A DNA stretch of 64,000 nucleotides. Source: Bdellovibrionales bacterium RIFOXYC1_FULL_37_79. Its GTDB lineage: Bacteria; Bdellovibrionota; Bacteriovoracia; Bacteriovoracales; Bacteriovoracaceae. The notes below the pieces were generated by a model that worked only from the letters and a program-made list of their open reading frames with translations, ran no database searches and was not told the origin of the DNA. The translations under genes and the position numbers were made by a program. The stretch's first letter is position 1. Each line of letters opens with the position of its first letter. Where the stretch lies: contig MEQB01000042.1 in assembly GCA_001770015.1 (NCBI GenBank), forward strand, positions 62,001 through 126,000, read 5' to 3'. Positions 1 through 64,000 of the stretch are shown piece after piece.

Positions 1-314
1 AGACCGAATGGCATCGCATTGTGGTTTGGGGGAAATTGGGAGAGCTTTGTAATCAGTATTTAGCTAAAGGACGCCAGGTATTTGTGGAAGGTAAAATTCA
101 AACCAGATCGTGGGACGATCAAAGCGGTCAGAAAAAGTATGTAACCGAAGTAAGTGCCACCAATGTGCAATTTTTGGGAGATGCTAAAATGGGAGCGGGC
201 AAGACCACTACCACCGAAAAAACGGTTGATAATAATGAAGCAAGTAATGTATTTGAGCAGGATTTCAGTGTCTCCACAGATGCCAACTATACACATGATG
301 ATATTCCTTTTTAG
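1..314 (+). CDS. ssb: Single-stranded DNA-binding protein, C-terminal part (5' end outside window)
   Basis: This is the 3' portion of an SSB. The reading frame is open from base 3 and begins [11 protein letters not shown], the conserved OB-fold segment of bacterial SSB. It continues through [11 protein letters not shown] and a low-complexity linker to the acidic tip DDIPF, which in the family recruits replication and repair proteins. SSB coats single-stranded DNA in the cytoplasm as a tetramer. The start codon lies left of the window. A hairpin terminator follows directly. Identity is secure from the OB-fold motif together with the DDIPF tail. Confidence 0.95.
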
Positions 315-344
315 AAAAGAATATCTGACTGAAAAGATCAGTAC

Positions 345-374
345 AAAGCATGAGTTCATCTCATGCTTTTTTTT
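345..374 (+). terminator. Rho-independent terminator after ssb
   Basis: A perfect 10-bp stem (AAAGCATGAG / CTCATGCTTT) with the 5-nt loop TTCAT is followed by a run of T residues. It lies about 30 nt after the ssb stop codon, so it ends the ssb transcript before the HD-GYP gene. Confidence 0.9.
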
Positions 375-450
375 ATCCAATTTTTTAAGTTTTTGTCTAA
401 ATTAAAACCAAACCTACCGACAAGATAGACGAGGATTTATATGGTGTTAA

Positions 451-1743
451 ATGTCGATTATAGATAAGCATTACTTTTTTTCAATCTCTTTTGAGTTTGT
501 CACAGTTGGGGAACCAATACTCTATGATTTATACATCAATTCATCAGGGTTGGAAGGCAAGGAAAGGTTTGTACGAATTTTTCCGATGGGAGGGGCCCTT
601 GAGAGGGACGATGTTCTGCGTTTTAGGAATAAATATCATCAGCTTTATGTGTTGGAAGAGCAGCGGGATTTGTATCTCAGAAGTCTTATTAAAAATAAAA
701 ATGTTCCCAATATAAAAAAAGCAGAGGTGATAAAGGACACGGCTATTCAATATTTGGACACTATTTTTTCTGATGATAGAATTTTAGATAATGAAATGCT
801 CGAAGATGTCATTCATGGTTGTCGAGATTCAGTGGAAGTGATGGTAGAGGTGGTCCAGGATTATTCAATTAATGATATTCAGGAATTGATTGGTAATTTA
901 AGTTTTCATGACTTTTATACATATGATCATTCCATTAATGTTTCAATGTATAACATATCCATTTTCAAAACTATGAAACCAAATGCTAAAAAGGAAGAGC
1001 TCGTTTTGGCAGGGATGAGTGGGCTTTTGCATGATCTGGGTAAAATGAGTATACCTACTCATATTATTAATAATCCGGGTAAGCTGACAGATGAGGAATT
1101 TGAGATTATCAAAAGTCATCCACAGGCCGGAAGGGATTTAGTTGAAAAACAGGTGAAAAATATTGTGGGTCTTGATTTGGAAGTAATCAAGCGAGTTATT
1201 TTTGAACATCATGAAAATTTTAATGGTTCAGGATATCCGGGAAATAAAAGCGGCAAGGACATCCATATTTTTGCCCGGATTACTGCGATTGCTGATTTCT
1301 ACGATGCTATTACCACCAAACGCTCTTATCATAAAATCTTGTCAACTGATGAGGCCATATCGGTTATGTCCAAGTCAGTAGGTAAAAAAATTGATCCGGA
1401 TATTTTTGATGTTCTGGCCAAAAACGCTAAAAAACTGGTTACCACTGGTGATCCTAAAATGGTTTTGCCGGACGATTTCGATCCATGCCAGCCTCATCGT
1501 GAGTTACCTTTTGAGGAATTTAAACCACATAAACAGGATCATGATCTGTTTGGTAAAAATGATGAGAAAACCTTCGGAAGCGTTAAAGTCAATTTAATAG
1601 GTCAAGGTTGTGATCATCATAAAAATGAAAATATTGATTATGAATCATCTTCAGATGATACCGTAACGGTAAACCCCGAAGAGTTAGCCGAAGAAGAAGA
1701 TGATGATAGTGTTAAAAATAATCCGCTAAAGAAAGTTTCTTAA
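451..1743 (+). CDS. HD-GYP domain protein, probable cyclic-di-GMP phosphodiesterase
   Basis: The protein has 430 residues. Residues 1-150 form an N-terminal region I do not recognise, which could be sensory or partner-binding. An HD-GYP domain follows at about 151-340. The metal-binding HD pair is H194-D195 (HDLGK), and the HHE...NGSGYP signature spans residues 253-263, so the phosphodiesterase active site looks intact. The family hydrolyses cyclic di-GMP in the cytoplasm and often controls motility or surface behaviour. The C-terminal ~80 residues end in an acidic stretch (EELAEEEDDD). A GAGGA sequence lies about 15 nt upstream of the ATG. The gene appears monocistronic between the ssb terminator and the hydrolase gene. 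Confidence 0.88.
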   Translation: MSIIDKHYFFSISFEFVTVGEPILYDLYINSSGLEGKERFVRIFPMGGALERDDVLRFRNKYHQLYVLEEQRDLYLRSLIKNKNVPNIKKAEVIKDTAIQYLDTIFSDDRILDNEMLEDVIHGCRDSVEVMVEVVQDYSINDIQELIGNLSFHDFYTYDHSINVSMYNISIFKTMKPNAKKEELVLAGMSGLLHDLGKMSIPTHIINNPGKLTDEEFEIIKSHPQAGRDLVEKQVKNIVGLDLEVIKRVIFEHHENFNGSGYPGNKSGKDIHIFARITAIADFYDAITTKRSYHKILSTDEAISVMSKSVGKKIDPDIFDVLAKNAKKLVTTGDPKMVLPDDFDPCQPHRELPFEEFKPHKQDHDLFGKNDEKTFGSVKVNLIGQGCDHHKNENIDYESSSDDTVTVNPEELAEEEDDDSVKNNPLKKVS

Positions 1744-1901
1744 AATTGATCAAGGATTTGGCTTCCAACTGCTTTCCTTTAAATTCGACATTCAAATATA
1801 ATTTTTTTATTGAAAATGAAATGGGCTATGGCTATGCTACCTCCAGGGATCAGAAAATATGAATGATTTTCTTTTCGAAAAATTCCAGATTAAGGTGGGA
1901 T

Positions 1902-2735
1902 ATGCCTATTATTTTAAAAGTTTTATCGTTGTTATTGATGTTTTCGGCATGTACTAATTATTTTCTTTTGCCTGATCGATTCCATTATAGTGATCCTAGA
2001 AACGAATCACATTTGGAGTATGAGGATATTTATTTTGCTTCCCTAGAAAATTTAAAATTACATGCCCAACTTATAAAAGATAAAAGCGCCCGTAAGGGGT
2101 TGATGGTTTTTTTTCATGGGAATGCTGAAAATTTATCAAGTCACTATTTAAATTTTTCATGGATACCTCCAGAGGGGTATGATTATTTGATTGTAGATTG
2201 GCGTGGCTATGGGCGCTCGTGGGGTGAGGCACAAGTTGAAGGGGCCATATCAGATTCCATCAAAGCGCTTGAGCTGGCATGGGAGTTAAAAGAAAAAAGA
2301 GGTTATAAAAAGTTTATAGTTTATGGCCAAAGTATGGGAGGAGCGATTGTTGCCAAGGCCCTTTCTGCATTTAAAATGACTGAAAAGATTAATTTACTGG
2401 TTTTGGATTCAACCTTTTATGATTACAAAAAAATTGCATTTGATGCCTTATCTGGCCATTTTATGACTTTTTTATTTTCGCCACTTTCCTATGTGCTGGT
2501 AACTAACGAATATTCTCCTGAAAATGAACTTAAACACCTCAGTATTCCGATATTAGTGGTACATGGTACTTCTGATCAAACGATCCCTTTTAAACATGGA
2601 AAAGATGTCTTTGGGCAACTTGGAACAGCTAAAAAATGGTTTTGGGAAATTGAGGGAGGAAATCATATCGATATTTTCATGAGGCATGATGGAAAGTATC
2701 GAAAACAGTTTTTAGAATTACTGGAAACTATTTAA
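1902..2735 (+). CDS. Alpha/beta-hydrolase lipoprotein (YfhR/BEM46-like)
   Basis: An alpha/beta-hydrolase with a complete-looking catalytic set: an HGNAEN oxyanion segment, the nucleophile elbow GQSMGG, an acid in HGTSDQT and a histidine in GGNHID. Counted from an upstream in-frame ATG at 1863, Ser is 157, Asp 238 and His 268. I prefer the ATG at 1902 because AAGGTGG lies just upstream and translation there begins directly with a lipoprotein signal (LLLMFSAC), making this a membrane-anchored hydrolase. The layout matches the YfhR/BEM46 group, whose substrates are poorly known. It runs convergently into the heme-protein operon and ends 4 nt before that operon's last-gene stop. Confidence 0.8.
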   Translation: MPIILKVLSLLLMFSACTNYFLLPDRFHYSDPRNESHLEYEDIYFASLENLKLHAQLIKDKSARKGLMVFFHGNAENLSSHYLNFSWIPPEGYDYLIVDWRGYGRSWGEAQVEGAISDSIKALELAWELKEKRGYKKFIVYGQSMGGAIVAKALSAFKMTEKINLLVLDSTFYDYKKIAFDALSGHFMTFLFSPLSYVLVTNEYSPENELKHLSIPILVVHGTSDQTIPFKHGKDVFGQLGTAKKWFWEIEGGNHIDIFMRHDGKYRKQFLELLETI

Positions 2736-2917
2736 TACATGATGTACAAGCGGATCGTTTTATAGAGTGCCACGGAACCATGCATGAGCGAAATGATGAA
2801 GGTGGTATATCCCAAGGGTTTATGCCATCTAGGTTTTTTTCTAAAAAACTTCAATGAAATGGTTAACAGCATAAATAAAAAGGCAATAATACCTGAATAG
2901 AGTATAAAGTCAGACAT
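2732..2917 (-). CDS. Small two-helix membrane protein of the heme operon
   Basis: This 61-residue protein starts at an ATG preceded by GAGG. An in-frame ORF extends upstream into the cytochrome b5 gene but has no suitable start. Two hydrophobic helices (about residues 5-24 and 36-56) flank a basic loop (FFRKKPRWHKPLGY). Histidines at about 32 and 45 sit in or near the helices, so heme or partner binding is possible but unproven. It is the last gene of a three-gene operon with a cytochrome b5-like protein and a larger His-rich membrane protein. I cannot assign a family. Confidence 0.6.
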   Translation of the reverse strand: MSDFILYSGIIAFLFMLLTISLKFFRKKPRWHKPLGYTTFIISLMHGSVALYKTIRLYIMY

Positions 2918-2925
2918 ATAAACCT

Positions 2926-3264
2926 CTACATTTTTTCCTTTAAAATTCCTACAATCATTTTGTCTCGCATACCATGAGACTTCTTGCTGTGAGATTCCCC
3001 TATCCCCTTGTCGGCGTAACCCTTGGTGCAGTCTTTGCCACAGCACTTAAACAAAATTTTATAAGAACCGGGGTGATCAGTAAGAAATTTGGTTACATCA
3101 TAGATATATTTATCTATGAGTACAAAACAAGATTCTTTATTGTTGTGTTTGATAAATTCTTCAACGGTATAAACTTTTAATTTGGATTTATCAATTTCCC
3201 CGCCCAAAGCAAGGTTTTGAACAATTATAAAAAATAATACTAAAAACTTTTGGTAAATACGCAT
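2926..3264 (-). CDS. Exported cytochrome b5-like heme-binding protein
   Basis: The 112-residue protein has an N-terminal signal sequence (MRIYQKFLVLFFIIVQNLALGG) and a cytochrome b5 fold: YTVEEFIKHNNKESCFVLIDKYIYDVTKF, followed by DHPGS at 63-67, a variant of the HPGG heme-ligand motif. The second axial histidine is probably H92 or H97 in the ESHSKKSHG segment. Three cysteines near residues 74-79 are unusual. The ATG at 3264 is chosen because AAGGAAG lies 6 nt upstream; an earlier ATG would start inside the preceding gene with no ribosome site. The start overlaps the end of the upstream gene by 25 nt, indicating translational coupling. A periplasmic electron-carrier role is inferred. Confidence 0.82.
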   Translation of the reverse strand: MRIYQKFLVLFFIIVQNLALGGEIDKSKLKVYTVEEFIKHNNKESCFVLIDKYIYDVTKFLTDHPGSYKILFKCCGKDCTKGYADKGIGESHSKKSHGMRDKMIVGILKEKM

Positions 3265-3857
3265 GCGACTTCCTTTTTGCTGACGGGTAAAAAGTTTAAA
3301 GTCCAATCCATTGAAGAAATGGTGGCCAGGCCAAATGATATGGCAGTAACTGCAGCAAATATTTTATGTGCATCAGCAAACGAATCCAGCTTTTTACCGT
3401 CTTTGTGTTGACTATGGGCACTGATTCCAGAAGCCACAGTTAGGAACATGGCTGGCGCATGAATCCAAATGAGTTTTTTATGGATTAATATATTTTCAGT
3501 TTGTTTTACATCCTTTGGCCTTGGAGCCAGATAAGCAAATGAGGCTGAAGTTAGGTATGAGATACCAGCTGTGATTCCTAGCCATTTATGTGTGTTACTT
3601 TTTTCATTGTCTGGTGCAGTTATAAGAGTGAGGCCCATCAGCCCAACCGTGGCCCAGGCGGAATAAAGGTGAGCATCAAGAAATCGGCGTCTGTCTTTTA
3701 ATACGGCCAGTTCGTAAGCATCATCAGGGGAGGATTCAACGGCTAGCTGGGACAGAGGGTCTGCTTTTTTCTCTTTTTCAGTATTAGCTTTGGTGTCCGA
3801 GAGTGCTTGAGAAATATTGAGTAAAGAAAATAGTAAGAAACAAATAAGTATTTTCAT
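3240..3857 (-). CDS. His-rich integral membrane protein, possible heme b protein, first gene of cytochrome b5 operon
   Basis: A 205-residue protein with a signal peptide (MKILICFLLFSLLNISQALS), a short periplasmic segment, then four hydrophobic helices. Histidines recur at helix ends (H63, H90, H126, H133, H148, H151, H164), a spacing reminiscent of four-helix cytochrome b membrane proteins such as the b561 group. The family is not recognised, so heme binding is inferred. Its partner genes are a periplasmic cytochrome b5-like protein and a 61-residue membrane protein, which together suggest a small membrane redox complex. The gene is followed with overlap by the cytochrome gene. Confidence 0.65.
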   Translation of the reverse strand: MKILICFLLFSLLNISQALSDTKANTEKEKKADPLSQLAVESSPDDAYELAVLKDRRRFLDAHLYSAWATVGLMGLTLITAPDNEKSNTHKWLGITAGISYLTSASFAYLAPRPKDVKQTENILIHKKLIWIHAPAMFLTVASGISAHSQHKDGKKLDSFADAHKIFAAVTAISFGLATISSMDWTLNFLPVSKKEVACVFTKSF

Positions 3858-3970
3858 TATGCTTCCAATGTGAAGTAAGGTTAGTAGATCCTACTATTTA
3901 TCATTTTTGGAAAAATAAGTCTAATCTTGTTTATTTTAAATGTCTGAGTAAAAAGATTTTTTAGTGCAAT

Positions 3971-5827
3971 CTAGCGCTGAAACTCAATTCCTCCCCAGAT
4001 TATATTTTCTTCGCTATCAAGATTTTTTTCATATACCAGTAGGAAGTGAATGTCCTTCTTAAAAAGTCGCTTACTGGTTTTGACACCGGTACTAATTTTG
4101 GTTGTACTTCCCGGCAAAAAAGTTGGCACATCGCCAGATATTGGCATTTCCCCGCCTACAAAATATTCCCAACCCCCTTTGGCCAGAGTTTCTTTCATTG
4201 CAACCCTGGTTCCCAGTGTGCTTATATAAACAATCATATTGGTGGTTAGGGAGGTTTTAGAGGATAAATCTATCTGTGCCTTCCCTTCAATTTCCGTTTC
4301 ACCTACAAATGTGTCTGGCATAGAGTTGCTTTTTCCGATGTGGTCTCGGGGAAAGGGGAAAATATTTTCTTTGATAGTGACACTGACCTTATCGTCATAC
4401 TCAAAATTTGCACCAAGCGATAGGACTGTGAATGCATCTCCTTCTTTGTCAAAATGATAAGTTTCGCCATTTTTTCTAACCAATTTGCCAGTGCTCAAAA
4501 GAGTGTGGAGTTCGGCGCTGCCAATGGCGTGAATTGAAAAATTTCCTTTCTGATAACTGGGAGATTCGTAGGCGGTTTTTAAGCGAGCATATAAGGTTGA
4601 TTCACTCAAATCGTATTCAATGGATTCGCTTTCGAAGGAATCTTTTAGAAGTGAGAAGGCGAGTCCTGTTTCCAAGCTTAAGTTTCCCCATTTTTTATTT
4701 TTCCACTGGAATGTTGAGTTGGTGGCGATTCCAGATATTTTTTGTCCATGGCCCGTTACTCCGGTGTAAACGGTGCCGATCGTTTGATTTCCAATCCCTA
4801 TTTGAAGTTTACCGAGAGAATATTTATATGGATTAAAAACATATTCTGGTCTTCCGGTTACTTCATGTAGAATTTCTTTTAATTCGCTGGGGATATTGGC
4901 AACTGGTTTACCTGAAGCATCGAATACCCTATAGCCTAAGCCGATATCCGGGAGTGAAGTCTGTTGACGCAAGCTACCTGGTCCATTGCCTTGATCAAAA
5001 GTTACTTCATCATAATTTAATTTAATAATATCTGACTTGTTATTTGGATTCATGGCTATCATAGTGGCATGTCTTCCGTAGGCAGATAAAAAGGTTACTT
5101 CGTACGCTGAAACTCCTAGCTCTTCAAACATATGAGCTTGTGCCCAGGCAATGTCTCGGCAAACCCCACCCGGGGTGCCGGATTTAGTAGCGTAAAGTAG
5201 CTCTTCCACCGTTATAAAATTAGGGTTGGAATCAGCGTCTTCTGCTCTGCTGTAATTATAATTTTGAAGCATTATTCTTCCTATCTTGGACATAAGCTGG
5301 GTATAGTCGTCAAAGCTGAATTTTCCTGATTTGGAAAGATCTTGCAAAACACTTCTCCATGAAGGGGGATTATTGATCATTTGGTTGATAACAATACTTT
5401 CTTGCAGAGATTTTTCAGGGACAGTAACCTGATATTTGCTTTTTATGTATGAATCGAGTGTTGATGTTGCTAGAGAAAGGCTTAACTTTAGAAAAGATAT
5501 TTTAGGATAGTCTTTGGTAAAATTATCAAAAATTTTCCGAGCAGTAATGATGTTTGATGTTCCAATTTTAATTTTTAGTAATTCGTTATCCCAATTATGA
5601 TCAATTTGGGCCTGAGGAATTTGATTATCTCCTTCGTTTGCCACATTCAGTGCAGTGATTCTCTGGTTAAGTTTATCCATTTCGTTTTCAAAATTGGTTA
5701 ATTCTTCAAACATTGATGGTGAATGATAATCTCGATTGTTGGATAATGGGTTGGTGTCTGCAAAACTATAACTACCTAATTGGGCCAAAATAATTACTCC
5801 AGTCAGATTTAATATTTTAGAGAGCAT
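3971..5827 (-). CDS. Exported transglutaminase-like protein with C-terminal beta-barrel-like region
   Basis: The protein has 618 residues. A signal peptide (about 1-23) precedes a helical region, then a transglutaminase-like segment at about 210-280 with a plausible Cys-His-Asp triad: C223 in GGVCRDIAWAQ, H253 in AYGRHATMIAM and D273 in KLNYDEV. Residues 340-618 alternate polar and hydrophobic residues with recurring aromatic turns, as in outer-membrane barrels. The last residues are GGIEFQR rather than the classical terminal aromatic. An AAGGAG site precedes the ATG. Transglutaminase-like folds include proteases and peptidoglycan or protein cross-linking enzymes; which applies here is unknown. 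It is transcribed alone from the 5.8-6.1 kb region. Confidence 0.7.
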   Translation of the reverse strand: MLSKILNLTGVIILAQLGSYSFADTNPLSNNRDYHSPSMFEELTNFENEMDKLNQRITALNVANEGDNQIPQAQIDHNWDNELLKIKIGTSNIITARKIFDNFTKDYPKISFLKLSLSLATSTLDSYIKSKYQVTVPEKSLQESIVINQMINNPPSWRSVLQDLSKSGKFSFDDYTQLMSKIGRIMLQNYNYSRAEDADSNPNFITVEELLYATKSGTPGGVCRDIAWAQAHMFEELGVSAYEVTFLSAYGRHATMIAMNPNNKSDIIKLNYDEVTFDQGNGPGSLRQQTSLPDIGLGYRVFDASGKPVANIPSELKEILHEVTGRPEYVFNPYKYSLGKLQIGIGNQTIGTVYTGVTGHGQKISGIATNSTFQWKNKKWGNLSLETGLAFSLLKDSFESESIEYDLSESTLYARLKTAYESPSYQKGNFSIHAIGSAELHTLLSTGKLVRKNGETYHFDKEGDAFTVLSLGANFEYDDKVSVTIKENIFPFPRDHIGKSNSMPDTFVGETEIEGKAQIDLSSKTSLTTNMIVYISTLGTRVAMKETLAKGGWEYFVGGEMPISGDVPTFLPGSTTKISTGVKTSKRLFKKDIHFLLVYEKNLDSEENIIWGGIEFQR

Positions 5828-6148
5828 AATTATTTTCTCCTTAAAAACCGAGATGGCTGGGTTTTATAACAAAAACTAATAAGACTATTTTTAACACGAT
5901 GCGCAATAAAAAGAAACGGGTTTATCAAAACCGTGTATTTATAATACTGCATCTAAGTTATTGAAATTTTAGGGGTTATGTAAAACACAACTAATTATTC
6001 TAAAATTTTAATGTTTTGTTTAAGTCGAAGAACGGTTTTACTGTTTTTGAACCAAGGTGCTAATTTCACAGTATGTTCTTTTGTTTGACACAATCATTGC
6101 TCCGAAATAGATTTTTCACAATTTAGACAATATAGTCACGGAGAAATC
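5828..6148. other. Intergenic region, divergent promoters
   Basis: This 321-nt gap lies between two divergent genes for exported proteins. It is AT-rich and holds no convincing ORF. On the plus strand it contains a well-spaced sigma-70-type promoter near 6085-6113. On the minus strand the only clear element is the AAGGAG ribosome site of the transglutaminase-like gene close to its right-to-left start. No RNA gene or extended repeat was seen. Confidence 0.6.
6085..6113 (+). promoter_or_regulatory. Sigma-70-like promoter of the 6149 gene
   Basis: A perfect -35 hexamer TTGACA (6085-6090) is followed after exactly 17 nt by TAGATT (6108-6113, 4 of 6 matches to TATAAT). The predicted transcription start would give a roughly 30-nt leader containing GGAG before the ATG at 6149. 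Confidence 0.65.
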
Positions 6149-6502
6149 ATGAAATTTATCTATATTATTATTATTGGTGCATTATCTCTTTCTTCTGCTT
6201 ACGCCCAAAATGATCTAAGCTGCACAGGTGATATTAATACGGTTAACGTAAGACAGTGGCCAGAGGTCTTTGAGATCCATGTTAATGTACTTGATAGTAA
6301 TATGGATGTACGTTTTTTAGATAGAAATGGTCTTCATGTCGCTCAGGGCTTTGTCGAGCCTGATATCATGAGCTTCCAATTAATTTTAATTTTTAAAAAT
6401 CACGATCAGGAATATGGCATTATTGTTGATCTGATGACCTTGGAAGGAAAACTGCTCTGGGGGGGAGAGCCTTTTGCTTTGGTAAAATGTCGATATCTAT
6501 AA
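6149..6502 (+). CDS. Small exported protein of unknown function
   Basis: The 117-residue protein begins with a clear signal peptide (MKFIYIIIIGALSLSSAYA, cleavage before Q). The mature part of about 98 residues contains two cysteines (C25 and one near the C terminus) that could form a disulfide in the periplasm. No domain is recognised. A GGAG ribosome site lies upstream and a good promoter is visible at 6085-6113. It converges with mscL, ending 3 nt before the mscL stop. Confidence 0.7.
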   Translation: MKFIYIIIIGALSLSSAYAQNDLSCTGDINTVNVRQWPEVFEIHVNVLDSNMDVRFLDRNGLHVAQGFVEPDIMSFQLILIFKNHDQEYGIIVDLMTLEGKLLWGGEPFALVKCRYL

Positions 6503-6505
6503 GTA

Positions 6506-6910
6506 TTATTTTTTATTCTTAAGAATATCCCGAATCTCCATAAGCAGGATTTCTTGATTAGAGGGAGCGGATGGCGCTTTGGGGGCTTCTGCAGCTTTTC
6601 TTTTCAGCGAATTAATTCCCTTAATTGCAATAAAAATGGCAAAAGCGATAATGGTAAAGTCAATAACGGTTTGAAGGAAAAGACCATACTTCAGTAAAAT
6701 AGCAGGAGTGTCACCTTCTGCAGCTTTTAGAGTTATGGCAAGAGCTTTGAAATCAATGCCACCAATTAAAACTCCCAGGGGAGGCATGATTACATCGGCT
6801 ACAAACGAGGAGACAATTTTGCTAAAGGCAGCTCCGATGATAATTCCAACTGCCATATCAATCACGTTGCCTTTAACTGCAAAATCCTTAAATTCTTTTA
6901 ATATCTTCAT
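6506..6910 (-). CDS. mscL: Large-conductance mechanosensitive channel MscL
   Basis: The 134-residue protein has the MscL layout: an amphipathic N-terminal helix ([29 protein letters not shown]), TM1, a periplasmic loop, TM2 ([19 protein letters not shown]) and a cytoplasmic helix ([15 protein letters not shown]). It forms a pentameric pore in the inner membrane that opens under hypo-osmotic tension. Start at 6910 is chosen over an upstream in-frame ATG because AAGGAAA sits at the right distance and family members start with MKxxxEFK. A hexamer tandem repeat lies upstream, where the promoter would be expected. Confidence 0.95.
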
Positions 6911-6959
6911 GTGGTTTCCTTGGTATAGATTGATGATATTGTAAGACATGTTTAGAGGA

Positions 6960-7001
6960 ATAAAAATAAAAATAAAAATAGAAATAGAAATATATATAAA
7001 T
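6960..7001. repeat. Hexamer tandem repeat (ATAAAA / ATAGAA) upstream of mscL
   Basis: Three perfect ATAAAA units are followed by two ATAGAA units and degenerate ATATAT/ATAAAT units. The tract begins 50 nt upstream of the mscL ATG on that gene's strand. Such tracts can change length by slipped-strand pairing; here a change would alter spacing in the mscL promoter region. No effect has been shown. Confidence 0.7.
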
Positions 7002-7142
7002 CAAAGTACCGGGTTTTAAGAGGGATTAAGTGGTACAAAATGTACCTGCTATTTATCTCACCATAGTGTTTATCCCTTGAATAGTTATTTAGTAGGTAAT
7101 AAGTTACATGCAGGCAAAGATAAATTCTCATGGGAGGTAGAT

Positions 7143-7544
7143 ATGAGAAAATTACTTTTTTTGTTTTTGTTTGGTTTGGTGCAATTTGCAGTTGCGGACG
7201 TTTTAGTCACTGTGCCTGAGTGTGCAACTACGGCAACTTTTTTGGGATCGCCGGAGAGTAATGCGGGCATTTTAGAAGTAAATGGCCAACTGTTTATGAT
7301 GGATAAGATTGTAAATAGTAGTTATAATACGCTATTCAGGTCCAGAGATGAAGATTTCGAGTTAGGTAAACCAACTTACGAAGTATTGATTCCACTTGGT
7401 ACAATGTCTGTTTTGCCCACTATTGTGATTAGCTACAGCGGAGTTCAATATAGGTGCGATATGGACTATGTCAATGAAGTCGAGTACGATGAAGCGGGCA
7501 ATAACGCAAGTAATGTAGGAAGTATTGGACATGGATCCAGATAA
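7143..7544 (+). CDS. Small exported protein of unknown function
   Basis: The 133-residue protein starts at ATG 7143, directly after a GGGAGG ribosome site; a longer in-frame ORF beginning at 7077 lacks one. The signal peptide MRKLLFLFLFGLVQFAVA ends in an AxA-like site. The mature protein has two cysteines (one in VPECATTATF, one in YRCDMDY), a possible disulfide, and a Gly/Asn/Ser-rich end. Family unknown. A perfect GGTACA-AAA-TGTACC inverted repeat lies about 100 nt upstream and may be regulatory. It ends about 50 nt before the TIGR02147-type gene. Confidence 0.7.
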   Translation: MRKLLFLFLFGLVQFAVADVLVTVPECATTATFLGSPESNAGILEVNGQLFMMDKIVNSSYNTLFRSRDEDFELGKPTYEVLIPLGTMSVLPTIVISYSGVQYRCDMDYVNEVEYDEAGNNASNVGSIGHGSR

Positions 7545-7594
7545 TTGGATTAATTTTTTAGAATAATTTATCTTTGCCTTTTTTTGAAGATACT

Positions 7595-8413
7595 ATGATT
7601 GAAATATTTGCTTATGATGATTATCGAAAATTTCTGCAAGATTATTTTTCATTTAAAAAAAATAAGGATTCGAAATATTCATTAACTTATTATTCACGAT
7701 TAATTGACTCATCTGATTCATATATAAAGCAAGTCCTTGCCAAAAGAAGACGTTTAAATTTAGAAAAGGCCAAAGTGCTCACTGAAAAACTGCATTTATC
7801 CACCCTTGAGTCATCTTTTTTTTTAACTTTGGTGATGAAACATAATGCCAAGACCAAGGGTTTGAGATTATTTTTTGATAATTTATTAATCAGCTTTCGT
7901 GAGCTTGGCAAGTTTGAATATAGTGATGATAAAACCAAGAGAAATGTGTTTGATAATTCACTACTGTGGGAGTTATATACCTATATGGGTAGCGATAGCT
8001 CCAATCAAGACGAAGTTTCGATTGCAAACGCCTTGACCAACCAGAAGGCGACGCCCGATAGAATTGAATCAGCAATCAATTTTTTAATCAAAATGAATGC
8101 TTTGGAAATTGAGAATGGAAAATATAAGACCAAAAACATTGTCCTTGAACACTCTCAAAACATCAGGGATATATATGTTGTTGCCCTTGAGAGGGCCATA
8201 GAGTATTTGCAAAGCTCCAAAGAGGAAGAAGCTGAATATTTTGATAGTTTTTGTATCGTTACCGACGATGATAAATTTCAACAAATAAAGAATTTATTGC
8301 AAGAGACCAAGAATAAAATGGCTACAATTTTAAAAAACCCAGGAAATAAAAATCGTATTTGTTATTATAATACAAATCTTTTTTATGTTTCAAAAAGAAG
8401 TGATGAGAAGTAG
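7595..8413 (+). CDS. TIGR02147 family protein, probable DNA-binding regulator
   Basis: The 272-residue protein matches the TIGR02147 layout. An N-terminal block begins IFAYDDYRKFLQDYFSFKK, continues with a helix-turn-helix-like segment (YYSRLIDSSDSYIKQVLAKRRRLNLEKAKVLTEKLHL), and the C-terminal half is all helical. The family is characteristic of Fibrobacter and Bdellovibrio-type bacteria, often in several paralogues per genome, and is thought to be regulatory. ATG 7595 is chosen because the conserved domain starts immediately there; an in-frame TTG at 7574 lacks a ribosome site. No strong ribosome site precedes either start. Confidence 0.82.
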   Translation: MIEIFAYDDYRKFLQDYFSFKKNKDSKYSLTYYSRLIDSSDSYIKQVLAKRRRLNLEKAKVLTEKLHLSTLESSFFLTLVMKHNAKTKGLRLFFDNLLISFRELGKFEYSDDKTKRNVFDNSLLWELYTYMGSDSSNQDEVSIANALTNQKATPDRIESAINFLIKMNALEIENGKYKTKNIVLEHSQNIRDIYVVALERAIEYLQSSKEEEAEYFDSFCIVTDDDKFQQIKNLLQETKNKMATILKNPGNKNRICYYNTNLFYVSKRSDEK

Positions 8414-8469
8414 AACAGCACGTTGCGCCTGAGCCATGGTCTTTGTAATGTCATTCACTTATCAACTAA

Positions 8470-9654
8470 TTAAATCCCCAGCTCTTTTTTTACTTTGATA
8501 AATTTAGTAATCGCAAATTCGAGGTCGGCTTTGGAATGCCCGGCAGAGATTTGGGTTCGAATCCTGGCTTTTTCTTTTGGAACCACTGGATAGAAAAAGC
8601 CAACGACATAAACACCCTCTTCAAGCATTCTGGCGGCCATGGTTTGGGCAAGCTTTGCATCCCCAAGCATGATTGGAGCGATCGGATGGGTGCCAGGCAG
8701 GATATTAAATCCAGCTTTGGTCATTTCTTCTCTGAAGAATTTGGTATTTTCGTGTACTTTTTTAATAAGACTTTTATTAGTGGATAAAAGATCAATGACT
8801 TTGATAGAAGCCGCTACGATGGATGGTGCTACCGTATTAGAAAATAAATAGGGTCTGGATCGCTGTCTAAGCAGATCCACTACCTCTTTTTTGGAAGAAA
8901 TGTAGCCACCGCTTGCGCCACCTAGTGCCTTGCCTAAAGTTCCGGTGATGATATCTATTTTTCCCATGACGTTGCAATATTCATGAGTACCTCGACCGTT
9001 TTCACCCATGAAACCCACTGCATGAGAGTCATCTACCATCACCATGGCATCATATTTTTCCGCTAAATCGCATATACCTTTAAGATTAGCGATATAGCCA
9101 TCCATTGAAAAAACTCCGTCAGTGGCTATTAGTCGAAATCTTGCCTGCTTGGATTCTTTTAATTTTTCTTCCAGGTCTTGCATATTATTATTTTTATATC
9201 GATATCGCTCAGCCTTACATAGGCGAATACCATCAATAATGGAAGCGTGATTGAGTTCATCACTGATAATGGCATCTTGTTCATTTAGCAGAGTTTCAAA
9301 TAGTCCTCCATTCGCATCAAAGCAGGACGTGTAGAGGATGGTATCCTCCATGCCCAGAAACGTGGAGATTTTTTCTTCTAATTCCTTATGAATGTTTTGA
9401 GTGCCACAAATAAATCGAACTGAACTCATGCCGTAGCCGTAACGATCGTAACTATTTTTGGCGGCGTCAATTATTTCAGGATGACTGGAAAGACCCAAAT
9501 AATTATTGGCACACATATTAATCACTTCTTTTCCGCCAGCGACTTTGATTTTAGCGGACTGCGGAGTGGTTATAATTCTTTCTTGTTTAAAAAGCCCTTG
9601 TTCTTTGATGGAAGTGATTTCTTTTTGTAAATGTTCTTTCATTTGGCCGTACAT
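8470..9654 (-). CDS. kbl: Glycine C-acetyltransferase (2-amino-3-ketobutyrate CoA ligase)
   Basis: A 394-residue PLP enzyme of the alpha-oxoamine synthase family, full length for Kbl. It converts 2-amino-3-ketobutyrate plus CoA to glycine and acetyl-CoA. Visible motifs are [38 protein letters not shown] (cofactor-binding Asp near 208) and [13 protein letters not shown] with the Schiff-base lysine K242. AGGAG lies 8 nt before the ATG. It is immediately downstream of tdh (25-nt gap) in a two-gene threonine-degradation operon, which distinguishes it from BioF-type paralogues. Confidence 0.96.
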
Positions 9655-9679
9655 ATTTTATACTCCTGAAAATTAAAAA

Positions 9680-10717
9680 TTATTTGGTCCAGTCTAAAAC
9701 GATTTTACCAGAATTGCCTTGCCTCATAAGTTGAAAGCCCTGCTCGAAATCGGTATAGTGAAAACGATGGGTGATGATAGGGGATAAATCAAGACCCGAT
9801 TGGATCATTACCGTCATTTTATACCAGGTTTCAAACATTTCTCTTCCATAGATTCCCTTGATGGTTAAACTATTAAAAACAACTTTGTTCCAGTCAACCA
9901 GCGTTTCCGGTGCAAGTATTCCAAGTAGCGCAATCTTTCCTCCATGAACCATATGATCAACCATATTGTTAAAGGCACTTTGATTGCCGCTCATCTCAAG
10001 ACCCACGTCAAAGCCCTCTGACATTTTCAGGTCTTTCATAACATCTTTTAAATTTTCATTTTTGATATTGATAACCCGATCAATTTTAAATTTTTTGGCA
10101 AGTTCCAAGCGATAAGGATTGACGTCGGTGATTGCAACGTACCTTGCTCCAGCGTGTTTGCAAACGGCTGCCGCCATAATTCCAATGGGGCCTGCCCCTG
10201 TGATAAGCACGTCTTCACCCAGAAGCGGGAATGATAGGGCACAGTGAACAGCGTTTCCGTAGGGATCAAAACAGGAGAGTAGGTCCTCACTAATTCGAGG
10301 GTCACATCGCCAAACATTACTAACAGGGATACAAACATACTCGGCAAAAGATCCAGAGCGGTTTACCCCTACACCTTGGGTATTTTTACACCAGTGCAGT
10401 TTTCCTGCGCGGCAATTCCTGCAATGCCCGCAAACAATATGTCCTTCTCCGCTCACTAGTTCACCGATCTGAAAACCTTTTACGTTTGATCCAACTTCGG
10501 CAACTGTTCCCACGTATTCATGACCGACAACCATGGGAGTGGGAATGGTTTTTTGGGCCCAGGCGTCCCAGTTATAAATATGTATATCTGTTCCACATAT
10601 TGCGGTCTTTCTAATTTTGATTAAAACTTCATCGATGCCAGGGGTAGGTACTTCAACTTCATCCAGCCATAGACCTTCTTTTGCATACTTTTTCACCAAT
10701 GCCTTCATTTTTGCCAT
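9680..10717 (-). CDS. tdh: L-threonine 3-dehydrogenase
   Basis: The 345-residue protein is a zinc-dependent medium-chain dehydrogenase that oxidises L-threonine to 2-amino-3-ketobutyrate with NAD. Catalytic zinc ligands are C41, H66 and E67; the structural zinc is bound by C96, C99, C102 and C110. The Rossmann motif GAGPIG lies at 174-179. The signature [17 protein letters not shown] is specific to Tdh. GGGAG precedes the start. It is followed by kbl, which consumes its unstable product, so the pair makes glycine and acetyl-CoA in the cytoplasm. Confidence 0.97.
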
Positions 10718-10804
10718 GAGTATTCTCCCAAAAAAAATTGATAAACGTTTTTACCAGTAAAATTACTGAAATTCTAGAAATTGGTAGGAGAAATTAAGGG
10801 AAAC

Positions 10805-11158
10805 TTATTTTGTTTTTTCTACGGGAGCTTCTGGTTTCTTTTCCTCAGTTGGCACACCCGGTACTTTGGCGGCATCTTGATTAAGAGGTCTGGAAATTGG
10901 GGCTTCGTCATCCATTATGGATGTGGTAGTGCTTTTACTTTGTAATTTAGCAAGTACAATAGATAATCCGAGGAACATCACGGCTAAAAAAGTAGTGATA
11001 TGAGTCAGAATGTTACCCTTGGTTGCTCCTGAAAATACTTGGTCAGAACCAGCACCGGAAATAAAACCCGCCTCAGCACCTTTTCCAAATTGTAAAAGAA
11101 CCATTAGTACTAAAAGTGCTGAACAGATAGCGTGAATAACCATAAGGGTAGTAATCAT
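10805..11158 (-). CDS. secG: Preprotein translocase subunit SecG
   Basis: The 117-residue protein has two transmembrane helices (about 4-22 and 51-70) separated by the SecG-typical segment QFGKGAEAGFISGAGSDQVFSGATKGNILTH. A hydrophilic C-terminal tail rich in Pro, Glu and Lys (TEEKKPEAPVEKTK) is longer than in E. coli. It is an accessory subunit of the SecYEG channel. It follows pgk by 87 nt on the same strand; secG is commonly placed next to glycolytic genes. Confidence 0.93.
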   Translation of the reverse strand: MITTLMVIHAICSALLVLMVLLQFGKGAEAGFISGAGSDQVFSGATKGNILTHITTFLAVMFLGLSIVLAKLQSKSTTTSIMDDEAPISRPLNQDAAKVPGVPTEEKKPEAPVEKTK

Positions 11159-11245
11159 AATACATTCTCGTTTATTTAAAGATTAGTTGTCTGTGAATAT
11201 ATACAAATACTTATCAGTTTTGGCAATAAATGTTGAAAAAATATC

Positions 11246-12436
11246 TCAATTAACTCCAAATTTAAGTGCCTGTACCCCAGGAAGTGTGCCGTTTTCAATG
11301 AATTCAAGCGACGCACCGCCGCCGGTGGAAACATGGCTAATTTTATTTGAAACGCCAGATTTATTGATGGCACTGACCGAGTCACCACCTCCAACTAGGG
11401 TAAATGCCTTGAGTTTACTTATGGATTCAGCAATTGCAAAAGTACCTTTGCTGAAATTGTCTTTTTCAAAATATCCCATCGGTCCATTCCAAAGAACTGT
11501 TTTAGCTGATTTTAAGATATCGTTATAATGCCTAATGGTATTAGGCCCAATATCGAGACCCATTTGATCATCGGGAATATCCAATTTGTTTATATGAGTT
11601 GCGGCGCCATCAGGATTTTCAGCACATAAGTGATCGATGGGAAAAATCATTTTTTGTTTTAAAGGTGAGGCGAGGATTTGCTTGGCCAGTTTGACATCTT
11701 CATCGTCGCAAAGAGATTTTCCAACATTATGTCCGGAAGCTTTTAAAAAAGGATAGGCCATAGCACCACCAATTAAAAGCTTGTCAACGGATACCAACAG
11801 TTTTTCAATGATTTTAATTTTATCGCTAACTTTGGCCCCACCCATGATGCCAATAAAAGGTTGGGCTGGTTTATCAACGATTTTATTTAATGCTTCAACT
11901 TCCTTCTGCAGTAAAAATCCACCAAATGAATTATTAGGAAAATATTTTATGATTTGATAGGTGGAGGCGTGTTTTCGGTGAGCTGTTCCAAATGCATCAT
12001 GAACAAAAACATCGCCGTATTCGGATAGGGTTTTGGCAAATTCGTCGTTACCATCGGTTTCTTCTTTGTGAAAACGCAAATTCTCAAGGAGAATAAGCTT
12101 TTGTTTGTTAAGTTTGATGATGGTTTTGATGCTGCGGTCAGTGCAGGATTCGGTCAAAAGGACTTCTTGACCTAAAACTTCGGCAAGATATTTGGCAACC
12201 GGGGCAAGAGAGTATTTCATTTTCACTTCGCCATCAGGTCTGCCCAAGTGACTCATCATGATTAATTTTTTTGGATTTTGTTCGAGAATGTATTTAATCG
12301 TTGGTAGTGCACTATCAATTCTGGTGGTATCGGTGATTTTTCCAGAACCATCTTTGGATAGGGGAACATTAAAATCAAAACGAGCAATGACATTTTTATT
12401 ATTAAAATTGCCTTCGGTTACATATTTAAGTGCCAT
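11246..12436 (-). CDS. pgk: Phosphoglycerate kinase
   Basis: The 396-residue protein has full family length. It carries RFDFNVPLSKDG (19-30), MSHLGRPDG (61-69), the Lys/Arg-rich substrate-binding region, GPNTIRHY and the nucleotide-binding GGGDSVSAI at 349-357, ending in STGGGASLEFIENGTLPGV. It transfers phosphate from 1,3-bisphosphoglycerate to ADP in glycolysis. GGAG lies 7 nt before the ATG. It forms a two-gene unit with secG. No gap or tpiA gene is adjacent. Confidence 0.97.
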   Translation of the reverse strand: MALKYVTEGNFNNKNVIARFDFNVPLSKDGSGKITDTTRIDSALPTIKYILEQNPKKLIMMSHLGRPDGEVKMKYSLAPVAKYLAEVLGQEVLLTESCTDRSIKTIIKLNKQKLILLENLRFHKEETDGNDEFAKTLSEYGDVFVHDAFGTAHRKHASTYQIIKYFPNNSFGGFLLQKEVEALNKIVDKPAQPFIGIMGGAKVSDKIKIIEKLLVSVDKLLIGGAMAYPFLKASGHNVGKSLCDDEDVKLAKQILASPLKQKMIFPIDHLCAENPDGAATHINKLDIPDDQMGLDIGPNTIRHYNDILKSAKTVLWNGPMGYFEKDNFSKGTFAIAESISKLKAFTLVGGGDSVSAINKSGVSNKISHVSTGGGASLEFIENGTLPGVQALKFGVN

Positions 12437-12566
12437 AGTAAAACTCCATTTTTTTATTTAATATATCTCAATAATATGCCATAACTTATTCTTCTTATGC
12501 AAACTAACTGGTAGAATAAATATCTTACCATAATGGTTGGGTATTTAAATTAGGAGCGTGACTTAG

Positions 12567-13658
12567 GTGGAGAAGAAAATATTTGTAAAGGATCTTGAAG
12601 TAAAAGAGAGTGTCAGTTCTGTCTTCATGGTTAAGTATATAGCCTTAATGGAGGCCAAAGATGGGAAAAATTATTTAAATGTTATTTTAACTGACAAAAC
12701 TGGAGACATTGAGGCCAGAAAGTGGAGTGACGCAGAAGACACCCTGAATAATATCAAGAAAGGTGATTTTGTTGTAGTGGATGGAAAAGTTAATTATTAC
12801 CAAAATAGGTTTCAAATTATTATTAAATCAATTGTCAAAATAGATTCCGAAGGCATGAATGAACTTGATTTTATTGCCAGTTCTAAAAAACCCCCTGATG
12901 AAATGTTTGATTCCTTGATCCAAATTGTCGAGGAGGTCAATGATGTTTATATCAAAGATTTGCTCAAGATGATGCTTTTCGATAACGAAATCCAAAAAAG
13001 AGTGAAGAAATGGTCGGCTGCCAAAACTGTTCATCACGCCTATCAGGGCGGATTGTTGGAGCATATTCTTTCTTGTGCAAGGCTGGCAAAGATAATGGCA
13101 GCTCATTATGGCGCCAATTCCAATTATGTGATTGCGGGTGCCATCTTACATGATATTGGAAAAATTTATGAACTTACTGATGGGCCTATGATTGAATATA
13201 CCGAAGAAGGAAAGCTGGTTGGTCATATTGTAAAAGCGGCTGAGCTGATTGATCGCTTTACATACAAGATACAAAATTTTCCTTTTCAAGTTAAGTTACA
13301 CCTAAAGCATATCGTGTTGTCTCATCATGGAGAAGTGGCGTATGGAGCCGTTCAATTGCCTATGACCAGTGAAGCCTTTTTGGTGCATTTTATTGATCTT
13401 ATTGATTCCAAGATGAACTCAGTTATGCAAGCAAAACATAGTGATCAATTAACTGGCCACTGGTCTGGTTATATAAAACATCTGGATCGGATGATTTTTA
13501 AAGATGAGCTACCTTCATTTCTCAATCATATTGAAGTACTACCTGAGCAAGAAGACGTCGCTCAAAAAACAAAACTACACAAGGTGCCTAAACACAGCGA
13601 CATCCCTTTAAAGCAAAATCTTGCCGAGCAACTAAAAGGATTCAGGCCCAAGGAATAA
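12567..13658 (+). CDS. 3'-5' exoribonuclease, YhaM type (OB fold plus HD domain)
   Basis: A 363-residue protein starting with GTG; TAGGAG lies 10 nt upstream. An N-terminal OB-fold (about 1-95, DKTGDIEARKWSD and KGDFVVVDGKVNYY) precedes an HD phosphohydrolase domain with HHAYQGGLLEH (156-166) and HDIGKIYEL (195-203). This order matches YhaM/CbfA-type metal-dependent 3'-5' exoribonucleases. The C-terminal ~40 residues (KHSDIPLKQNLAEQLKGFRPKE) are a basic extension. It is divergent from pgk and appears monocistronic. RNA or single-stranded DNA turnover is inferred from family knowledge. Confidence 0.85.
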   Translation: MEKKIFVKDLEVKESVSSVFMVKYIALMEAKDGKNYLNVILTDKTGDIEARKWSDAEDTLNNIKKGDFVVVDGKVNYYQNRFQIIIKSIVKIDSEGMNELDFIASSKKPPDEMFDSLIQIVEEVNDVYIKDLLKMMLFDNEIQKRVKKWSAAKTVHHAYQGGLLEHILSCARLAKIMAAHYGANSNYVIAGAILHDIGKIYELTDGPMIEYTEEGKLVGHIVKAAELIDRFTYKIQNFPFQVKLHLKHIVLSHHGEVAYGAVQLPMTSEAFLVHFIDLIDSKMNSVMQAKHSDQLTGHWSGYIKHLDRMIFKDELPSFLNHIEVLPEQEDVAQKTKLHKVPKHSDIPLKQNLAEQLKGFRPKE

Positions 13659-13683
13659 TGGACCTGAATGTATTTTTTAAGGT

Positions 13684-14088
13684 TTAATTTTGGTCAAAGG
13701 TAATTTTACTATTTCTAAAGCAATCCATGTTGTTTTGCCACATTGAATTGGGGCCATCCATTAGTAGACTAAATTCTCCGATGTTATCAGTTACTGTTAA
13801 CCAAAATGTGTTAGTGATATTTTCATAATAGTATGACTGATTATCATCACTAATTGCTTCGACAACGTGGTCATTAAAAACCAATTTGGAGCTCATGTCG
13901 TCATAATTGTGATTTACCACCAAGGCTTTAAAACCTGGTTCATCATTATCGATTACGATACCAATTTGGGTCCATTGATCACTGTCAGCATGTTGCTCAC
14001 AAGTTACAACAGTTTCAAGGGTTTTTTTGTCAGCAAAGGAATTTGTTGAAAATGTAATAAATAAAGTTAGAAGTAAAATTAATTTCAT
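13684..14088 (-). CDS. Small exported protein of unknown function
   Basis: The 134-residue protein starts at 14088, where GGAG lies 7 nt upstream; an ATG 12 nt earlier would overlap that ribosome site. A signal peptide (MKLILLLTLFITFSTNSFA) precedes a mature region with two cysteines (VVTCEQHAD and NMDCFRNSK), spaced so that they could join the two ends by a disulfide. The same plan, a signal peptide plus one early and one late cysteine, recurs in several small orphans in this window. No family is recognised. Confidence 0.68.
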   Translation of the reverse strand: MKLILLLTLFITFSTNSFADKKTLETVVTCEQHADSDQWTQIGIVIDNDEPGFKALVVNHNYDDMSSKLVFNDHVVEAISDDNQSYYYENITNTFWLTVTDNIGEFSLLMDGPNSMWQNNMDCFRNSKITFDQN

Positions 14089-14300
14089 ATTATTCTCCAA
14101 TGAAAATAGGACTTCAAGAATCTACGAGGGTTTAACACTTTTCCTAATCCCTGAAAAAGTCCGATGTTATTATTTGTAAAAATTACTGCAATAAAAGTCT
14201 ATTATTTTATGTAAATAAAAAGTGATTAGTTCGTGATTTCGTCATATTTTCACATTAATCAACGCCAGTGTCGTCAATAATGTGCTTGATCTACTCAAGG

Positions 14301-14600
14301 TTAGGCAGCTAATTTCACCTTAAAGTTGAGTTTTGATTTGGTAAGTTGATCTTGAATTGCGAGTTGAACGGCCACAATTTCAGATAGACCACATTTTCTA
14401 GCAATCTTGAAAGCGAGTTCTGGACTGATTGTTTGCCGACCTTTCTCAATATCACAAAGAGTTCCCTTGGCCATATCAAGTTTTTTGGCCATTGTAACTT
14501 GGGTTAGTTCTTGTGATTTTCTTGCCACTCTTAAAAACATACCAAAATTTATTTTTCCGAGTTCTTTTTCTAAATGGGGAATTAATTTTTTAGTAGTCAT
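14301..14600 (-). CDS. XRE-type HTH antitoxin (HigA-like), partner of a broken toxin gene
   Basis: The 99-residue protein has a Cro/C1-type helix-turn-helix: FLRVARKSQELTQVTMAKKLDMAKGTLCDIEKGRQTISPELAFKIARKCGL at about 22-72. Such proteins neutralise RelE/HigB toxins and repress their own operon. The upstream gene on the same strand is a decayed RelE-family toxin whose stop codon lies 11 nt inside this gene, the normal toxin-first coupling. The HTH itself shows no damage. It may persist as a free regulator or as protection against related toxins. Confidence 0.82.
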   Translation of the reverse strand: MTTKKLIPHLEKELGKINFGMFLRVARKSQELTQVTMAKKLDMAKGTLCDIEKGRQTISPELAFKIARKCGLSEIVAVQLAIQDQLTKSKLNFKVKLAA

Positions 14601-14880
14601 GTTTGTTTACCTCTACAACGGAAATCAATGTAATTTCACCATTATTTCCGATTGTATGTATAGCTCGGTAGGATTTATTTAATCGAACCGAGCGTTGCCC
14701 TTTTTTTTTACATAGTTTGGAATTTTTAATAATTGTTTTTCCACTTTCTTTGTAAATTATTTAGGGCACAGATAACTTCTTTGAGTTTGATAAGTGAGCA
14801 GGCATGCTTTTAGCAATTTCAAAAATAAACAGGAGACTTTTTTTGCATTTTTGAATAGAGAATTTTTTATTTAATACCTG
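14590..14880 (-). pseudogene. Decayed RelE/HigB-family toxin gene
   Basis: Reading the minus strand upstream of the HTH gene gives a typical RelE-family C terminus in one frame: KKKGQRSVRLNKSYRAIHT, continuing through an EITLISVVEVNKHDY-type end to a TAA at 14590 that overlaps the antitoxin start. Preceding family-like segments lie in other frames: LLKIPNYVKKKG, LIKLKEVICALNNLQRKWK and FEIAKSMPAHL. At least two frame changes coincide with short A runs (the A9 tract near 14701-14709 and an A5 tract near 14740). The toxin is therefore interrupted at three places. The 5' boundary is approximate and no start codon is clear. Sequencing indels at homopolymers are an alternative explanation. Confidence 0.72.
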
Positions 14881-14947
14881 ATGTTTTTACTTAAGTGGAT
14901 TTTTTTTCTGGCCTCAATCTTGGCTTGTTTTAAGCTAGAATGGATAC

Positions 14948-15865
14948 ATGGAAGTCGGTTCAAATATCAGACAATTTTCCTCGCAGGATCAGTTTATCAA
15001 GCAAAAAAAGCTTCTTGAGAACGCTAAAACTGCTTCGCTCAAGGAAGGTGAGGCTAAAAGTGAAGCGACTAAAGATATGGTCAAAAAAGACCTGCCACCC
15101 GATAAGGCGGAGATTTCTCAAACTGCTAAAGACTTGGCTAAAGAGACTTCAAAATTTAATGGAGAGTCGGTTGGCAGCAAGGCATCAGCTCTAAAAGGTG
15201 CGGCGGATGTTTTGGGTAAACTTGTTCCAGGTAAAATTGATAAAGCCCATGAAATTGAAAAGCATGAAAAACTAAAGACTGATCTTCGGCCGATAAAAAA
15301 ACCAGGTGTTTTTTTTATCGGTGGTTTTAATTGGCTAGGACTAAGTGGTGAAAATAAAAAATTAGAAGAAATGAGTCAGCACATTCCGGATTCCAAATAT
15401 TTTGATTACCAGGACAAGGATATAATTATCAGTGAGATCAAGCGGCGTCCGAGTGGGCAGCCCATTATCTTGGTAGGCCGAGGATTTGGTGGGGATGTTG
15501 CCAAAGAAATTGGAAGTGATCTGGATTCCATGGAGCATGGCTTTAAAAAAATTGATCTTTTGGTGACTATTGATTCATCCAGTTTTGCTAAAGATATCAT
15601 TCCTCAAAATGTGGTAAAGCATATTAACTTGATTGATGAATCAAGTCTTTTTAACGACGGGCCTAATATTGCTAGAGATTCCAATCGGACGATGGTAACT
15701 AATACTCTATTGAAAGATGATATTTTGGGATCAAGACAAGTGCAGTTTGATTTATTTCAAAATATCAATTCCGTTTTAGGTGATACAGCTCTTCAAAATC
15801 ACCTGGCCAAAGAATCCATTACGGATATGGCCGTAAATGAGACGTTACGGGAACTTAGAAATTGA
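14948..15865 (+). CDS. Alpha/beta-hydrolase-like protein lacking the nucleophile serine
   Basis: The 305-residue protein has a Lys/Glu/Ala-rich, probably disordered N-terminal third, followed from about residue 115 by an alpha/beta-hydrolase-like core: GVFFIGGFNWLG, IILVGRGFGGDVAKEIG, and DLLVTIDSSSFAKDIIPQNVVKHINLID. At the nucleophile elbow the usual G-x-S-x-G is GRGFG, with glycine at position 169, so ordinary serine catalysis is not possible. No signal peptide is present. It may be a non-catalytic scaffold. The ribosome site is weak. It converges with tatD, leaving one base between the two stop codons. Confidence 0.62.
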   Translation: MEVGSNIRQFSSQDQFIKQKKLLENAKTASLKEGEAKSEATKDMVKKDLPPDKAEISQTAKDLAKETSKFNGESVGSKASALKGAADVLGKLVPGKIDKAHEIEKHEKLKTDLRPIKKPGVFFIGGFNWLGLSGENKKLEEMSQHIPDSKYFDYQDKDIIISEIKRRPSGQPIILVGRGFGGDVAKEIGSDLDSMEHGFKKIDLLVTIDSSSFAKDIIPQNVVKHINLIDESSLFNDGPNIARDSNRTMVTNTLLKDDILGSRQVQFDLFQNINSVLGDTALQNHLAKESITDMAVNETLRELRN

Positions 15866-15866
15866 G

Positions 15867-16667
15867 CTAGATGTTAAATAACCGTCTCGAATTGTCATAA
15901 ATAATCGGCAACAAAGAATCCTGCTTTTGCCCAAGTAATTCACACATGTATTGGGCAACATAAGGGAGATAGAAAGGCGCATTGGGTTTGCCACGGACTG
16001 GTATGGGGGAGAGATATGGGGCATCGGTTTCTAAAAGAATCTGATTTAAGGGGGTGATCATTAGAATATCACGAACATTTTGCGCTTGTTTGAAAGTTAT
16101 AATTCCATTAAAGCCGAGGTAGAAGTTTTCGTTTAAGGCATAGTTGGCAAGATCCATGTTGGATGAATAGCAATGTATTTCAAGTCCATACTTTAAGTTT
16201 TTCGAAAAGTTTTGCAAAATGCGCTTGGTATCTTCTTCTGCTTCTCGAGTGTGAATAATGACCGGTAATTTTAAATCAATCGAAAGCTGTAATTGTTTTT
16301 CAAAAACACTGAGTTGAATATCTCGTGGAGAGTGGTCATAGTGATAATCAAGACCAATTTCTCCAATGGCGCAAACTTTGGAATTTTTAGAATTGGTCAA
16401 TATGATATTTTCCGTGTTTTGATCATAAAACTTTGCTTCGTGCGGGTGAATGCCTTGGGTGCACCAGACATTATCAAAACGTTTTGCAATCGTGATAACC
16501 TGGTTTTGATTATCAGGCGAGACAGCGATGGTCAGGAGTTTTTCAACCCCAACCTCTCTTGAGGTTTGAACGGTGTCGGCTATAGATTCATCTTCAAGAT
16601 AGTCCAGGTGGCAATGAGTTTCAATAATCGGAAACAGTGCTTTTTCGGGAAGTTTATCGTTTTTCAT
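15867..16667 (-). CDS. tatD: TatD-family metal-dependent hydrolase (DNase)
   Basis: The 266-residue TIM-barrel protein carries the TatD signatures: ETHCHLDY (H18, H20), GIHPHEA, AIGEIGLDYHYD, IIHTREAEEDT, HCYSS and LLETDAPYLSP. These bind two divalent metals. Members are cytoplasmic 3'-5' DNases or act in other phosphodiester hydrolysis. AAGAAGG lies just before the ATG. The start overlaps the VKOR-DsbA gene by 14 nt, and it is the last gene of a six-gene minus-strand operon. Confidence 0.93.
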   Translation of the reverse strand: MKNDKLPEKALFPIIETHCHLDYLEDESIADTVQTSREVGVEKLLTIAVSPDNQNQVITIAKRFDNVWCTQGIHPHEAKFYDQNTENIILTNSKNSKVCAIGEIGLDYHYDHSPRDIQLSVFEKQLQLSIDLKLPVIIHTREAEEDTKRILQNFSKNLKYGLEIHCYSSNMDLANYALNENFYLGFNGIITFKQAQNVRDILMITPLNQILLETDAPYLSPIPVRGKPNAPFYLPYVAQYMCELLGQKQDSLLPIIYDNSRRLFNI

Positions 16668-17802
16668 TATGCCTTCTTAGAATTTCATCTATGATGATGA
16701 TAAGTTGTGGAATGGGTAATACACCTTCTATTTTGACACCATTTAAAATCATGGTAGGGGTAGCTTGGATATTAAAATCTTTTCCAATATTGATGAGCTT
16801 AACCACTTCTTCCTTGGTTTTTCGATCGTTCATGCAATCAACGATATTTTTATTTTTAGCGTATTGATCCAGCCAATCGGAAGAGATGGTGTCAATTTGA
16901 TTAAAAATTTCATCATGCACTACATGGAATTGGGCGGGTAAGCAAGCGGCGAGATAGGATGATTTGCATGCTAGCGGATGGACAAGGCCTGACTGGTCAT
17001 TGCAGTTACTATCTAGAGGGTAAAAGAAAAATTGAATATTTATTTGTTTTTCGTAGCGAGCGATTATCTGGTTGATGAGCTTGGCCAAATAAGAGCAAGC
17101 TGGGCATTGGAAGTCAGAAAAAATGCTTATTTGAATTGGTGCATCAGTGAATTTTGGGGTGGATGAATAAATTCGATAAGGAGATTCAAGTCGAGGAGCA
17201 CCAAGGTTTGGGTATGTGTAAAAATCTTTGATAAAAATATCGCTGTGATTAAACATTGTATTTTTTTTATATTGATGGTGGAAAAAAGAGAGGGTTAGTG
17301 TGATAGCGGTGACAATAAGATAATAAAGAGCAGGCTTAATATTAACTTTTAGCTTGGCACCGTATTTAAAATATAGCCCATATGAAGCGGTTGAAAAAAT
17401 ATAATAAACAAAACACACTGGACATAAGTGTTTTAAATAGATGAGCGAAATTAAAAAAAGAATCATACACCCAAGAAAATTCAATAGTGAAAGTAAATGG
17501 TTTAATTCTTCTTTGGCTTTTGAATAATTTATTGTTGAGTAAAGGATAAACAAACCGTTTAAAAAACCAAATATGGAAATGGGAATCCCGAAGATAGCAG
17601 AAATAGGAGAGTAACTTACGGCGTTGCAACTTATAAACGTATTAATTTCACAAAAACTGTTATTTACCAGGGTAGTTGGAAATCGGATCGCAAAATAATG
17701 CCAGTAAAGATAGGCAGAACTGATGATCATTCCGAGTGACGATAAGGCCAAAAAAAGATTGGGGTTTTTAACACCTATTAGTTTTGATTCGTAGTGGGTC
17801 AT
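16654..17802 (-). CDS. VKOR-DsbA fusion, disulfide-forming membrane enzyme
   Basis: The 382-residue protein fuses a VKOR-type membrane domain (about 1-180, five predicted helices) to a DsbA-like thioredoxin domain (about 200-382). VKOR cysteines are C51 and C59 in the loop and C127/C130 in the CPVC quinone-reducing motif. The DsbA part has CPAC (233-236) after FSDFQ and the cis-proline segment QATPTMIL. VKOR re-oxidises DsbA using quinone, replacing DsbB, so this single protein can form disulfides in the periplasm. That fits the many two-cysteine exported proteins nearby. AAGGAG precedes the ATG. Confidence 0.93.
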   Translation of the reverse strand: MTHYESKLIGVKNPNLFLALSSLGMIISSAYLYWHYFAIRFPTTLVNNSFCEINTFISCNAVSYSPISAIFGIPISIFGFLNGLFILYSTINYSKAKEELNHLLSLLNFLGCMILFLISLIYLKHLCPVCFVYYIFSTASYGLYFKYGAKLKVNIKPALYYLIVTAITLTLSFFHHQYKKNTMFNHSDIFIKDFYTYPNLGAPRLESPYRIYSSTPKFTDAPIQISIFSDFQCPACSYLAKLINQIIARYEKQINIQFFFYPLDSNCNDQSGLVHPLACKSSYLAACLPAQFHVVHDEIFNQIDTISSDWLDQYAKNKNIVDCMNDRKTKEEVVKLINIGKDFNIQATPTMILNGVKIEGVLPIPQLIIIIDEILRRHNEKR

Positions 17803-17849
17803 GAAATCTCCTTGGCATTAATGATATCTGTTTTAGTAAGTGATCATAC

Positions 17850-18422
17850 TCAACGTTTTATTATAATATTATAATTTCTTTTTGAAGTCTTATTTCTTCG
17901 ATAACTGTGGAAATTTTGATTGCAGCAAGTACATATATTCGAGTGGATGAAGTTTATATCTGGATGGATGGAGGTAATTTGATTTTTAGCAGTGGTAATC
18001 AGGTCAAAAAATGTTTGGTGATTTTTTTGGATAGTAGTGCCGTGTTGGTTAAAGTTTTTTATAAAGTCCGTGGCAACTTCGTAGCAACAGGGGTAGATGC
18101 ATGGTCCGATATAAAGTGTGTGAGGGATTATTTGACTAATTTGTTTTTGAAATAGAATGCCGTTTGCAAGACCTTTCCATCCAGCGTGTAAAAAAACAAA
18201 TCCCTTTTTTCCAAGAATGAATATGGGAAGACAGTCAGCGGTTAGGATGCATAGTGGGTCGTTAATTTGTTCAAAATCGTAAACCAAAAAACCGTCGGCT
18301 TTTTTATCAACCTCACTTGGGGAAATAATGAGATTGCTATGAATTTGATAAAGTGTGATAATCGGCGGGGGTGGTTCCTTGGCAAGGGTGTGAAAAATGT
18401 AATCACCGATTATTTGTTGCAT
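17850..18422 (-). CDS. pgeF: PgeF/YfiH family protein (laccase-domain peptidoglycan editing factor)
   Basis: The 190-residue protein carries the DUF152/YfiH motifs: QIHSN, ILTADCLPIFIL, FLHAGWKGLANG, YIGPCIYPCCYEV and CTCCNQNFHSYRRNKTSKRNYN. Histidine and cysteine zinc ligands are visible. Family members act as purine nucleoside phosphorylases, or as hydrolases that correct misbuilt UDP-MurNAc-Ser. At 190 residues it is shorter than typical members (about 240), mainly at the N terminus, although the catalytic motifs remain. The start overlaps the end of rluD by 13 nt. Confidence 0.9.
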   Translation of the reverse strand: MQQIIGDYIFHTLAKEPPPPIITLYQIHSNLIISPSEVDKKADGFLVYDFEQINDPLCILTADCLPIFILGKKGFVFLHAGWKGLANGILFQKQISQIIPHTLYIGPCIYPCCYEVATDFIKNFNQHGTTIQKNHQTFFDLITTAKNQITSIHPDINFIHSNICTCCNQNFHSYRRNKTSKRNYNIIIKR

Positions 18423-19384
18423 GCAAATACTTGTTTCCAGATGGAGGGAGGATCAACTTCGTAATAAATTTTTTCTTTGGAAATAGGATGAATAAATCCA
18501 AGTGCCCTGGCGTGAAGCAGTGGGTGAGGATAACTCGCTAAAATATTTTTCAGGTCGTTATTTAAATGGGCCAGTTGATTATGGGGGTTGCCATAGAGTG
18601 CATCCATCAGAACGGGAGTTTTGAGGAGAGTTGCTAGATGAACCCGGATCTGGTGAGTTCTTCCGGTTTCAAGTCTGACTTCCAGATGCATGATTTTGCC
18701 CAATTCTTTTTTTACCTTATAGTGGGTTATGGCATCTCTTCCACCAGCAACATTGGTGGCCATTTTAAGTCGATTCGTCCGATGGCGCCCAATCGTGGAG
18801 CGCAAAGTTCCTCCGGGTGGTATCGAAGCCTTTAATATTAACGCCTCGTAAATTCTGTCAATGTTGTGAGCAGAAAATAATGAGATTAGTCCCTCATGGC
18901 ATTTCATGGATTTAGCAACAACCATAACTCCGCTGGTTCCTTTATCTAGCCGGTGAACTATGCCGGGGCGAATTTGATTTCCAATCTTTTGCAGATCAGG
19001 GCAGTGATGTAAAACAGCATTAACCAAGGTACCTGTATAATTACCTGGAGCTGGGTGGGTAACCAGTCCTGCTGGTTTATTGACAATAATTAAATGTTCA
19101 TCTTCATATAAAATATCTAGAGGAATATTTTCTGGTTTGGCATCGGTGGGGATTGGTTCAGGGATATCAACTTCTATAACCGTATCAACACTGGGCATTT
19201 TTTTAAGTTCAAGTGATTGATTGAAATTACCCTCGACAATATAAATCATTCCGTTGTTAAACAGTTCCTTAATGACTGTCCTGCTATAGCCTGTAAGTTT
19301 GCTTACCAGATAATGATCAAATCTTTTAAAATTATCTCTGCTTTCTTGGTCTATTTTTAAAACAAGTGTTTCTTGGCCATTCAT
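18410..19384 (-). CDS. rluD: Ribosomal large-subunit pseudouridine synthase, RluD family
   Basis: The 324-residue protein has an N-terminal S4-like RNA-binding domain (FDHYLVSKLTGYSRTVIKELFNNGMIYI), then a pseudouridine synthase domain with the catalytic motif HRLDKGTSG (Asp147) and the RTHQIRVHLA segment. This is the RluA/RluC/RluD group; the S4 domain argues for RluD or RluC, which modify 23S rRNA helix 69 or nearby sites. No ribosome site precedes the ATG, and translation probably couples to the J/HTH gene ending 8 nt upstream. Confidence 0.9.
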   Translation of the reverse strand: MNGQETLVLKIDQESRDNFKRFDHYLVSKLTGYSRTVIKELFNNGMIYIVEGNFNQSLELKKMPSVDTVIEVDIPEPIPTDAKPENIPLDILYEDEHLIIVNKPAGLVTHPAPGNYTGTLVNAVLHHCPDLQKIGNQIRPGIVHRLDKGTSGVMVVAKSMKCHEGLISLFSAHNIDRIYEALILKASIPPGGTLRSTIGRHRTNRLKMATNVAGGRDAITHYKVKKELGKIMHLEVRLETGRTHQIRVHLATLLKTPVLMDALYGNPHNQLAHLNNDLKNILASYPHPLLHARALGFIHPISKEKIYYEVDPPSIWKQVFACNK

Positions 19385-19392
19385 TTAATGAG

Positions 19393-20064
19393 TTAATTAG
19401 TATGGTTGATTGATTTCAAGTGTTCAAGATAGGAGGTGGCCACGAGGTCAGGGTTGAGTTTTAGGCATTTGGCATATTGATAGACAAATCCTCTAACATA
19501 GACCAAAGCAGGAAGGTTGGTCACATCTTCCTGCTCAATTTTTTGAATATAGGTTTTGGAGATTTTAGTCATCTCGGCCATTCGATTAATATCAACATTT
19601 TTATATTCTCTGATTTTTTTAAGAAATTCTCCGTTATAATGGGAGGTCTTTTCAATTTCCTGTTCGAAGTTTGGGTCAACGCTGTAATCTAAATTGAAGC
19701 GTTTATTGGCAATTATCTTACCGATATTTTTTCCGTCGGTGTTTCCTGCTAATTTAGTCTGGGTGCTATCGTTTTCCCTTTGCATGGCTTCTTGTTGAAA
19801 TCGTTCTTGTCTGGTGGGAGGATTGACCAGACCTCTGGCGGTGTTATATCTTATCCTTTTTTCAGGGTCACTTAGGATGGAATAAGCCTCTTCAATGTTT
19901 TCGACAATTCGGGCACACTCTTCTGCACTCATTAGGGAATATAGGGCGATGGAGTCGGTAGTGTATGCATTTTTAACTTGAATATAGGCCCGATGAATTT
20001 CTTGTGGGTCTGCTAGCGGAGAGACTTCTAAGATTTCATAATAATTTTTATTATCTTCAGACAT
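19393..20064 (-). CDS. J-like domain fused to RodZ-type helix-turn-helix
   Basis: The 223-residue protein begins with a DnaJ-like domain (about 7-75: NYYEILEVSPLADPQEIHRAY ... EAYSILSDPEKRIRYNTARG). The HPD motif needed to stimulate DnaK is absent; the loop reads AYTTDSIALYSLMS. A polar linker leads to a RodZ/HTH_25-type helix-turn-helix (about 148-215: FLKKIREYKNVDINRMAEMTKISKTYIQKIEQEDVTNLPALVYVRGFVYQYAKCL). No transmembrane segment follows, unlike RodZ. AGAGG precedes the start. The gene sits 23 nt after a MinD-like ATPase, suggesting a joint role in positioning or regulation. The function is unproven. Confidence 0.82.
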   Translation of the reverse strand: MSEDNKNYYEILEVSPLADPQEIHRAYIQVKNAYTTDSIALYSLMSAEECARIVENIEEAYSILSDPEKRIRYNTARGLVNPPTRQERFQQEAMQRENDSTQTKLAGNTDGKNIGKIIANKRFNLDYSVDPNFEQEIEKTSHYNGEFLKKIREYKNVDINRMAEMTKISKTYIQKIEQEDVTNLPALVYVRGFVYQYAKCLKLNPDLVATSYLEHLKSINHTN

Positions 20065-20087
20065 ATTACCTCTAGGGGTTAAAAGGT

Positions 20088-21029
20088 TTAACTGATATTT
20101 AATAACCTATGAATAATTTTATCAAAACTGGTGACCAAATTGGAATTGGGAAATTCCATTAATAGTGGTCTTCTTCTTTTTACACTTTGCCATACAGTGG
20201 CGTCATAATTTAAATATCCGACATAGTCTAAGTTAATTCCAAAATATTTTTTGCAAATAAGTTTCATTGAAAATCCAATATCAATATCGGCCTGGGTTCT
20301 TGATTGATTAATAATAAGTTTGCATCTTAGATTATCAATTTCCGCTTTAACTTTTTGGCCAATTTGGGGCTGGATTTCAATGATTTTATCAATGAGATCG
20401 GCGGGCAGTGAGTTGGTAGTAATTTTTGCATTAATCGCCTGGTCAACAATATGGCCAATTTCCCAGAGTTCTTCAATCATTTTAAGTTTGCGGTGATAGA
20501 CAGATTTTATAAATCGATAGGTATTTTCAATGGAGGTTGGCTCGGGGAGTGCAATCAAGATCCCTTGATCGGCGGCTATAAAAAAATCTAGGGTATTAAA
20601 GGTCGTTCCTGCCCCTAGGTCAAGAATAATATAATCACAATCGAGTTCTCTTAGTTTGCTAAGGAGTTTGCTTTTTTGAATTTGTCTTAGGTTAGCAATG
20701 CCTACATCGTCTTGAGCGCCGCTGATTATTCCAAGGTTGGGAATGGCAGTAGGGGTAAGCAGTTTATTCAGGTCATGAACTTTTTTGGAGAGGTAATCAG
20801 AGAGGGTTCGTTCTGGAATATTGACACCCAAGCAGGTATGAAGGTTGGCACCCCCAAGATCCAAATCCACCGCACAGACTCGATAGCCCATTAAAGCCAG
20901 ACAGATTGAAAGGTTGGCGGTAACTAGACTTTTTCCAACACCGCCCTTGCCTCCACCTATGGCCCAAATTTTTTTATTATCTGAAAAAGCATTTATGCTT
21001 CCATCGGAATCATTATCAAAAAGTGACAT
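20088..21029 (-). CDS. MinD/ParA-family P-loop ATPase
   Basis: The 313-residue protein has the deviant Walker A GGGKGGVGKS (25-34), the switch region AVDLDLGGANLHTCLG and DYIILDLGAGTTFNTLDFF, typical of MinD/FlhG-type ATPases that dimerise on ATP binding. It resembles the large MinD-like proteins of deltaproteobacteria and Bdellovibrio more than cell-division MinD, since no minC or minE is nearby. A polar N-terminal extension precedes the P loop. It heads a six-gene operon. A TATAAT-like -10 element lies near 21072-21077 on this strand. What it positions is unknown. Confidence 0.85.
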   Translation of the reverse strand: MSLFDNDSDGSINAFSDNKKIWAIGGGKGGVGKSLVTANLSICLALMGYRVCAVDLDLGGANLHTCLGVNIPERTLSDYLSKKVHDLNKLLTPTAIPNLGIISGAQDDVGIANLRQIQKSKLLSKLRELDCDYIILDLGAGTTFNTLDFFIAADQGILIALPEPTSIENTYRFIKSVYHRKLKMIEELWEIGHIVDQAINAKITTNSLPADLIDKIIEIQPQIGQKVKAEIDNLRCKLIINQSRTQADIDIGFSMKLICKKYFGINLDYVGYLNYDATVWQSVKRRRPLLMEFPNSNLVTSFDKIIHRLLNIS

Positions 21030-21231
21030 ACGTTATCTCGCCCATGCCTATTGTTGGTTTTGCACCTTACCATTATATGTATAAAAAACGATAATGTAAT
21101 GATTGTTTTTAAGAATCTGAGATATTCTATAAGAGCCAGATGCGCCGGGTGTCATGACGTGTTTGGTATCACGAATGGTGGAAGTCATCTGCTGACTTGA
21201 TCATCTTGGAAATAATTGAGAAAATGAATCG

Positions 21232-22164
21232 ATGAAGGAATTAAAGCCCATAAACAAACTTTCTCCCTGTCTTGTTTCAAAAATTTGGGGAGGTGAAAAA
21301 CTGGTTAAGTTTAAAAAAATGAAGCAGGCAATTTTTGATTCTCCGATAGGGGAATCCTGGGAAATCTCAGTCCATCCAGATGGTCCATGCTTCTTGGATA
21401 ACGTCCCGTTAAACCATTACATTTCTTCTGAGTGTTTACCTTATCTGGTCAAGTTTATTGATACTGCCGATAACCTCTCTGTTCAAGTTCATCCCGATAA
21501 TGAATATGCTATGATGAATGAACGGTCGGTTGGAAAAACTGAGTGTTGGATCATTCTTGATTGCGCTCCATCGTCGGGGATTTATCTCGGGATAAAACAG
21601 GGGGTTACCAGAAAACGTTTTGAAAACGCCATTATGAATAATGAGGATATAAGTCAGCTTTTAAATTTTTATGAGACTCATAGAGGTGATTTCTTTTTTG
21701 TTCCAGCAGGTACGGTTCATGCGATTGGGAAAGATGTTTTGCTTTGTGAGATTCAGCAAAATTCCGGGATCACATACCGGGTTTGGGATTGGAACAGGCT
21801 GGATGATAACGGTCGTCCTAGAGATCTGCATATAAATAAGGCCATGGAGGTTATTGCTTTTGATGAAGAGCTAAATTCCAATCGGCAATTTCAAATCAGG
21901 AAGGATATTTTCAAAGGTCATGGTCAAAAAATTGCCAAACATACAGATTTTGAAATTGATTACTATGCTATTTCTGATGACATTCAGATTAATGCTCTCG
22001 ATAATAAGAGAATGAACAGTTGTATTTGCCTGGAAGGATCTTTTGAAATAATTCATGGGAGCGATCATGAATTTATCAATGAATGGGAAACAGCTCTATT
22101 AAATCCTCGACTCAAATATAGTATAAATTCTAAAGCAGGATGCAAAATCCTATGGATTGGTTGA
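21232..22164 (+). CDS. manA: Mannose-6-phosphate isomerase, class I type
   Basis: The 310-residue cupin enzyme interconverts fructose-6-phosphate and mannose-6-phosphate, feeding mannose sugars for the cell envelope. Zinc ligands are Q85 and H87 in SVQVHPDNEY, E104 in GKTECW and H163 in PAGTVHAIG. QQNSGITYRVWDWNR is a further family motif. The length is that of the short ManA/GmuF type. The N-terminal half is conserved while the tail (about 230-310) is divergent. A lipoprotein gene follows 2 nt after the stop codon, so the two are probably co-transcribed. Confidence 0.92.
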   Translation: MKELKPINKLSPCLVSKIWGGEKLVKFKKMKQAIFDSPIGESWEISVHPDGPCFLDNVPLNHYISSECLPYLVKFIDTADNLSVQVHPDNEYAMMNERSVGKTECWIILDCAPSSGIYLGIKQGVTRKRFENAIMNNEDISQLLNFYETHRGDFFFVPAGTVHAIGKDVLLCEIQQNSGITYRVWDWNRLDDNGRPRDLHINKAMEVIAFDEELNSNRQFQIRKDIFKGHGQKIAKHTDFEIDYYAISDDIQINALDNKRMNSCICLEGSFEIIHGSDHEFINEWETALLNPRLKYSINSKAGCKILWIG

Positions 22165-22166
22165 TT

Positions 22167-22967
22167 ATGAAAAAAAATTTTTTTCCTATGTTGGCCCTAG
22201 TATTAATGGTTTCTTGCAAGGATTATTCAACTATCTTAGTGGAAAAAAATGGTGCAAATATAACCATTGTTAATGCTGAGATTGACTCGGCTCAAGTGAT
22301 TAGATGGAAGGTGGGATCTTTATTTAAATACACGGTTAGCAAAGGGGTTTTGGTAAAATTAGAGTTACCCCAACTAAGGGCAGAAGATATTCAAACTTTG
22401 ATGGACAATTATGAGATTGATTCGTGGATTGTGAGGGTTTCTAAGGATTTTTCTGGGAGAAGACATGTACTGGGGGAAATTTTTATGCCTTTGCAGTCAT
22501 CTGCTTTGAGTCGTATGTCTTCTAATTCAGCGGCTTTTTTTGCGGTTTATTATTCAGCAGCAGCACCATCCCCTCGTTTTGAAAATTTTCAATGTCCGGC
22601 TTTTAATCATCGAAAGTTAATTGGTGACGTAGATATTGAAGATAACGGCATTGGTTGGCAAACCTTGGCGGTAGGGCATAATGAACAAGGCAGCCGGGAA
22701 TCACAGCTACAACAGTTTAGTCTCGATCCCATAACTCTAAATGGAGGTTCGTCACTTTTTGGAACCTATATCGTCGAGTTGGCAACCTTTTCTCATCGCA
22801 CGAGGACGCAAAAGTCTAGCTATATTGAGTATCCTCAAAAAGTGGTAGTTTCTGAGGAAAATGAAGTTACGGTTGGCGGATGTGAAAATAGCGATATTCC
22901 TGCCAAACAGCCGGATAAGTTGGATATGAAGAGCTTTAAATTCAAGAAATCTGCTTCGGATAATTAA
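22167..22967 (+). CDS. Lipoprotein of unknown function
   Basis: The 266-residue protein starts at the ATG 2 nt after the manA stop; an upstream in-frame ATG inside manA would place the signal peptide internally. The lipobox LALVLMVSC indicates lipid attachment. The mature part is beta-rich (IVNAEIDSAQVIRWKVGSLFKYTVSKGVLVKLELP), with a central Ser/Ala-rich segment and a charged C terminus. No family is recognised. It converges with the next gene, overlapping it by 4 nt. Confidence 0.72.
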   Translation: MKKNFFPMLALVLMVSCKDYSTILVEKNGANITIVNAEIDSAQVIRWKVGSLFKYTVSKGVLVKLELPQLRAEDIQTLMDNYEIDSWIVRVSKDFSGRRHVLGEIFMPLQSSALSRMSSNSAAFFAVYYSAAAPSPRFENFQCPAFNHRKLIGDVDIEDNGIGWQTLAVGHNEQGSRESQLQQFSLDPITLNGGSSLFGTYIVELATFSHRTRTQKSSYIEYPQKVVVSEENEVTVGGCENSDIPAKQPDKLDMKSFKFKKSASDN

Positions 22968-23320
22968 TTGAAGCGACAATGAATGGGATACATTATGTTG
23001 TGCCCTTCCATCGTTTTCATTTCAATGTAATCATCAACATCGCTGAAATTGTCTAAATTGGAAATGTGAATAAAATATTTTTTATCTTCGTGATTGAGCA
23101 TTTGATTAATGCCACTGTTTACATACTGGGTGCGGGCGGGAATGGATGAAGCGATCGCTCGTAAAGGATCATTCTCCTTATCGATGAAAGTGACTGAGTT
23201 TTCCCGAAGTAAGAACGCTTTGTTCATTCTTTCTGATTCACATTTGATTATTTTAAATTCACTTGCCACAACATTGGTGGTGATGATGCTGAAAAAAAGG
23301 ATCAAAATAGTCTTTTTCAT
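22964..23320 (-). CDS. Small exported protein of unknown function
   Basis: The 118-residue protein has a signal peptide (MKKTILILFFSIITTNVVAS) and two cysteines in the mature part (IIKCESERM and the C-terminal HCRFN), again one near each end. It overlaps the tail of the convergent lipoprotein gene by 4 nt. No domain is recognised. The two-cysteine plan suggests a periplasmic disulfide formed by the VKOR-DsbA enzyme encoded elsewhere in the window; this is inference. Confidence 0.68.
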   Translation of the reverse strand: MKKTILILFFSIITTNVVASEFKIIKCESERMNKAFLLRENSVTFIDKENDPLRAIASSIPARTQYVNSGINQMLNHEDKKYFIHISNLDNFSDVDDYIEMKTMEGHNIMYPIHCRFN

Positions 23321-23493
23321 AATTAGTCTCCTGGATACCTCAACTTATTTTTTGCAAGGGGGATGCCAGTAGTTGGGTTGTAAAAAGCTGAAATTACAAA
23401 TAGTTGTATAATAAAAGAGAGAACGGAACTGTCTATTTCTTGTAATTGTATAGTTTCTGGACAGTTTCTATAAATAATATTTACTTGGATTGC

Positions 23494-23922
23494 TTATAAA
23501 TTTTTCTGCGTGATGATATGTTCTAAAACATTATTCCATTTTTTAAATTTTTCGATACTTTCGTTGATGCTGCAGATGAGACTTATTTTATCGATAGGTT
23601 TGAAGATAATCTCCTTAGCACCGGCCTTAAAGCAAGCATAGGCATCAATAAGATTAATCCCACCAGTCATAACTATAATGTCAATGCCGAGTCGCAGATC
23701 CATGATTTGTCTGACCAACATGTCACCGTATAAATCCGGCATGTTAATGTCGGTGATGACCAGATGAAATTGTTTATTTTTTATGGCCTCAAGTGCTTCT
23801 TTTGGATCCTGGAAATACTCAATTTCAAGTTCATTTTCATCCTCAAGCATGACTTCAATGAGTTTTAAGATAGTTCGATTGTCATCAATTATAGCAGTCT
23901 TTAACGGAAACGGTATTTTCAT
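23494..23922 (-). CDS. Stand-alone response-regulator receiver domain
   Basis: The 142-residue protein is a single CheY-like receiver. Conserved residues are all present: the acidic pair D13/D14, the phospho-acceptor D58 in LVITDINMPD, T86 in IVMTGG and K108 in IIFKPI. No output domain follows. It would be phosphorylated by a histidine kinase outside this window. AAGGA lies upstream of the ATG. It is monocistronic and flanked by unrelated exported-protein genes. Confidence 0.9.
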   Translation of the reverse strand: MKIPFPLKTAIIDDNRTILKLIEVMLEDENELEIEYFQDPKEALEAIKNKQFHLVITDINMPDLYGDMLVRQIMDLRLGIDIIVMTGGINLIDAYACFKAGAKEIIFKPIDKISLICSINESIEKFKKWNNVLEHIITQKNL

Positions 23923-24072
23923 CCTAAAAATCCTTTTATATGTTTTTTATATTATTGTAATGAGGGAGCGTGGTTGAAGCAAATGTTTATTTTAAAGCAA
24001 ATAGTTTGGTTGCGTTGAGTGTTAATCGATGGTAGAAAGAGACGATTTTTGTAAAAATTAAGAGGGGTGAGT

Positions 24073-24576
24073 ATGGTCAAACTTTTGATTACTTTTGTTG
24101 CTTTTTTGCTTGCGTTTAACCTGTTTTCGGCCCAGGTGATTTTAATTCCAAATATTGAGGCAAATTGCTCGAATGAAGACAGTGATTACAATCAACTTAA
24201 TCGCGTAGCCAATGTGCTTAAAACCGATAACTTGGAACGAGGTGAAGTGATCGTTGAATTTTACACAGATCATGGACGTTGTGCTGATGGAAGCTATAAG
24301 ACATTACTAATTCATGATAACGCCAGCCTTACCTTTTGGAAAGAGGGAGTCAATTTCCCTTGGACAAAGTATCCATTTGTTAGCAGTTTAGAGTTACTTG
24401 ATGAAAACACTGCCAAGGTTACCCTGGTTTTTGATATCAAAAAATTGTTTAAAAAAAAGGCGATGAGGAAATTTGCCTATTGGTTCACACCTGCACCCAA
24501 GACTCACTATAAGTGGTATATAATTTTAGAGCAAAGAGCAGAAGGTGATGTCCGGGTTGTTATGAAACAAATTTAG
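24073..24576 (+). CDS. Small exported protein of unknown function
   Basis: The 167-residue protein starts at the ATG at 24073, 5 nt after AGAGGGG; a GTG 6 nt earlier is less well placed. The signal peptide MVKLLITFVAFLLAFNLFSA is followed by a mature region with two cysteines (EANCSNEDS and GRCADGS). A basic segment occurs near FKKKAMRKFAYWF. No family is recognised. A strong terminator follows, so it is transcribed alone. Confidence 0.7.
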   Translation: MVKLLITFVAFLLAFNLFSAQVILIPNIEANCSNEDSDYNQLNRVANVLKTDNLERGEVIVEFYTDHGRCADGSYKTLLIHDNASLTFWKEGVNFPWTKYPFVSSLELLDENTAKVTLVFDIKKLFKKKAMRKFAYWFTPAPKTHYKWYIILEQRAEGDVRVVMKQI

Positions 24577-24608
24577 TCCTATTTTTTTAAGATATTTTGT
24601 TGCAAAGG

Positions 24609-24634
24609 GCCTGATATTTATCAGGCTTTTTTTT
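24609..24634 (+). terminator. Rho-independent terminator
   Basis: A 7-bp stem (GCCTGAT / ATCAGGC) with an ATTT loop is followed by eight T residues, 32 nt after the stop of the small exported-protein gene. Confidence 0.92.
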
Positions 24635-24737
24635 AATAATCAGGGTTATTTTTACCATCTAATCATTAAAAAATTGAATTGCCATATCGTCAATGGTAGC
24701 CAGCAATTGAATTAGCATGCGAATCAAGGGGTAGGCG

Positions 24738-26162
24738 ATGAAGGTAATGGTAATTGGAGTTTTGGTTTTACTGGTTTCTTGCGGGAGTAAAAATTCTGCA
24801 CCTAAAACCAAAAAAATCATCGAAAGTTCTTATGGTGATCCCGTAATTGCCAATCTTTTTGATAAAGAATGCGATGACAGTCGTGCGTTGAGCAGATTGG
24901 GGAATATGGATGTTTTTTATACCCAAAGTGGCATGGAAAAATCGGAACGTTTTGACTTTCGTGACTACCAAGGCAATCCTCTCTCGGGGAAATTTGTAAA
25001 AAATGTTTATCATAGTCGCAAACATGTTGACCGGCTTAAGTATAATGAGACTTTGAAGGTGATATTACCGGTATCCAGCCGGGTCATACAAGAAGGCCTG
25101 CCGCTATATATTTGTAGGGACGATGATTCTTACCCTCGTGACAGTATTGAAGCTTCCGCGTTGAGTGCCCTTTTATCGCTTGAAAAATCGTATAAATTTT
25201 ATATTGATTCGACGGATGATTCTTCGCTGCCTTCAATCAATCTCAATATGAATGAGAGATATATTAGGGAATTGATTTATAAGGAAACGGATAATGAAAT
25301 TTATATGCTCAGTAGTGATTTGGTGGATAATGCCTCCTATTCATTTGCAGAACAGAGTATTTCATTTTATCCACAGAAAAGCACAAATCCGATCTTTGGT
25401 AATTTTCCTGCCTGGAGAATTCCATTTGTTACTTCCCACGAAATGGGACATCATGTTTTAAACCACTATGTGCCGGTGGATGATTTCTTTTCTGTCAAGG
25501 TGATGGATCAATACGCTAAACACTCACAAAAAATGGCGGGAAATTGTGAAGATTTTTCTTTCAATAAAATTTTTGTTGAAGAAATGGATCAGCAGACAGA
25601 AGGAATATTAAAAATATTCCTGGCCTATCATGAAGCTTTCGCAGATATGTTTGCGTATTTATCGCTAGGCTCCAGTTATAACATGCTTATGGGGATTGAT
25701 TGTATGCAAAGCTCTCGAGATATTGATTCAAATATTTTTGCAGACTACACCGAAAAAAAGATGACCTCCTCGGTAGTTGAAAGCTATCTAAAACCGGTGT
25801 CGGCCAAGGATCTAATGAAAAAAAACAGTTGCACAACTCCCAATTTCCAAGATCCTCACGCCGTTGGGGCGGTGCTTGCCCATACGATGGGTGTGATGAT
25901 GAAGCTTGGAAATATTATGACTGCAGCGGATAAGCTGGAGGTAATGGTTCATTGGGCAAAGCTGGTAAAAGTAAACTTCCCGGTGATGAGTACGATCCCC
26001 CCCAGGGAATATTTAAAAGAAACAATGAAAATGTTTTTTGATGTATTGAAGGACTATTCCACTCTAAATGAAGCTCATTGTGCTTATATAAGCCAGGCCT
26101 TCACCGGTTTAAATTATTTAACCACATATAGCGCCGTCCAAGGCGAGTGTAGGGTGGATTGA
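24738..26162 (+). CDS. Lipoprotein with zincin metalloprotease motif
   Basis: The 474-residue protein has a lipobox (VLVLLVSC) and a zinc metalloprotease-type motif HEMGH at 234-238 (VTSHEMGHHVLNHYVP). A candidate third ligand is E299 in AYHEAFADMFAYLSLG, about 60 residues later, as in gluzincin-like enzymes. Several cysteines occur in the C-terminal half. I do not recognise the peptidase family. It would be a membrane-anchored envelope protease if active. It converges with the 930-residue protein gene. Confidence 0.75.
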   Translation: MKVMVIGVLVLLVSCGSKNSAPKTKKIIESSYGDPVIANLFDKECDDSRALSRLGNMDVFYTQSGMEKSERFDFRDYQGNPLSGKFVKNVYHSRKHVDRLKYNETLKVILPVSSRVIQEGLPLYICRDDDSYPRDSIEASALSALLSLEKSYKFYIDSTDDSSLPSINLNMNERYIRELIYKETDNEIYMLSSDLVDNASYSFAEQSISFYPQKSTNPIFGNFPAWRIPFVTSHEMGHHVLNHYVPVDDFFSVKVMDQYAKHSQKMAGNCEDFSFNKIFVEEMDQQTEGILKIFLAYHEAFADMFAYLSLGSSYNMLMGIDCMQSSRDIDSNIFADYTEKKMTSSVVESYLKPVSAKDLMKKNSCTTPNFQDPHAVGAVLAHTMGVMMKLGNIMTAADKLEVMVHWAKLVKVNFPVMSTIPPREYLKETMKMFFDVLKDYSTLNEAHCAYISQAFTGLNYLTTYSAVQGECRVD

Positions 26163-26175
26163 ATGAAGACCCCTG

Positions 26176-28968
26176 TTAGGGGGATGGATTTTCTTCTCCT
26201 AATTGCGGATAGACCACTTTCATATAGGTATTGCTAATGATCTCCCATAAACTTGGTTGTGAGGTAGTTTGGACAGTCTCATTTTGTTCGTGCCTTGAAG
26301 CTTTAGTTTGTTCATAGGTCTTATAGAAAATGTCATGATCTTGGGTTTTAACCGGGGCAACTGGTGGTTTGCTGACGGTGTCTTTGAGAGAGGTTATTAT
26401 TTTATTGGGGGTGATATTACCAAGTGCCACTACAGGGGTTTTGACCTGAGGTTTTGTCACTTGAATTTTTTGAGGGGAAAGTGCTGTAGTTTGCTTGAAA
26501 ATCTTTGTGGTTTGATTATTGGTAAGGCCAGTATTGAAAGATTGCTTAAGGAAGGTGGTTTTATTTTGAATTGTATCTATTAGGGACAGTTCTAGGGTAC
26601 TGAGGCTATTTTTGTTTTGATTTAAATTGTCGACAATGGCAAGTGTCATCTCTAAAATTTGATTGGATACCGGTTGAATGTTCTGATCATTATAATCATT
26701 ACTTTTATTAAATATATTTTCACCAATTTGTTTGGTTGACGGTTCAACCTTGGATATTTCTGTATTTCTTTTTTTTCTTAATGTTTTTGCAATCTGACTT
26801 GAAAAATAAGAAGTAGTTGGCAAGCTGGATGAAGCGGATTTAAGGGATTGGCGGATCATTTCCATTTCAGGCATAAGTGAATATAGTGTTTTTTGGTATT
26901 GATTTTCCAAATCGTTTGAAAAACCTTTAAAAGAGTCATGATTGATGGCCGCTAAAATTTCAGCATCTTTTTCGCTGTTAGAAATCATGCGGGCGTAGGT
27001 TCGTTTAACCATGTCCTTATACGCAGATAGTGAAAACAAGGAAATAAAAGATAAATAGTTTCCTCGTTTTAACAGATCACTCATTTCGTAATCAGGATAT
27101 GATTTGTTCTGACCAAGCATTATGTTTTTATGAGTTTGCTTCGTTAGATTAAAAAAGGACTGATAACGACTGCCATCGGTTATACCTAAAGCCAAATCAA
27201 TGTTTTCCACCACAGGTTTGGCGGCAAAAACTGAATTTATACCAAGAAAGTTTTTTATCATATTTATTTTTAATCGATTGAGATATTGAAAAACTAGTTG
27301 CCAAGGGGAATTGGCGGATTTGTTGGCAGCGACTCTGGTATCGATTTTTACATTTCCAAAGGTTTGAGCATCACTAAGCTGGGTCTTAATTTTAATTACA
27401 CTCGTCTCTAAAAAAGCCAGTTGGTTTTTTGCCGTGGTCTGGTATGAGTCAACTTCACGTTGCAGGGACTGGGCCTTTTGCAAAATGGAATTTGCGTCAG
27501 CCGGGCAGTTGGAAACAGATATCAAAACCGGTGTTAAAGTGGCGGCGGGGGTAGGTGAAATGGCGCCGATGCAAGTTTGAGTTCTGATTTCTATTAAATC
27601 AATTAATTTTTTCCATGCCCTGGCATGCTGCATTTTTAAGCTGGCAACCGCTTTAAGCATATCGGCAGCTTTTAACAGTGCGGTAAAAATTCTGATTTTT
27701 TTTTCGCGAATATTTTTTTCTTGATTGGTGAATAAATGATTCCATATATTCATTTCCAAGAGGATCTCTCTGGATTCTGATAACCGGGCAGCCAGTATGG
27801 AGGTTTGCATGCCAAGCAGTAGATTTCTAATCAAATGACTTTCTTGTTGGTTATCCGGGTTGGCGAGGTCGTTAAATTTTGCACACTCGTCAAAATCTTT
27901 TAGGTTGGATACATAATCGCTGCGGAATTTAACTTCTTCTGCGAGATAGAGGGCTTCAGCTGCAATCGAGAGAGAAAAAGAAGGGGCGATAGAAGGTTGG
28001 TTGCGCTCAGCTAATAGATGTATGGTTTGACCAGATACTAATGCCAGTAGATGAAAGTTTTTTACAATCTCCAAAATGTCATCCTCAGACATCTGGTACA
28101 GGTCGATTGATTGAGTGCCGGAAAATGTAGGCGCATCGTTTTGTAAAAGGAGATTGAAATTATCTGCCAAATTGATGGTTTTTAATGTATTTATTTTTAC
28201 GGTGTTGGAAAAAGTTTCGGTGATTTTGGCCTTGTTTTTTTCTAGTAGCTCCCTGTCATCTATTTCTGACTGAACGGATATAAGTAAATTTTCTAGTGGC
28301 AGCTTGATGATCTCAATTTGCTTAATAAAATCATCTGCATTTTGTCTTTCATTCAAATTAAGTTTCATCAGCTCGTCAATTGTCATGTTTATAGAAGGAT
28401 CGGCAATATCCTGATTCGACCCGTATCCCAATATTTTGATAAAATTATCTACCTGAGGAGTGGCCAGGGTTTCCAAAGAATTTTTTAACAGAGTATAATT
28501 TTCTTCCCAACTCATTACCTTTTCTTCAATTTTATTTAGAGAAAGAATTGATTCTGAGAAATTCTGTGTTTCCAGACTTGCCAGGTAGTTTTTCCTTATA
28601 GAGATTTGTTCGGTGCTTGATTGGGTCCTTGCATAAAGGCGTTCTAAGAGACTTTTAAAGGTACAACTCTGGGCGTTTCGGGGAGTGTTTAAAGTAGAGA
28701 TGCTCAGACTAGGTACCAAAGTGGGGAGGTCTTTTCCTTCCTGGTAGTTATACTGCTTGAGGCATTGGTCTTTTATTTTCTTTACTTCTAGCTGGCAACC
28801 ATTTTCAATACTGCCATCAATTTCCCATTTTAAAGCGGAAACATTTCTTCTTTTTATGCATTCGTCATAGAGATATTTTGCTTCAAGTAAACAGCCATTG
28901 CTGGGTAAATCAGCCGCAAAGATCGACGCATAAAAAACCGATAACAGTATCGTAAATTTTTTTTTCAT
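26176..28968 (-). CDS. Large exported helical protein of unknown function
   Basis: The 930-residue protein has a signal peptide (MKKKFTILLSVFYASIFA). Directly after it come two similar segments, NGCLLEAKYLYDEC and NGCQLEVKKIKDQC, each with cysteines spaced C-x11-C. The remainder is long alpha-helix with coiled-coil character, followed by a low-complexity Pro/Thr/Lys-rich region (about 800-870). No enzyme motif was seen. It lies 40 nt after the tandem ATP-grasp gene on the same strand and may be co-expressed with it. A structural envelope role is conceivable but unsupported. Confidence 0.72.
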   Translation of the reverse strand: MKKKFTILLSVFYASIFAADLPSNGCLLEAKYLYDECIKRRNVSALKWEIDGSIENGCQLEVKKIKDQCLKQYNYQEGKDLPTLVPSLSISTLNTPRNAQSCTFKSLLERLYARTQSSTEQISIRKNYLASLETQNFSESILSLNKIEEKVMSWEENYTLLKNSLETLATPQVDNFIKILGYGSNQDIADPSINMTIDELMKLNLNERQNADDFIKQIEIIKLPLENLLISVQSEIDDRELLEKNKAKITETFSNTVKINTLKTINLADNFNLLLQNDAPTFSGTQSIDLYQMSEDDILEIVKNFHLLALVSGQTIHLLAERNQPSIAPSFSLSIAAEALYLAEEVKFRSDYVSNLKDFDECAKFNDLANPDNQQESHLIRNLLLGMQTSILAARLSESREILLEMNIWNHLFTNQEKNIREKKIRIFTALLKAADMLKAVASLKMQHARAWKKLIDLIEIRTQTCIGAISPTPAATLTPVLISVSNCPADANSILQKAQSLQREVDSYQTTAKNQLAFLETSVIKIKTQLSDAQTFGNVKIDTRVAANKSANSPWQLVFQYLNRLKINMIKNFLGINSVFAAKPVVENIDLALGITDGSRYQSFFNLTKQTHKNIMLGQNKSYPDYEMSDLLKRGNYLSFISLFSLSAYKDMVKRTYARMISNSEKDAEILAAINHDSFKGFSNDLENQYQKTLYSLMPEMEMIRQSLKSASSSLPTTSYFSSQIAKTLRKKRNTEISKVEPSTKQIGENIFNKSNDYNDQNIQPVSNQILEMTLAIVDNLNQNKNSLSTLELSLIDTIQNKTTFLKQSFNTGLTNNQTTKIFKQTTALSPQKIQVTKPQVKTPVVALGNITPNKIITSLKDTVSKPPVAPVKTQDHDIFYKTYEQTKASRHEQNETVQTTSQPSLWEIISNTYMKVVYPQLGEENPSP

Positions 28969-29008
28969 ACATCCCTTAATTGCAATACTTTAACAAGAGC
29001 AAGAAAAT

Positions 29009-31042
29009 TTATATATTAGTTTTTTGCATGGATTTACGCCAACGTCTGACTGCTGGCTTGATAATATGTCCGATCAGTTGCTCATATTTAACTCCCATCT
29101 TTTCGGCCATGATGGTGAGATCGCTAAAACCGGGGGAGAGTCCTGGTAGCGGGTTGATTTCAATAAAATAAGGTTCACCTTCGTTGGAAACCCGAAGGTC
29201 AATCCTGGCGATATCCCGGCAACCGGCAACTTTAAAAGCTTTTTTTACAAACGCAGTGATTTTTTTGTTTAAATTCCTATCAATGTTGGCAGGACAACAC
29301 ATTTTGAATACTTCATTGTCTAACTGGTTTTCCAGTTGTTTGGCCTCGAAGGTGTATACGGGATATTTGGATCTTCCCTTTTTAAATTCAATTTCTAGGA
29401 TACCCAGCACTTTGGGGTTTGAATCGCCGACCACCCCAACTGTAAGTTCTCTTCCTTCAATGTATTCTTCACAAAGCAGAGGGGACTTGAATTTTTCTGC
29501 TAGTTCATGAATTTTAGCGGTTAATTGTTCGTCGGTATCCACCACCGAGCTATCGTAGATACCCTTTGAGGTACCTTCCATATTAGGTTTAACTATCACT
29601 GGAAAATGAAGGTTGTGATTGATTTTTCCTATTGGTAAATCAATAATTTTGGATCTAGGAACTTGAACATCTTCGGAGGCCATCAATCTATTGGTAATGG
29701 ACTTGTTTAGTGTCAATGCCAGGCAAGAGGCATCGCTTCCAGTATGCTCTATATTGAGCAGGTCACAAATGGCTGGAACCTGAGCTTCTCTGGCCTGTTT
29801 GTTGATGCCTTCTGCGATATTGAAAACAATGTCAATTTCCTTTTCAATTAAATTTTGGGAGAGGTTTCGATCCGCTTCTACTAAAAGGGTTTCATATCCG
29901 TTTGCTTCGATGGCGTTTTTAATGGCAGTGACCGTTTGTTCCGAGTCAAATTCTGCCTCATTTTCGTAGTCATAGTCAGAGTGTGTTTTTCTTTTGAGGT
30001 TAAAAACAAGTGCAACCCTTGGATCACGTTTTACAATTTTTCGGGCAGAAGTAAGTCTGCTGGTTTTGAGTTTTAATCTTTTGATAGCTGCACTGACTAT
30101 TGATTGAATCGTGGCAGTGTAGTCCATGTTTAAAAGTTGGGTTGCCTCGAAAATACCGGATCGGGGTTGCAGGCTGGGAAGGGCATTAAATTCTATAAAG
30201 AAAACATCCCCTGTGGGGGTGATTCGAAAGTCTGCACGGCCGAAGTCATTAATAGCAAGGACTTGAATAATTTTTCTCATGTAGATGTTGATTTTTTTCT
30301 TGCTGCCTTCATCAATATTGGCGGGGCAGATAACGCCTACTTGTTCATCAAAAACATTTTTTAGGTCATAATCATAAATCCATTCACCGTTATATTTAGG
30401 CCCGGAATATTCCACTGCTTCTAAAATTCCATTATTTCCAATGCCATGAATGTAAGGAACGACCACGTCTTTTCCCTCGATATATCTTTCAACTAAAATA
30501 CCTTCGGGATACTCTTTAAGACATTCTTCCGCATAGGATAGCAATTCTTCAACGTTTTCACATTTGGATCTGGAGGAAATACCTTTACTGGAACCTTCAA
30601 AATTAGGTTTTACAAAAACCGGAAATTGGAGGTCTTTAACAATAATCTTAAGCTCTTTTTTATCGGAGATGAAATAGCTATCCGGGGTCGGGATACCCTT
30701 TGAGGCAACTAACTGTTTGGTTAAAAATTTATCAAGGGTTAAAAAACATGCATAAGGTCCACTTCCGACATAAGGAATTTTTAACTGATCAAAGTTAATA
30801 GGTGCCAGACACTCTCGGCCAATTCCATAAAAACCCTCAGCGGTGTTGAAAACTAAATCAGGTGCAACTTTCTTAAGTTCACCAACCCAAGAACCATCTT
30901 TGGTCATTTCGATTTGGAAAACTTCATTTTGTCCGTTATTGGAAAGACCAGCGGTAATTGAATCTATAACTTCAGGAGTGTCGAATTCAGCTTCTTCGGT
31001 TTTTTTATCTCTTTGTTTATTAAAGATAAATGCGATTTTCAT
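29009..31042 (-). CDS. Tandem ATP-grasp protein related to D-Ala-D-Ala ligase
   Basis: The 677-residue protein contains two Ddl-like ATP-grasp units in tandem, about 1-335 and 342-677. Paired motifs are PVFVKPNFEGSSKGI (141-155) with PVIVKPNMEGTSKGI (481-495), CPANIDEGSKKKI with CPANIDRNLNKKI, and FIEFNALPSLQP (282-293) with FIEINPLPGLSP. The second unit keeps the more Ddl-like EINPLPG. Single Ddl proteins are about 300-360 residues and act as dimers, so this looks like a fused dimer that may join amino acids or peptides. Whether both units are active is unclear. ACGAGG precedes the ATG. Confidence 0.86.
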   Translation of the reverse strand: MKIAFIFNKQRDKKTEEAEFDTPEVIDSITAGLSNNGQNEVFQIEMTKDGSWVGELKKVAPDLVFNTAEGFYGIGRECLAPINFDQLKIPYVGSGPYACFLTLDKFLTKQLVASKGIPTPDSYFISDKKELKIIVKDLQFPVFVKPNFEGSSKGISSRSKCENVEELLSYAEECLKEYPEGILVERYIEGKDVVVPYIHGIGNNGILEAVEYSGPKYNGEWIYDYDLKNVFDEQVGVICPANIDEGSKKKINIYMRKIIQVLAINDFGRADFRITPTGDVFFIEFNALPSLQPRSGIFEATQLLNMDYTATIQSIVSAAIKRLKLKTSRLTSARKIVKRDPRVALVFNLKRKTHSDYDYENEAEFDSEQTVTAIKNAIEANGYETLLVEADRNLSQNLIEKEIDIVFNIAEGINKQAREAQVPAICDLLNIEHTGSDASCLALTLNKSITNRLMASEDVQVPRSKIIDLPIGKINHNLHFPVIVKPNMEGTSKGIYDSSVVDTDEQLTAKIHELAEKFKSPLLCEEYIEGRELTVGVVGDSNPKVLGILEIEFKKGRSKYPVYTFEAKQLENQLDNEVFKMCCPANIDRNLNKKITAFVKKAFKVAGCRDIARIDLRVSNEGEPYFIEINPLPGLSPGFSDLTIMAEKMGVKYEQLIGHIIKPAVRRWRKSMQKTNI

Positions 31043-31349
31043 TTAAACCTCGTAGAATTGGGATTTTTGATCGATAATTTTTATTTGAAGTCAAATCCTG
31101 TTCAAAAGCATCCGGTGTTACGTTTATCTTTTTTTAGGCTGGTTGCAAAGAAAAAAAAAGAAAAAAAATAGGATGAATAGTTGGACAAATTTTTTTTTTG
31201 TGCTTTTATTAATGTAATATTTAATATAAATACGTTCACTTGTGGGGCGACTAAAAAATGTCATTTAAAAATAAAGAACGTGTAGATCATTTCTTGGCAT
31301 GATGGTGTGTTTTTTATAGTATATATCTGATGGAGAGGGGAGACGGAGT
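31043..31349. other. Intergenic region between divergent genes
   Basis: This 307-nt, very A/T-rich gap separates the divergent tandem ATP-grasp gene and a small plus-strand gene. It contains a poly-A/poly-T-rich stretch near 31148-31200 and, close to its right end, a convincing plus-strand promoter. No ORF, RNA gene or long repeat was seen. Confidence 0.6.
31294..31322 (+). promoter_or_regulatory. Sigma-70-like promoter of the 31350 gene
   Basis: TTGGCA (-35, 5 of 6) at 31294-31299 and TAGTAT (-10) at 31317-31322 are separated by exactly 17 nt. The expected transcript would start about 20 nt before the ATG and include the GGAG ribosome site. Confidence 0.6.
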
Positions 31350-31709
31350 ATGATTGAATTTGATGAAGATCTGGATTTTTCATTTGATTGGGATGATGAG
31401 TACGAAGTCTCTGATTCTTCCAAGGCCCGCTTACAAAAAGATGGTAAGAAAAAAAGGCCCAACAAAAAGAAAGTCTCAGATATTGCAGCCCCCCCCAAAA
31501 TGAGCCAGATATCTGGAAAAGTTATTCCCACTGAACCTGGCAATCTCAGTGCCGGGATTTCACTGAAAACTGACTCTAAAGTTTATGAAATTGAGATGGA
31601 TGATGTTGGAAAAAAACTCACCAAGGAAATCTATCATGAGGTTTTAGTTTGTGGATATGAGAAAAAGGAAGGGAACCGGTTAATTTTAGCTGTTAAAAAC
31701 TATATATAA
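31350..31709 (+). CDS. Small acidic/basic cytoplasmic protein of unknown function
   Basis: The 119-residue protein has an acidic N terminus (EFDEDLDFSFDWDDEYE), a basic middle (KDGKKKRPNKKK) and a conserved-looking C-terminal part (VYEIEMDDVGKKLTKEIYHEVLVCGYEKKEGNRLILAVKNYI). No signal peptide or recognised domain. It has its own promoter (31294-31322), a GGAG ribosome site and a terminator right after the stop, so it is a complete single-gene unit. Confidence 0.72.
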   Translation: MIEFDEDLDFSFDWDDEYEVSDSSKARLQKDGKKKRPNKKKVSDIAAPPKMSQISGKVIPTEPGNLSAGISLKTDSKVYEIEMDDVGKKLTKEIYHEVLVCGYEKKEGNRLILAVKNYI

Positions 31710-31712
31710 AAT

Positions 31713-31735
31713 AGGCTCCTTCTGGAGCCTTTTTC
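31713..31735 (+). terminator. Rho-independent terminator
   Basis: A 7-bp stem (AGGCTCC / GGAGCCT) with a TTCT loop is followed by TTTTC, immediately after the stop of the 31350 gene. It also lies just downstream of the convergent 31740 gene and may serve both directions, although its T tract is on the plus strand. Confidence 0.85.
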
Positions 31736-31739
31736 TTAA

Positions 31740-31928
31740 TTAATTATCACTATCGTATTCAATATTTTCGGAAGGATCGTAAGTTTCGTCTATCGAGATG
31801 GTTTCTGGACTTGAGGAGGTATCGTAAGAGGGAGTTGGGGTAGGTGACGGGTCATCCGTAGTGGTTTCTTCCATGGCCAATACACCTAAACTTAAAAAGA
31901 CGAGTAACACTGCCAATAATTTTTTCAT
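31740..31928 (-). CDS. Very small exported Ser/Thr/Pro/acid-rich protein
   Basis: The 62-residue protein consists of a signal peptide (MKKLLAVLLVFLSLGVLA) and a 44-residue mature part made almost only of Ser, Thr, Pro, Asp and Glu (DPSPTPTPSYDTSSSPET and onward). GGAG lies 7 nt before the ATG. The mature part is probably disordered, so it may be a surface or periplasmic peptide. No homologue is recognised. The clear signal peptide and ribosome site make it likely to be real. Confidence 0.7.
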   Translation of the reverse strand: MKKLLAVLLVFLSLGVLAMEETTTDDPSPTPTPSYDTSSSPETISIDETYDPSENIEYDSDN

Positions 31929-32078
31929 GTCTATCTCCTAAAATATGTAAAATCGAAAGTTATATTGAAAAGCAAAAAACCCGAAACAGCTAATGATAAT
32001 ACACCTAATGGGAGAAATGCCAGTGTATAAAAATTATTTTTTGGTTAAATTACCTGGCAATTGGCTCCGTGCATTATC

Positions 32079-32657
32079 TTAAAGTGTAGGTTGATTGTAA
32101 GAAGCAACGGTCAGCACTTTGAGCAAAGCTTCGTAAAGAGCCTGATTGATTGGTTTTACTTGAGTAAGTGCTGAACACTCCTTGAGTAAAATCTTGCTGG
32201 AAAATTCTCCGATTACGGGAGCACCGCTTAAATCCAGGTGATCTAAATTTAATGAAGTGAATTTTTTGATCTCTTTACAAACGCTTAGAATTTTCTTACC
32301 TGTTTTGCCCCTTATTGCGGCTGCCCCAAAAGAGCGACAGATGCATGGTCTCAGATCATAGCGAGAACACCGTCCTTTTTTACCATCGGTTGAAAGCTTT
32401 ATATAAAAAATGCAATGATTGGTGTCATCAAAATCTTCAAGGGTTGTTATAATCTGGTCAGCCAAATGATGGTCATATAAATACAAGGCTGCAGGAATCA
32501 TCTCTAGGATAGATGCACTGACCTGGTTGCTTAGACAACATTCTCCACAATCAGGTAGGCAAGTTAAGCCAGTTTTTTGCTGAAAGGATTGAAAGGAGTC
32601 TGGGGACTCCCGATATACTTCCAGAATTTCATTGGCCAGTACTCTTAGTTTATGCAT
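32079..32657 (-). CDS. YkgJ-family cysteine-cluster protein
   Basis: The 192-residue protein carries the YkgJ-type metal-chelating motif C-x3-C-x2-CC (C33, C37, C40, C41 in CLPDCGECC) and a second cluster, C82, C97, C105 and C107 (GRCSRYDLRPCICRSFG). The family is predicted to bind zinc or iron-sulfur and its reactions are unknown. It is a single gene with no clear partner. The region between it and the next gene (about 196 nt) holds no feature I can support. Confidence 0.82.
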   Translation of the reverse strand: MHKLRVLANEILEVYRESPDSFQSFQQKTGLTCLPDCGECCLSNQVSASILEMIPAALYLYDHHLADQIITTLEDFDDTNHCIFYIKLSTDGKKGRCSRYDLRPCICRSFGAAAIRGKTGKKILSVCKEIKKFTSLNLDHLDLSGAPVIGEFSSKILLKECSALTQVKPINQALYEALLKVLTVASYNQPTL

Positions 32658-32853
32658 AAATTCGTCACTGCTTGATCAACATAGGGGTGTTATTCTATTA
32701 AAAAAAACTAGAATGACAATTAAATTAACTGGATCAATCTTCATTTTGCACCTCGATTGAGGCCATTTACTGTAACGAACCTTTAAAAAAGATTAATCCG
32801 GTTGGCTTAATAGCTAGATTAACTCCGATAGGTTTTGCTACATTAGGCTGTAT

Positions 32854-33711
32854 ATGCTTAAGAAAATATATATTGAAATTACCAATCACTGTAACCTGCA
32901 ATGTTCTTTTTGTCCTCAAAGCAAACAAAATAAAAAAATGATGAGTGTTGCTGACTTTCATCATATTTTAAAGGAAGTGATGCCTTTAACTGGTGAGGTT
33001 TGTCTGCATGTTACCGGTGAGCCTTTGGTTCATCCAAACTTTTTAGAAATGCTTGGCCTTTGTGAAAAAATGCAGATAAAGGTGCAATTAACGACTAACG
33101 GCTTGCTGCTTGAATCTGTGGAAAACGCACTGTTGAAGTCACCAGCTATTAGGCAAATTAATTTTTCCCTGCAGGCCTTGATGGATAATTTTCCAGATAG
33201 AAAGATTGCTAATCATCTTTTGCCATTTTTGGATTTTATAAAAAGAGGGTGTGCTTTAAGGCCAGAGATGTATTTTAATTTAAGGCTTTGGAATCAAGGA
33301 TATCATGTTTTTGAAAACGCAGAAGTTTTCGATATAGTAGAAAAATATTTCCAGATTATCATTAAGCGCACAGTGGATGTTGGTGGGATCAAATCCAAAC
33401 GTATTTGGAACCGCTTGTATCTTCATTTTGATTCACGCTTTGATTGGCCTTCGCTGGATAATCAATATTTGGGTGAAGTGGGCACATGCAAGGGGTTGGT
33501 GGATCATATTGGCGTTCTTTCTAACGGGGAAGTGATTCCTTGTTGTCTGGATAAGGATGGGGTTATTTCGCTTGGTAATTGTTTAAAAGAGCCACTTGAA
33601 AATATTTTAAACAGTAAAAAAGCAAATCGCATGAGAGAAGGTTTTAAAAAAGGGGTATTGGTGGAAACGCTTTGCCAGCATTGCAGTTACATCAGGCGTT
33701 TCACTAAATAA
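32854..33711 (+). CDS. Radical SAM protein with SPASM-like C-terminal cluster
   Basis: The 285-residue protein starts almost directly with the radical SAM motif (CNLQCSFC: C13, C17, C20), has a GEPLVHP segment, and ends with a SPASM/twitch-like region: GTCKGLVDHIGVLSNGEVIPCCLDKDGVISLGNCL ... CQHCSY. Such enzymes use S-adenosylmethionine and extra iron-sulfur clusters to modify peptides, proteins or small molecules. No substrate peptide gene is obvious beside it. It converges with mntP, leaving 2 nt between stops. Confidence 0.88.
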   Translation: MLKKIYIEITNHCNLQCSFCPQSKQNKKMMSVADFHHILKEVMPLTGEVCLHVTGEPLVHPNFLEMLGLCEKMQIKVQLTTNGLLLESVENALLKSPAIRQINFSLQALMDNFPDRKIANHLLPFLDFIKRGCALRPEMYFNLRLWNQGYHVFENAEVFDIVEKYFQIIIKRTVDVGGIKSKRIWNRLYLHFDSRFDWPSLDNQYLGEVGTCKGLVDHIGVLSNGEVIPCCLDKDGVISLGNCLKEPLENILNSKKANRMREGFKKGVLVETLCQHCSYIRRFTK

Positions 33712-33713
33712 AT

Positions 33714-34274
33714 TTAGAATAATGATTTAAAGGCCAAAATGAAGAGAATTAAGGCTGCAACCAGCGTGGATTTTTGTTTTAATTTGCCGATGGCCTTGTT
33801 TCCCATGAGGCAGCCCAGGTATGAATTAATAAGCGTAACCCCGCCGATCAAAAGAAGTGGAAAAATCAATTTGGTCTGGCCTAGTCCAAGCACTGAGCCA
33901 ATTAAAAAGGCATCAATACTGGTGGCAATTGCCAGCGTGGTTAAACATCGATAACCTTCACAAGAGCAAGGGGTGATGTCTTGAAATTTTTCTTTTGAAA
34001 AGTAATCGTAAGAAGTCTTTAGTCCTAGTAAAAAAAACACAGAAAAAGTCAAGATACTGGTGTAATTGTCGAGAAAAACTTTCAAAAAAGTGTTGGAGAA
34101 ATAATAACCCAGTAGCGGCATAATGGCCTGGAAGATACCAAAGGCCAAGGAGATTTTTAAAAACTTTTTATAATTATTTTTTTTAAGTTTGATGCCACAG
34201 CTGAGAGAAACAGAGAAAGCGTCCATGGAAAGTGCCATCGCTATCAGAAATAAGTCAATGAAACTTTGTCCCAT
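33714..34274 (-). CDS. mntP: Manganese efflux pump MntP
   Basis: The 186-residue membrane protein has six predicted helices and the MntP/YebN signatures MALSMDAFSVSLSCGIKL and LAIATSIDAFLIGSVLGLG, with the transport aspartates in SMDAF and SIDAF. A cytoplasmic Cys segment (TPCSCEGYRCL) is between them, which is less usual. It exports Mn(II) from the cytoplasm. In E. coli its expression depends on an Mn riboswitch; no such element was recognised here. AGAGG precedes the ATG. Confidence 0.92.
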   Translation of the reverse strand: MGQSFIDLFLIAMALSMDAFSVSLSCGIKLKKNNYKKFLKISLAFGIFQAIMPLLGYYFSNTFLKVFLDNYTSILTFSVFFLLGLKTSYDYFSKEKFQDITPCSCEGYRCLTTLAIATSIDAFLIGSVLGLGQTKLIFPLLLIGGVTLINSYLGCLMGNKAIGKLKQKSTLVAALILFILAFKSLF

Positions 34275-34295
34275 CGGGTTCCTCTTTTTAAAAGG

Positions 34296-34730
34296 TTATT
34301 TTTTTTTCAGATAATCAAATAGTTTTTGAAGATTGCCAGTTTTTTTCTTTCTTTTGACAGGTCTTTTTTTAGGACTAGCTTTGATGATTTCTTTTTCGCC
34401 AAGAGGTGCTTTTTCGGGAAATCTTTCTTTCGCTTCACTCACTTTTAACGTCCGTCCATCTACAATTTTTCCATTTAGTCCTTTAATGGCCTTGATTGCT
34501 TCAGAAGTCCTGTACATGCGGACAAAGGCATAGCCTAATTTTTTATCGTTATCAGGATCGATGATTATTTCAACTGATTTAACTTTTCCATATTTTGAAA
34601 AAAGAAATTTGATTCCCTCTTCATCACGTTTATAGTTCAAGTTGCCAATATAGACGGTCTTGCCGGTATCCTGGCTTTTCTCTATCGTTCTAGCTGGTTT
34701 AAGTGTTTTTTTGTCCTTTTTCTTTTCCAT
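34296..34730 (-). CDS. RRM-type RNA-binding protein with basic tail
   Basis: The 144-residue protein contains one RNA recognition motif: RNP2 VYIGNL (26-31) and RNP1 KLGYAFVRM (64-72), with DGRTLKVSEA closing the domain. A Lys-rich N terminus and a strongly basic tail (KKRPVKRKKKTG, about 121-132) could add nonspecific RNA binding. Bacterial RRM proteins of this size bind RNA in the cytoplasm, sometimes in cold adaptation or ribosome biogenesis. AGGAC lies before the ATG. It lies upstream of mntP on the same strand with a 21-nt gap. Confidence 0.9.
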   Translation of the reverse strand: MEKKKDKKTLKPARTIEKSQDTGKTVYIGNLNYKRDEEGIKFLFSKYGKVKSVEIIIDPDNDKKLGYAFVRMYRTSEAIKAIKGLNGKIVDGRTLKVSEAKERFPEKAPLGEKEIIKASPKKRPVKRKKKTGNLQKLFDYLKKK

Positions 34731-34857
34731 AAAGTCCTATTAATTTAATTTTAGGTGAAGCTAACACGATCGAATTTGTTCGTCTATCTTGAAAACCCGG
34801 ACATAAGGGGTATAATGATCAGTTATTCAAGCTCATTTGGAAAAACTCGGGGGAATT

Positions 34858-35313
34858 ATGATATATGATCATTTGGATAATTTAGATATGTATTTACCAG
34901 GCCCGGTATCTCATAAAATCTTGTCATTTGTAAAATCTCCCCCCTTGGAGGATAAAAAATTTCATTTGGAGGACGAAAACCTGTTGGCGATCACTTCAAG
35001 CTATCTACCACGCCTTTTTGCTGATGGCCTATATGAATCGCACTTTAAATATATTGATTTGCAAATAATGATTAGTGGCGAGGAACTGGTCTATTATCAT
35101 CCGATCAATAAGCTGATTAAAGATAAAGAAGATAGGATCAAGGATATTATATTTTATAAAAAAACTGATCAGGGGGTTTTTTTCCCGATCACAAATTGTA
35201 TGTTTACCCTGCTTTATCCACAAGATGGCCATCTGCCTACGGTGGGATATGATTTAGCAAAAAAACTTAGAAAGGTAGTTTTTAAAATAAGAGAAAGCTG
35301 GTTACAGTCATAA
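34858..35313 (+). CDS. YhcH/YjgK/YiaL (DUF386) family protein
   Basis: The 151-residue protein starts MIYDHLDNLDMYLPG and contains YESHFKYIDLQIMISGEELVYYHPI, the conserved cupin-like core of the YhcH/EbgC family, with KYIDLQ near its metal site. Members are linked to anomerase or sugar-acid metabolism, but many have no defined role. The ATG at 34858 is chosen over a TTG at 34837; GGGGGA lies only a few bases upstream of it. The RlmN-like gene follows after 10 nt and may be coupled. Confidence 0.8.
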   Translation: MIYDHLDNLDMYLPGPVSHKILSFVKSPPLEDKKFHLEDENLLAITSSYLPRLFADGLYESHFKYIDLQIMISGEELVYYHPINKLIKDKEDRIKDIIFYKKTDQGVFFPITNCMFTLLYPQDGHLPTVGYDLAKKLRKVVFKIRESWLQS

Positions 35314-35323
35314 CGAGAAGAAC

Positions 35324-36166
35324 GTGCTTGCAAAAATACAGCACTCCATTGATGGTACGATTAAAATGCTTTTTAAGCTTTCAGATGGTCAGTTGGTTGA
35401 AACAGTTGCCTTAGTTTTTCGCAAAAAATATACCCTGTGTTTATCATCCCAGGTTGGCTGTCGCTTTAATTGCGTTTTTTGCTTTACCGGAAAACAAAAA
35501 TTACAAAGGAGTTTGACGGCTAAAGAAATCATCGATCAATATTTGGCGGCTTGGAATTATCTCAAAGAAAATAAAAAGACTATAGCCACCGCCAATATTG
35601 TTTTTATGGGCCAAGGTGAGCCACTTGATAATTTTGAAGCCATTAAAGAAAGTATACTATATTTTATGCAAACTGATGGTATCAAGCTTGGACCTCGGCA
35701 AATAACCATATCGACGGCAGGCTATCTTCCTGGTTTGAAGCGTTTTTTGGAACTTCCTCCCATCAATTTGGCCATTTCTCTTCATTGTGCCGACAGTGTG
35801 AAAAGAAGTCAGATCATGCCTATTAATAAAAAATATCCAATTGAAGATATTATTAATGTGGTTAAAAACTTTCCGCTTGCTAAAAAGCAATATATTGCTT
35901 TTGAATATCTGCTTATAAAAAATTTTAACGACCAAATTGATGATGCCTATGGTTTATTTGGCTTGATCAAAGAGTTGAAGGCCATAGTTAATCTTATTCC
36001 TTTTAATCCTTATCCCGGAACCTTATTTGAAAGATCTTCTAAGGATGAGGTGGATGAATTCAAGCAGTGGTTGGTGAAGTTAAGACTGAGGACGATGATC
36101 CGGGCTAGCCGTGGCCTCGATATTATGGCTGCTTGTGGTCAGCTAAGATCCCCTGATCATCGATAA
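35324..36166 (+). CDS. Compact RlmN/Cfr-type radical SAM methyltransferase
   Basis: The 280-residue protein begins with GTG preceded by GAGAAG. It carries the RlmN/Cfr core: QVGCRFNCVFC (C46, C50, C53), FMGQGEPLDNF, ISLHCADS and SRGLDIMAACGQL with the methyl-carrying cysteine at C271. RlmN methylates adenosine 2503 of 23S rRNA and some tRNAs. Typical RlmN/Cfr proteins have about 340-390 residues; here the N-terminal RNA-binding HhH-like domain of about 80-90 residues is missing and nothing matching it lies upstream. Target choice may therefore differ. Its 3' end overlaps the convergent glutathionylspermidine gene by 44 nt. Confidence 0.85.
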   Translation: MLAKIQHSIDGTIKMLFKLSDGQLVETVALVFRKKYTLCLSSQVGCRFNCVFCFTGKQKLQRSLTAKEIIDQYLAAWNYLKENKKTIATANIVFMGQGEPLDNFEAIKESILYFMQTDGIKLGPRQITISTAGYLPGLKRFLELPPINLAISLHCADSVKRSQIMPINKKYPIEDIINVVKNFPLAKKQYIAFEYLLIKNFNDQIDDAYGLFGLIKELKAIVNLIPFNPYPGTLFERSSKDEVDEFKQWLVKLRLRTMIRASRGLDIMAACGQLRSPDHR

Positions 36167-38039
36167 TCCGAAGCGGGAGAATATCACTTGAACTGGTTAA
36201 TATTGGGGAATAATCGGTTCTGGCACAAGATCCAGCGTAATGGTGAAAGACAATAAAGGAGCTGATTTGAATATTTTTTCCATCGACTTTGGGAAGTGGA
36301 AAAAATTCTTGGTATATATAATTTTTTTTGTCAAACTGACCTTCGGTATTGGATAGAATCGCTCCATCTTCTTTGACTATTTTGATATTCTCCCCACATC
36401 TTCCTGAAATTGGTTTAATCACATACCCGTTGGTAAACATATCCTTATTGTAGGTAAAGCTACTTTTTAAAAGGTTGGGATGTTCGGGGTATAATTGAGT
36501 GAGTATCGGTAGGATGGCCTTATTACTTGGAATTAATGTCCAGAAAGGCTCAAATATTTGGATTTTTTCGTGAAGAAGAATATCAAAAAGTCGGGGGTGA
36601 GTGAGCTGTTTACTTCTTTGTTCAAGAAATTGATCCAGAGTTTTAAAGTCCTCAAGTTTTTCATGTCTTAATTGTTCCAGCACGGTTTCCCAGGCCCATG
36701 TCTTCCAGATGATTTTAATTTTAAGACCGTCTGAATCGACAATATTGCCCTTTTTATCAAACGCAAAATCGTCGATACCGCATATTGCTTTGCAAATAAA
36801 TCCAGCTCGCTCAATAGATTCTTTCATAAAAAGAGCATGGTAGGTTTCTTCTGGATTATTATCGTAAAGGATATGAATAACTTTGCTGCCATCGACTCTT
36901 TTCCAGGCTGAAACCAAGTCGGGTTGTAGTTTTTCTCCGGTGCATTTGCCATCGTTGCAACCAAAGTGATCGGCCCATTTTAATTGAACCTTTCCGCATT
37001 CCATATAACAAGAGGCGGAGTCAGCATTGTATTCATATGCCTTGAGACCTTTGCTAGACATTGTAAAATCCAGTCTTCCCGTAATCATGTGATGGTGACG
37101 GTTTTTCCAGGAGTTTTGTATTTTTGGCCAGATGATTTGCGGAATTGAAAAATATGAAAGTAATTCAGGGTTCATCATGACGTGGTCTGTGGCCCGCAGA
37201 AACATCATATGCAATTCATTGCTGACTTGCTTGAGTTCATGTTCAGCAGTTTTGGAAATGCATAAAAACTTATATTGATCAGATTCTGCGCTCGCCAATT
37301 TATGTCCGTTCATCACCTGCACATAAATATTTTCATCTTCGTTTGCAACATTTAACCATGACTGCGATGCCTGGTTGTTATGGGGAATATTTCTCAAAAT
37401 AATGTTAAGTAAATCAGGATTAGGAGCTGTCAATTTTTCGCTATGGGAGGAGTCATCGGTTTGAATTACCCAGCCCAGAATATGGGCCTTTTCACATTCA
37501 CACTTGATCCAGTAGCCGCCATGTAAATCAATTACCGCCTTAAGCTCTCTTGAAAACATCTGTCCATTTGGCCAAATGGAATCTTCAACGTTTTGTTCAA
37601 TGAATCTGATTTTATCGTTAAAGACTTCGGTCACTATCGCCACATGGCCAGTAATTTCAAACTGTCCACCTTCATCCCAGATAAGCATACTTCCCGGTTC
37701 GGGATGTCTTTTGGAGCCATTTTTAAAGGAATGAAGTGGCAGCGTAGCTGCGGTTTGGGAGTGAGGGTTTTTCAAGTCCTTGAGTTTGAAGATGTCATAT
37801 GCCATGGGTACATCTTCAAATGTGTGGCCGGTGTGAAGATACATCCATCTTCTTGCCAGTTCCACGCATTGCCATTTATATCCCATCCAGATGTTATCAA
37901 AGTAACTGCGAAAGGAGTCTCGATCAGAGCTTTTTGACTTTTTTACGCTGTCGTAATTGGATGAATAAACTTTAAGCCCCTTTGGGCCGATGCCAAGTAA
38001 TGTATCGAAAGGAGCTTTGGTTGGTTTTTTTGTATTCAT
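36123..38039 (-). CDS. gss: Bifunctional glutathionylspermidine synthetase/amidase
   Basis: About 638 residues: an N-terminal CHAP-type amidase (catalytic Cys in YKWQCVELARRW at position 58, His in ITGHVAIVTE at about 132) and a C-terminal ATP-grasp synthetase (MITGRLDFTMSSKGLKAYEYNADS, KPISGRCGENI). These Cys/His positions closely match E. coli Gsp (C59/H131), which supports this ATG rather than an upstream TTG at 38075. The synthetase joins glutathione to spermidine and the amidase reverses it. Neither start has a strong ribosome site. Confidence 0.9.
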   Translation of the reverse strand: MNTKKPTKAPFDTLLGIGPKGLKVYSSNYDSVKKSKSSDRDSFRSYFDNIWMGYKWQCVELARRWMYLHTGHTFEDVPMAYDIFKLKDLKNPHSQTAATLPLHSFKNGSKRHPEPGSMLIWDEGGQFEITGHVAIVTEVFNDKIRFIEQNVEDSIWPNGQMFSRELKAVIDLHGGYWIKCECEKAHILGWVIQTDDSSHSEKLTAPNPDLLNIILRNIPHNNQASQSWLNVANEDENIYVQVMNGHKLASAESDQYKFLCISKTAEHELKQVSNELHMMFLRATDHVMMNPELLSYFSIPQIIWPKIQNSWKNRHHHMITGRLDFTMSSKGLKAYEYNADSASCYMECGKVQLKWADHFGCNDGKCTGEKLQPDLVSAWKRVDGSKVIHILYDNNPEETYHALFMKESIERAGFICKAICGIDDFAFDKKGNIVDSDGLKIKIIWKTWAWETVLEQLRHEKLEDFKTLDQFLEQRSKQLTHPRLFDILLHEKIQIFEPFWTLIPSNKAILPILTQLYPEHPNLLKSSFTYNKDMFTNGYVIKPISGRCGENIKIVKEDGAILSNTEGQFDKKNYIYQEFFPLPKVDGKNIQISSFIVFHHYAGSCARTDYSPILTSSSDILPLRIIDDQGILADHKQP

Positions 38040-38191
38040 TTTTATTAGTGGAATTGTTTTAGCCAAACTTACCAATATAATTAATGGGTGACAAAAAAAA
38101 TGTATTACATTTTTACATAATGATTAATTAGGATTTGCACTCAGTGCTGCGGTGTGCTGGGTTAATGCGATTTGAATTAGGGGGTAGAACT

Positions 38192-38230
38192 ATGAAGATG
38201 TTTATTATTTTTTTAATAATAGTACTATAG
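38192..38230 (+). CDS. Tiny hydrophobic ORF with strong ribosome site (12 codons)
   Basis: ATG preceded by AGGGGG at a good distance opens a 12-codon frame, MKMFIIFLIIVL, then TAG. It resembles the start of a signal peptide. Read-through would reach only a few more residues. It could be a leader peptide, a small membrane peptide or the remnant of an exported-protein gene. Coding status is uncertain. The rest of the 38040-38293 gap shows nothing else I can support. Confidence 0.3.
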   Translation: MKMFIIFLIIVL

Positions 38231-38293
38231 GGTATCAAATTAACGAGAATTTTTAATTTTATCCATCTATCTTGTTTTAGATTTTTGATCTCA

Positions 38294-39136
38294 CTAAAAA
38301 ATCCTCTTTCTTAAAAATACTATCGCAATAAAATAAATAATACTGCTTAAAATAATAATCACTGGGCCAGAGGGAGCATTAATTTCGTAGCTGATAGCAA
38401 GCCCGGTAATTACAGTAAAAAGAGAAATGAGAATGGAATAAATAATCATGCTTTTGATATTTTTTGATAAAACGCTGGCAATTCCTGAGGGAATAGTAAG
38501 CATAGCTACAATCATGACAATGCCCACCACGTTGATAAGCATGACGACAGTGATGGCAATTAAAACTAGTAAGAGGATGTAATAAAATCTGGTATTGATT
38601 CCTCTAAGTCTTGCAAATTCTTCATCAAAACAAATAGAAACAAATTTATTAAAAAATAAAATAGTTATGGTTAAAACCAAAATGTCCAAGATGATAACCG
38701 TGATGAGATCTTCAAGTCCGACCATAAGTATGCTGCCAAAGAGATAACTCATAGGATCGGTATATCCTGGGGTGTAGTAAATGAGAATTAAGCCGATGGC
38801 CATACCAAATGCCCATAAGGCCCCAATCAAAGTATCTTCGCGTTCCTTATAGTAGATGGTGAAGTAACCAATCAGCAAGGCTGAAAAAATCGCCATTAAA
38901 ATTGCACCAATTTGAGGAGTCATCCAAGTAATTTCATGTACCTTGTTTAAATACATTCCCAGTCCTATGCCGCCAAGAATACAATGAGAAATAGCACCGG
39001 CAATAAAGCTGACCCGCTTGATAACCACAAATGTTCCCATGATACCAAAAGCAAAGGAGGCAAAAATGCCAATTAAGGTGGCATACATAAGAAAAACCAT
39101 ATCGGGGTTGAAGATATCTATAAAAAATTGAATCAT
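38294..39136 (-). CDS. znuB: Zinc ABC transporter permease ZnuB
   Basis: The 280-residue ABC-3 family permease has eight or nine hydrophobic helices and the typical GTFVVIKRVSFIAGAISHCILGGIGLG segment. It forms the inner-membrane channel of a metal importer with ZnuC and ZnuA. Its start overlaps znuC by 4 nt (ATGA type). Zinc as substrate follows from the His-rich ZnuA and the operon's metal-binding regulator candidate; manganese cannot be excluded from the permease alone. Confidence 0.92.
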   Translation of the reverse strand: MIQFFIDIFNPDMVFLMYATLIGIFASFAFGIMGTFVVIKRVSFIAGAISHCILGGIGLGMYLNKVHEITWMTPQIGAILMAIFSALLIGYFTIYYKEREDTLIGALWAFGMAIGLILIYYTPGYTDPMSYLFGSILMVGLEDLITVIILDILVLTITILFFNKFVSICFDEEFARLRGINTRFYYILLLVLIAITVVMLINVVGIVMIVAMLTIPSGIASVLSKNIKSMIIYSILISLFTVITGLAISYEINAPSGPVIIILSSIIYFIAIVFLRKRIF

Positions 39137-39879
39137 TTGGTTTTTACCTCATGGTCATGGGCAATATATTGATATTTTTTAGAAATGATTTCTTGGAAAT
39201 TTTTTTCATTAATTTCATTTGGATAATGAATGTGAGAATCCTTATTAATACATATAACGTAATCGACCAAGGATGATACAAATTGATATTCGTGAGATAC
39301 CATAATTATACTCATTTCAGCATTGAGCTTTTTCAAAAGATCTAAAAGTATTTGTTCATGGTGGGTATCGATACCGGCACTTGGTTCATCCAGAATAAGA
39401 ATTTTGGGCCGACAAGTGAGCGCCCTGGCAATCAAAACTCTTTGCTTTTGCCCTCCCGATAAAGAGGAAAAAAAGGCGTTTTGGTATTCGATGACATTCA
39501 TTTTGGTCATGGCCTCTATGGCATTTTGGTGATCCTTTTGGGTGTATAGGCCAATAAAGCGATGTCCGAGACACCCCATTAAAACAACCTCTTCCACTGT
39601 AATCGGTATTTGAGGATCAAAAACCAGATGCTGAGGGAGGTATGCAATTTTATGAGGATTTTTGCCCGGTTTTGTTCCAAAAATTTGAACACTACCTGAC
39701 TGTGGTGATAAAAGACCGAGTAAAATTTTGACCAAAGTGGTTTTTCCTCCACCATTGGGCCCGATTATCCCGACGAACTCATTTTCACAAATTTTAAAGG
39801 AAATGTTTTCTAAAACATTTTTATCCAAATGTTCATAAGTAAAATTTAATTTATCAACTTCTATTATAATATTTTTCAT
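39133..39879 (-). CDS. znuC: Zinc ABC transporter ATP-binding protein ZnuC
   Basis: The 248-residue ABC ATPase has Walker A GPNGGGKTT (40-48), signature LSGGQKQR (140-147), Walker B LILDEPS (161-167) and the switch histidine in MVSHE. It powers zinc uptake across the inner membrane. It lies 4 nt after znuA and overlaps znuB by 4 nt, showing a tightly coupled operon. Confidence 0.93.
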   Translation of the reverse strand: MKNIIIEVDKLNFTYEHLDKNVLENISFKICENEFVGIIGPNGGGKTTLVKILLGLLSPQSGSVQIFGTKPGKNPHKIAYLPQHLVFDPQIPITVEEVVLMGCLGHRFIGLYTQKDHQNAIEAMTKMNVIEYQNAFFSSLSGGQKQRVLIARALTCRPKILILDEPSAGIDTHHEQILLDLLKKLNAEMSIIMVSHEYQFVSSLVDYVICINKDSHIHYPNEINEKNFQEIISKKYQYIAHDHEVKTK

Positions 39880-39883
39880 GGGG

Positions 39884-40735
39884 TTATTCGTAAGCCTTTT
39901 TTATAGCATTTGCCATGTCTATAAAGTTTTTTAATACATTTTTTTCCAGCGGATTGATGGAAACGACTTCTCCCTTTATTCCATCTGCAATGGTTTGAGC
40001 TGCTTTGGTGGAAAACTGAGGAGACACAAAAATTACTTTGGTTTTGTCTTCTTTGGCCTGTTTAATAATATGGGCGATGTGTTTCGGGGAAGGGGATTTT
40101 CCTTCCAGTTCAATTGCTTCTTGTAATAAATCAAATGCATTCAGAAAATACCCAAATGCCGGATGGAAAACAAATACTTTTTTACCTTTGAGAGGGGCGA
40201 GTAATTGATTGGTTACAGTTATTGTTTGATTGAATTGGGATTTAAAATTTACTAAATTTTTTTGATAGGTTGGTTGATTGTTTGGATCATGTTTGGAGAG
40301 TGTTGATGCAATAATTTCTGCCATATTATTAATGGCAATAGGGGATAGCCAGATATGAGGATCAAATTCATTTTCATTATGTCCTTGCTTGTCTCCATGG
40401 TCATGGGAGCTTTCCATTTTTCTTTTTTTAAAATTTTGATCTAGCATGATAATACTTAGACCCTTCTGAGAATTTATTTTATTTAATATGATGGATTCAA
40501 ATTGGGCACCTATTGCGAAATAAAACTGGGCCGTACTTATTTTTTTTATTTGTTCAGGTGAGGGAGTATAAGTGTGAGGGTCTTTGCCCTGTCCAATCAA
40601 AGTGGTGGTAGCAACCAGGTTTTTGCCGATTTCTTCCACTAAAAAAGTAACTGGCTCAATACTGGTAATAATATTGATTTGTGCTTGCGTGCTCGAAATC
40701 AAAAGAAAAGTTAGAATAAAAAATAAATTTTTCAT
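39884..40735 (-). CDS. znuA: Zinc-binding periplasmic protein ZnuA
   Basis: The 283-residue cluster-9 substrate-binding protein has a signal peptide (MKNLFFILTFLLISSTQA). Metal ligands include H54 in DPHTYTPSPEQ, the His of FDPHIWLSP, the His of FVFHPAFGYFL, and a His/Asp-rich loop (SSHDHGDKQGHNENE) typical of zinc-specific ZnuA. It captures zinc in the periplasm and delivers it to ZnuB. It begins one base after the regulator gene stop codon. Confidence 0.94.
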   Translation of the reverse strand: MKNLFFILTFLLISSTQAQINIITSIEPVTFLVEEIGKNLVATTTLIGQGKDPHTYTPSPEQIKKISTAQFYFAIGAQFESIILNKINSQKGLSIIMLDQNFKKRKMESSHDHGDKQGHNENEFDPHIWLSPIAINNMAEIIASTLSKHDPNNQPTYQKNLVNFKSQFNQTITVTNQLLAPLKGKKVFVFHPAFGYFLNAFDLLQEAIELEGKSPSPKHIAHIIKQAKEDKTKVIFVSPQFSTKAAQTIADGIKGEVVSINPLEKNVLKNFIDMANAIKKAYE

Positions 40736-40736
40736 A

Positions 40737-40997
40737 TTATTTCCTGCATTTAATTATATTTGAATTGCATTTTTTACATTCATTTATAGAATGATTTTTC
40801 AAAAAACTATTAAGGTGATTCATTTCATCTTGAGTCATAGTACCCTTTCCTCTACAAAGCGGGCACGTGTGTTTCATGGCCTGTAAAACAGCCTCTCTAA
40901 TGAAGTCTGAACTGTTTGGGAGTGACTTAATATATTTTGCCAGATCGGCGTCGACTTTGAATGTGATGACTTCTTTGGATGTTGATTTTTCTTTCAT
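40737..40997 (-). CDS. Ribbon-helix-helix protein with Cys cluster, probable zinc-responsive regulator of znu
   Basis: The 86-residue protein joins an N-terminal ribbon-helix-helix DNA-binding segment (EVITFKVDADLAKYIKSLP, then NSSDFIREAVLQAM) to a metal-binding tail: H43, CPLC (45-48), H61, H69, CKKC (74-77) and C84. It is the first gene of the znuACB operon, one base from znuA, and a perfect 12-bp inverted repeat overlaps its promoter. The natural reading is an autoregulated repressor that senses zinc, a role usually filled by Zur. Similar RHH/Cys-cluster proteins occur near metal genes in other proteobacteria, but I know of no characterised member. Confidence 0.82.
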   Translation of the reverse strand: MKEKSTSKEVITFKVDADLAKYIKSLPNSSDFIREAVLQAMKHTCPLCRGKGTMTQDEMNHLNSFLKNHSINECKKCNSNIIKCRK

Positions 40998-41001
40998 AAG
41001 A

Positions 41002-41028
41002 AGAAAGTATTACAAAGTAATACTTTCT
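41002..41028. promoter_or_regulatory. Inverted-repeat operator in the znu promoter
   Basis: Half-sites AGAAAGTATTAC (41002-41013) and GTAATACTTTCT (41017-41028) form a perfect 12-bp inverted repeat with an AAA spacer, 5 nt upstream of the RHH gene ATG. It covers the interval between the -35 and -10 elements and the -10 itself, so a bound repressor would block RNA polymerase. Palindromes of this type suit dimeric ribbon-helix-helix proteins. Confidence 0.78.
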
Positions 41029-41033
41029 GTCAA
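41004..41033 (-). promoter_or_regulatory. Promoter of the RHH-znuACB operon
   Basis: On the minus strand a perfect TTGACA (41028-41033) is followed after 18 nt by TACTTT (41004-41009); a TAATAC with 15-nt spacing is a second option. The transcript start would fall at or within a few bases of the ATG (40997), and no Shine-Dalgarno sequence is present, so the mRNA may be leaderless. Confidence 0.6.
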
Positions 41034-41040
41034 TTCTGTT

Positions 41041-41889
41041 CTAGTTTTGACATTTTTGCTTGATTCGATCAGAAGAACCACCTCTATCCTCAGCGACATT
41101 TGCCATAATTTTCCAGTCTGCTTGGCAACCAATATTTTCTTTGTCAAGTAAGAGATCAATTATATCATAGCGTTTATAGTATATGGCGGTATAAAGGGGT
41201 GTTCTTTTTACAAAATCTCCATTGAGATTGATATCCAGCTCTTGGTAGTCTGTTTTGGATTTATCTATAAAAGCAATGCTGTGTTGAGCGTATTCATCGA
41301 TCCCTTTAAACGCATCAGGATCAGGGATTTGTTCAATAAGATAGGGCTTGGTTGTAAAATAAGCAGGAATGTCAGGTTGCCCTTCAATGGAATTCGGATG
41401 AGAGACAGAATGATAGGTTATATGTTTAATAAGAATCGACATAGCATTATAGTGGCCATATGCTGCGAGTATATGGATAGGATATTTTGAATTATCGCAG
41501 CTATAATGGATAAATTTCCCATCTCCTGTATGCTCTAAAATAAACTTGAAAATACTTGTATCGGGATTACTGTTGTTTGTGTTGGTTGCGTAGATTGCAG
41601 CAATTTGTGGAAGAGTAAGATTATAATAAATCGAATCAGCGAAGTTAGAATTGAAGCAACTGGATCTAAATCTGATTGTTGCAACTTCGTTATAAAGGCG
41701 TTTAACTTCTTCTAAATTTTGTTGCACGATTGCGTCAGCTACTTTTTTAAAAATATCTTCCCCAGATCCCGCCGTTATTGGATTTATGCCTCGTTCATCT
41801 TTATCATTTTTTGGCCGACTTCCTCCTCCTGAACAAGATAGAAGTGCTAATGTAGCAATTGTTAGTAATGATAGATAAAATTTATTCAT
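41041..41889 (-). CDS. Ankyrin-repeat lipoprotein
   Basis: The 282-residue protein starts at 41889, just after GGGGAG; a longer in-frame ORF to 41943 runs into the upstream direct repeat. A lipobox (LATLALLSC) marks it as a lipoprotein. Two ankyrin-like repeats are visible, YPIHILAAYGHYNAMSILIKH and RTPLYTAIYYKRYDIIDLLLDKE, separated by a non-repeat insert. Ankyrin repeats mediate protein-protein contact; the partner is unknown. The gene lies downstream of a direct-repeat copy of the rlmH end, so before cassette insertion it probably followed rlmH directly. Confidence 0.75.
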   Translation of the reverse strand: MNKFYLSLLTIATLALLSCSGGGSRPKNDKDERGINPITAGSGEDIFKKVADAIVQQNLEEVKRLYNEVATIRFRSSCFNSNFADSIYYNLTLPQIAAIYATNTNNSNPDTSIFKFILEHTGDGKFIHYSCDNSKYPIHILAAYGHYNAMSILIKHITYHSVSHPNSIEGQPDIPAYFTTKPYLIEQIPDPDAFKGIDEYAQHSIAFIDKSKTDYQELDINLNGDFVKRTPLYTAIYYKRYDIIDLLLDKENIGCQADWKIMANVAEDRGGSSDRIKQKCQN

Positions 41890-41922
41890 AAAAACTCCCC
41901 AGTCATTTGTTAATTTTTTAAC

Positions 41923-42039
41923 ATTTTGAAGCCTAGAGGTCAATATTTCCCCATGAAGTTGGTAAAATGGTTATTGGCTTTCTTTTTATTTATGATAGAG
42001 GTGATGAGTGTGGATGGTTTGGGCCTGATAAAGCTGTTC
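41923..42039. repeat. Direct repeat copy 1 (rlmH 3'-end remnant, attL/attR-like)
   Basis: This 117-bp segment matches 42933-43049 in direct orientation with 8 differences, all transitions, about 93% identity and no gaps. Positions 41986-42039 on the minus strand read EQLYQAQTIHTHHLYHK then stop, a remnant of the rlmH C terminus carrying R-to-Q and P-to-L changes relative to the intact gene. The other 63 nt match the sequence just downstream of rlmH. Confidence 0.93.
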
Positions 42040-42157
42040 GCCATTTAAAATCTGTTGTTGATTATTTTTGCCATAAATTTTCTCAAATCTGAAAGTTATA
42101 TTTTTCATGGTATTTTACACTTTACGAAATCAGTTAATTGTTGTGTTTTATTTTTTT

Positions 42158-42589
42158 ATGAAAAATGAAAAAAGAATTGCCATTTATGAAGTTCATAAAA
42201 TAAAAGCCATTGAACATTTTTTAATGGCAGAAAAGGCGATAAACCATGAGGTTAATCCTCTTTACGAGCAAATGGTTATGAATTGTCACATGGGAGTTGA
42301 GATGATTATGAAAGCTGCCATTTATAAATTTGGTGGAATCCCGCCAACACATGGTCCCGAAGGCCATAACTTATTGAAAATTGCCAGTACTAAAATTGGC
42401 AAAAGGAAATTATTACTCGATGCAATAAATTCTACTGGATTTATACAGCCTTTGTGGCATAAAATAGTGTCAGCGTGGAATATCAATAAGCGCTACGAAT
42501 TTATGGGGCTTTCACCGCTTGATTATGATGATTTATATGAAGCTTATGAAAGGTTTTACAGATGGATAGTAGCAAAATTTGTAGATTAG
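42158..42589 (+). CDS. HEPN-domain protein of the rlmH cassette
   Basis: The 143-residue protein is helical and fits the HEPN fold: AEKAINHEVNP, CHMGVEMIMKAAIYKFGGIPPTHGPEGHNLLKIAS (about 43-77) and WNINKRYEFMGLSP near 97-110, resembling the conserved THdl and RYP segments of PF05168-type HEPN proteins. These often act in toxin-antitoxin, abortive-infection or nucleotide-linked systems, usually with an MNT nucleotidyltransferase, which is absent here. An ATG at 42107 would add a hydrophobic 17-residue lead; neither start has a clear ribosome site, so the start is uncertain. The last 28 nt overlap the next gene. Confidence 0.7.
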   Translation: MKNEKRIAIYEVHKIKAIEHFLMAEKAINHEVNPLYEQMVMNCHMGVEMIMKAAIYKFGGIPPTHGPEGHNLLKIASTKIGKRKLLLDAINSTGFIQPLWHKIVSAWNINKRYEFMGLSPLDYDDLYEAYERFYRWIVAKFVD

Positions 42590-42885
42590 TTAAAGATCAA
42601 CTTCAATCAATGGAAGTAACGGAAATATTTGCATCGATTGAAGATGAGGATTGTATTCGATTGGAAATTGTATCTAATTATTTTCAAGGAATGCGAATCA
42701 TAAAGCGAATTGAACTTTTATCAAAGTTGCTTCAGAAAATAGCCATGAATGAACTTAAAGATTATCACTTAATCTTTAATCCTTTAACTATCAATGAAAA
42801 ATCTAGTAATGTTGATGAAACTGCAAATCGTCTATCTACAGACGGTAAACAATTAAATGGCATTGCAGCTCAAACCAATTTGTAA
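42562..42885 (+). CDS. Small BolA/IbaG-like protein paired with the HEPN protein
   Basis: The 107-residue protein resembles BolA/IbaG: an N-terminal helix (KICRLVKDQLQS), a strand, then IRLEIVSNYFQGMRIIKRIELLSKLL, which parallels the F-x-G-x5-R/K helix-turn-helix-like region of the family, and a following strand (YHLIFNPLTINEK). The final ~28 residues are an extra polar tail. The usual BolA Cys/His iron ligands are not obvious. AAAGG lies 8 nt before the ATG. It overlaps the HEPN gene by 28 nt, which strongly suggests a functional pair. The BolA assignment is by eye and moderate. Confidence 0.62.
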   Translation: MDSSKICRLVKDQLQSMEVTEIFASIEDEDCIRLEIVSNYFQGMRIIKRIELLSKLLQKIAMNELKDYHLIFNPLTINEKSSNVDETANRLSTDGKQLNGIAAQTNL

Positions 42886-42932
42886 ATATTGCTATCAGAT
42901 GGTTGAAGAACATCTATTCGGGAGTGATAAGA

Positions 42933-43049
42933 ATTTTGAGGCCTAGAGGTCAATATTTCCCCACGAAGTTGGTAAAATGGTTATTGGTTTTCTTCTTATT
43001 TGTGATAGGGGTGATGAGTGTGGATGGTTTGGGCCCGATAAAGCTGCTC
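42933..43049. repeat. Direct repeat copy 2 (intact rlmH 3' end)
   Basis: Partner of the 41923-42039 repeat. Positions 42996-43049 encode the last 17 residues and stop codon of the functional rlmH (EQLYRAQTIHTHHPYHK); 42933-42995 is the downstream flank. Coding constraint keeps this copy intact, whereas copy 1 has drifted. Confidence 0.93.
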
Positions 43050-43456
43050 TATAAGAATAATTCGGGCCATTTTGTGGGGGAAAGTGAGCAGGGAAAGGGA
43101 TATTTTTTCGTTGGCACGAGATAAAAGTTCCTCTCCAAATCCACTTGATCCTCCAACGATCAAATAAAGAGAACCAGAAGTTTTTTCAAGATGATTATAA
43201 AGCCATTTTGAAAAGGAAACGCTGTCCATTTGTTTTCCTGTTTCGGTCAGTAGGATCATCATACTTTTTGAATTTTGATTTAATTGATCAATTTTTTTTA
43301 AAACCAGACTGGCTTCAATGGAGACATCTTCTTTTTGTGATTTAATTTCATGAATATTTAATTTAAAAGTTTTAATTTGTTTTAAATAATGCTCTTCGAG
43401 TGCCAGCAAGTTTTGATCTTTTAATTGTCCAACCACGATAAGATTTAATTCTTTCA

Positions 43457-43457
<1 letters not shown>
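42996..43457 (-). CDS. rlmH: 23S rRNA (pseudouridine1915-N3)-methyltransferase RlmH
   Basis: The 153-residue SPOUT methyltransferase has the RlmH signatures: LIVVGQLKD at the N terminus, LTETGKQMDSVSFSKWL, LIVGGSSGFGEEL (SAM-binding knot) and the C-terminal ARIILIEQLYRAQTIHTHHPYHK. It methylates pseudouridine 1915 of 23S rRNA in assembled ribosomes. It overlaps the rsfS stop by one base. Its last 54 nt are duplicated 1 kb away as part of the candidate attachment repeat, while the gene itself remains complete. Confidence 0.96.
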
Positions 43458-45268
<1,811 letters not shown>

Positions 45269-45285
45269 AAAAACTCCTTATTCTA

Positions 45286-45657
45286 CTACTTTTGGCCTAA
45301 ATATTTTGTGGCCCACTTGTTATCCGATTCAATCTTCATAATCTCGCCATTTCCGTTATGAACCTCGGTTATCAAAAGTGCTGTATATTGCTGGCGATGG
45401 CCATTTTTTCTCTTCCAGCGACCTTTTCTTCTTTTTGAAACGATGACTTTTCTGCTTTTGTCGTGTCTTATGACATGGGCTACAACCTTAGCACCCTTAA
45501 CTGTTGGCTCACCAACAATGGTGTTGTCGCCTCCGACAAAAAGAACTTTGTCGAGTTCAACTTTTGAACCTTCATCTGCTTGAAGTTTTTGAACGTCAAT
45601 TAGATCACCAGCTGATACTTTGTATTGGTGACCTCCAATTTCTACAATGTTATACAT
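45286..45657 (-). CDS. rplU: Ribosomal protein L21
   Basis: The 123-residue bL21 protein has [36 protein letters not shown] and [22 protein letters not shown], which bind 23S rRNA. The C-terminal ~20 residues ([22 protein letters not shown]) extend beyond the usual ~103-residue length. Its leader of about 90 nt lies upstream with a sigma-70 promoter, and is likely the site of autogenous control by analogy with other L21 leaders. Confidence 0.96.
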
Positions 45658-45748
45658 GAAAGACTCCTTGCCTGTGACAAACTTACGGGGAGCCTAAAAC
45701 TGGCTTCTTGGGTCCCAAAGTTTAGTCAAAAATTTAATGAACTTATGA

Positions 45749-45777
45749 CTTTTATTAGGTTTTTACATATATGTCAA
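45749..45777 (-). promoter_or_regulatory. Promoter of the rplU-rpmA-obgE operon
   Basis: On the minus strand TTGACA (45772-45777) is followed after 17 nt by TAAAAG (45749-45754). The resulting leader contains a short hairpin (AGCC ... GGCT flanked by GGG/CCC) before the AAGGAG ribosome site, resembling an L21-type leader; this last point is tentative. Confidence 0.65.
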
Positions 45778-45790
45778 GCATATAGGCTAG

Positions 45791-46705
45791 ATGATGCAAG
45801 ATAAAACATTAAATTTTAAAGATTCAAATTCCGATAAAGCTTGTGGGAAGGAAGGTATTTTCAAAATACCAGACCATGGAGGTGGTATGGATTCCAAAAT
45901 TGAGAAGGAATACACATATTTTCAATATCATAAAGACTTAAACATTCCGATATTCATTAAGTTGTCTTTAGCCGAATTTGAAATAGATATGGTGAGTTTT
46001 CTAAACGAAATTTGTTTTGCTCAATTGGCTGGGAATGAAAATAAAAAAATTGAAGATCAAGTTAAGGATAAGTCAAAAATTAAAGTTTTGAGGTTTTCTG
46101 AAGCTACCCCGGCGGTAGCTCAAAACATTCATTTTTTCAATGAAGGCGATTTGTACGGTCTTGAAAGTATTTCATATAAAAAAAATTACAAGATATATCG
46201 ATATAAGGGGATCGCCATTGGGATATTTTCCGTGGGGGCCAAAGAGTGGGAGCTTGGATGCTTTAGTAATTTTGGCGTAAGTGCAAACCAACTGGCTTGT
46301 TTTACCGTTATAAATAGATTTTTGTCCTGGGCCATGTCACCATCCGGGGTGGTAGGGTTTTGGGGAGTACCCGTGGATGAAGGGGTAGTGGTGATGAATC
46401 AACAAGATTCTAAGGGCGAGGCAGTTTTTTTTGATCTATATAAAAATGTGGTTTATACATTGGATGGGGTAAAAAAAGTTGGACCTAATTTTGTAATAAT
46501 GAGACTTGATCGTGTTCTACGAAGTAGAAACATTAAGATGTCCTCCAGTGAGTTGGCTAGTTTTTTGGCAGTCAATTGCTGCTATTTTGATACTGACGGG
46601 CTTAGTTTACCCATAAGACAGATGATTAGAACGATTTCATTAAATATATCGGGGCTAGTTCATCCCAAAGAGAACTTTAAACCAAGAACTGATTTGTCCC
46701 TTTAG
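45791..46705 (+). CDS. Protein of unknown function
   Basis: The 304-residue protein has no signal peptide or transmembrane helix. Two ATG codons open it (45791, 45794). Notable segments are KVLRFSEATPAVAQNIHFFNEGDLYGLESIS, a hydrophobic central part (LACFTVINRFLSWAMSPSGVVGFWGVPVDEGVVVM) and LDRVLRSRNIKMSSSELASFLAVNCCYFDTDGL. No domain is recognised. It is divergent from the rplU operon and precedes lgt by 58 nt. Confidence 0.65.
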   Translation: MMQDKTLNFKDSNSDKACGKEGIFKIPDHGGGMDSKIEKEYTYFQYHKDLNIPIFIKLSLAEFEIDMVSFLNEICFAQLAGNENKKIEDQVKDKSKIKVLRFSEATPAVAQNIHFFNEGDLYGLESISYKKNYKIYRYKGIAIGIFSVGAKEWELGCFSNFGVSANQLACFTVINRFLSWAMSPSGVVGFWGVPVDEGVVVMNQQDSKGEAVFFDLYKNVVYTLDGVKKVGPNFVIMRLDRVLRSRNIKMSSSELASFLAVNCCYFDTDGLSLPIRQMIRTISLNISGLVHPKENFKPRTDLSL

Positions 46706-46763
46706 CTTATCTTTAGTAAGATAAATAAAACAATATGTGTTTTTTTATGTGAAGGGATAAAGT

Positions 46764-47564
46764 ATGCATGCAATCCAAATTGATCCGGTGATACTCCATT
46801 TAGGTGCTTTGCAAATTCGATGGTATGGGCTTATGTACGTGGTGGCCTTTATCATTGCCGGGCAAATCCTTAAGAAACTGGTAAAAAATGGTTTTCTAAA
46901 AATCCCGGAAAATAAGGTTGACTCCTTATTGCTCTGGTGCCTGATTGGTATGTTAATTGGAGCTCGCACGTTCTATGTCTTTCTTTACAACTGGGATCAC
47001 TACGCTAATTTTCCAGCAGAAATGATTGCTATTTGGAAGGGGGGGCTAAGTTTTCATGGTGCTCTGGTGGGCATTATCACGGCAATGTTTTTATTTGCCA
47101 AGAAGTGGAAGCTGCATTTTTTTCATATTGCCGATTGTATTGCGGTTTGTGGTAGCCAAGGGCTGTTTTTTGGTCGGATCGGTAATTTTATCAATCATGA
47201 GTTGTTTGGTAGAACCACCGACGTTCCGTGGGGGATGATTTTTAGTGGTGGTGGTCCATATCCTAGGCACCCCTCACAGCTATATGAGGCGATTTTTGAA
47301 GGATTGGTCTTGTTTTTAATTCTTTTTTTGGTATCCAAAAAAACCAAGTATTACGGGGTAGTCTCCGGCTTGTTCATGGGAGGCTATGGATTTTTTAGGT
47401 ACATGATAGAGTTTTTTCGAGAACCCGATGTGCAACTGGGATATTACCTAGGGGGTACGACCACTATGGGACAAATACTTTGCTTGTTGATGATGCTTGC
47501 GAGTGTTGGAATTATTCTATACGCCTTTAAAATAAAAATTCCTACTTCCAAGAACTCTGCTTGA
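46764..47564 (+). CDS. lgt: Prolipoprotein diacylglyceryl transferase
   Basis: The 266-residue membrane protein has about seven helices and the Lgt motifs IRWYGLMYVVAF, GLSFHGALVG, GRIGNFINHELFGRTTDVPWGM (the GRxGNxxN motif) and RHPSQLYEA. It transfers diacylglycerol from phosphatidylglycerol to the lipobox cysteine of prolipoproteins and thus serves all the lipoproteins predicted in this window. Its 3' end overlaps the convergent small exported-protein gene by 23 nt. Confidence 0.96.
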   Translation: MHAIQIDPVILHLGALQIRWYGLMYVVAFIIAGQILKKLVKNGFLKIPENKVDSLLLWCLIGMLIGARTFYVFLYNWDHYANFPAEMIAIWKGGLSFHGALVGIITAMFLFAKKWKLHFFHIADCIAVCGSQGLFFGRIGNFINHELFGRTTDVPWGMIFSGGGPYPRHPSQLYEAIFEGLVLFLILFLVSKKTKYYGVVSGLFMGGYGFFRYMIEFFREPDVQLGYYLGGTTTMGQILCLLMMLASVGIILYAFKIKIPTSKNSA

Positions 47565-48069
47565 GCATCTGTTTTAAAATAGGCAGGTAGCCAGGAAGGT
47601 CACTCTTTTTAGTTATGACAGAATAAAAAATGGGAAAACAGGTGATAGTGCACTCTGCCCGGTAGAAGTGTTGGGTGTCTTTGACATTTTTCCAGGTATA
47701 ACTGGCACTTTCTTCATATTTTGAATAGGTGTCTTGCTTGCCAAGCTTTTTTATGAGGGACTCGTGAAATATATCATGCATAAAATAACTGGGAAGCCGG
47801 ACATAAAAGTCCACGGATTTGTCCTTATAGTATTGAACAAAAACCGGAAAGGTGTAGCGCTGATGATTAATTAAATATTTAATTATTTTATAATCAGCAT
47901 TGCTTGAGATGTTGGCACCTTTGTTATATTTTTTCTCAATGGATTCCAAAGTTTTATCTGGATAAAAATCCTCAAGTATTTCCAAGCTGAAATTGTAGTT
48001 GAAGGCTTCAACCTTGGCGAAGGCAGGTAAGGAGATGGTAATCAAAAGAAACATGATAACATTTTTCAT
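47542..48069 (-). CDS. Small exported protein of unknown function
   Basis: The 175-residue protein has a signal peptide (MKNVIMFLLITISLPAFA) and a mature region with two cysteines close together near the C terminus (AECTITCFP). It is rich in Tyr, Phe and Lys. No domain is recognised. Its end overlaps lgt by 23 nt on the opposite strand. Confidence 0.68.
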   Translation of the reverse strand: MKNVIMFLLITISLPAFAKVEAFNYNFSLEILEDFYPDKTLESIEKKYNKGANISSNADYKIIKYLINHQRYTFPVFVQYYKDKSVDFYVRLPSYFMHDIFHESLIKKLGKQDTYSKYEESASYTWKNVKDTQHFYRAECTITCFPIFYSVITKKSDLPGYLPILKQMLKQSSWK

Positions 48070-48245
48070 TGGTCATTTTGGGTGTGATCGTTTCTATTAG
48101 TTAAAATGATAATCTATTGTCCGGTTGTGCATAGCGGGAAAAACTTGACTGCTGATAGTTTACGTTTCAGAATAATAATAATTAAGATAAAATACTAATG
48201 GTCGATAATCCTCTGAAACGACTTTGGAGGACGGAGCATATTTTT

Positions 48246-49748
48246 ATGATTTTATGGAAGAAACATAGTACCCCCCTGACTAGTCTTATCTTCTTGTTTC
48301 TAATGGTTAATTTGATGTCATGTGGCCAGTTGGAGACGACCGAATCTGACATGAATAGCAAGACGAAGAAGATTGTTGAAAAAATTGACTCAAAAACTCA
48401 AGAAAAAGCGGATCAGCTGGAAAACAATGGTTCCAGTATATTAGGAAGCTCTATAGTGGAAGGGCCTGTGGTTAATGGTAAAAAAACCTACTTCCTTTAT
48501 GGGGCAGAACATCTTGAACTTGATAACTACTATTTTGATATACCCGTAGTCTATAATTCGGCTGTTAAAATGTGGATTAAATACTTTCTCAACCAAGGGA
48601 GAGGTTTTTTTGAAAGATATGGTGCCCGAGCAGGTAGATATGCTCCGCTGATGGGTAAAATTTTGGAAGATAATGGCCTGCCAAGGGATTTGATTTTTTT
48701 GGCCATGGCTGAGAGTGGTTTTCAAAACGATGCTAAATCATGGGCAAAAGCAGTTGGCCCATGGCAATTCATGCCTTATACGGGTAAAAAATATGGGTTG
48801 GATATCAGCTGGTACGTTGATGAAAGGAGAGATCCTATCAAGTCCACCATTGCGGCAGGAGAGTATTTAAAGAAACTGTTTAACGATTTCCAGTCCTGGG
48901 AATTAGCCGCTGCCGCATATAATGCCGGTGAAGGAAAAATGTCTCGAGCTATTAGAAAATATAAAACGGACAATTTTTGGCAAATTTCAAAAGGCAAGTA
49001 TTTAAAGAGTGAAACCAGAAATTACGTTCCCAAAATTATGGCCTTGGCGATTATCGGGAAAAATTTAAAATCTTTTGGATTTGAAGATATTGATTTTCAT
49101 GAACCACTTGATTTTGAAGAAATTACCGTGGCAGAAATGTCTGATCTATTTTTGATTTCAAAAGACCTGAATATGGAAGTGGAGGAGCTGGGTAGATTAA
49201 ATCCAGAGGTTTTGAGATGGTTTACGCCTCCTGGAAAGGAGTATAAACTGCGCATTCCCGTGGGATTAAAAGCTTTATGGGAAGAAAAATCGCAGGATCG
49301 AATTTATACTGCCAGCGAGTTTCAAATATTCCGAATTGATACTAAGAAAATCTCGCTGAAGGCGGTATCCAAAAAATTTAAAGTTCCGCAAAATGTTTTA
49401 GTAACGCTTAATAATCTTCCCGAGGGAAGTTATTTGAAGAAAAATGATGAAATTATTCTACCCTTTCGGGTGGGACAAAATGTGCGCTCAAGGATGTATT
49501 CAGATTTGTATGAAGTGCCCAGGAAGAGCGTACTGGCTCGAAAAAATTATAGAAGCCGGCTTAGGTATGCCCAAAAAAATGGAAAGTTGATCCGAAGTCC
49601 CGCTGCGTACTATGTGGTCAAGAAAGGGGATACCTTATGGTCGGTAGCACAAAAAAATAAGATCTCCATCAATACCTTAATTAGATCAAACATGCATGTG
49701 ATCAAGTCGCGGATGATTCGTGCCGGTGATAAATTGGTCGTTAGATAA
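48246..49748 (+). CDS. mltD: Membrane-bound lytic murein transglycosylase D type, SLT plus LysM
   Basis: About 500 residues. A lipobox (FLMVNLMSC) anchors it; the SLT domain contains the catalytic Glu in FLAMAESGFQNDAKSWAKAVGPWQFMPYTGKKYGL and the AAAAYNAGEGKM motif. LysM-like repeats follow (FRIDTKKISLKAVSKKFKVPQNVLVTLN; YYVVKKGDTLWSVAQKNKISINTLIRSN). It cleaves peptidoglycan glycan strands forming 1,6-anhydro ends. ATG 48246 is preferred because GGAG lies 9 nt upstream and the signal begins there; an in-frame ATG at 48198 lacks a ribosome site. Confidence 0.93.
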   Translation: MILWKKHSTPLTSLIFLFLMVNLMSCGQLETTESDMNSKTKKIVEKIDSKTQEKADQLENNGSSILGSSIVEGPVVNGKKTYFLYGAEHLELDNYYFDIPVVYNSAVKMWIKYFLNQGRGFFERYGARAGRYAPLMGKILEDNGLPRDLIFLAMAESGFQNDAKSWAKAVGPWQFMPYTGKKYGLDISWYVDERRDPIKSTIAAGEYLKKLFNDFQSWELAAAAYNAGEGKMSRAIRKYKTDNFWQISKGKYLKSETRNYVPKIMALAIIGKNLKSFGFEDIDFHEPLDFEEITVAEMSDLFLISKDLNMEVEELGRLNPEVLRWFTPPGKEYKLRIPVGLKALWEEKSQDRIYTASEFQIFRIDTKKISLKAVSKKFKVPQNVLVTLNNLPEGSYLKKNDEIILPFRVGQNVRSRMYSDLYEVPRKSVLARKNYRSRLRYAQKNGKLIRSPAAYYVVKKGDTLWSVAQKNKISINTLIRSNMHVIKSRMIRAGDKLVVR

Positions 49749-49843
49749 ATTCTTTACAAAAAAAATCTTAACAGGTGAAGTTTTTTTAAAGTAAACTAAG
49801 CTGAGCTATTAGTTGAACAAAGCGTACTGTCGAAGGATTTAAA

Positions 49844-50938
49844 ATGAGTCTTTTCTCAATCAAGCATCTTAAAAAAGATCAAACATCTAAGAATGAAAAA
49901 ATCTATGTGAATACGGTAATCACAGGTAAAGGTCCCTATACGGTTTTATTATGGGATAGATTATTTCAGGCCAAACAAAAGAATGATTTATTATTTATTT
50001 CAAGGGATCGTTTGACCCCTTATGATCTTTGTCCGTGGGGGCCTGCACCTTTGCGTGGAGAAGCGAATATTGCTTATTATAAAAATTTATTTTCGTTGCC
50101 GGAGGGGAAGGCTGAAACCGGCAAGACGGTTTTTTTCAAGGATCTGGAATTTCGGGAATTTGGTGGAAGGTATAAACCGGAGCCACTGCTTTTTGCGGAA
50201 ACATTTTATACCCAAAAAAGCGGTTTTCCTGACTACGATAAAATTTTTCCCTATCGGACCAGCGAGGATTTTTTAACATTATTAAATGAGCTGGTCTGCA
50301 CTGAGCTGATTTTAAAAATCGAGAAGTTGCCTAAGGATGGGCATCTGATTAACGAGAAGAGATGGCTTGTCACCTTTGCGAGCGGGAATCAAGTTGAGTG
50401 TGAGAATCTTATCTGGGGGGCGCCGATTTTTGAGTTGTTTGAGGTGCTGGATGCCGCTTCGTTGTTTGATCTGAAATTTATTGAATTTCATAATAATATG
50501 AAAGAAGTCTCTAGCTTGTTTATGACGTTTGAGGTTTCCCAAGCATCAAGTAGCACGGATACTTTTTTCATTCCCTTGAGCTATACTCATGAATGGGGAC
50601 ATTTTATCGGTGAATTCCAGGGATCACAGGTGGAACTGGTACATTTTTTAAACAGGGAAAGTGTGACAGAGGATGAGATTGCCAAAAGGATCAAAATTTT
50701 TAAAAGAAGTTTTGAAAAAATATTTCCGCAACATAAAATTATTGAATCAACCGAGTTTATCTATTTTGATTCTGAATCACCTATTATAAAAATGAGTGAT
50801 GACAACGATTACCAGTTTGATGATCGCTTATTTTTTGTGGGGATAAATGCTCCCTTAAAAGGAGAGAGTAATCATTTGTCCAACATGGCACGGGCGTTAG
50901 CATCTGTGAAAAATATCGAAAACTTTTTAGGAGTGTGA
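49844..50938 (+). CDS. Conserved-looking protein of unknown function, possibly amine-oxidase-like
   Basis: The 364-residue cytoplasmic protein lacks a signal peptide. Parts resemble the later half of flavin amine oxidase/NAD-binding proteins, for example VTFASGNQVECENLIWGAPIFELFEVL and the C-terminal DRLFFVGINAPLKGESNHLSNMARALASVKNIENF, but the N-terminal dinucleotide-binding GxGxxG is not present. I therefore leave the function open. Its last codons overlap the ribosome site of the barrel protein gene that follows 2 nt later, suggesting a two-gene operon. Confidence 0.6.
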   Translation: MSLFSIKHLKKDQTSKNEKIYVNTVITGKGPYTVLLWDRLFQAKQKNDLLFISRDRLTPYDLCPWGPAPLRGEANIAYYKNLFSLPEGKAETGKTVFFKDLEFREFGGRYKPEPLLFAETFYTQKSGFPDYDKIFPYRTSEDFLTLLNELVCTELILKIEKLPKDGHLINEKRWLVTFASGNQVECENLIWGAPIFELFEVLDAASLFDLKFIEFHNNMKEVSSLFMTFEVSQASSSTDTFFIPLSYTHEWGHFIGEFQGSQVELVHFLNRESVTEDEIAKRIKIFKRSFEKIFPQHKIIESTEFIYFDSESPIIKMSDDNDYQFDDRLFFVGINAPLKGESNHLSNMARALASVKNIENFLGV

Positions 50939-50940
50939 AA

Positions 50941-52164
50941 ATGAAAATGGTGATGGTTATTTTTTTAGTTCTGGTTTCACCCAATATTTTTGCCTCCAAG
51001 GCGAGGATGGAGGGACTAGGACAAGATTCACAGACGGGGTCTTTTTTCTTGCCCGACTCGAGGTCAGTTTTTTTGAATCCAGGTTTTATCAATATATTTA
51101 ATAATTATATTATCACTGAATGGGGAGAGGTGAATCAACCTGATGGTGGGAGTAATGGTGTGGGTACCAATCCTAAACCTAATGCCGAAGGTGGATTTTT
51201 TCAGGAAGTGAATGATTTTACCTGGGGAGTGTATTTGGGGAATAAGACCGATATTAATGATAACTGGAAGGATATTTCTGGAAATAAAACCTTTCTTACC
51301 CAAAGAAATCCGATTGATATTTTTTTTGGTGGGGATGCGGGGTTGAAATGGGGTTCAAGATTCAGTTATGCAAATAGTAAAAATGAGAATGCCGGAGATG
51401 GTAGTTCTGTTTCATATGAGTCTAATCATACTTCCATTGGGATTGGTTTTGGGCTTATTTGGGAAAATCTGAATTTGTATACAGATATAGTGCTAAAGGA
51501 TAAATCAGTCGGGGCAAATGAAGGAGTCTCTTCGAGTGATGCGGGTATGGTTTACGAGGGTAACTTGGGGCTTAAATTGGGAGCGGCTTATCAATTATTG
51601 GGAGTTAAATTATTTGGTCAATATGAAACAAATGGGTTTGAACTGCATCCTAATCAAGCCGGTTCCAGTAATGTTAAATATGAGCAAAAAATAATTACCG
51701 TCGGTGCAGGTAAGATACATGAAGTCGCCAATAATGCCAGAATCATAACCGATGCAACGGTTAATGTGATGAGTGATGAAGGAAGTGATCCTTCAAGCGT
51801 AACTGCCACTGGCTCTTGGACAATGGTGGATGGGGTTAGTTTTCTACAGGGAGAATCATCTGTTAAAACCAAAAAAACCAGGTTAAATTTAACCTTTGGC
51901 CTAGAGGCGGATGCCACTAGTTGGCTGACGCTTAGAGGGTCCATTAAGCAGGCATCACTTATTAATCAGCATAGTAAAACCAATGCCTCAGGGGCAAGTG
52001 CGAACGATAAAGTGGATAAATCTGATGAAACCACCAGTGTTTCAGCGGGGGCCACCATTAATTTTGGCAGTTTGAAAATTGATGGATTAATTGGTACCGG
52101 GGGGGATGGTATTTTCAATACAGATAACTTATTGGTGCGAACGGCTTTGCATTACTGGTTTTGA
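50941..52164 (+). CDS. Probable outer-membrane beta-barrel protein
   Basis: The 407-residue protein has a signal peptide (MKMVMVIFLVLVSPNIFA) and a mature part of repeated amphipathic strands with many Gly, Asn, Ser and aromatic residues. It ends in LLVRTALHYWF, with the terminal Phe typical of proteins folded by the BAM complex. A porin-like or surface barrel role is likely. AGGAG lies 8 nt before the ATG, inside the end of the previous gene. It converges with trmL, overlapping it by 13 nt. Confidence 0.78.
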   Translation: MKMVMVIFLVLVSPNIFASKARMEGLGQDSQTGSFFLPDSRSVFLNPGFINIFNNYIITEWGEVNQPDGGSNGVGTNPKPNAEGGFFQEVNDFTWGVYLGNKTDINDNWKDISGNKTFLTQRNPIDIFFGGDAGLKWGSRFSYANSKNENAGDGSSVSYESNHTSIGIGFGLIWENLNLYTDIVLKDKSVGANEGVSSSDAGMVYEGNLGLKLGAAYQLLGVKLFGQYETNGFELHPNQAGSSNVKYEQKIITVGAGKIHEVANNARIITDATVNVMSDEGSDPSSVTATGSWTMVDGVSFLQGESSVKTKKTRLNLTFGLEADATSWLTLRGSIKQASLINQHSKTNASGASANDKVDKSDETTSVSAGATINFGSLKIDGLIGTGGDGIFNTDNLLVRTALHYWF

Positions 52165-52619
52165 AATTCAATTTGTCTGAGTGCTTCGTATGCCACGGCG
52201 GTTGCGGCGTTGGAGAGATTGAGGGATCTGATAATATCCGAATACATAGGTAATTTGTAAAAAGATTCAGGAAAATCGTTATAAAAGCTATTGGGCAGTC
52301 CAGTGGTTTCGCTACCGAAAATGAGGTAGCAGTCGGGGGAAAAATTAGCTTGGTAGATATTTTTCTTGGCCAGTTTACTAAAAAAAAAGATAGCCTGAGG
52401 TTTTTCTTCCTGGAAAAAACTGTTCCAATTATCAAATTCTTTCAGCTTTACATGTTTCCAATAATCAAGACCGGCCCTTCTGACTTCTTTTTCGTCCAAG
52501 TTAAAGCCATAGGGTTTGATTAAAATCAGCTCCAAATCAAGAGCAACACAAGTTCTGCCGATAGAGCCTGTGTTGCCAGGAATAAGTGGTTTGTATAAAA
52601 CAATTTTAAATCTAGACAT
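52152..52619 (-). CDS. trmL: tRNA (cytidine/uridine-34 2'-O)-methyltransferase TrmL
   Basis: The 155-residue SPOUT enzyme has NTGSIGRTCVALDLELILIKPYGF, YLIFGSETTGLP and the knot motif LPMYSDIIRSLNLSNAATAVAYEALRQ. These are characteristic of TrmL/YibK, which 2'-O-methylates the wobble base of tRNA-Leu isoacceptors. It overlaps the end of pepA by 8 nt and is co-transcribed with it. Confidence 0.94.
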   Translation of the reverse strand: MSRFKIVLYKPLIPGNTGSIGRTCVALDLELILIKPYGFNLDEKEVRRAGLDYWKHVKLKEFDNWNSFFQEEKPQAIFFFSKLAKKNIYQANFSPDCYLIFGSETTGLPNSFYNDFPESFYKLPMYSDIIRSLNLSNAATAVAYEALRQIEFQNQ

Positions 52620-54111
52620 TCGCCGTTAAATAGTGAGCCAGTGTCCTTATCATGAGACCGCTGGCACCTTTTTTGGGGCAATACTCCAAATAACTTTGGC
52701 AGTCGGCGATGCCGGCAATATCCAGGTGGGCCCATGCGATATCATTTTTAATAAAATTTTCTAAAAAAGCTGCAGCCTTGGCGGAGCCTGCATTTCTACT
52801 TCCGCCCAGGTTTTTTAAATCGGCTATCGGAGATTTAATATCTTCATGAAATTCGGGAATGATGGGAAGCCTCCAGATATATTCATCCATTTTTTTGGCG
52901 CTTTCTTCTAATTTGGCAACTAATTTGTCGTTGTTTGCCATTAAACCACAAACTTCATCCCCTAACGCAACCAGGACCGCACCCGTGAGTGTGGCAGCAT
53001 CGATAATGACGTCGGGGTTTAAATCGCAGGCGTAATCCAGACAGTCTGCCAAAACTAATCTTCCTTCAGCGTCGGTGTTAAGCACTTCTACGGTTTTACC
53101 ATTCCTTCCTTTGAAAATTGAATCCGGCATGGTGGCGGTAGGTCCGATGGCGTTATCGGTCATACCCAGGATACATGTTATTTTATTAGGGGAGTGGCAT
53201 TCCACAGCAGCTTTAAATGCCCCATATACAGTGGCAGCACCGGCCATATCATATTTCATGTTTACCATGGATTGTTTTAATGAATACCCTCCGGTATCAA
53301 AAGTTAGTCCTTTGCCAACCAAGCAAATATGCCTGGTTTTTGAATTTGATTTTGAAGGAGTATAGGTGAGGTGAACTAAGCGAGGCTCATAATTGCTTCC
53401 AGCGTTTACCGACAAGAAAAGATTCATGTTTTCTTTTTTAAGTTCAGCCTTATTTAATATTTTGATTCGGACATGTTTAAGCTTCTTGGCATCTTTTTCA
53501 ATTTCTTTTGCCATAGTTTCTGAGTTTAAAAGATTGGGGGGATCGTTGATCAGATCTCGTCCAAAATTTACACTGTTGGCGGTGGCGAGTGCATTTTCAA
53601 AGGATTTTTCGTATGAAATTTTCTTTTTTTCTTTGGTATCAAGGTAGATGTTTTGTAACACGGGAGGAGTAGGGGCGGTTTTATGTTTAATATAATTGTA
53701 AGAAGCCATTATTAAGGCTTCAGTCAGGGTATAAATGGTTTTTTCCAGGTTGGTACCTAGAAGAAAACTGTCAACATCAATGGAAATGTCAGTGGAATTA
53801 TTTTTAAGAATTTTATAGATGGAGGCTATTTTTCTTCTTAGCACTTCGGCGTTATATTTTTTTTTCTCCCCTAGTCCTAGCGCTAAAATGGTGCGACCAT
53901 CATCCAGATGGAAGATAAAATGTTCACCAGCTTTGCCAACAAAATTTTTGGAGGAGATGATTTTATGAAATGCCTCCGAATAATTTTTTTTCCAGTGTGG
54001 TATGACTAGCTCCTCTTTTTCCTCCTTTTTCTCTTTTTTTGAAAAGGCAGATAATATCACTAATTCTTTTGATGAATAATCTTTAAAACCAAAATTTACA
54101 TGTATGGTCAT
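52612..54111 (-). CDS. pepA: Leucyl aminopeptidase (M17 family)
   Basis: The 499-residue protein has the M17 signature NTDAEGRL at 345-352 and metal/active-site residues in LVGKGLTFDTGGYSLK (K257, D262) and KYDMAGAATV. The N-terminal domain is divergent, as usual in the family. It removes N-terminal residues from peptides in the cytoplasm as a hexamer with two metal ions per subunit. In E. coli PepA also binds DNA, which cannot be judged here. Confidence 0.95.
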   Translation of the reverse strand: MTIHVNFGFKDYSSKELVILSAFSKKEKKEEKEELVIPHWKKNYSEAFHKIISSKNFVGKAGEHFIFHLDDGRTILALGLGEKKKYNAEVLRRKIASIYKILKNNSTDISIDVDSFLLGTNLEKTIYTLTEALIMASYNYIKHKTAPTPPVLQNIYLDTKEKKKISYEKSFENALATANSVNFGRDLINDPPNLLNSETMAKEIEKDAKKLKHVRIKILNKAELKKENMNLFLSVNAGSNYEPRLVHLTYTPSKSNSKTRHICLVGKGLTFDTGGYSLKQSMVNMKYDMAGAATVYGAFKAAVECHSPNKITCILGMTDNAIGPTATMPDSIFKGRNGKTVEVLNTDAEGRLVLADCLDYACDLNPDVIIDAATLTGAVLVALGDEVCGLMANNDKLVAKLEESAKKMDEYIWRLPIIPEFHEDIKSPIADLKNLGGSRNAGSAKAAAFLENFIKNDIAWAHLDIAGIADCQSYLEYCPKKGASGLMIRTLAHYLTANV

Positions 54112-54225
54112 ATTCTATCTCCGCTTAGGGTTTATAGGGGTCAAATTCCATTGAGTATATTATCCTCAGTGTGGTAAACTACGCAAGAATTATCATTGAG
54201 TGCAATAATTTGAGGGTTTCTTACA

Positions 54226-55347
54226 TTGCTTAAAATTATTCAAAGATACATAGCGTTTAATTTCCTGCCACCTTTTTTATTAAGTAGTATTTTTTTTATT
54301 ATGTTTCTTTTAACCTTCCAACTTTTTAGAATTATCCGCATAGTGACTAATAAAGAGGTTGAATTTTCGGTCATAGCGGAATTAATCTTGCATATTGCGA
54401 TTTCATTTTTTCCTTATTCGCTGCCCTTTTCGGCTTTACTGGCAGGAATATATTCGATGAACAAACTCAGTCTGGATTCGGAAATAATCGCTATGCGTTC
54501 GTTTGGCAGTGATAAATTTGACCTGCTTAAACCGCTGCTTATTTTTGGGTCTATCATTGCTTTGTTTGTATTTGCCATGGGCCAGAAGGTAGTTCCGTAT
54601 TCCCAAGCTAGATTTCAAAATCAGGTCATCAGATTAACCTCCAAGGGTGTGTTGACTGATATTAAGGCAGGGCATTTTTTTACAGATATTCCAAATGTCA
54701 CCTTGTTCGCCACCAACGTTTATAAAAAAGGCGAGGTACTTGGACAGGTGTTTATCAGAGCGGTTGATAAGAATCAATCATTAGAAAGAATTATTTTTGC
54801 ACAAAAAGGTGTGATTGCCAAAACCAAAGTTTCGGAAATGGATGTCCCCGATTTGAAAATTAATCTTACTAGCGGAAATATTGTCCAACGTTATCTGGGT
54901 AAAAACAATATTGAAAAAATTATTTTTAAGGAGTATGAGTTTCCGCTTTTTAATGAAAATATTGCACCGGGATTTGTGTTAAAAGATAGCATGAGAAGTT
55001 TTTTGGAACTTTACCGTATTATTTTTAATGAAAAAAATCGAAAACAGGCGGGAGTTGGGATTTATAAAACGGAATTAGAGTTTTGGACCAGGATTAATAC
55101 TCCTCTGTTGGTAATGTTATTTCTTTTGCTTGGATTTAATCTGGGAATTAATAAAGGTCGTGGTCGGTCCAAAAATACTTCCTCTCTGGCCATTGTCATT
55201 TTAGTCTTTTACTATATTCTCTTCTTTTTTGGCGTAAGCCTCGGAAAAAAAGGTGACATAGCGCCATTCATTGCAGTTTTTACTCCTTCTGTTTTACTTT
55301 TTTGGATCAATACATATCTATATAAAAAATTAGATTGGGTGAATTAA
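54226..55347 (+). CDS. LptF/LptG-family lipopolysaccharide export permease
   Basis: The 373-residue protein starts with TTG; GAGGG lies 9 nt upstream. It has the YjgP/YjgQ plan: three N-terminal helices, a periplasmic domain (about 130-270) and three C-terminal helices. Typical segments are RYIAFNFLPPFLLSSIFFIMFLLTFQL, SLDSEIIAMRSFGSD and ARFQNQVIRLTSKGVLTDIKAGHFF. Together with LptB it moves lipopolysaccharide from the inner membrane. No partner lptG or lptF gene is adjacent, so F and G cannot be told apart. Confidence 0.88.
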   Translation: MLKIIQRYIAFNFLPPFLLSSIFFIMFLLTFQLFRIIRIVTNKEVEFSVIAELILHIAISFFPYSLPFSALLAGIYSMNKLSLDSEIIAMRSFGSDKFDLLKPLLIFGSIIALFVFAMGQKVVPYSQARFQNQVIRLTSKGVLTDIKAGHFFTDIPNVTLFATNVYKKGEVLGQVFIRAVDKNQSLERIIFAQKGVIAKTKVSEMDVPDLKINLTSGNIVQRYLGKNNIEKIIFKEYEFPLFNENIAPGFVLKDSMRSFLELYRIIFNEKNRKQAGVGIYKTELEFWTRINTPLLVMLFLLLGFNLGINKGRGRSKNTSSLAIVILVFYYILFFFGVSLGKKGDIAPFIAVFTPSVLLFWINTYLYKKLDWVN

Positions 55348-55371
55348 CCAAACCATATCACTGATCAACGG

Positions 55372-56553
55372 TTAATTTTTCTTGGCATTTTTTTCTCTCA
55401 GATATTCTTCTGACGTGATGACTTCTCCAGTTTGCTTGTTGAAAATAAACAGAGGGAAAACAAACTGGCTGCTTTTTTCTTCTGGAAAGATTAGATTACG
55501 TACACCGGTTCTGGTGTTTATATTGATTAATTTACCATTTAAAAAAACCGTAGTGGCATTTACGTTGCCAAAAAATACTTTAATGATCGAGCCCACCAGA
55601 TTGATGCTGGAATTTTGGGTTAAAATACTTTGTCTGGGATCCTTGTCATCCACTTGATAAGTAAGCCAACTGTCACCTTTATGAGCATAAATAAAAACAT
55701 TTTGTTTGCCGGGAACAACATTGTTTTTTATGTCGCTAGGAAGATATTTTAGTGTTTCTTCCGGAGGGTTGGTGGCGAATGCATATAATTTTTTCTGCAT
55801 TGGAGCAAATGCTGGTTCGTCTTTCTTGTCTTCTGCCTTGATCTCCTCATTTTTCTTTTCTTCCACTTGGGTTTGCTTTACCGGTTTCAAAGTTTGGTCA
55901 TTGTTGTTTTGGGCCGGTTCTTCCTTGGGAAAAGTGATTTTTTGAATTTCGGTATTGGTGTTTGGGGCTGCCACTACCGGGGTGGTTTCGGTCAGTTGAG
56001 CCGGTGGTGTTTCATTTAAGGTACTGTCTGCCACAGCGGGTTCATTGGCATTACTACTTTGGTTTTGGTTTACTTCGGTGGTGACTGAAGAAGGATCAGT
56101 TTCTTTTACAGGATTTGTTTTAAGGGCATAAACGACAACTAATACAAAAATGATGGTTATCAAGGCCCCTATAATCATGTAGGGTTTTTTATCAATTTCC
56201 TCGGCAACTATTTGGTCTTTTTTTAGGTCGGTGCCTTTGGATGGGTTTAAAATCGAATAGGTGATGTCCAAGTGGGACATGGGAATATGGGGTTCGATTC
56301 CTAAAACTTTGGAATACGACTTAAGATAGCCAACCACATAGGCTTTGTTGGGAAGCAAGTCGAGCTTGTCTTCTTCAAGATATTCCAATTGGGTCATGTT
56401 GATTTTGGTCTTTTGCGAGATTTGCTTGAGACTGAGATTTTTTTTCTGTCGCTCTTCCTTGAGGAAAACCCCAATGGTGGTGCCGACTTCGGTGGTCCCG
56501 GATAATTGATTTTTGATGGTGCTTGGTTCGTTTTTTGTTACTTGATCTTCCAT
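55372..56553 (-). CDS. rodZ: RodZ-like cell-shape protein
   Basis: The 393-residue protein has an N-terminal helix-turn-helix (about 25-88: TIGVFLKEERQKKNLSLKQISQKTKINMTQLEYLEE), a transmembrane helix (about 124-144), a long disordered Thr/Glu/Pro/Lys-rich linker and a C-terminal beta domain (about 290-390: WLTYQVDDKDPRQSILTQNSSINLVGSIIKVFFGN). This is the RodZ layout that links MreB to the elongasome. The linker is unusually long. It lies 9 nt after a TPR lipoprotein gene. Confidence 0.85.
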   Translation of the reverse strand: MEDQVTKNEPSTIKNQLSGTTEVGTTIGVFLKEERQKKNLSLKQISQKTKINMTQLEYLEEDKLDLLPNKAYVVGYLKSYSKVLGIEPHIPMSHLDITYSILNPSKGTDLKKDQIVAEEIDKKPYMIIGALITIIFVLVVVYALKTNPVKETDPSSVTTEVNQNQSSNANEPAVADSTLNETPPAQLTETTPVVAAPNTNTEIQKITFPKEEPAQNNNDQTLKPVKQTQVEEKKNEEIKAEDKKDEPAFAPMQKKLYAFATNPPEETLKYLPSDIKNNVVPGKQNVFIYAHKGDSWLTYQVDDKDPRQSILTQNSSINLVGSIIKVFFGNVNATTVFLNGKLININTRTGVRNLIFPEEKSSQFVFPLFIFNKQTGEVITSEEYLREKNAKKN

Positions 56554-56562
56554 AATTGTTTT

Positions 56563-57441
56563 CTAAAATGTTGGGGTTGAATAAGAGTTGGTATTAGTGA
56601 CTGTGTTTCTTTTATGCTTGAGATCCTGTTTAAGCGCACTGGGCGGCAGTTCCAGGGAATGCAGTTGATCTTCATTATCAGGAATGATTTCCATTGCAAA
56701 GGATTGAAGATTTTTTTTGGCAGCTTTGGCAAATTCACTTTGCGGAAAAGAGTTAATGATGTGTTTGAATTTCTCATTGGCCATTTGATATTGGCCATCT
56801 TCAAGGAGGGTTAGTGCCTGAGCAAAGTGCGGTGCTGGGTATTGATAGCAACTACCCTTGGTGGCGGCTTTGAAATTCTCCAAAGCCAGTTCAAAGTTTT
56901 TTCTTTTTTTATAGATAAGGCCTAGCTGGTAGTTGGCGGAACAATAATTGCTGTCAGCTTTGAGGGAATCTTTAAAGAAAGCGAGGGCCTTATCCTCGTT
57001 GTTTTTTTTAAGCTGAATGACACCGAGATTGTACAGGATTCTAAATTGGTATTGATAGGTTAGTACCAGGGAGATTTCCTCATACATTTTTTCTGCTTGT
57101 GCCAGATTGTCTTCTTGCATATATATGGCGGCTAAATTGCTTTTAGCGTCCATATTATCGGAGTCTGCATCAATGGCATCTTGCAAATGTTTTTTAGCAG
57201 TTTTTAAATCATTTTTGAAATAGTATGCCATCCCTAGATTATTTAATATTTTGGTATCTTTGCTGCGCAATTCATTGGCCCTTTTGAGGCTGATAAGCGC
57301 ATTGGTATATTCCTCATTTAGTAATTCAGATGATCCTTTGGCGTAATGAATATCCGCCTGATCGTCTTTAGTGGATCTTTGCCCTAAAGAACAACTGCAA
57401 AGCAACACTATCAACAATAAGTATTTGGCGGCAATGATCAT
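56563..57441 (-). CDS. TPR-repeat lipoprotein (PilF/PilW-like)
   Basis: The 292-residue protein has a lipobox-like signal (LLLIVLLCSC) and about five tetratricopeptide repeats (for example AKGSSELLNEEYTNALISLKRANELRSKD, NNLGMAYYFKNDLKTAKKHLQDAIDADSD, YNLGVIQLKKNNEDKALAFFKDSLKADSN). The layout resembles PilF/PilW lipoproteins that help build type IV pilus secretins, often encoded next to rodZ. No pilus gene is in this window. The 3' end is followed within 9 nt by rodZ. Confidence 0.85.
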   Translation of the reverse strand: MIIAAKYLLLIVLLCSCSLGQRSTKDDQADIHYAKGSSELLNEEYTNALISLKRANELRSKDTKILNNLGMAYYFKNDLKTAKKHLQDAIDADSDNMDAKSNLAAIYMQEDNLAQAEKMYEEISLVLTYQYQFRILYNLGVIQLKKNNEDKALAFFKDSLKADSNYCSANYQLGLIYKKRKNFELALENFKAATKGSCYQYPAPHFAQALTLLEDGQYQMANEKFKHIINSFPQSEFAKAAKKNLQSFAMEIIPDNEDQLHSLELPPSALKQDLKHKRNTVTNTNSYSTPTF

Positions 57442-57665
57442 ATGTTTTTGTCCAGTTATGAGTTTTTGCTATATTGATGATCATACTTGCTTTTACGGGA
57501 ATTATCAAAAAATTGTTTACGGATAATTCTTTTAACTCATAATGGTCAAATCATCTCAAGTTTTGTTGGGTATCATAGTATTTTAGTCGGATAAAAAAAT
57601 TAGTTTCAGTAGGGAAAAAGCTGCATGGACAAAAAAAGCACCAAGGGTGAGGGTATGATTACACT

Positions 57666-59423
57666 ATGACTGGATTTTTGCAAAAAATATCTTTCCTTAC
57701 GGAATTGTTCATCAATGGGACATTTATTTTGTTATATTTGCTGAAAAATTATCGGGAAATCCCCTCTGTCTGGACCACTCGTTTTTTCCAAATTCCGATT
57801 ATGGGATATATAGATTTTTTTCTTAGAGGGCTGGTTTGGTTGGTTCCAGCGGTGATCTTCGGAGTGGTTATGTCGCATTGGATCCGGATTAAAACGCTGG
57901 AGGAATTTGTCAGGAAATACTTGTTTTCGATCTTGATTTTGATTCCTTTGTTAATTACCGTAGGAGATATTGAATTTGCTTTTTGGTTGTCGCTGGTTCA
58001 TCTTTTTTCCTCCATTTTGGTTTTGTTTGATGTTGATAGCGTAACTGCTTCAAAGAATAAAATAAAAAGAAAATTTACATCGTTTGAAAGCCTGAGACTT
58101 CGTCCCGCTCAAACTATTATTATATCCTTTGTTGGTGCCATTGTGCTTGGAACCTTCCTGCTAAAATTACCAAATTCAGCGGCAACTGGATCTGTGATAA
58201 GCGTAGTGGATGCACTGTTTATGGCCACTTCGGCTATTTGTGTGACGGGGCTGTCAACGCTTTCTCTTTCTGATAATTTCAGTTTATTTGGCCAGATGGT
58301 GGTGCTTATTTTAATGCAGGTGGGAGGTCTTGGGATTATGACACTTTCCACCTCCGTGACGGTCCTGCTTGGGAAATCGCTGGGAATGCGGGAGCGTTTG
58401 GCGATTCAAGATGTGGTTGAAATCTCGAGTATGGAAAGTTTGATGAATATGGTTTTTGATATCATTCGATATACTTTTTTTATCGAGTTGTGGGGGGGGA
58501 TTGTGCTAACCTTTGCATTTACGTCGGAAGGTTTTGAGTTTCCCAAGGCCATTTACTATGGTTTTTTTCATAGTATTTCGGCTTTTTGTAATGCCGGTCT
58601 TTCGTTATTTAATACCTCACTGGAAAGTTATGCCACCAATCCACTTATTCATGGAACTGTGGCGGTCTTGATCACCCTAGGGGGACTTGGTTTTATCGTT
58701 CTAAAAGAAATTAAAGGGATTATCGTGGCCAATCGTTCATTTGCCAGGATCAGTGTCCATTCTAAATTGGTTTTGATAACGTCATTGACCCTCACTGTGA
58801 CGGCAGCATTGTTTATATTTTTTGGGGAGTATTTAAACGCCCTGGAAGGTTATAATGTGTGGGAGAAATTTCAAATATCTATCTTCCAATCCATTACCCT
58901 AAGGACTGCCGGTTTTAATTCTATTCCCCTTTCCTCAATGCATACCTATACCGTTTATTTAATGGCCATGTATATGTTTATAGGTGCCTCTCCCGGATCC
59001 ACTGGTGGAGGTATTAAAACCACCACTTTTGCTATATTAATCTTATCAATAGCATCAACCCTTAAAGGGAAAAAGGATGTTGAAGTTTTCTCCAGAAAAA
59101 TTAATTCTCAGATCGTAGTCAGAACGATTGCGCTTACATTTATATCCATAATGACCACTAGTATATTTATATTAATTCTAATGAAACTGGAGCCGGAACA
59201 ACCATTTTTGTCCATTGTCTTTGAGGTGATAAGCGCAGGGGCCACGGTCGGGTTGTCGCTTGGGGGAGTCACGCCCTATTTGTCAGTTTTTGGTAAGCTG
59301 GCAATATCAATGCTTATGCTAATTGGAAGAACTGGACCGCTCACATTGGTTTTGGCGATCGGGGAAAAACATAAGTCGGCTGGAAAGATTGAATATCCAG
59401 ACAGCCGCATAATGATAGGATAA
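57666..59423 (+). CDS. ktrB: KtrB-type potassium transporter with N-terminal extension
   Basis: The 585-residue protein has the TrkH/KtrB core from about residue 130: ATSAICVTGLSTLSLSDNFSLFGQMVVLILMQVGGLGIMTLSTSVTVLLG, HSISAFCNAGLSLFN, TLRTAGFNSIPLSSM and SAGATVGLSLGG, the four selectivity-filter regions. About 130 residues with three or four extra helices precede the core, making it longer than the usual ~450 residues. With KtrA it takes up K+ driven by Na+ or H+. It is followed after 13 nt by ktrA. Confidence 0.9.
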   Translation: MTGFLQKISFLTELFINGTFILLYLLKNYREIPSVWTTRFFQIPIMGYIDFFLRGLVWLVPAVIFGVVMSHWIRIKTLEEFVRKYLFSILILIPLLITVGDIEFAFWLSLVHLFSSILVLFDVDSVTASKNKIKRKFTSFESLRLRPAQTIIISFVGAIVLGTFLLKLPNSAATGSVISVVDALFMATSAICVTGLSTLSLSDNFSLFGQMVVLILMQVGGLGIMTLSTSVTVLLGKSLGMRERLAIQDVVEISSMESLMNMVFDIIRYTFFIELWGGIVLTFAFTSEGFEFPKAIYYGFFHSISAFCNAGLSLFNTSLESYATNPLIHGTVAVLITLGGLGFIVLKEIKGIIVANRSFARISVHSKLVLITSLTLTVTAALFIFFGEYLNALEGYNVWEKFQISIFQSITLRTAGFNSIPLSSMHTYTVYLMAMYMFIGASPGSTGGGIKTTTFAILILSIASTLKGKKDVEVFSRKINSQIVVRTIALTFISIMTTSIFILILMKLEPEQPFLSIVFEVISAGATVGLSLGGVTPYLSVFGKLAISMLMLIGRTGPLTLVLAIGEKHKSAGKIEYPDSRIMIG

Positions 59424-59436
59424 AGAGGGTAGCAAG

Positions 59437-60132
59437 ATGATGGTAGCCGTAATAGGACTTGGGACATTTGGTGAAAAAACCGCAACCAGCCTTTTTGAAA
59501 AAGGTGCCGAGGTTATTGCCATTGATAAAAATGAAAGATTGGTTGATAAAATTAAGGATCGGGTTACTCAAGCGGTGTTGTTGGATGTCACTGATGAACG
59601 AGCGCTGCGGGCTCTCGATATATCCGACGTTGACGTGGCCATTGTGGCAATTGGGGACAACCGGGAAAATAGCATTATGGCCGTGGCCATGCTGAGAAAA
59701 CTAGGCGTGGGAAGGGTTATTGCTCGGGCCACTGATCCATTACATGAACACGTCTTGGCGGAAATCGGCGCAAGTGAAACCATCAAGGTTGAAGAAGAAA
59801 TGGGGGAGATTATTGCTTCCAAGATTATTGCTCCCCATGTTTTACAAAGATATAATTTTGCGGCAGGGTACTCCATAGTTGAGTTAAAAATTGGTAAGAA
59901 ATATGCTGGTAAAACCCTAGTGGAAAGTAAAATAAGACAAAATTACAATTTGTCGATTGTTGCCTTACAAAAAAGATTACCTTTTATTACAGAGGATGGA
60001 AAAGCTTCCTACCGGATCGAAATAAACGATTGTCCAATGCCCATGGATGTAATTGATCAAGATGATGTAATCGTTTTGGTTGGAAGTGAGAAAAATTTTA
60101 ATAAGTTATTTACTGATATCTCAGAAGGTTAG
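59437..60132 (+). CDS. ktrA: KtrA potassium-uptake regulatory subunit
   Basis: The 231-residue protein has an RCK_N Rossmann domain (VIGLGTFG at 5-12, AIDKNERLVD, VAIVAIGDNRENSI, ARATDPLHEHVL) and an RCK_C domain (about 140-225). It forms a cytoplasmic ring that gates KtrB in response to ATP/ADP or NADH. The start follows a GAGGG-containing ribosome site. It is probably co-transcribed with ktrB and the following sensor gene (13-nt gap). Confidence 0.93.
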   Translation: MMVAVIGLGTFGEKTATSLFEKGAEVIAIDKNERLVDKIKDRVTQAVLLDVTDERALRALDISDVDVAIVAIGDNRENSIMAVAMLRKLGVGRVIARATDPLHEHVLAEIGASETIKVEEEMGEIIASKIIAPHVLQRYNFAAGYSIVELKIGKKYAGKTLVESKIRQNYNLSIVALQKRLPFITEDGKASYRIEINDCPMPMDVIDQDDVIVLVGSEKNFNKLFTDISEG

Positions 60133-60145
60133 TTAAGGGACGAAT

Positions 60146-61420
60146 ATGAATCTATCACTGAAAAAAAGAATAGCAATTAGTTTTATCCTGGCCAATATTG
60201 TGGTGTTGGTTATGACTTCGACCGTTTTTTATTTTCTTGATTCATTAAATCAGGATATTGAAGGAATAACACTCCAGTCAAACAGGATTTCCACTCTTAA
60301 TGATGAAATCAGGATCTCGGTGGTCCTGCTTTTGAAATACCAAAGAAGGATTCTGACTGATAAAAGAGAACGGGCGGAAACGGTGGAAAAAATTAATAAC
60401 CTATGTGAGGTCTTTTCCACCCAACTTCACCGGTTGGCATCACTCTTTGGAGAAGATTCGGAGGTCAATAAAATTGTCAACAGGATGCTTGGTCAGATTG
60501 ATTCCATCAAGGCGGTATCAAGCAAGGCCATTTATGAGAACGTCAATCGCCGAGATGCCGACGGGTTTTCTCGAATGGCGAGTATTGGGGATATTGCGGA
60601 TAAGATTTTAGAATTTTTTACGGATTTGCAAGATATTTTGAATAAATTGGCCCAAGCGGGAGATAAAAACATAAAACAGATAGTAAACGAAACAAAACGT
60701 TTAATGATGGTTATTCTGATTATTGGTTTTTGTGCAGGTATATTACTTAACTTGGTTATCCCGGCTAAAATAGCCTTACCGTTTAAAAAAATTCGGGATG
60801 CGATAAGGGAACTGCAAGATTGTAATTTTGACGTTTCCATCTACTACAACCAAAATGATGAAATAGGTGAAATTGCACGAGAAATGAATAAAATGATTCA
60901 TAGCTTTAAAATTTTTGATGAACTTAGATCTGATCGAATCATGGTGGAGAATAGAAAGTTCGATACCTTGGCAAACCTGGTAAAAAAGCCAGTCCTTCTG
61001 GCAAATTCAGAGGGAAAGCTGATTTATATGAATAATAAACTTTATTCCCTACTTCAGGTGCAATCTGTGGAGGTTATCGGGAAAGACATGTCCGATACCA
61101 TTATGCCCAATTCCATTATTTCAACTTTTGAACTGGCTATAAAACGCCGTGCGAAAATTGAAAACGTTGAAATAATCATCCCTGTAAAAAAACTGGAAAA
61201 ATCCGATGAAGCTGATCTTGATTCCCAGGCCTTGATCTTGGATGAAGATGCTCAAAGCAAATTTGTAAAACCTGATGATCAAATTGAAAAAGAAAATGAA
61301 AAAGAAAAAGAGGTTCAGGAAGTTATTTTTAGTGGTTATGCAAATGTTATTCCAATAAGAGGAAAAGATAGTTCTCTTGACTATTATCTTATGGTATTGT
61401 CGGTTGAGGCATTTTCTTAA
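60146..61420 (+). CDS. Membrane sensor with HAMP and PAS-like domains, no output domain
   Basis: The 424-residue protein has TM1 (about 9-31), a helical periplasmic domain (to about 185), TM2 (186-205), a HAMP domain (about 207-258: IALPFKKIRDAIRELQDCNFDVSIYYNQNDEIGEIAREMNKM) and a PAS-like domain (about 272-345: TLANLVKKPVLLANSEGKLIYMNNKLYSLLQV). The C-terminal ~80 residues are acidic with no kinase, GGDEF or chemoreceptor signalling tip. Its position between ktrA and lepA suggests envelope or ion-stress sensing that works through a partner. The function is inferred. Confidence 0.8.
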   Translation: MNLSLKKRIAISFILANIVVLVMTSTVFYFLDSLNQDIEGITLQSNRISTLNDEIRISVVLLLKYQRRILTDKRERAETVEKINNLCEVFSTQLHRLASLFGEDSEVNKIVNRMLGQIDSIKAVSSKAIYENVNRRDADGFSRMASIGDIADKILEFFTDLQDILNKLAQAGDKNIKQIVNETKRLMMVILIIGFCAGILLNLVIPAKIALPFKKIRDAIRELQDCNFDVSIYYNQNDEIGEIAREMNKMIHSFKIFDELRSDRIMVENRKFDTLANLVKKPVLLANSEGKLIYMNNKLYSLLQVQSVEVIGKDMSDTIMPNSIISTFELAIKRRAKIENVEIIIPVKKLEKSDEADLDSQALILDEDAQSKFVKPDDQIEKENEKEKEVQEVIFSGYANVIPIRGKDSSLDYYLMVLSVEAFS

Positions 61421-61440
61421 AGATTTCTAAAGAATAATTT

Positions 61441-63246
61441 ATGGAAAGAAGCAGAGTACGTAATTTTTCAATTATTGCGCATATCGATCATGGTAAATCG
61501 ACTCTGGCGGACCGTTTGTTAGAGTTTACTAATTCTCTTTCTAAGAGAGAAATGAAAGAGCAGTTTTTGGATAATATGGATCTTGAAAAAGAGCGTGGCA
61601 TAACCATTAAGGCCCAGACAGTGAGATTGACTTACAAAGCACAGGATGGAGAGCTTTATCATTTGCATTTAATCGATACTCCAGGGCATGTTGATTTTTC
61701 CTATGAAGTGTCCAGATCCTTGGCTTCTTGTGAGGGGGCCTTATTGGTCGTTGATGCCTCTCAAGGTGTGGAAGCGCAAACGCTCGCTAATGTTTATATG
61801 GCGATAGATAATAATCTTGAAATCATCCCTGTTATAAATAAAATTGATCTCCCTCACTCCGATACTGAAAAAGTTAAAAAAGAAATTGAGGATATAATTG
61901 GTATCGATACAGCAGAAGCTTGTCTGGTCTCTGCCAAGGCAGGAATCGGGATTGAAAATCTGTTGGAAGCTATCGTTAAAAAAGTACCACCTCCACGCGG
62001 TAAAGTGGAAAATGATTTGCAAGCATTGGTGTTTGATTCTTGGTATGATCCCTATCAAGGTGTCGTGGTCCTGGTGAGGGTGATGGAAGGGGTGGTTAAA
62101 CGAGGGGATAAGATTTATTTGAAAAAATCCAACTCGGATTACGAAGTGCTTAAAGTGGGAGTCAGTGCACCTTTTTTAACCGACCTTGACGAACTTCAAG
62201 CAGGTGATGTTGGGATGCTATTTTGTGGTATCAAAACTGTAAAAGATGTGAAAATTGGAGACACCATTGTTTCCGCCAGAAAAAGAGAGACTCCTAGTTT
62301 GGTTGGTTACAAAGAAATGAAGCCCATGGTTTTTTGTGGAGTTTTTCCGGTGGAGTCCAACGAGTACGGGATACTAAGAGATTCTTTGGAAAAACTGTCT
62401 TTGAACGATGCCTCCTTTACTTTTACCCCGGAAACCTCACAGGCGATTGGTTTTGGTTTCCGGTGTGGCTTTTTGGGGCTCTTACATATGAATATTATCC
62501 AAGAGCGATTGGAGCGTGAATTTGAAATGGATATGATTTCTACTGCTCCATCGGTTAGTTACAAGGTGGTCAAAACTAGTGGGGAGGAAATCTTTGTAGA
62601 TAACCCTGCCTTGTTACCGGATACGGGCAAAATTGAATCCATTAGCGAACCTTACGTTGAAATTAATATCCATGTCCCCAATACTTATGTGGGAAATATT
62701 ATAAAATTGTGTATAGACAGAAGAGGTATTCAAAAAGAAATTCGCTATATCACCACAGACCGGGTGCAAATTATTTTTGAATTACCCCTGGCCGAAATGG
62801 TGTTTGATTTTTATGATAAACTTAAAGGGTTGTCTAAAGGCTATGCCAGTATGGATTATGAGGTTATAGATTTCAGGACATCTAATCTGGTGAAAGTGGA
62901 TATACTATTAAATGGTGACAAAGTGGATGCTCTTTCCATGATTTGTCATAGGGATCATGCTCAACATAAGGGAAGGCAGTTGGTTCAAAAGCTTAGGAAA
63001 TATATTGGAAGACAGCAATACGATATTGCGGTCCAAGCAGCAATTGGATCACAAATTCTGGCCAGGGAAACCATTAAGGCTTTTAGAAAAAATGTCATTG
63101 CCAAATGTTACGGTGGAGATATTACCCGCAAAAGAAAGCTGCTTGAAAAACAAAAAGAAGGCAAGAAAAAAATGAAGATGGTGGGAGCGGTGGAAGTTCC
63201 TCAGGAAGCATTTATGGCAGTTTTAAAAATTGATGAGGATGATTAG
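61441..63246 (+). CDS. lepA: Elongation factor 4 (LepA)
   Basis: The 601-residue translational GTPase has G1 AHIDHGKS (13-20), [26 protein letters not shown], and the LepA-specific C-terminal domain (about 480-590: [60 protein letters not shown]). EF4 acts on ribosomes stalled or wrongly translocated. Full length. It is followed one base after its stop by an unknown gene. Confidence 0.97.
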
Positions 63247-63247
63247 T

Positions 63248-63877
63248 ATGTATACTCACTTGAAAAGTCATATTGAATCTGCACTGAAAGAATATACCTC
63301 TGGCAGTAATTATGAATATTTAATTGAAGCCAAGGCCTTATTTACCGAGTTAGTGGGAGTTGTTCGAGAAGATGATCCAGAATATGAGAGCATCATGAAT
63401 TTGTTTAATGATTGGTATTTATTTCAATTCCTGTCCATGAAGAAAACTAAAACGATGATGAAAGAATATGTTATCAGCAAACAGCTGGATCCGTTGCTGA
63501 CTGATTCATTAACCAATGTCCATTTTAGCCTGCTAGAACATGGGGGCTCAAACCTGGGCGGGAGTATAACCGTCTGTGATTATTTCACCAGTCATAGTAT
63601 TAAACTGGCCAAGGATTGTTTTAATCTAGGTCTTATCAAAGGCGATATTTTCATTGGCAGAATAATCAAATATGATAATGAGTATTATTTACTGGATGGT
63701 ATTTCATTGTTTCCCAAGGAAATCAAACAATTTATCAAAAAACAGATAAGGAGTATAAAAAAGCTCAAGGATAGGCATAAGGAAATCGAGTATATATTCA
63801 GGCTTGACCGGCTTAAAAATAAATTGAAAAATTATGGACATCTGGACCCGGTACGTTTTTTTGAACAAAATTTTTAG
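63248..63877 (+). CDS. Protein of unknown function downstream of lepA
   Basis: The 209-residue protein starts at ATG 63248, preceded by GAGG inside the lepA end; an in-frame ATG within lepA is less likely. It is soluble and mixed alpha/beta: FTELVGVVREDDPEYESIMNLFNDWYLFQFLS, GSITVCDYFTSHSIKLAKDCFNLGLIKGDIFIGRIIKYDNEYYLLDGISLFP, and a highly basic helical tail. No domain is recognised. It is translationally coupled to lepA by a one-base gap. Confidence 0.7.
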   Translation: MYTHLKSHIESALKEYTSGSNYEYLIEAKALFTELVGVVREDDPEYESIMNLFNDWYLFQFLSMKKTKTMMKEYVISKQLDPLLTDSLTNVHFSLLEHGGSNLGGSITVCDYFTSHSIKLAKDCFNLGLIKGDIFIGRIIKYDNEYYLLDGISLFPKEIKQFIKKQIRSIKKLKDRHKEIEYIFRLDRLKNKLKNYGHLDPVRFFEQNF

Positions 63878-63881
63878 ATCT

Positions 63882-64000
63882 CTACTTTTTAGGCTTAAGA
63901 CTGATTCCCTTTTCTGATAATTTTAAAAGTAACATCATCTCGGGGTTCCAGGCGAGGGCCTGGGGTGAGTGCATTTGAGAGGGGACATGGGACCGGTACC
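63882..64000 (-). CDS. C-terminal fragment of an unidentified protein (start outside window)
   Basis: The minus strand from the window edge to a TAG at 63882 stays open for about 39 codons and ends MMLLLKLSEKGISLKPKK. The region is more GC-rich at the window edge. It converges with the 63248 gene, leaving 4 nt between stops. The length is too small to identify a family, and whether it is truly coding depends on sequence beyond the window. Confidence 0.45.
   Translation of the reverse strand, partial: YRSHVPSQMHSPQALAWNPEMMLLLKLSEKGISLKPKK

Follow-up and report, generated by a model that had tools for sequence, protein, structure and literature searches.

A small cysteine-rich protein resembling ribbon-helix-helix regulators heads a zinc-uptake operon in Bdellovibrionota and may be its zinc-dependent autorepressor

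The window (the whole 64-kb stretch of DNA analysed here) carries on its minus strand a four-gene operon in which an 86-aa ORF comes first and is followed by znuA, znuC and znuB. A perfect palindrome and a promoter-like site lie immediately ahead of the first gene. The features are as follows.

38294-39136, minus strand: znuB, ABC-3 permease (PF00950, 5e-67; NCBIfam)
39133-39879, minus strand: znuC, ABC ATPase (Pfam, NCBIfam)
39884-40735, minus strand: znuA, zinc-type substrate-binding protein (PF01297, 2.5e-61; NCBIfam; aligned solved relatives)
40737-40997, minus strand: gene for an 86-aa predicted regulator resembling ribbon-helix-helix (RHH) proteins, with a C-terminal CPLC(x25)CKKC(x6)C cluster (ORF, profiles, model, 92% identical relative)
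41002-41028, minus strand: putative operator, the perfect inverted repeat AGAAAGTATTAC-TTT-GTAATACTTTCT as read on that strand (exact repeat)
41006-41033, minus strand: promoter-like site, TTGACA (41033-41028), a 16-nt spacer and AATACT (41011-41006), with TG before the -10 (consensus)

Successive genes are separated by 1 nt and 4 nt, and the last two overlap by 4 nt; this tight spacing makes a single transcript likely. The first ORF starts with ATG, and only ∼4 further codons are open upstream of it (open frame of 90 codons). An initial annotation of this DNA had made this ORF the first gene of znuACB, and the ORF coordinates, together with the Pfam and NCBIfam matches of the genes downstream, confirm the arrangement. 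The best solved relatives of ZnuA in alignments are zinc-uptake binding proteins, including E. coli ZnuA. His54, His127 and His191 align with the three histidine columns of these relatives, and a His-rich loop occupies residues 111-119. On this likeness to zinc-uptake proteins, zinc is the likeliest cargo of the ZnuACB importer. A glutathionylspermidine-synthase-like protein with an N-terminal CHAP domain is encoded 3' of znuB on the same strand (36123-38075), and is found at this position in both genomes of the genus.

The N-terminal 43 aa of the 86-aa protein gave a single match in Pfam, to RHH_1 (0.0099; 16.2 bits, cut-off 20.5), and a single match in NCBIfam, to aCcr1 (1.2e-4; 21.9 bits, cut-off 60), an RHH cell-cycle regulator family. 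An AlphaFold model places a strand at residues 10-14 and helices at 17-25 and 31-42, the element order of the RHH fold, with a pLDDT of only 55; a fold search with this low-confidence model returned nothing useful. When aligned with the DNA-binding region of NikR from E. coli (sequence checked against PDB 1q5v), the protein scored better than 99.5% of shuffles, and a direct BLASTP search against NikR gave no match. The RHH assignment of the initial annotation is therefore plausible from RHH_1, aCcr1 and the strand-helix-helix model, with every profile score lying under its curated cut-off. Membership of the RHH superfamily is probable.

The CPLC and CKKC clusters described earlier are present at C45-P-L-C48 and C74-K-K-C77, and are joined by an additional cysteine, C84. 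The C-terminal part probably carries a Cys4 zinc site. This part of the protein weakly resembles the zinc motifs of anti-TRAP and DnaJ, with profile matches under the cut-off. Identity as an anti-TRAP or DnaJ cysteine-motif protein was rejected on the single CPLCRGKG plus CKKC, the lack of a repeated CXXCXGXG, and the sub-threshold profiles. NikR was likewise rejected as an identity: the protein contains no NikR_C domain (PF08753), and the BLASTP search against NikR was empty. NikR_C is also absent from the genome and was found in only 1 of 192 genomes of the phylum, which bears out the earlier distinction between this regulator and NikR.

The inverted repeat at 41002-41028 has 12-nt arms and a 3-nt spacer, giving 27 bp without a mismatch, exactly as first described. 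It sits 4 bp 5' of the regulator ATG, in the minus-strand context ...TTGACAGAAAGTATTACTTTGTAATACTTTCTTCTTATG.... In 30 dinucleotide shuffles of the whole window, perfect repeats of at least 12 nt with a loop of at most 10 were expected 0.13 times per 64 kb; the window itself holds two, the second of which, at 15290, is terminator-like. The repeat overlaps the TTGACA-16-AATACT site, which with 10 of 12 consensus matches is the highest-scoring promoter-like site in its 4.2-kb region, although such sites as a class are no commoner in this region than in shuffles. We infer from the consensus only that this site is the promoter of the operon; the earlier placement of the repeat over the promoter thus holds for the best predicted site. 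In each of the two genomes of the genus the predicted -10 stops 8 nt short of the regulator ATG (window positions 40997-41011), and no Shine-Dalgarno-like sequence precedes the ATG. The mRNA from which the regulator is translated may be leaderless or nearly so.

Two GTAWTAC dyads lie inside the 27-bp repeat, GTATTAC centred at 41020, which extends to AAAGTATTACTTT, and GTAATAC centred at 41010. RHH repressors commonly bind as small dimers placed next to each other along the same face of the DNA. Short dyads about one turn apart, a feature of RHH operators for adjacent dimers, are found here, and the 10-bp spacing is the geometry expected of two small dimers adjacent on one DNA face. The half-site of E. 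coli NikR, GTATGA, resembles the GTATTAC of the present site. A predicted delta-proteobacterial NikR site reads GTGTTAC-N13/14-GTAACAC (PMC545781), and its half-site shares 6 of 7 bases with GTATTAC, a likeness that was spotted post hoc and that a random 12-mer from the window reaches 0.9% of the time. The spacing of the half-sites here and that in the delta-proteobacterial NikR sites differ by 10 bp, equal to one helical turn. The NikR-like half-site does no more than suggest that the palindrome is read by an RHH protein.

The site appears to serve this operon alone. The initial annotation had suggested looking for the half-site upstream of other metal genes; the genome-wide search yielded 46 sites with at most one mismatch, compared to 76 for the reversed control, and the operator was found nowhere else. 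With up to three mismatches, the full operator matched only itself and sites within coding genes in both genomes, and the 13-bp unit AAAGTANTACTTT occurs once in a non-coding position per genome and otherwise inside coding genes. Because the operator is single in each of the two genomes, the 86-aa protein would be a local regulator and not the head of a regulon. A unique site at the regulator's own promoter fits a linked, dedicated autoregulator.

Zinc-uptake operons of this kind are elsewhere accompanied by regulators of the Fur family. In Haliovirga abyssi the order is fur-znuA-znuC-znuB with the 7-1-7 palindrome TGCAAATcATTTGCA in front; one member of the same family (G008) has a metal-ABC operon that closes with a Fur gene, and in Thermomicrobium a ‘transcriptional repressor’ precedes the metal ABC operon. 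The 86-aa protein has no match to the FUR domain (PF01475). Neither genome of the genus (G000 and G001) yielded a Fur-family protein, with a small chance of a missed Fur given their incomplete assemblies (96% and 85%), and nor did two further members of the bacterial family (G022 and G042); the same search detected Fur proteins in 13 of 14 control genomes and in 5 family members. The lineage seems to be without Zur. At the locus itself, the best agreement with Zur- or Fur-type operators was 13/22 for gamma-proteobacterial Zur, 9/14 for Bacillus Zur and 9/14 for the Fur 7-1-7 site, and equally good sites occur 180, 244 and 612 times, respectively, in the window. The 27-bp site showed no likeness above background to the Zur, Fur, AdcR or NikR consensus. 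The initial annotation had read the operon as controlled by something other than Zur, and this stands, since no Zur site was found here and the genome has no detectable Fur-family protein. As a Fur-type regulator occupies the equivalent slot elsewhere, we favour the view that the 86-aa protein takes the place of Zur in the operon. G022 and G042, which have a znuA homologue (loci L005 and L009) and no detectable Fur-family protein, carry no comparable palindrome 5' of znuA.

The whole arrangement, with the same neighbours, recurs in one genome, the same-genus MAG Bdellovibrionales bacterium RIFOXYA1_FULL_36_14 (locus L041). The regulator is 92% identical between the two genomes and ZnuA 71%. 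All 27 bases of the operator are identical (p about 0.08), which is weak evidence alone because the flanks are 91-92% identical. In a search over 389 relatives, the close relative scored 202 bits and the next best match at most 19.4 bits. No further homologues were found with phmmer or HMM searches of 143-389 relatives, in plasmids, phages and IMG/VR, or in 84,980 species, where the patterned search was limited to close relatives. A DNA pattern of RHH followed by CPxCxGxG retrieved only one RNase E/G-like motif match from 369 phylum genomes, and none of 28 loci checked in other family members had a small ORF with two CXXC motifs near znuA. The weak homologue matches that were inspected proved to be fragments of unrelated ORFs. 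Conservation of the cysteines and the operator is thus seen between two closely related genomes only.

We favour, as the probable explanation, a dedicated autorepressor that stands in Zur's place, with zinc bound to CPLC...CKKC as the likely co-repressor. The 86-aa protein would repress the regulator-znuA-znuC-znuB transcript, including its own gene. Its N-terminal strand-helix-helix is predicted to dimerise, and two dimers would occupy the GTATTAC and GTAATAC units next to each other, on one DNA face of the palindrome, where they would cover the -35 and -10 elements and block RNA polymerase. With enough zinc available, Zn(II) on the C-terminal CPLC...CKKC would keep the protein in its DNA-binding form. 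Under zinc starvation the apo form would release the DNA, so that regulator and importer are both made. The RHH fold, the stacking of dimers, the pairing of protein and operator, and DNA binding itself are inferred, as are the co-repressor role of zinc and the direction in which expression responds to it.

The strongest competing explanation is a repressor whose zinc is purely structural and serves only to fold its C-terminal part; such a protein would answer to another signal or, through negative feedback, keep expression at a constant level. A structural role is very common for Cys4 zinc knuckles, and the faint likeness of the C-terminal part to the anti-TRAP and DnaJ cysteine motifs would suit such a role. 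The archaeal protein CdrL, which combines RHH with a double zinc ribbon, also sits in a cell-division locus and not in one for metal uptake (PMC7439475). We nevertheless consider this explanation unlikely: the target is a zinc importer in a genome that has no other detectable Zur or Fur, and zinc uptake would escape control by zinc if the bound zinc were purely structural.

Less probable again is that the palindrome belongs to another regulator and that the 86-aa protein has a different role, for example as a metallochaperone. Protein and site are paired by position only, and a DtxR/MarR-like winged-helix protein (G000:C23) is present in both genus genomes and could be such a regulator. However, linked autoregulators typically have a genome-unique site at their own promoter, as found here, the site matches no Zur, Fur, AdcR or NikR consensus above background, and the N-terminal part of the protein resembles the DNA-binding RHH domain, if in sub-threshold profiles. 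We give very little credence to a sensor that responds to Ni, Mn, Fe or Co instead of zinc, with ZnuACB importing that metal. Such a sensor would parallel NikR, the known RHH metal sensor (PMC7055735), and the resemblance of the half-site to NikR half-sites is in its favour. It is opposed by the three His ligands and His-rich loop of ZnuA, which align with zinc-binding ZnuA structures, by the preference of four-cysteine sites for zinc, and by the lack of a NikR_C domain. Mn-type binding proteins carry a Glu/Asp ligand set, unlike the three histidines of ZnuA.

The proposed autorepressor shares features with several known systems. Like the linked Zur systems (zur-znuABC in Geobacter sulfurreducens, fur-znuACB in H. 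abyssi), it combines a small regulator gene within the znu operon, a palindrome ahead of that gene and a presumed repression of zinc uptake, but it has no FUR domain, its 86 aa are RHH-like where Zur is a winged-helix protein, and its operator is not Zur-like. With NikR it would share a two-part build, predicted here, in which an RHH region binds DNA and the C-terminus binds metal, and the half-sites resemble each other (GTGTTAC in delta-proteobacteria, PMC545781; GTATTAC here). In contrast to NikR, the C-terminus is Cys-rich and without NikR_C, the operon is one for zinc uptake, and the half-sites are spaced by 3 bp instead of 13-16 bp. CdrL of haloarchaea is also small, with an N-terminal RHH followed by Cys motifs that bind zinc at the C-terminus (PMC7439475), but differs in its double zinc ribbon, its cdrS-ftsZ2 cell-division locus and its restriction to haloarchaea, and no sequence relation to the 86-aa protein is shown. 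AdcR, of the MarR family, is a precedent in that it represses zinc uptake in response to zinc without being a Fur-type protein (PMC6103462); it differs in fold and metal site, and no AdcR-type operator was found at the locus.

A 2018 review of zinc-import regulators lists Fur-type (Zur) and MarR-type (AdcR) proteins (PMC6103462), and a 2019 review describes NikR as the sole metal-regulated RHH protein (PMC7055735), so that a zinc-sensing one would be new. No zinc-responsive RHH regulator was found in the open-access literature. If the zinc dependence is true, the protein would represent a new metalloregulator family and the first zinc sensor known in the RHH superfamily. We see about an even chance that it is the first zinc-sensing RHH repressor, that metal sensing arose among RHH proteins a second time besides NikR, and that the protein replaces Zur in a lineage of Bdellovibrionota without detectable Fur proteins. 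With a single 86-aa protein and a single 27-bp site, the locus is a concrete candidate for another mechanism and small enough to be tested.

Upstream of the operon, a 117-nt direct repeat is present in two copies (41923-42039 and 42933-43049) that are 93% identical and 1010 nt apart, and the second copy covers the end of rlmH. Between the copies lie a HEPN-domain ORF (42158-42589) and a small ORF (42562-42885). The related locus L041 is without the insert, and rlmH there adjoins an ankyrin gene. The segment 41923-43049 looks like a mobile HEPN pair whose insertion duplicated the end of rlmH.

Follow-up and report, generated by a model that had tools for sequence, protein, structure and literature searches.

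A HEPN-domain gene overlapping a BolA-like gene recurs as mobile cargo in Bdellovibrionota and may form a toxin-antitoxin-like module

What does a HEPN-domain protein do with a small BolA-like protein as its partner? The question is raised by two overlapping genes in the window, the whole stretch of 64,000 nucleotides from Bdellovibrionales bacterium RIFOXYC1_FULL_37_79 that was analysed here. HEPN proteins form a family rich in toxins, and in HEPN-MNT pairs, where MNT is a nucleotidyltransferase antitoxin, the HEPN protein is neutralised through nucleotidylation (PMC7641770, PMC11586414). An earlier note on this DNA had remarked that no MNT is present, and indeed none adjoins the pair in the window; it had read the two genes as a new toxin-antitoxin or defence pair in which the BolA-like protein is the antidote or the regulator. 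Both open reading frames, and the 28-nt overlap that the note had described, were found as follows.

42158..42589, plus strand: HEPN-domain protein (PF05168), 143 aa, the proposed effector or toxin
42562..42885, plus strand: BolA-like protein, 107 aa, the proposed neutraliser or regulator
42562..42589, plus strand: overlap of the HEPN and BolA-like genes, 28 nt

An in-frame ATG at 42107 is an alternative start of the HEPN gene and would give a protein of 160 aa. The start codon of the BolA-like gene is contained in the Trp-Ile codons (ATGGAT) of the HEPN gene.

Profile searches of the bacterial family and of 369 genomes of the phylum revealed 15 loci with the HEPN and BolA-like pair, spread over 13 genomes of four families of the phylum: G000 (the window), G062, G071 (two loci), G114, G059, G082, G073, G136 (two loci), G266, G184, G171, G208 and G333. 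Conserved adjacency, which the earlier note had proposed as a check, is therefore kept elsewhere. The count of 15 includes one G071 copy that is cut by a contig end, the two G136 copies (one without the N-terminal part of the HEPN protein and one degraded in both genes), and the G208 and G333 copies, both without the HEPN N-terminal part. Twelve of the 15 loci have an overlap of 28 nt; it measures 31 nt at G136, 25 nt at G171 and 22 nt at G208. Because the same pair occurs with a near-fixed overlap at 14 loci other than the window, it is not a product of chance, and the description of the two genes as a module holds. All HEPN-profile matches with an E value below 1e-9 are accompanied by a BolA-like gene, and all BolA-like matches with an E value below 1e-20 lie behind a HEPN gene or its remnant. 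No close relatives were found among plasmids, phages and viral contigs.

Outside the family, identity to the window proteins is about 25 % for the HEPN protein and 16-24 % for the BolA-like protein. Comparison of the window with G062 gave pN/pS values of 0.22/0.57 for the HEPN gene and 0.40/0.72 for the BolA-like gene, and the closer HEPN pair G059/G082 gave 0.09/0.64; these substitution counts indicate that both genes are under purifying selection. At three loci the BolA-like gene is intact and the HEPN gene has lost its N-terminal part, whereas the converse, an intact HEPN gene with a broken BolA-like gene, was found at none of the 15 loci. This one-sided loss is compatible with a toxin-antitoxin pair but is weak evidence, since a 5' truncation of the operon would give the same pattern. 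The distances of the HEPN and BolA-like proteins are correlated (Spearman 0.77; 12 of 5000 permutations as high), and because such a correlation is expected of linked genes we do not take it as evidence of contact.

The first protein is predicted to be a HEPN protein, an assignment that rests on sequence profiles. The window protein matched PF05168, the family suggested by the earlier note, with 24.9-25.4 bits against a gathering cut-off of 22, and all seven HEPN proteins of the module's family that were scanned matched it (best E 5.8e-11). Sequence searches of solved structures with the HEPN protein gave nothing meaningful, and none of the PADLOC models matches it. The structural model, built from a two-sequence alignment, has a pLDDT of 57; its matches include the HEPN structures 2hsb (Z 7.3, rmsd 2.6 over 80), 1ufb, 4nqf and 3o10, with Z values below what helical bundles need.

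Conserved residues of the window HEPN protein are H44, E48, K52, H70, W107, R112-Y113 and W136. Among these, H44, E48, R112-Y113 and H70 are invariant in the family and are the candidates for a catalytic contribution; H70 is part of an H-N/D-L motif that the MNT-partnered HEPN proteins also have. At the conserved R112 site the RX4-6H motif is absent in all 10 HEPN proteins examined, and it is also absent in the MNT-partnered PF05168 HEPN proteins examined. A canonical HEPN RNase is therefore not to be assumed. HEPN domains that lack RX4-6H can be non-catalytic, and in several cases in PF05168 an Asp stands in place of the motif His, and another conserved His could contribute (PMC3710099). In one HEPN protein the active site lies at Q44/E47 and not in RX4HXY (PMC11586414), which by analogy makes the invariant H44-x3-E48 a candidate site of interest.

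The small protein is predicted to have a BolA fold, and this assignment is supported by profile comparison as well as by a confident model. The window protein itself matched PF01722 with 19.2 bits (E 0.0015), under the gathering cut-off of 25.7; a PF01722 match was obtained with six of nine homologues when E values up to 1 were listed, and the best E was 6.5e-7. The profile of the BolA-like family matched BolA structures with an E of 1.9e-6, and hhalign of this family with the canonical BolAs of the same bacterial family gave 96.7 % (E 4.3e-10). The AlphaFold model exceeds a pLDDT of 90 across most of residues 1-80 and has the topology helix-strand-strand-helix-helix-strand-helix, with a BolA fold at residues 1-82 and a low-confidence C-terminal tail at residues 84-107. 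Its match to 3tr3 has a Z of 10.6 (rmsd 2.0 over 77 residues), and BolA proteins occupy the first eleven places by Z (VIA-align) and the first sixteen by Foldseek. Fold prediction, which the earlier note had suggested for both proteins, thus bore out the BolA-like label of the second protein and gave a weak model of the first. The reading in that note was to be given up if the small protein lacked a BolA-type fold and never accompanied the HEPN gene elsewhere; we found both the fold and the co-occurrence.

We then considered whether the small protein is a BolA in function. The His of the IHA motif near the C-terminus is a cluster ligand of canonical BolAs. Most of the canonical BolAs found in these genomes have this His and a monothiol glutaredoxin gene alongside, which adjoins the canonical BolAs of G007, G110, G008 and G002, for example; the module's BolA-like gene is adjoined by the HEPN gene instead. 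Among 14 members of the BolA-like family there is no conserved His, neither that of IHA nor that of RH/QH being retained. Given the lack of a conserved His and the HEPN gene as neighbour, an iron-sulphur function of the module's BolA-like protein appears unlikely. The protein resembles BolA/IbaG in fold and profile and keeps F-x-G and the Arg of the central motif, whereas it differs in the two missing His motifs, in an added C-terminal tail and in the missing glutaredoxin neighbour. We do not file it as a functional BolA, because the His motif and the glutaredoxin neighbour are absent and the score for PF01722 is under the cut-off. No canonical BolA above threshold was found in the window's genome.

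The same evidence bears on a different reading, in which a true BolA and a non-toxic HEPN subunit that binds RNA or a substrate form a housekeeping-type RNA/iron-sulphur regulator. The BolA fold is clear, and the HEPN protein has no RX4-6H, as is the case in HEPN domains that can be non-catalytic (PMC3710099). However, the BolA-like family conserves no His at all, those of IHA and RH/QH included, the glutaredoxin gene adjoins the canonical BolAs of the same bacterial family and not the module's gene, and the distribution of the pair is patchy and mobile, so that we regard a housekeeping role as unlikely.

The C-terminal tails of the BolA-like proteins (42811-42882 in the window) are low-confidence and end in small residues (AAQTNL, AASSHY, AAKEI etc.), and these endings might be degradation tags. 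Orphan BolA-like relatives, with neither HEPN nor glutaredoxin neighbours, occur in G343 (L130) and G353 (L131); it is possible that they represent the source family of the module's BolA-like protein.

The pair is mobile, and in the Bacteriovoracaceae it is usually ICE/IME-like cargo just 3' of an integrase. A gene for a tyrosine integrase lies immediately 5' of the pair in G114, G059, G082, G073 and G071, with a PF00589 match in all but G071, where the integrase frame is broken; the spacing in the order integrase-HEPN-BolA is about 50-90 nt in G059, G082, G073 and G114. In G062 the order is integrase, two small genes and then HEPN-BolA. An integrase is found beside the pair at six Bacteriovoracaceae loci, and none beside the window copy. 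On the same side as the pair, G114 carries TrbI, TraG-like, coupling-protein-like and SSB genes, which mark an integrative conjugative element. A 14-bp repeat considered for the attachment sites of this element is not evidence, since a match of equal length was found in 23 of 200 random windows, and there are no tRNA genes near the element. The two small genes of G062 (L015:5058-5600 and 5597-5887), which lie between the integrase and HEPN genes, have no Pfam match.

Integrases of the same family occur elsewhere in the window's genome. Among the genes that follow them on the 3' side are AbiEi, with two unassigned genes in between, and AbiEi/AbiEii, and another such integrase has ORF6N with a DUF6036 nucleotidyltransferase directly 3'; the slot thus holds toxin-antitoxin cargo. 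AbiE (type IV) is thus like the pair in occupying the slot 3' of same-family integrases, but the AbiE proteins are unrelated to the HEPN and BolA-like proteins. Around the copies that have no integrase beside them lie genes for Fic, a PIN protein, a Zeta-like kinase and an addiction antidote, as well as a HEPN-MNT pair, and AbiEi/AbiEii adjoins the degraded copy of G136. As far as genomic company is concerned, the toxin-antitoxin reading of the earlier note agrees with these toxin-antitoxin-like neighbours in other genomes. The loci L094 (C6:1-12000), L095 and L097 of the window's genome hold varied AbiE-type/nucleotidyltransferase pairs 3' of integrases, and some of the slot genes belong to unassigned families, for example L094:1265-2254 and 515-1261.

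The position directly 3' of the integrase in G059, G082, G073 and G114 would also suit a pair that serves the mobile element itself, for example by regulating the integrase or excision. We consider this quite improbable, because copies with open frames lie away from an integrase in the window, G266, G184 and G171, the window copy retains the family-invariant residues, and AbiE-type genes are found in the same slot behind related integrases of the window's genome.

The window copy lies in an insertion at the 3' end of rlmH, which is composed as follows.

41923..42039, no strand: left copy of the 117-nt direct repeat, which contains the rlmH 3' end in truncated form
42040..42932, no strand: unique part of the insertion, with the pair as its sole content
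42933..43049, no strand: right 117-nt direct repeat
42996..43049: 3' end of the intact rlmH within the right repeat (last 18 codons of rlmH)
42996..43457, minus strand: rlmH, which encodes a SPOUT methyltransferase and carries the insertion at its 3' end

The insertion is about 1,010 bp (about 1.0 kb) long. The repeat-flanked cassette that the earlier note had seen corresponds to the two 117-nt copies, which are 93 % identical, bracket the pair and are the only ones in the window's genome. In G001, which is of the same genus, an ankyrin-type lipoprotein gene directly adjoins rlmH, and one repeat copy without an insert represents the empty site. Between the two repeat copies there are 8 differences, 4 of the 117 sites being derived on each side when G001 is taken as the outgroup, and comparison of each copy with G001 shows 24 differences in 117 sites. 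These counts indicate that the duplication postdates the split from G001, yet is not recent. SCC-type cassettes are inserted at the 3' end of rlmH/orfX with direct repeats, and the window insertion is like them in its site and its repeats, whereas it differs in host, in the 1-kb size of the insert and in the lack of a ccr recombinase inside. It has no internal recombinase of another kind either, and the same-family integrases lie elsewhere in the genome.

The window copy could be a neutral relic of a lost element, functionless now, which would fit the lack of an adjoining integrase and the outcome of a promoter and terminator scan near the pair, in which neither kind of site exceeded chance. 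Both frames are nonetheless open and the invariant residues are kept, although 4 of the 117 positions have changed in each repeat, and pN/pS against G062 is low, so that a relic is very improbable.

The weaker HEPN-profile matches are other HEPN proteins. In five of those examined (G309, G208 contig 48, G176, G075 and G029) the HEPN gene precedes an MNT gene; the MNT proteins are 98-106 aa long, the genes overlap by 25-28 nt, and the second start codon lies mostly in the same Trp-codon context. In others the order is reversed, and a published survey of HEPN-MNT pairs likewise has the antitoxin gene usually in first place (PMC3710099). Comparison of the profiles of the HEPN-first, MNT-partnered HEPN proteins and the BolA-partnered ones gave 97.2 % (E 3.9e-11). 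With the same order and overlap and homologous HEPN proteins, the BolA-like gene takes the place of the MNT gene. The nucleotidyltransferase motif GSX10DXD is absent in all 14 BolA-like partners, which excludes AMPylation by them.

The likeness to HEPN-MNT (HepT-MntA, type VII) thus consists of a homologous PF05168 HEPN protein, the gene order and the 25-28 nt overlap of the local pairs, the compact overlapping genes (HEPN of about 130-145 aa and partner of 106 aa) and the proximity of other toxin-antitoxin genes; the differences are a BolA-fold partner without GS-DXD and a HEPN protein without RX4HXY. Because the partner motif was looked for and is absent, we classify the pair as a variant of HEPN two-gene modules and do not file it as HEPN-MNT. 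The dyad of HEPN and a ParA/Soj-like ATPase, a proposed toxin-antitoxin pair, is a described precedent for an unrelated protein in the MNT-equivalent position, although the HEPN family there is MAE_18760 and the partner is an ATPase (PMC3710099). That the BolA-like protein is an MNT whose active site was lost by descent, the pair being a decayed HEPN-MNT module, is hardly credible. Such an origin would suit the shared overlap and order, the similar size (about 106 aa), a brief resemblance at I-x-L-x-I-V-S-x-x-F and an hhalign P of 0.0028 over 35 columns. However, the hhalign value is 10.8 % with MNT versus 96.7 % with canonical BolA, and the predicted topology and best structure matches are those of BolA.

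We infer an effector role for the HEPN protein and a neutraliser role for the BolA-like protein. On balance, we lean towards a HEPN protein that stops growth or infection and is held in check by binding of the BolA-like protein, the output of the two being coupled via the overlap. The pair would then be a mobile toxin-antitoxin-like module, for maintenance or abortive defence, with the PF05168-type HEPN protein as the effector. The BolA-fold protein would be translated in step with it through the fixed overlap and would bind the HEPN protein or otherwise restrain the effector. Since this partner is without nucleotidyltransferase residues, control would be by binding, either to the HEPN protein or through a nucleic-acid ligand of the KH-like BolA fold, and not by AMPylation. 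In this view, the window copy is an insertion at the end of rlmH that has flanking repeats but no integrase.

Several findings run counter to this proposal. The antitoxin gene usually comes first in toxin-antitoxin pairs, and a HEPN gene in first position is unusual for a toxin, but the local PF05168 HEPN-MNT pairs that the module resembles most are HEPN-first as well. RNase activity is uncertain given the lack of RX4-6H in every member, there is no PADLOC match, and the HEPN model is weak (pLDDT 57). The earlier view of a new toxin-antitoxin or defence pair with a BolA-like antidote or regulator is partly supported; the MNT-equivalent position of the BolA-like gene and the cargo slot behind integrases go beyond that note. 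We put forward more tentatively, and at somewhat less than an even chance, that a BolA-fold antitoxin of a HEPN toxin replaces the nucleotidyltransferase antitoxin in an operon whose overlap is fixed, which would be an undescribed type of toxin-antitoxin or abortive-defence system. To our knowledge, there is no earlier BolA-fold antitoxin and no earlier PF05168 HEPN pair controlled without nucleotidylation, and among the papers searched for BolA and HEPN together none describes a HEPN-BolA pair. If the proposal is true, a HEPN effector can be controlled other than by an enzyme partner, and a fold whose known functions concern iron-sulphur and transcription has a role in toxin control. The same junction with two different partners, BolA-like and MNT, offers a ready comparison, and the pair shows what integrative elements carry as cargo in a predator-rich bacterial group.

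Elsewhere in the window, a gene at 40737-40997 on the minus strand encodes a small protein that combines a weak match to ribbon-helix-helix proteins with a zinc-ribbon-like CXXC...CXXC part. It lies just upstream of a znuA-type zinc-uptake operon and is conserved in G001, and its product is possibly a metal-responsive regulator.
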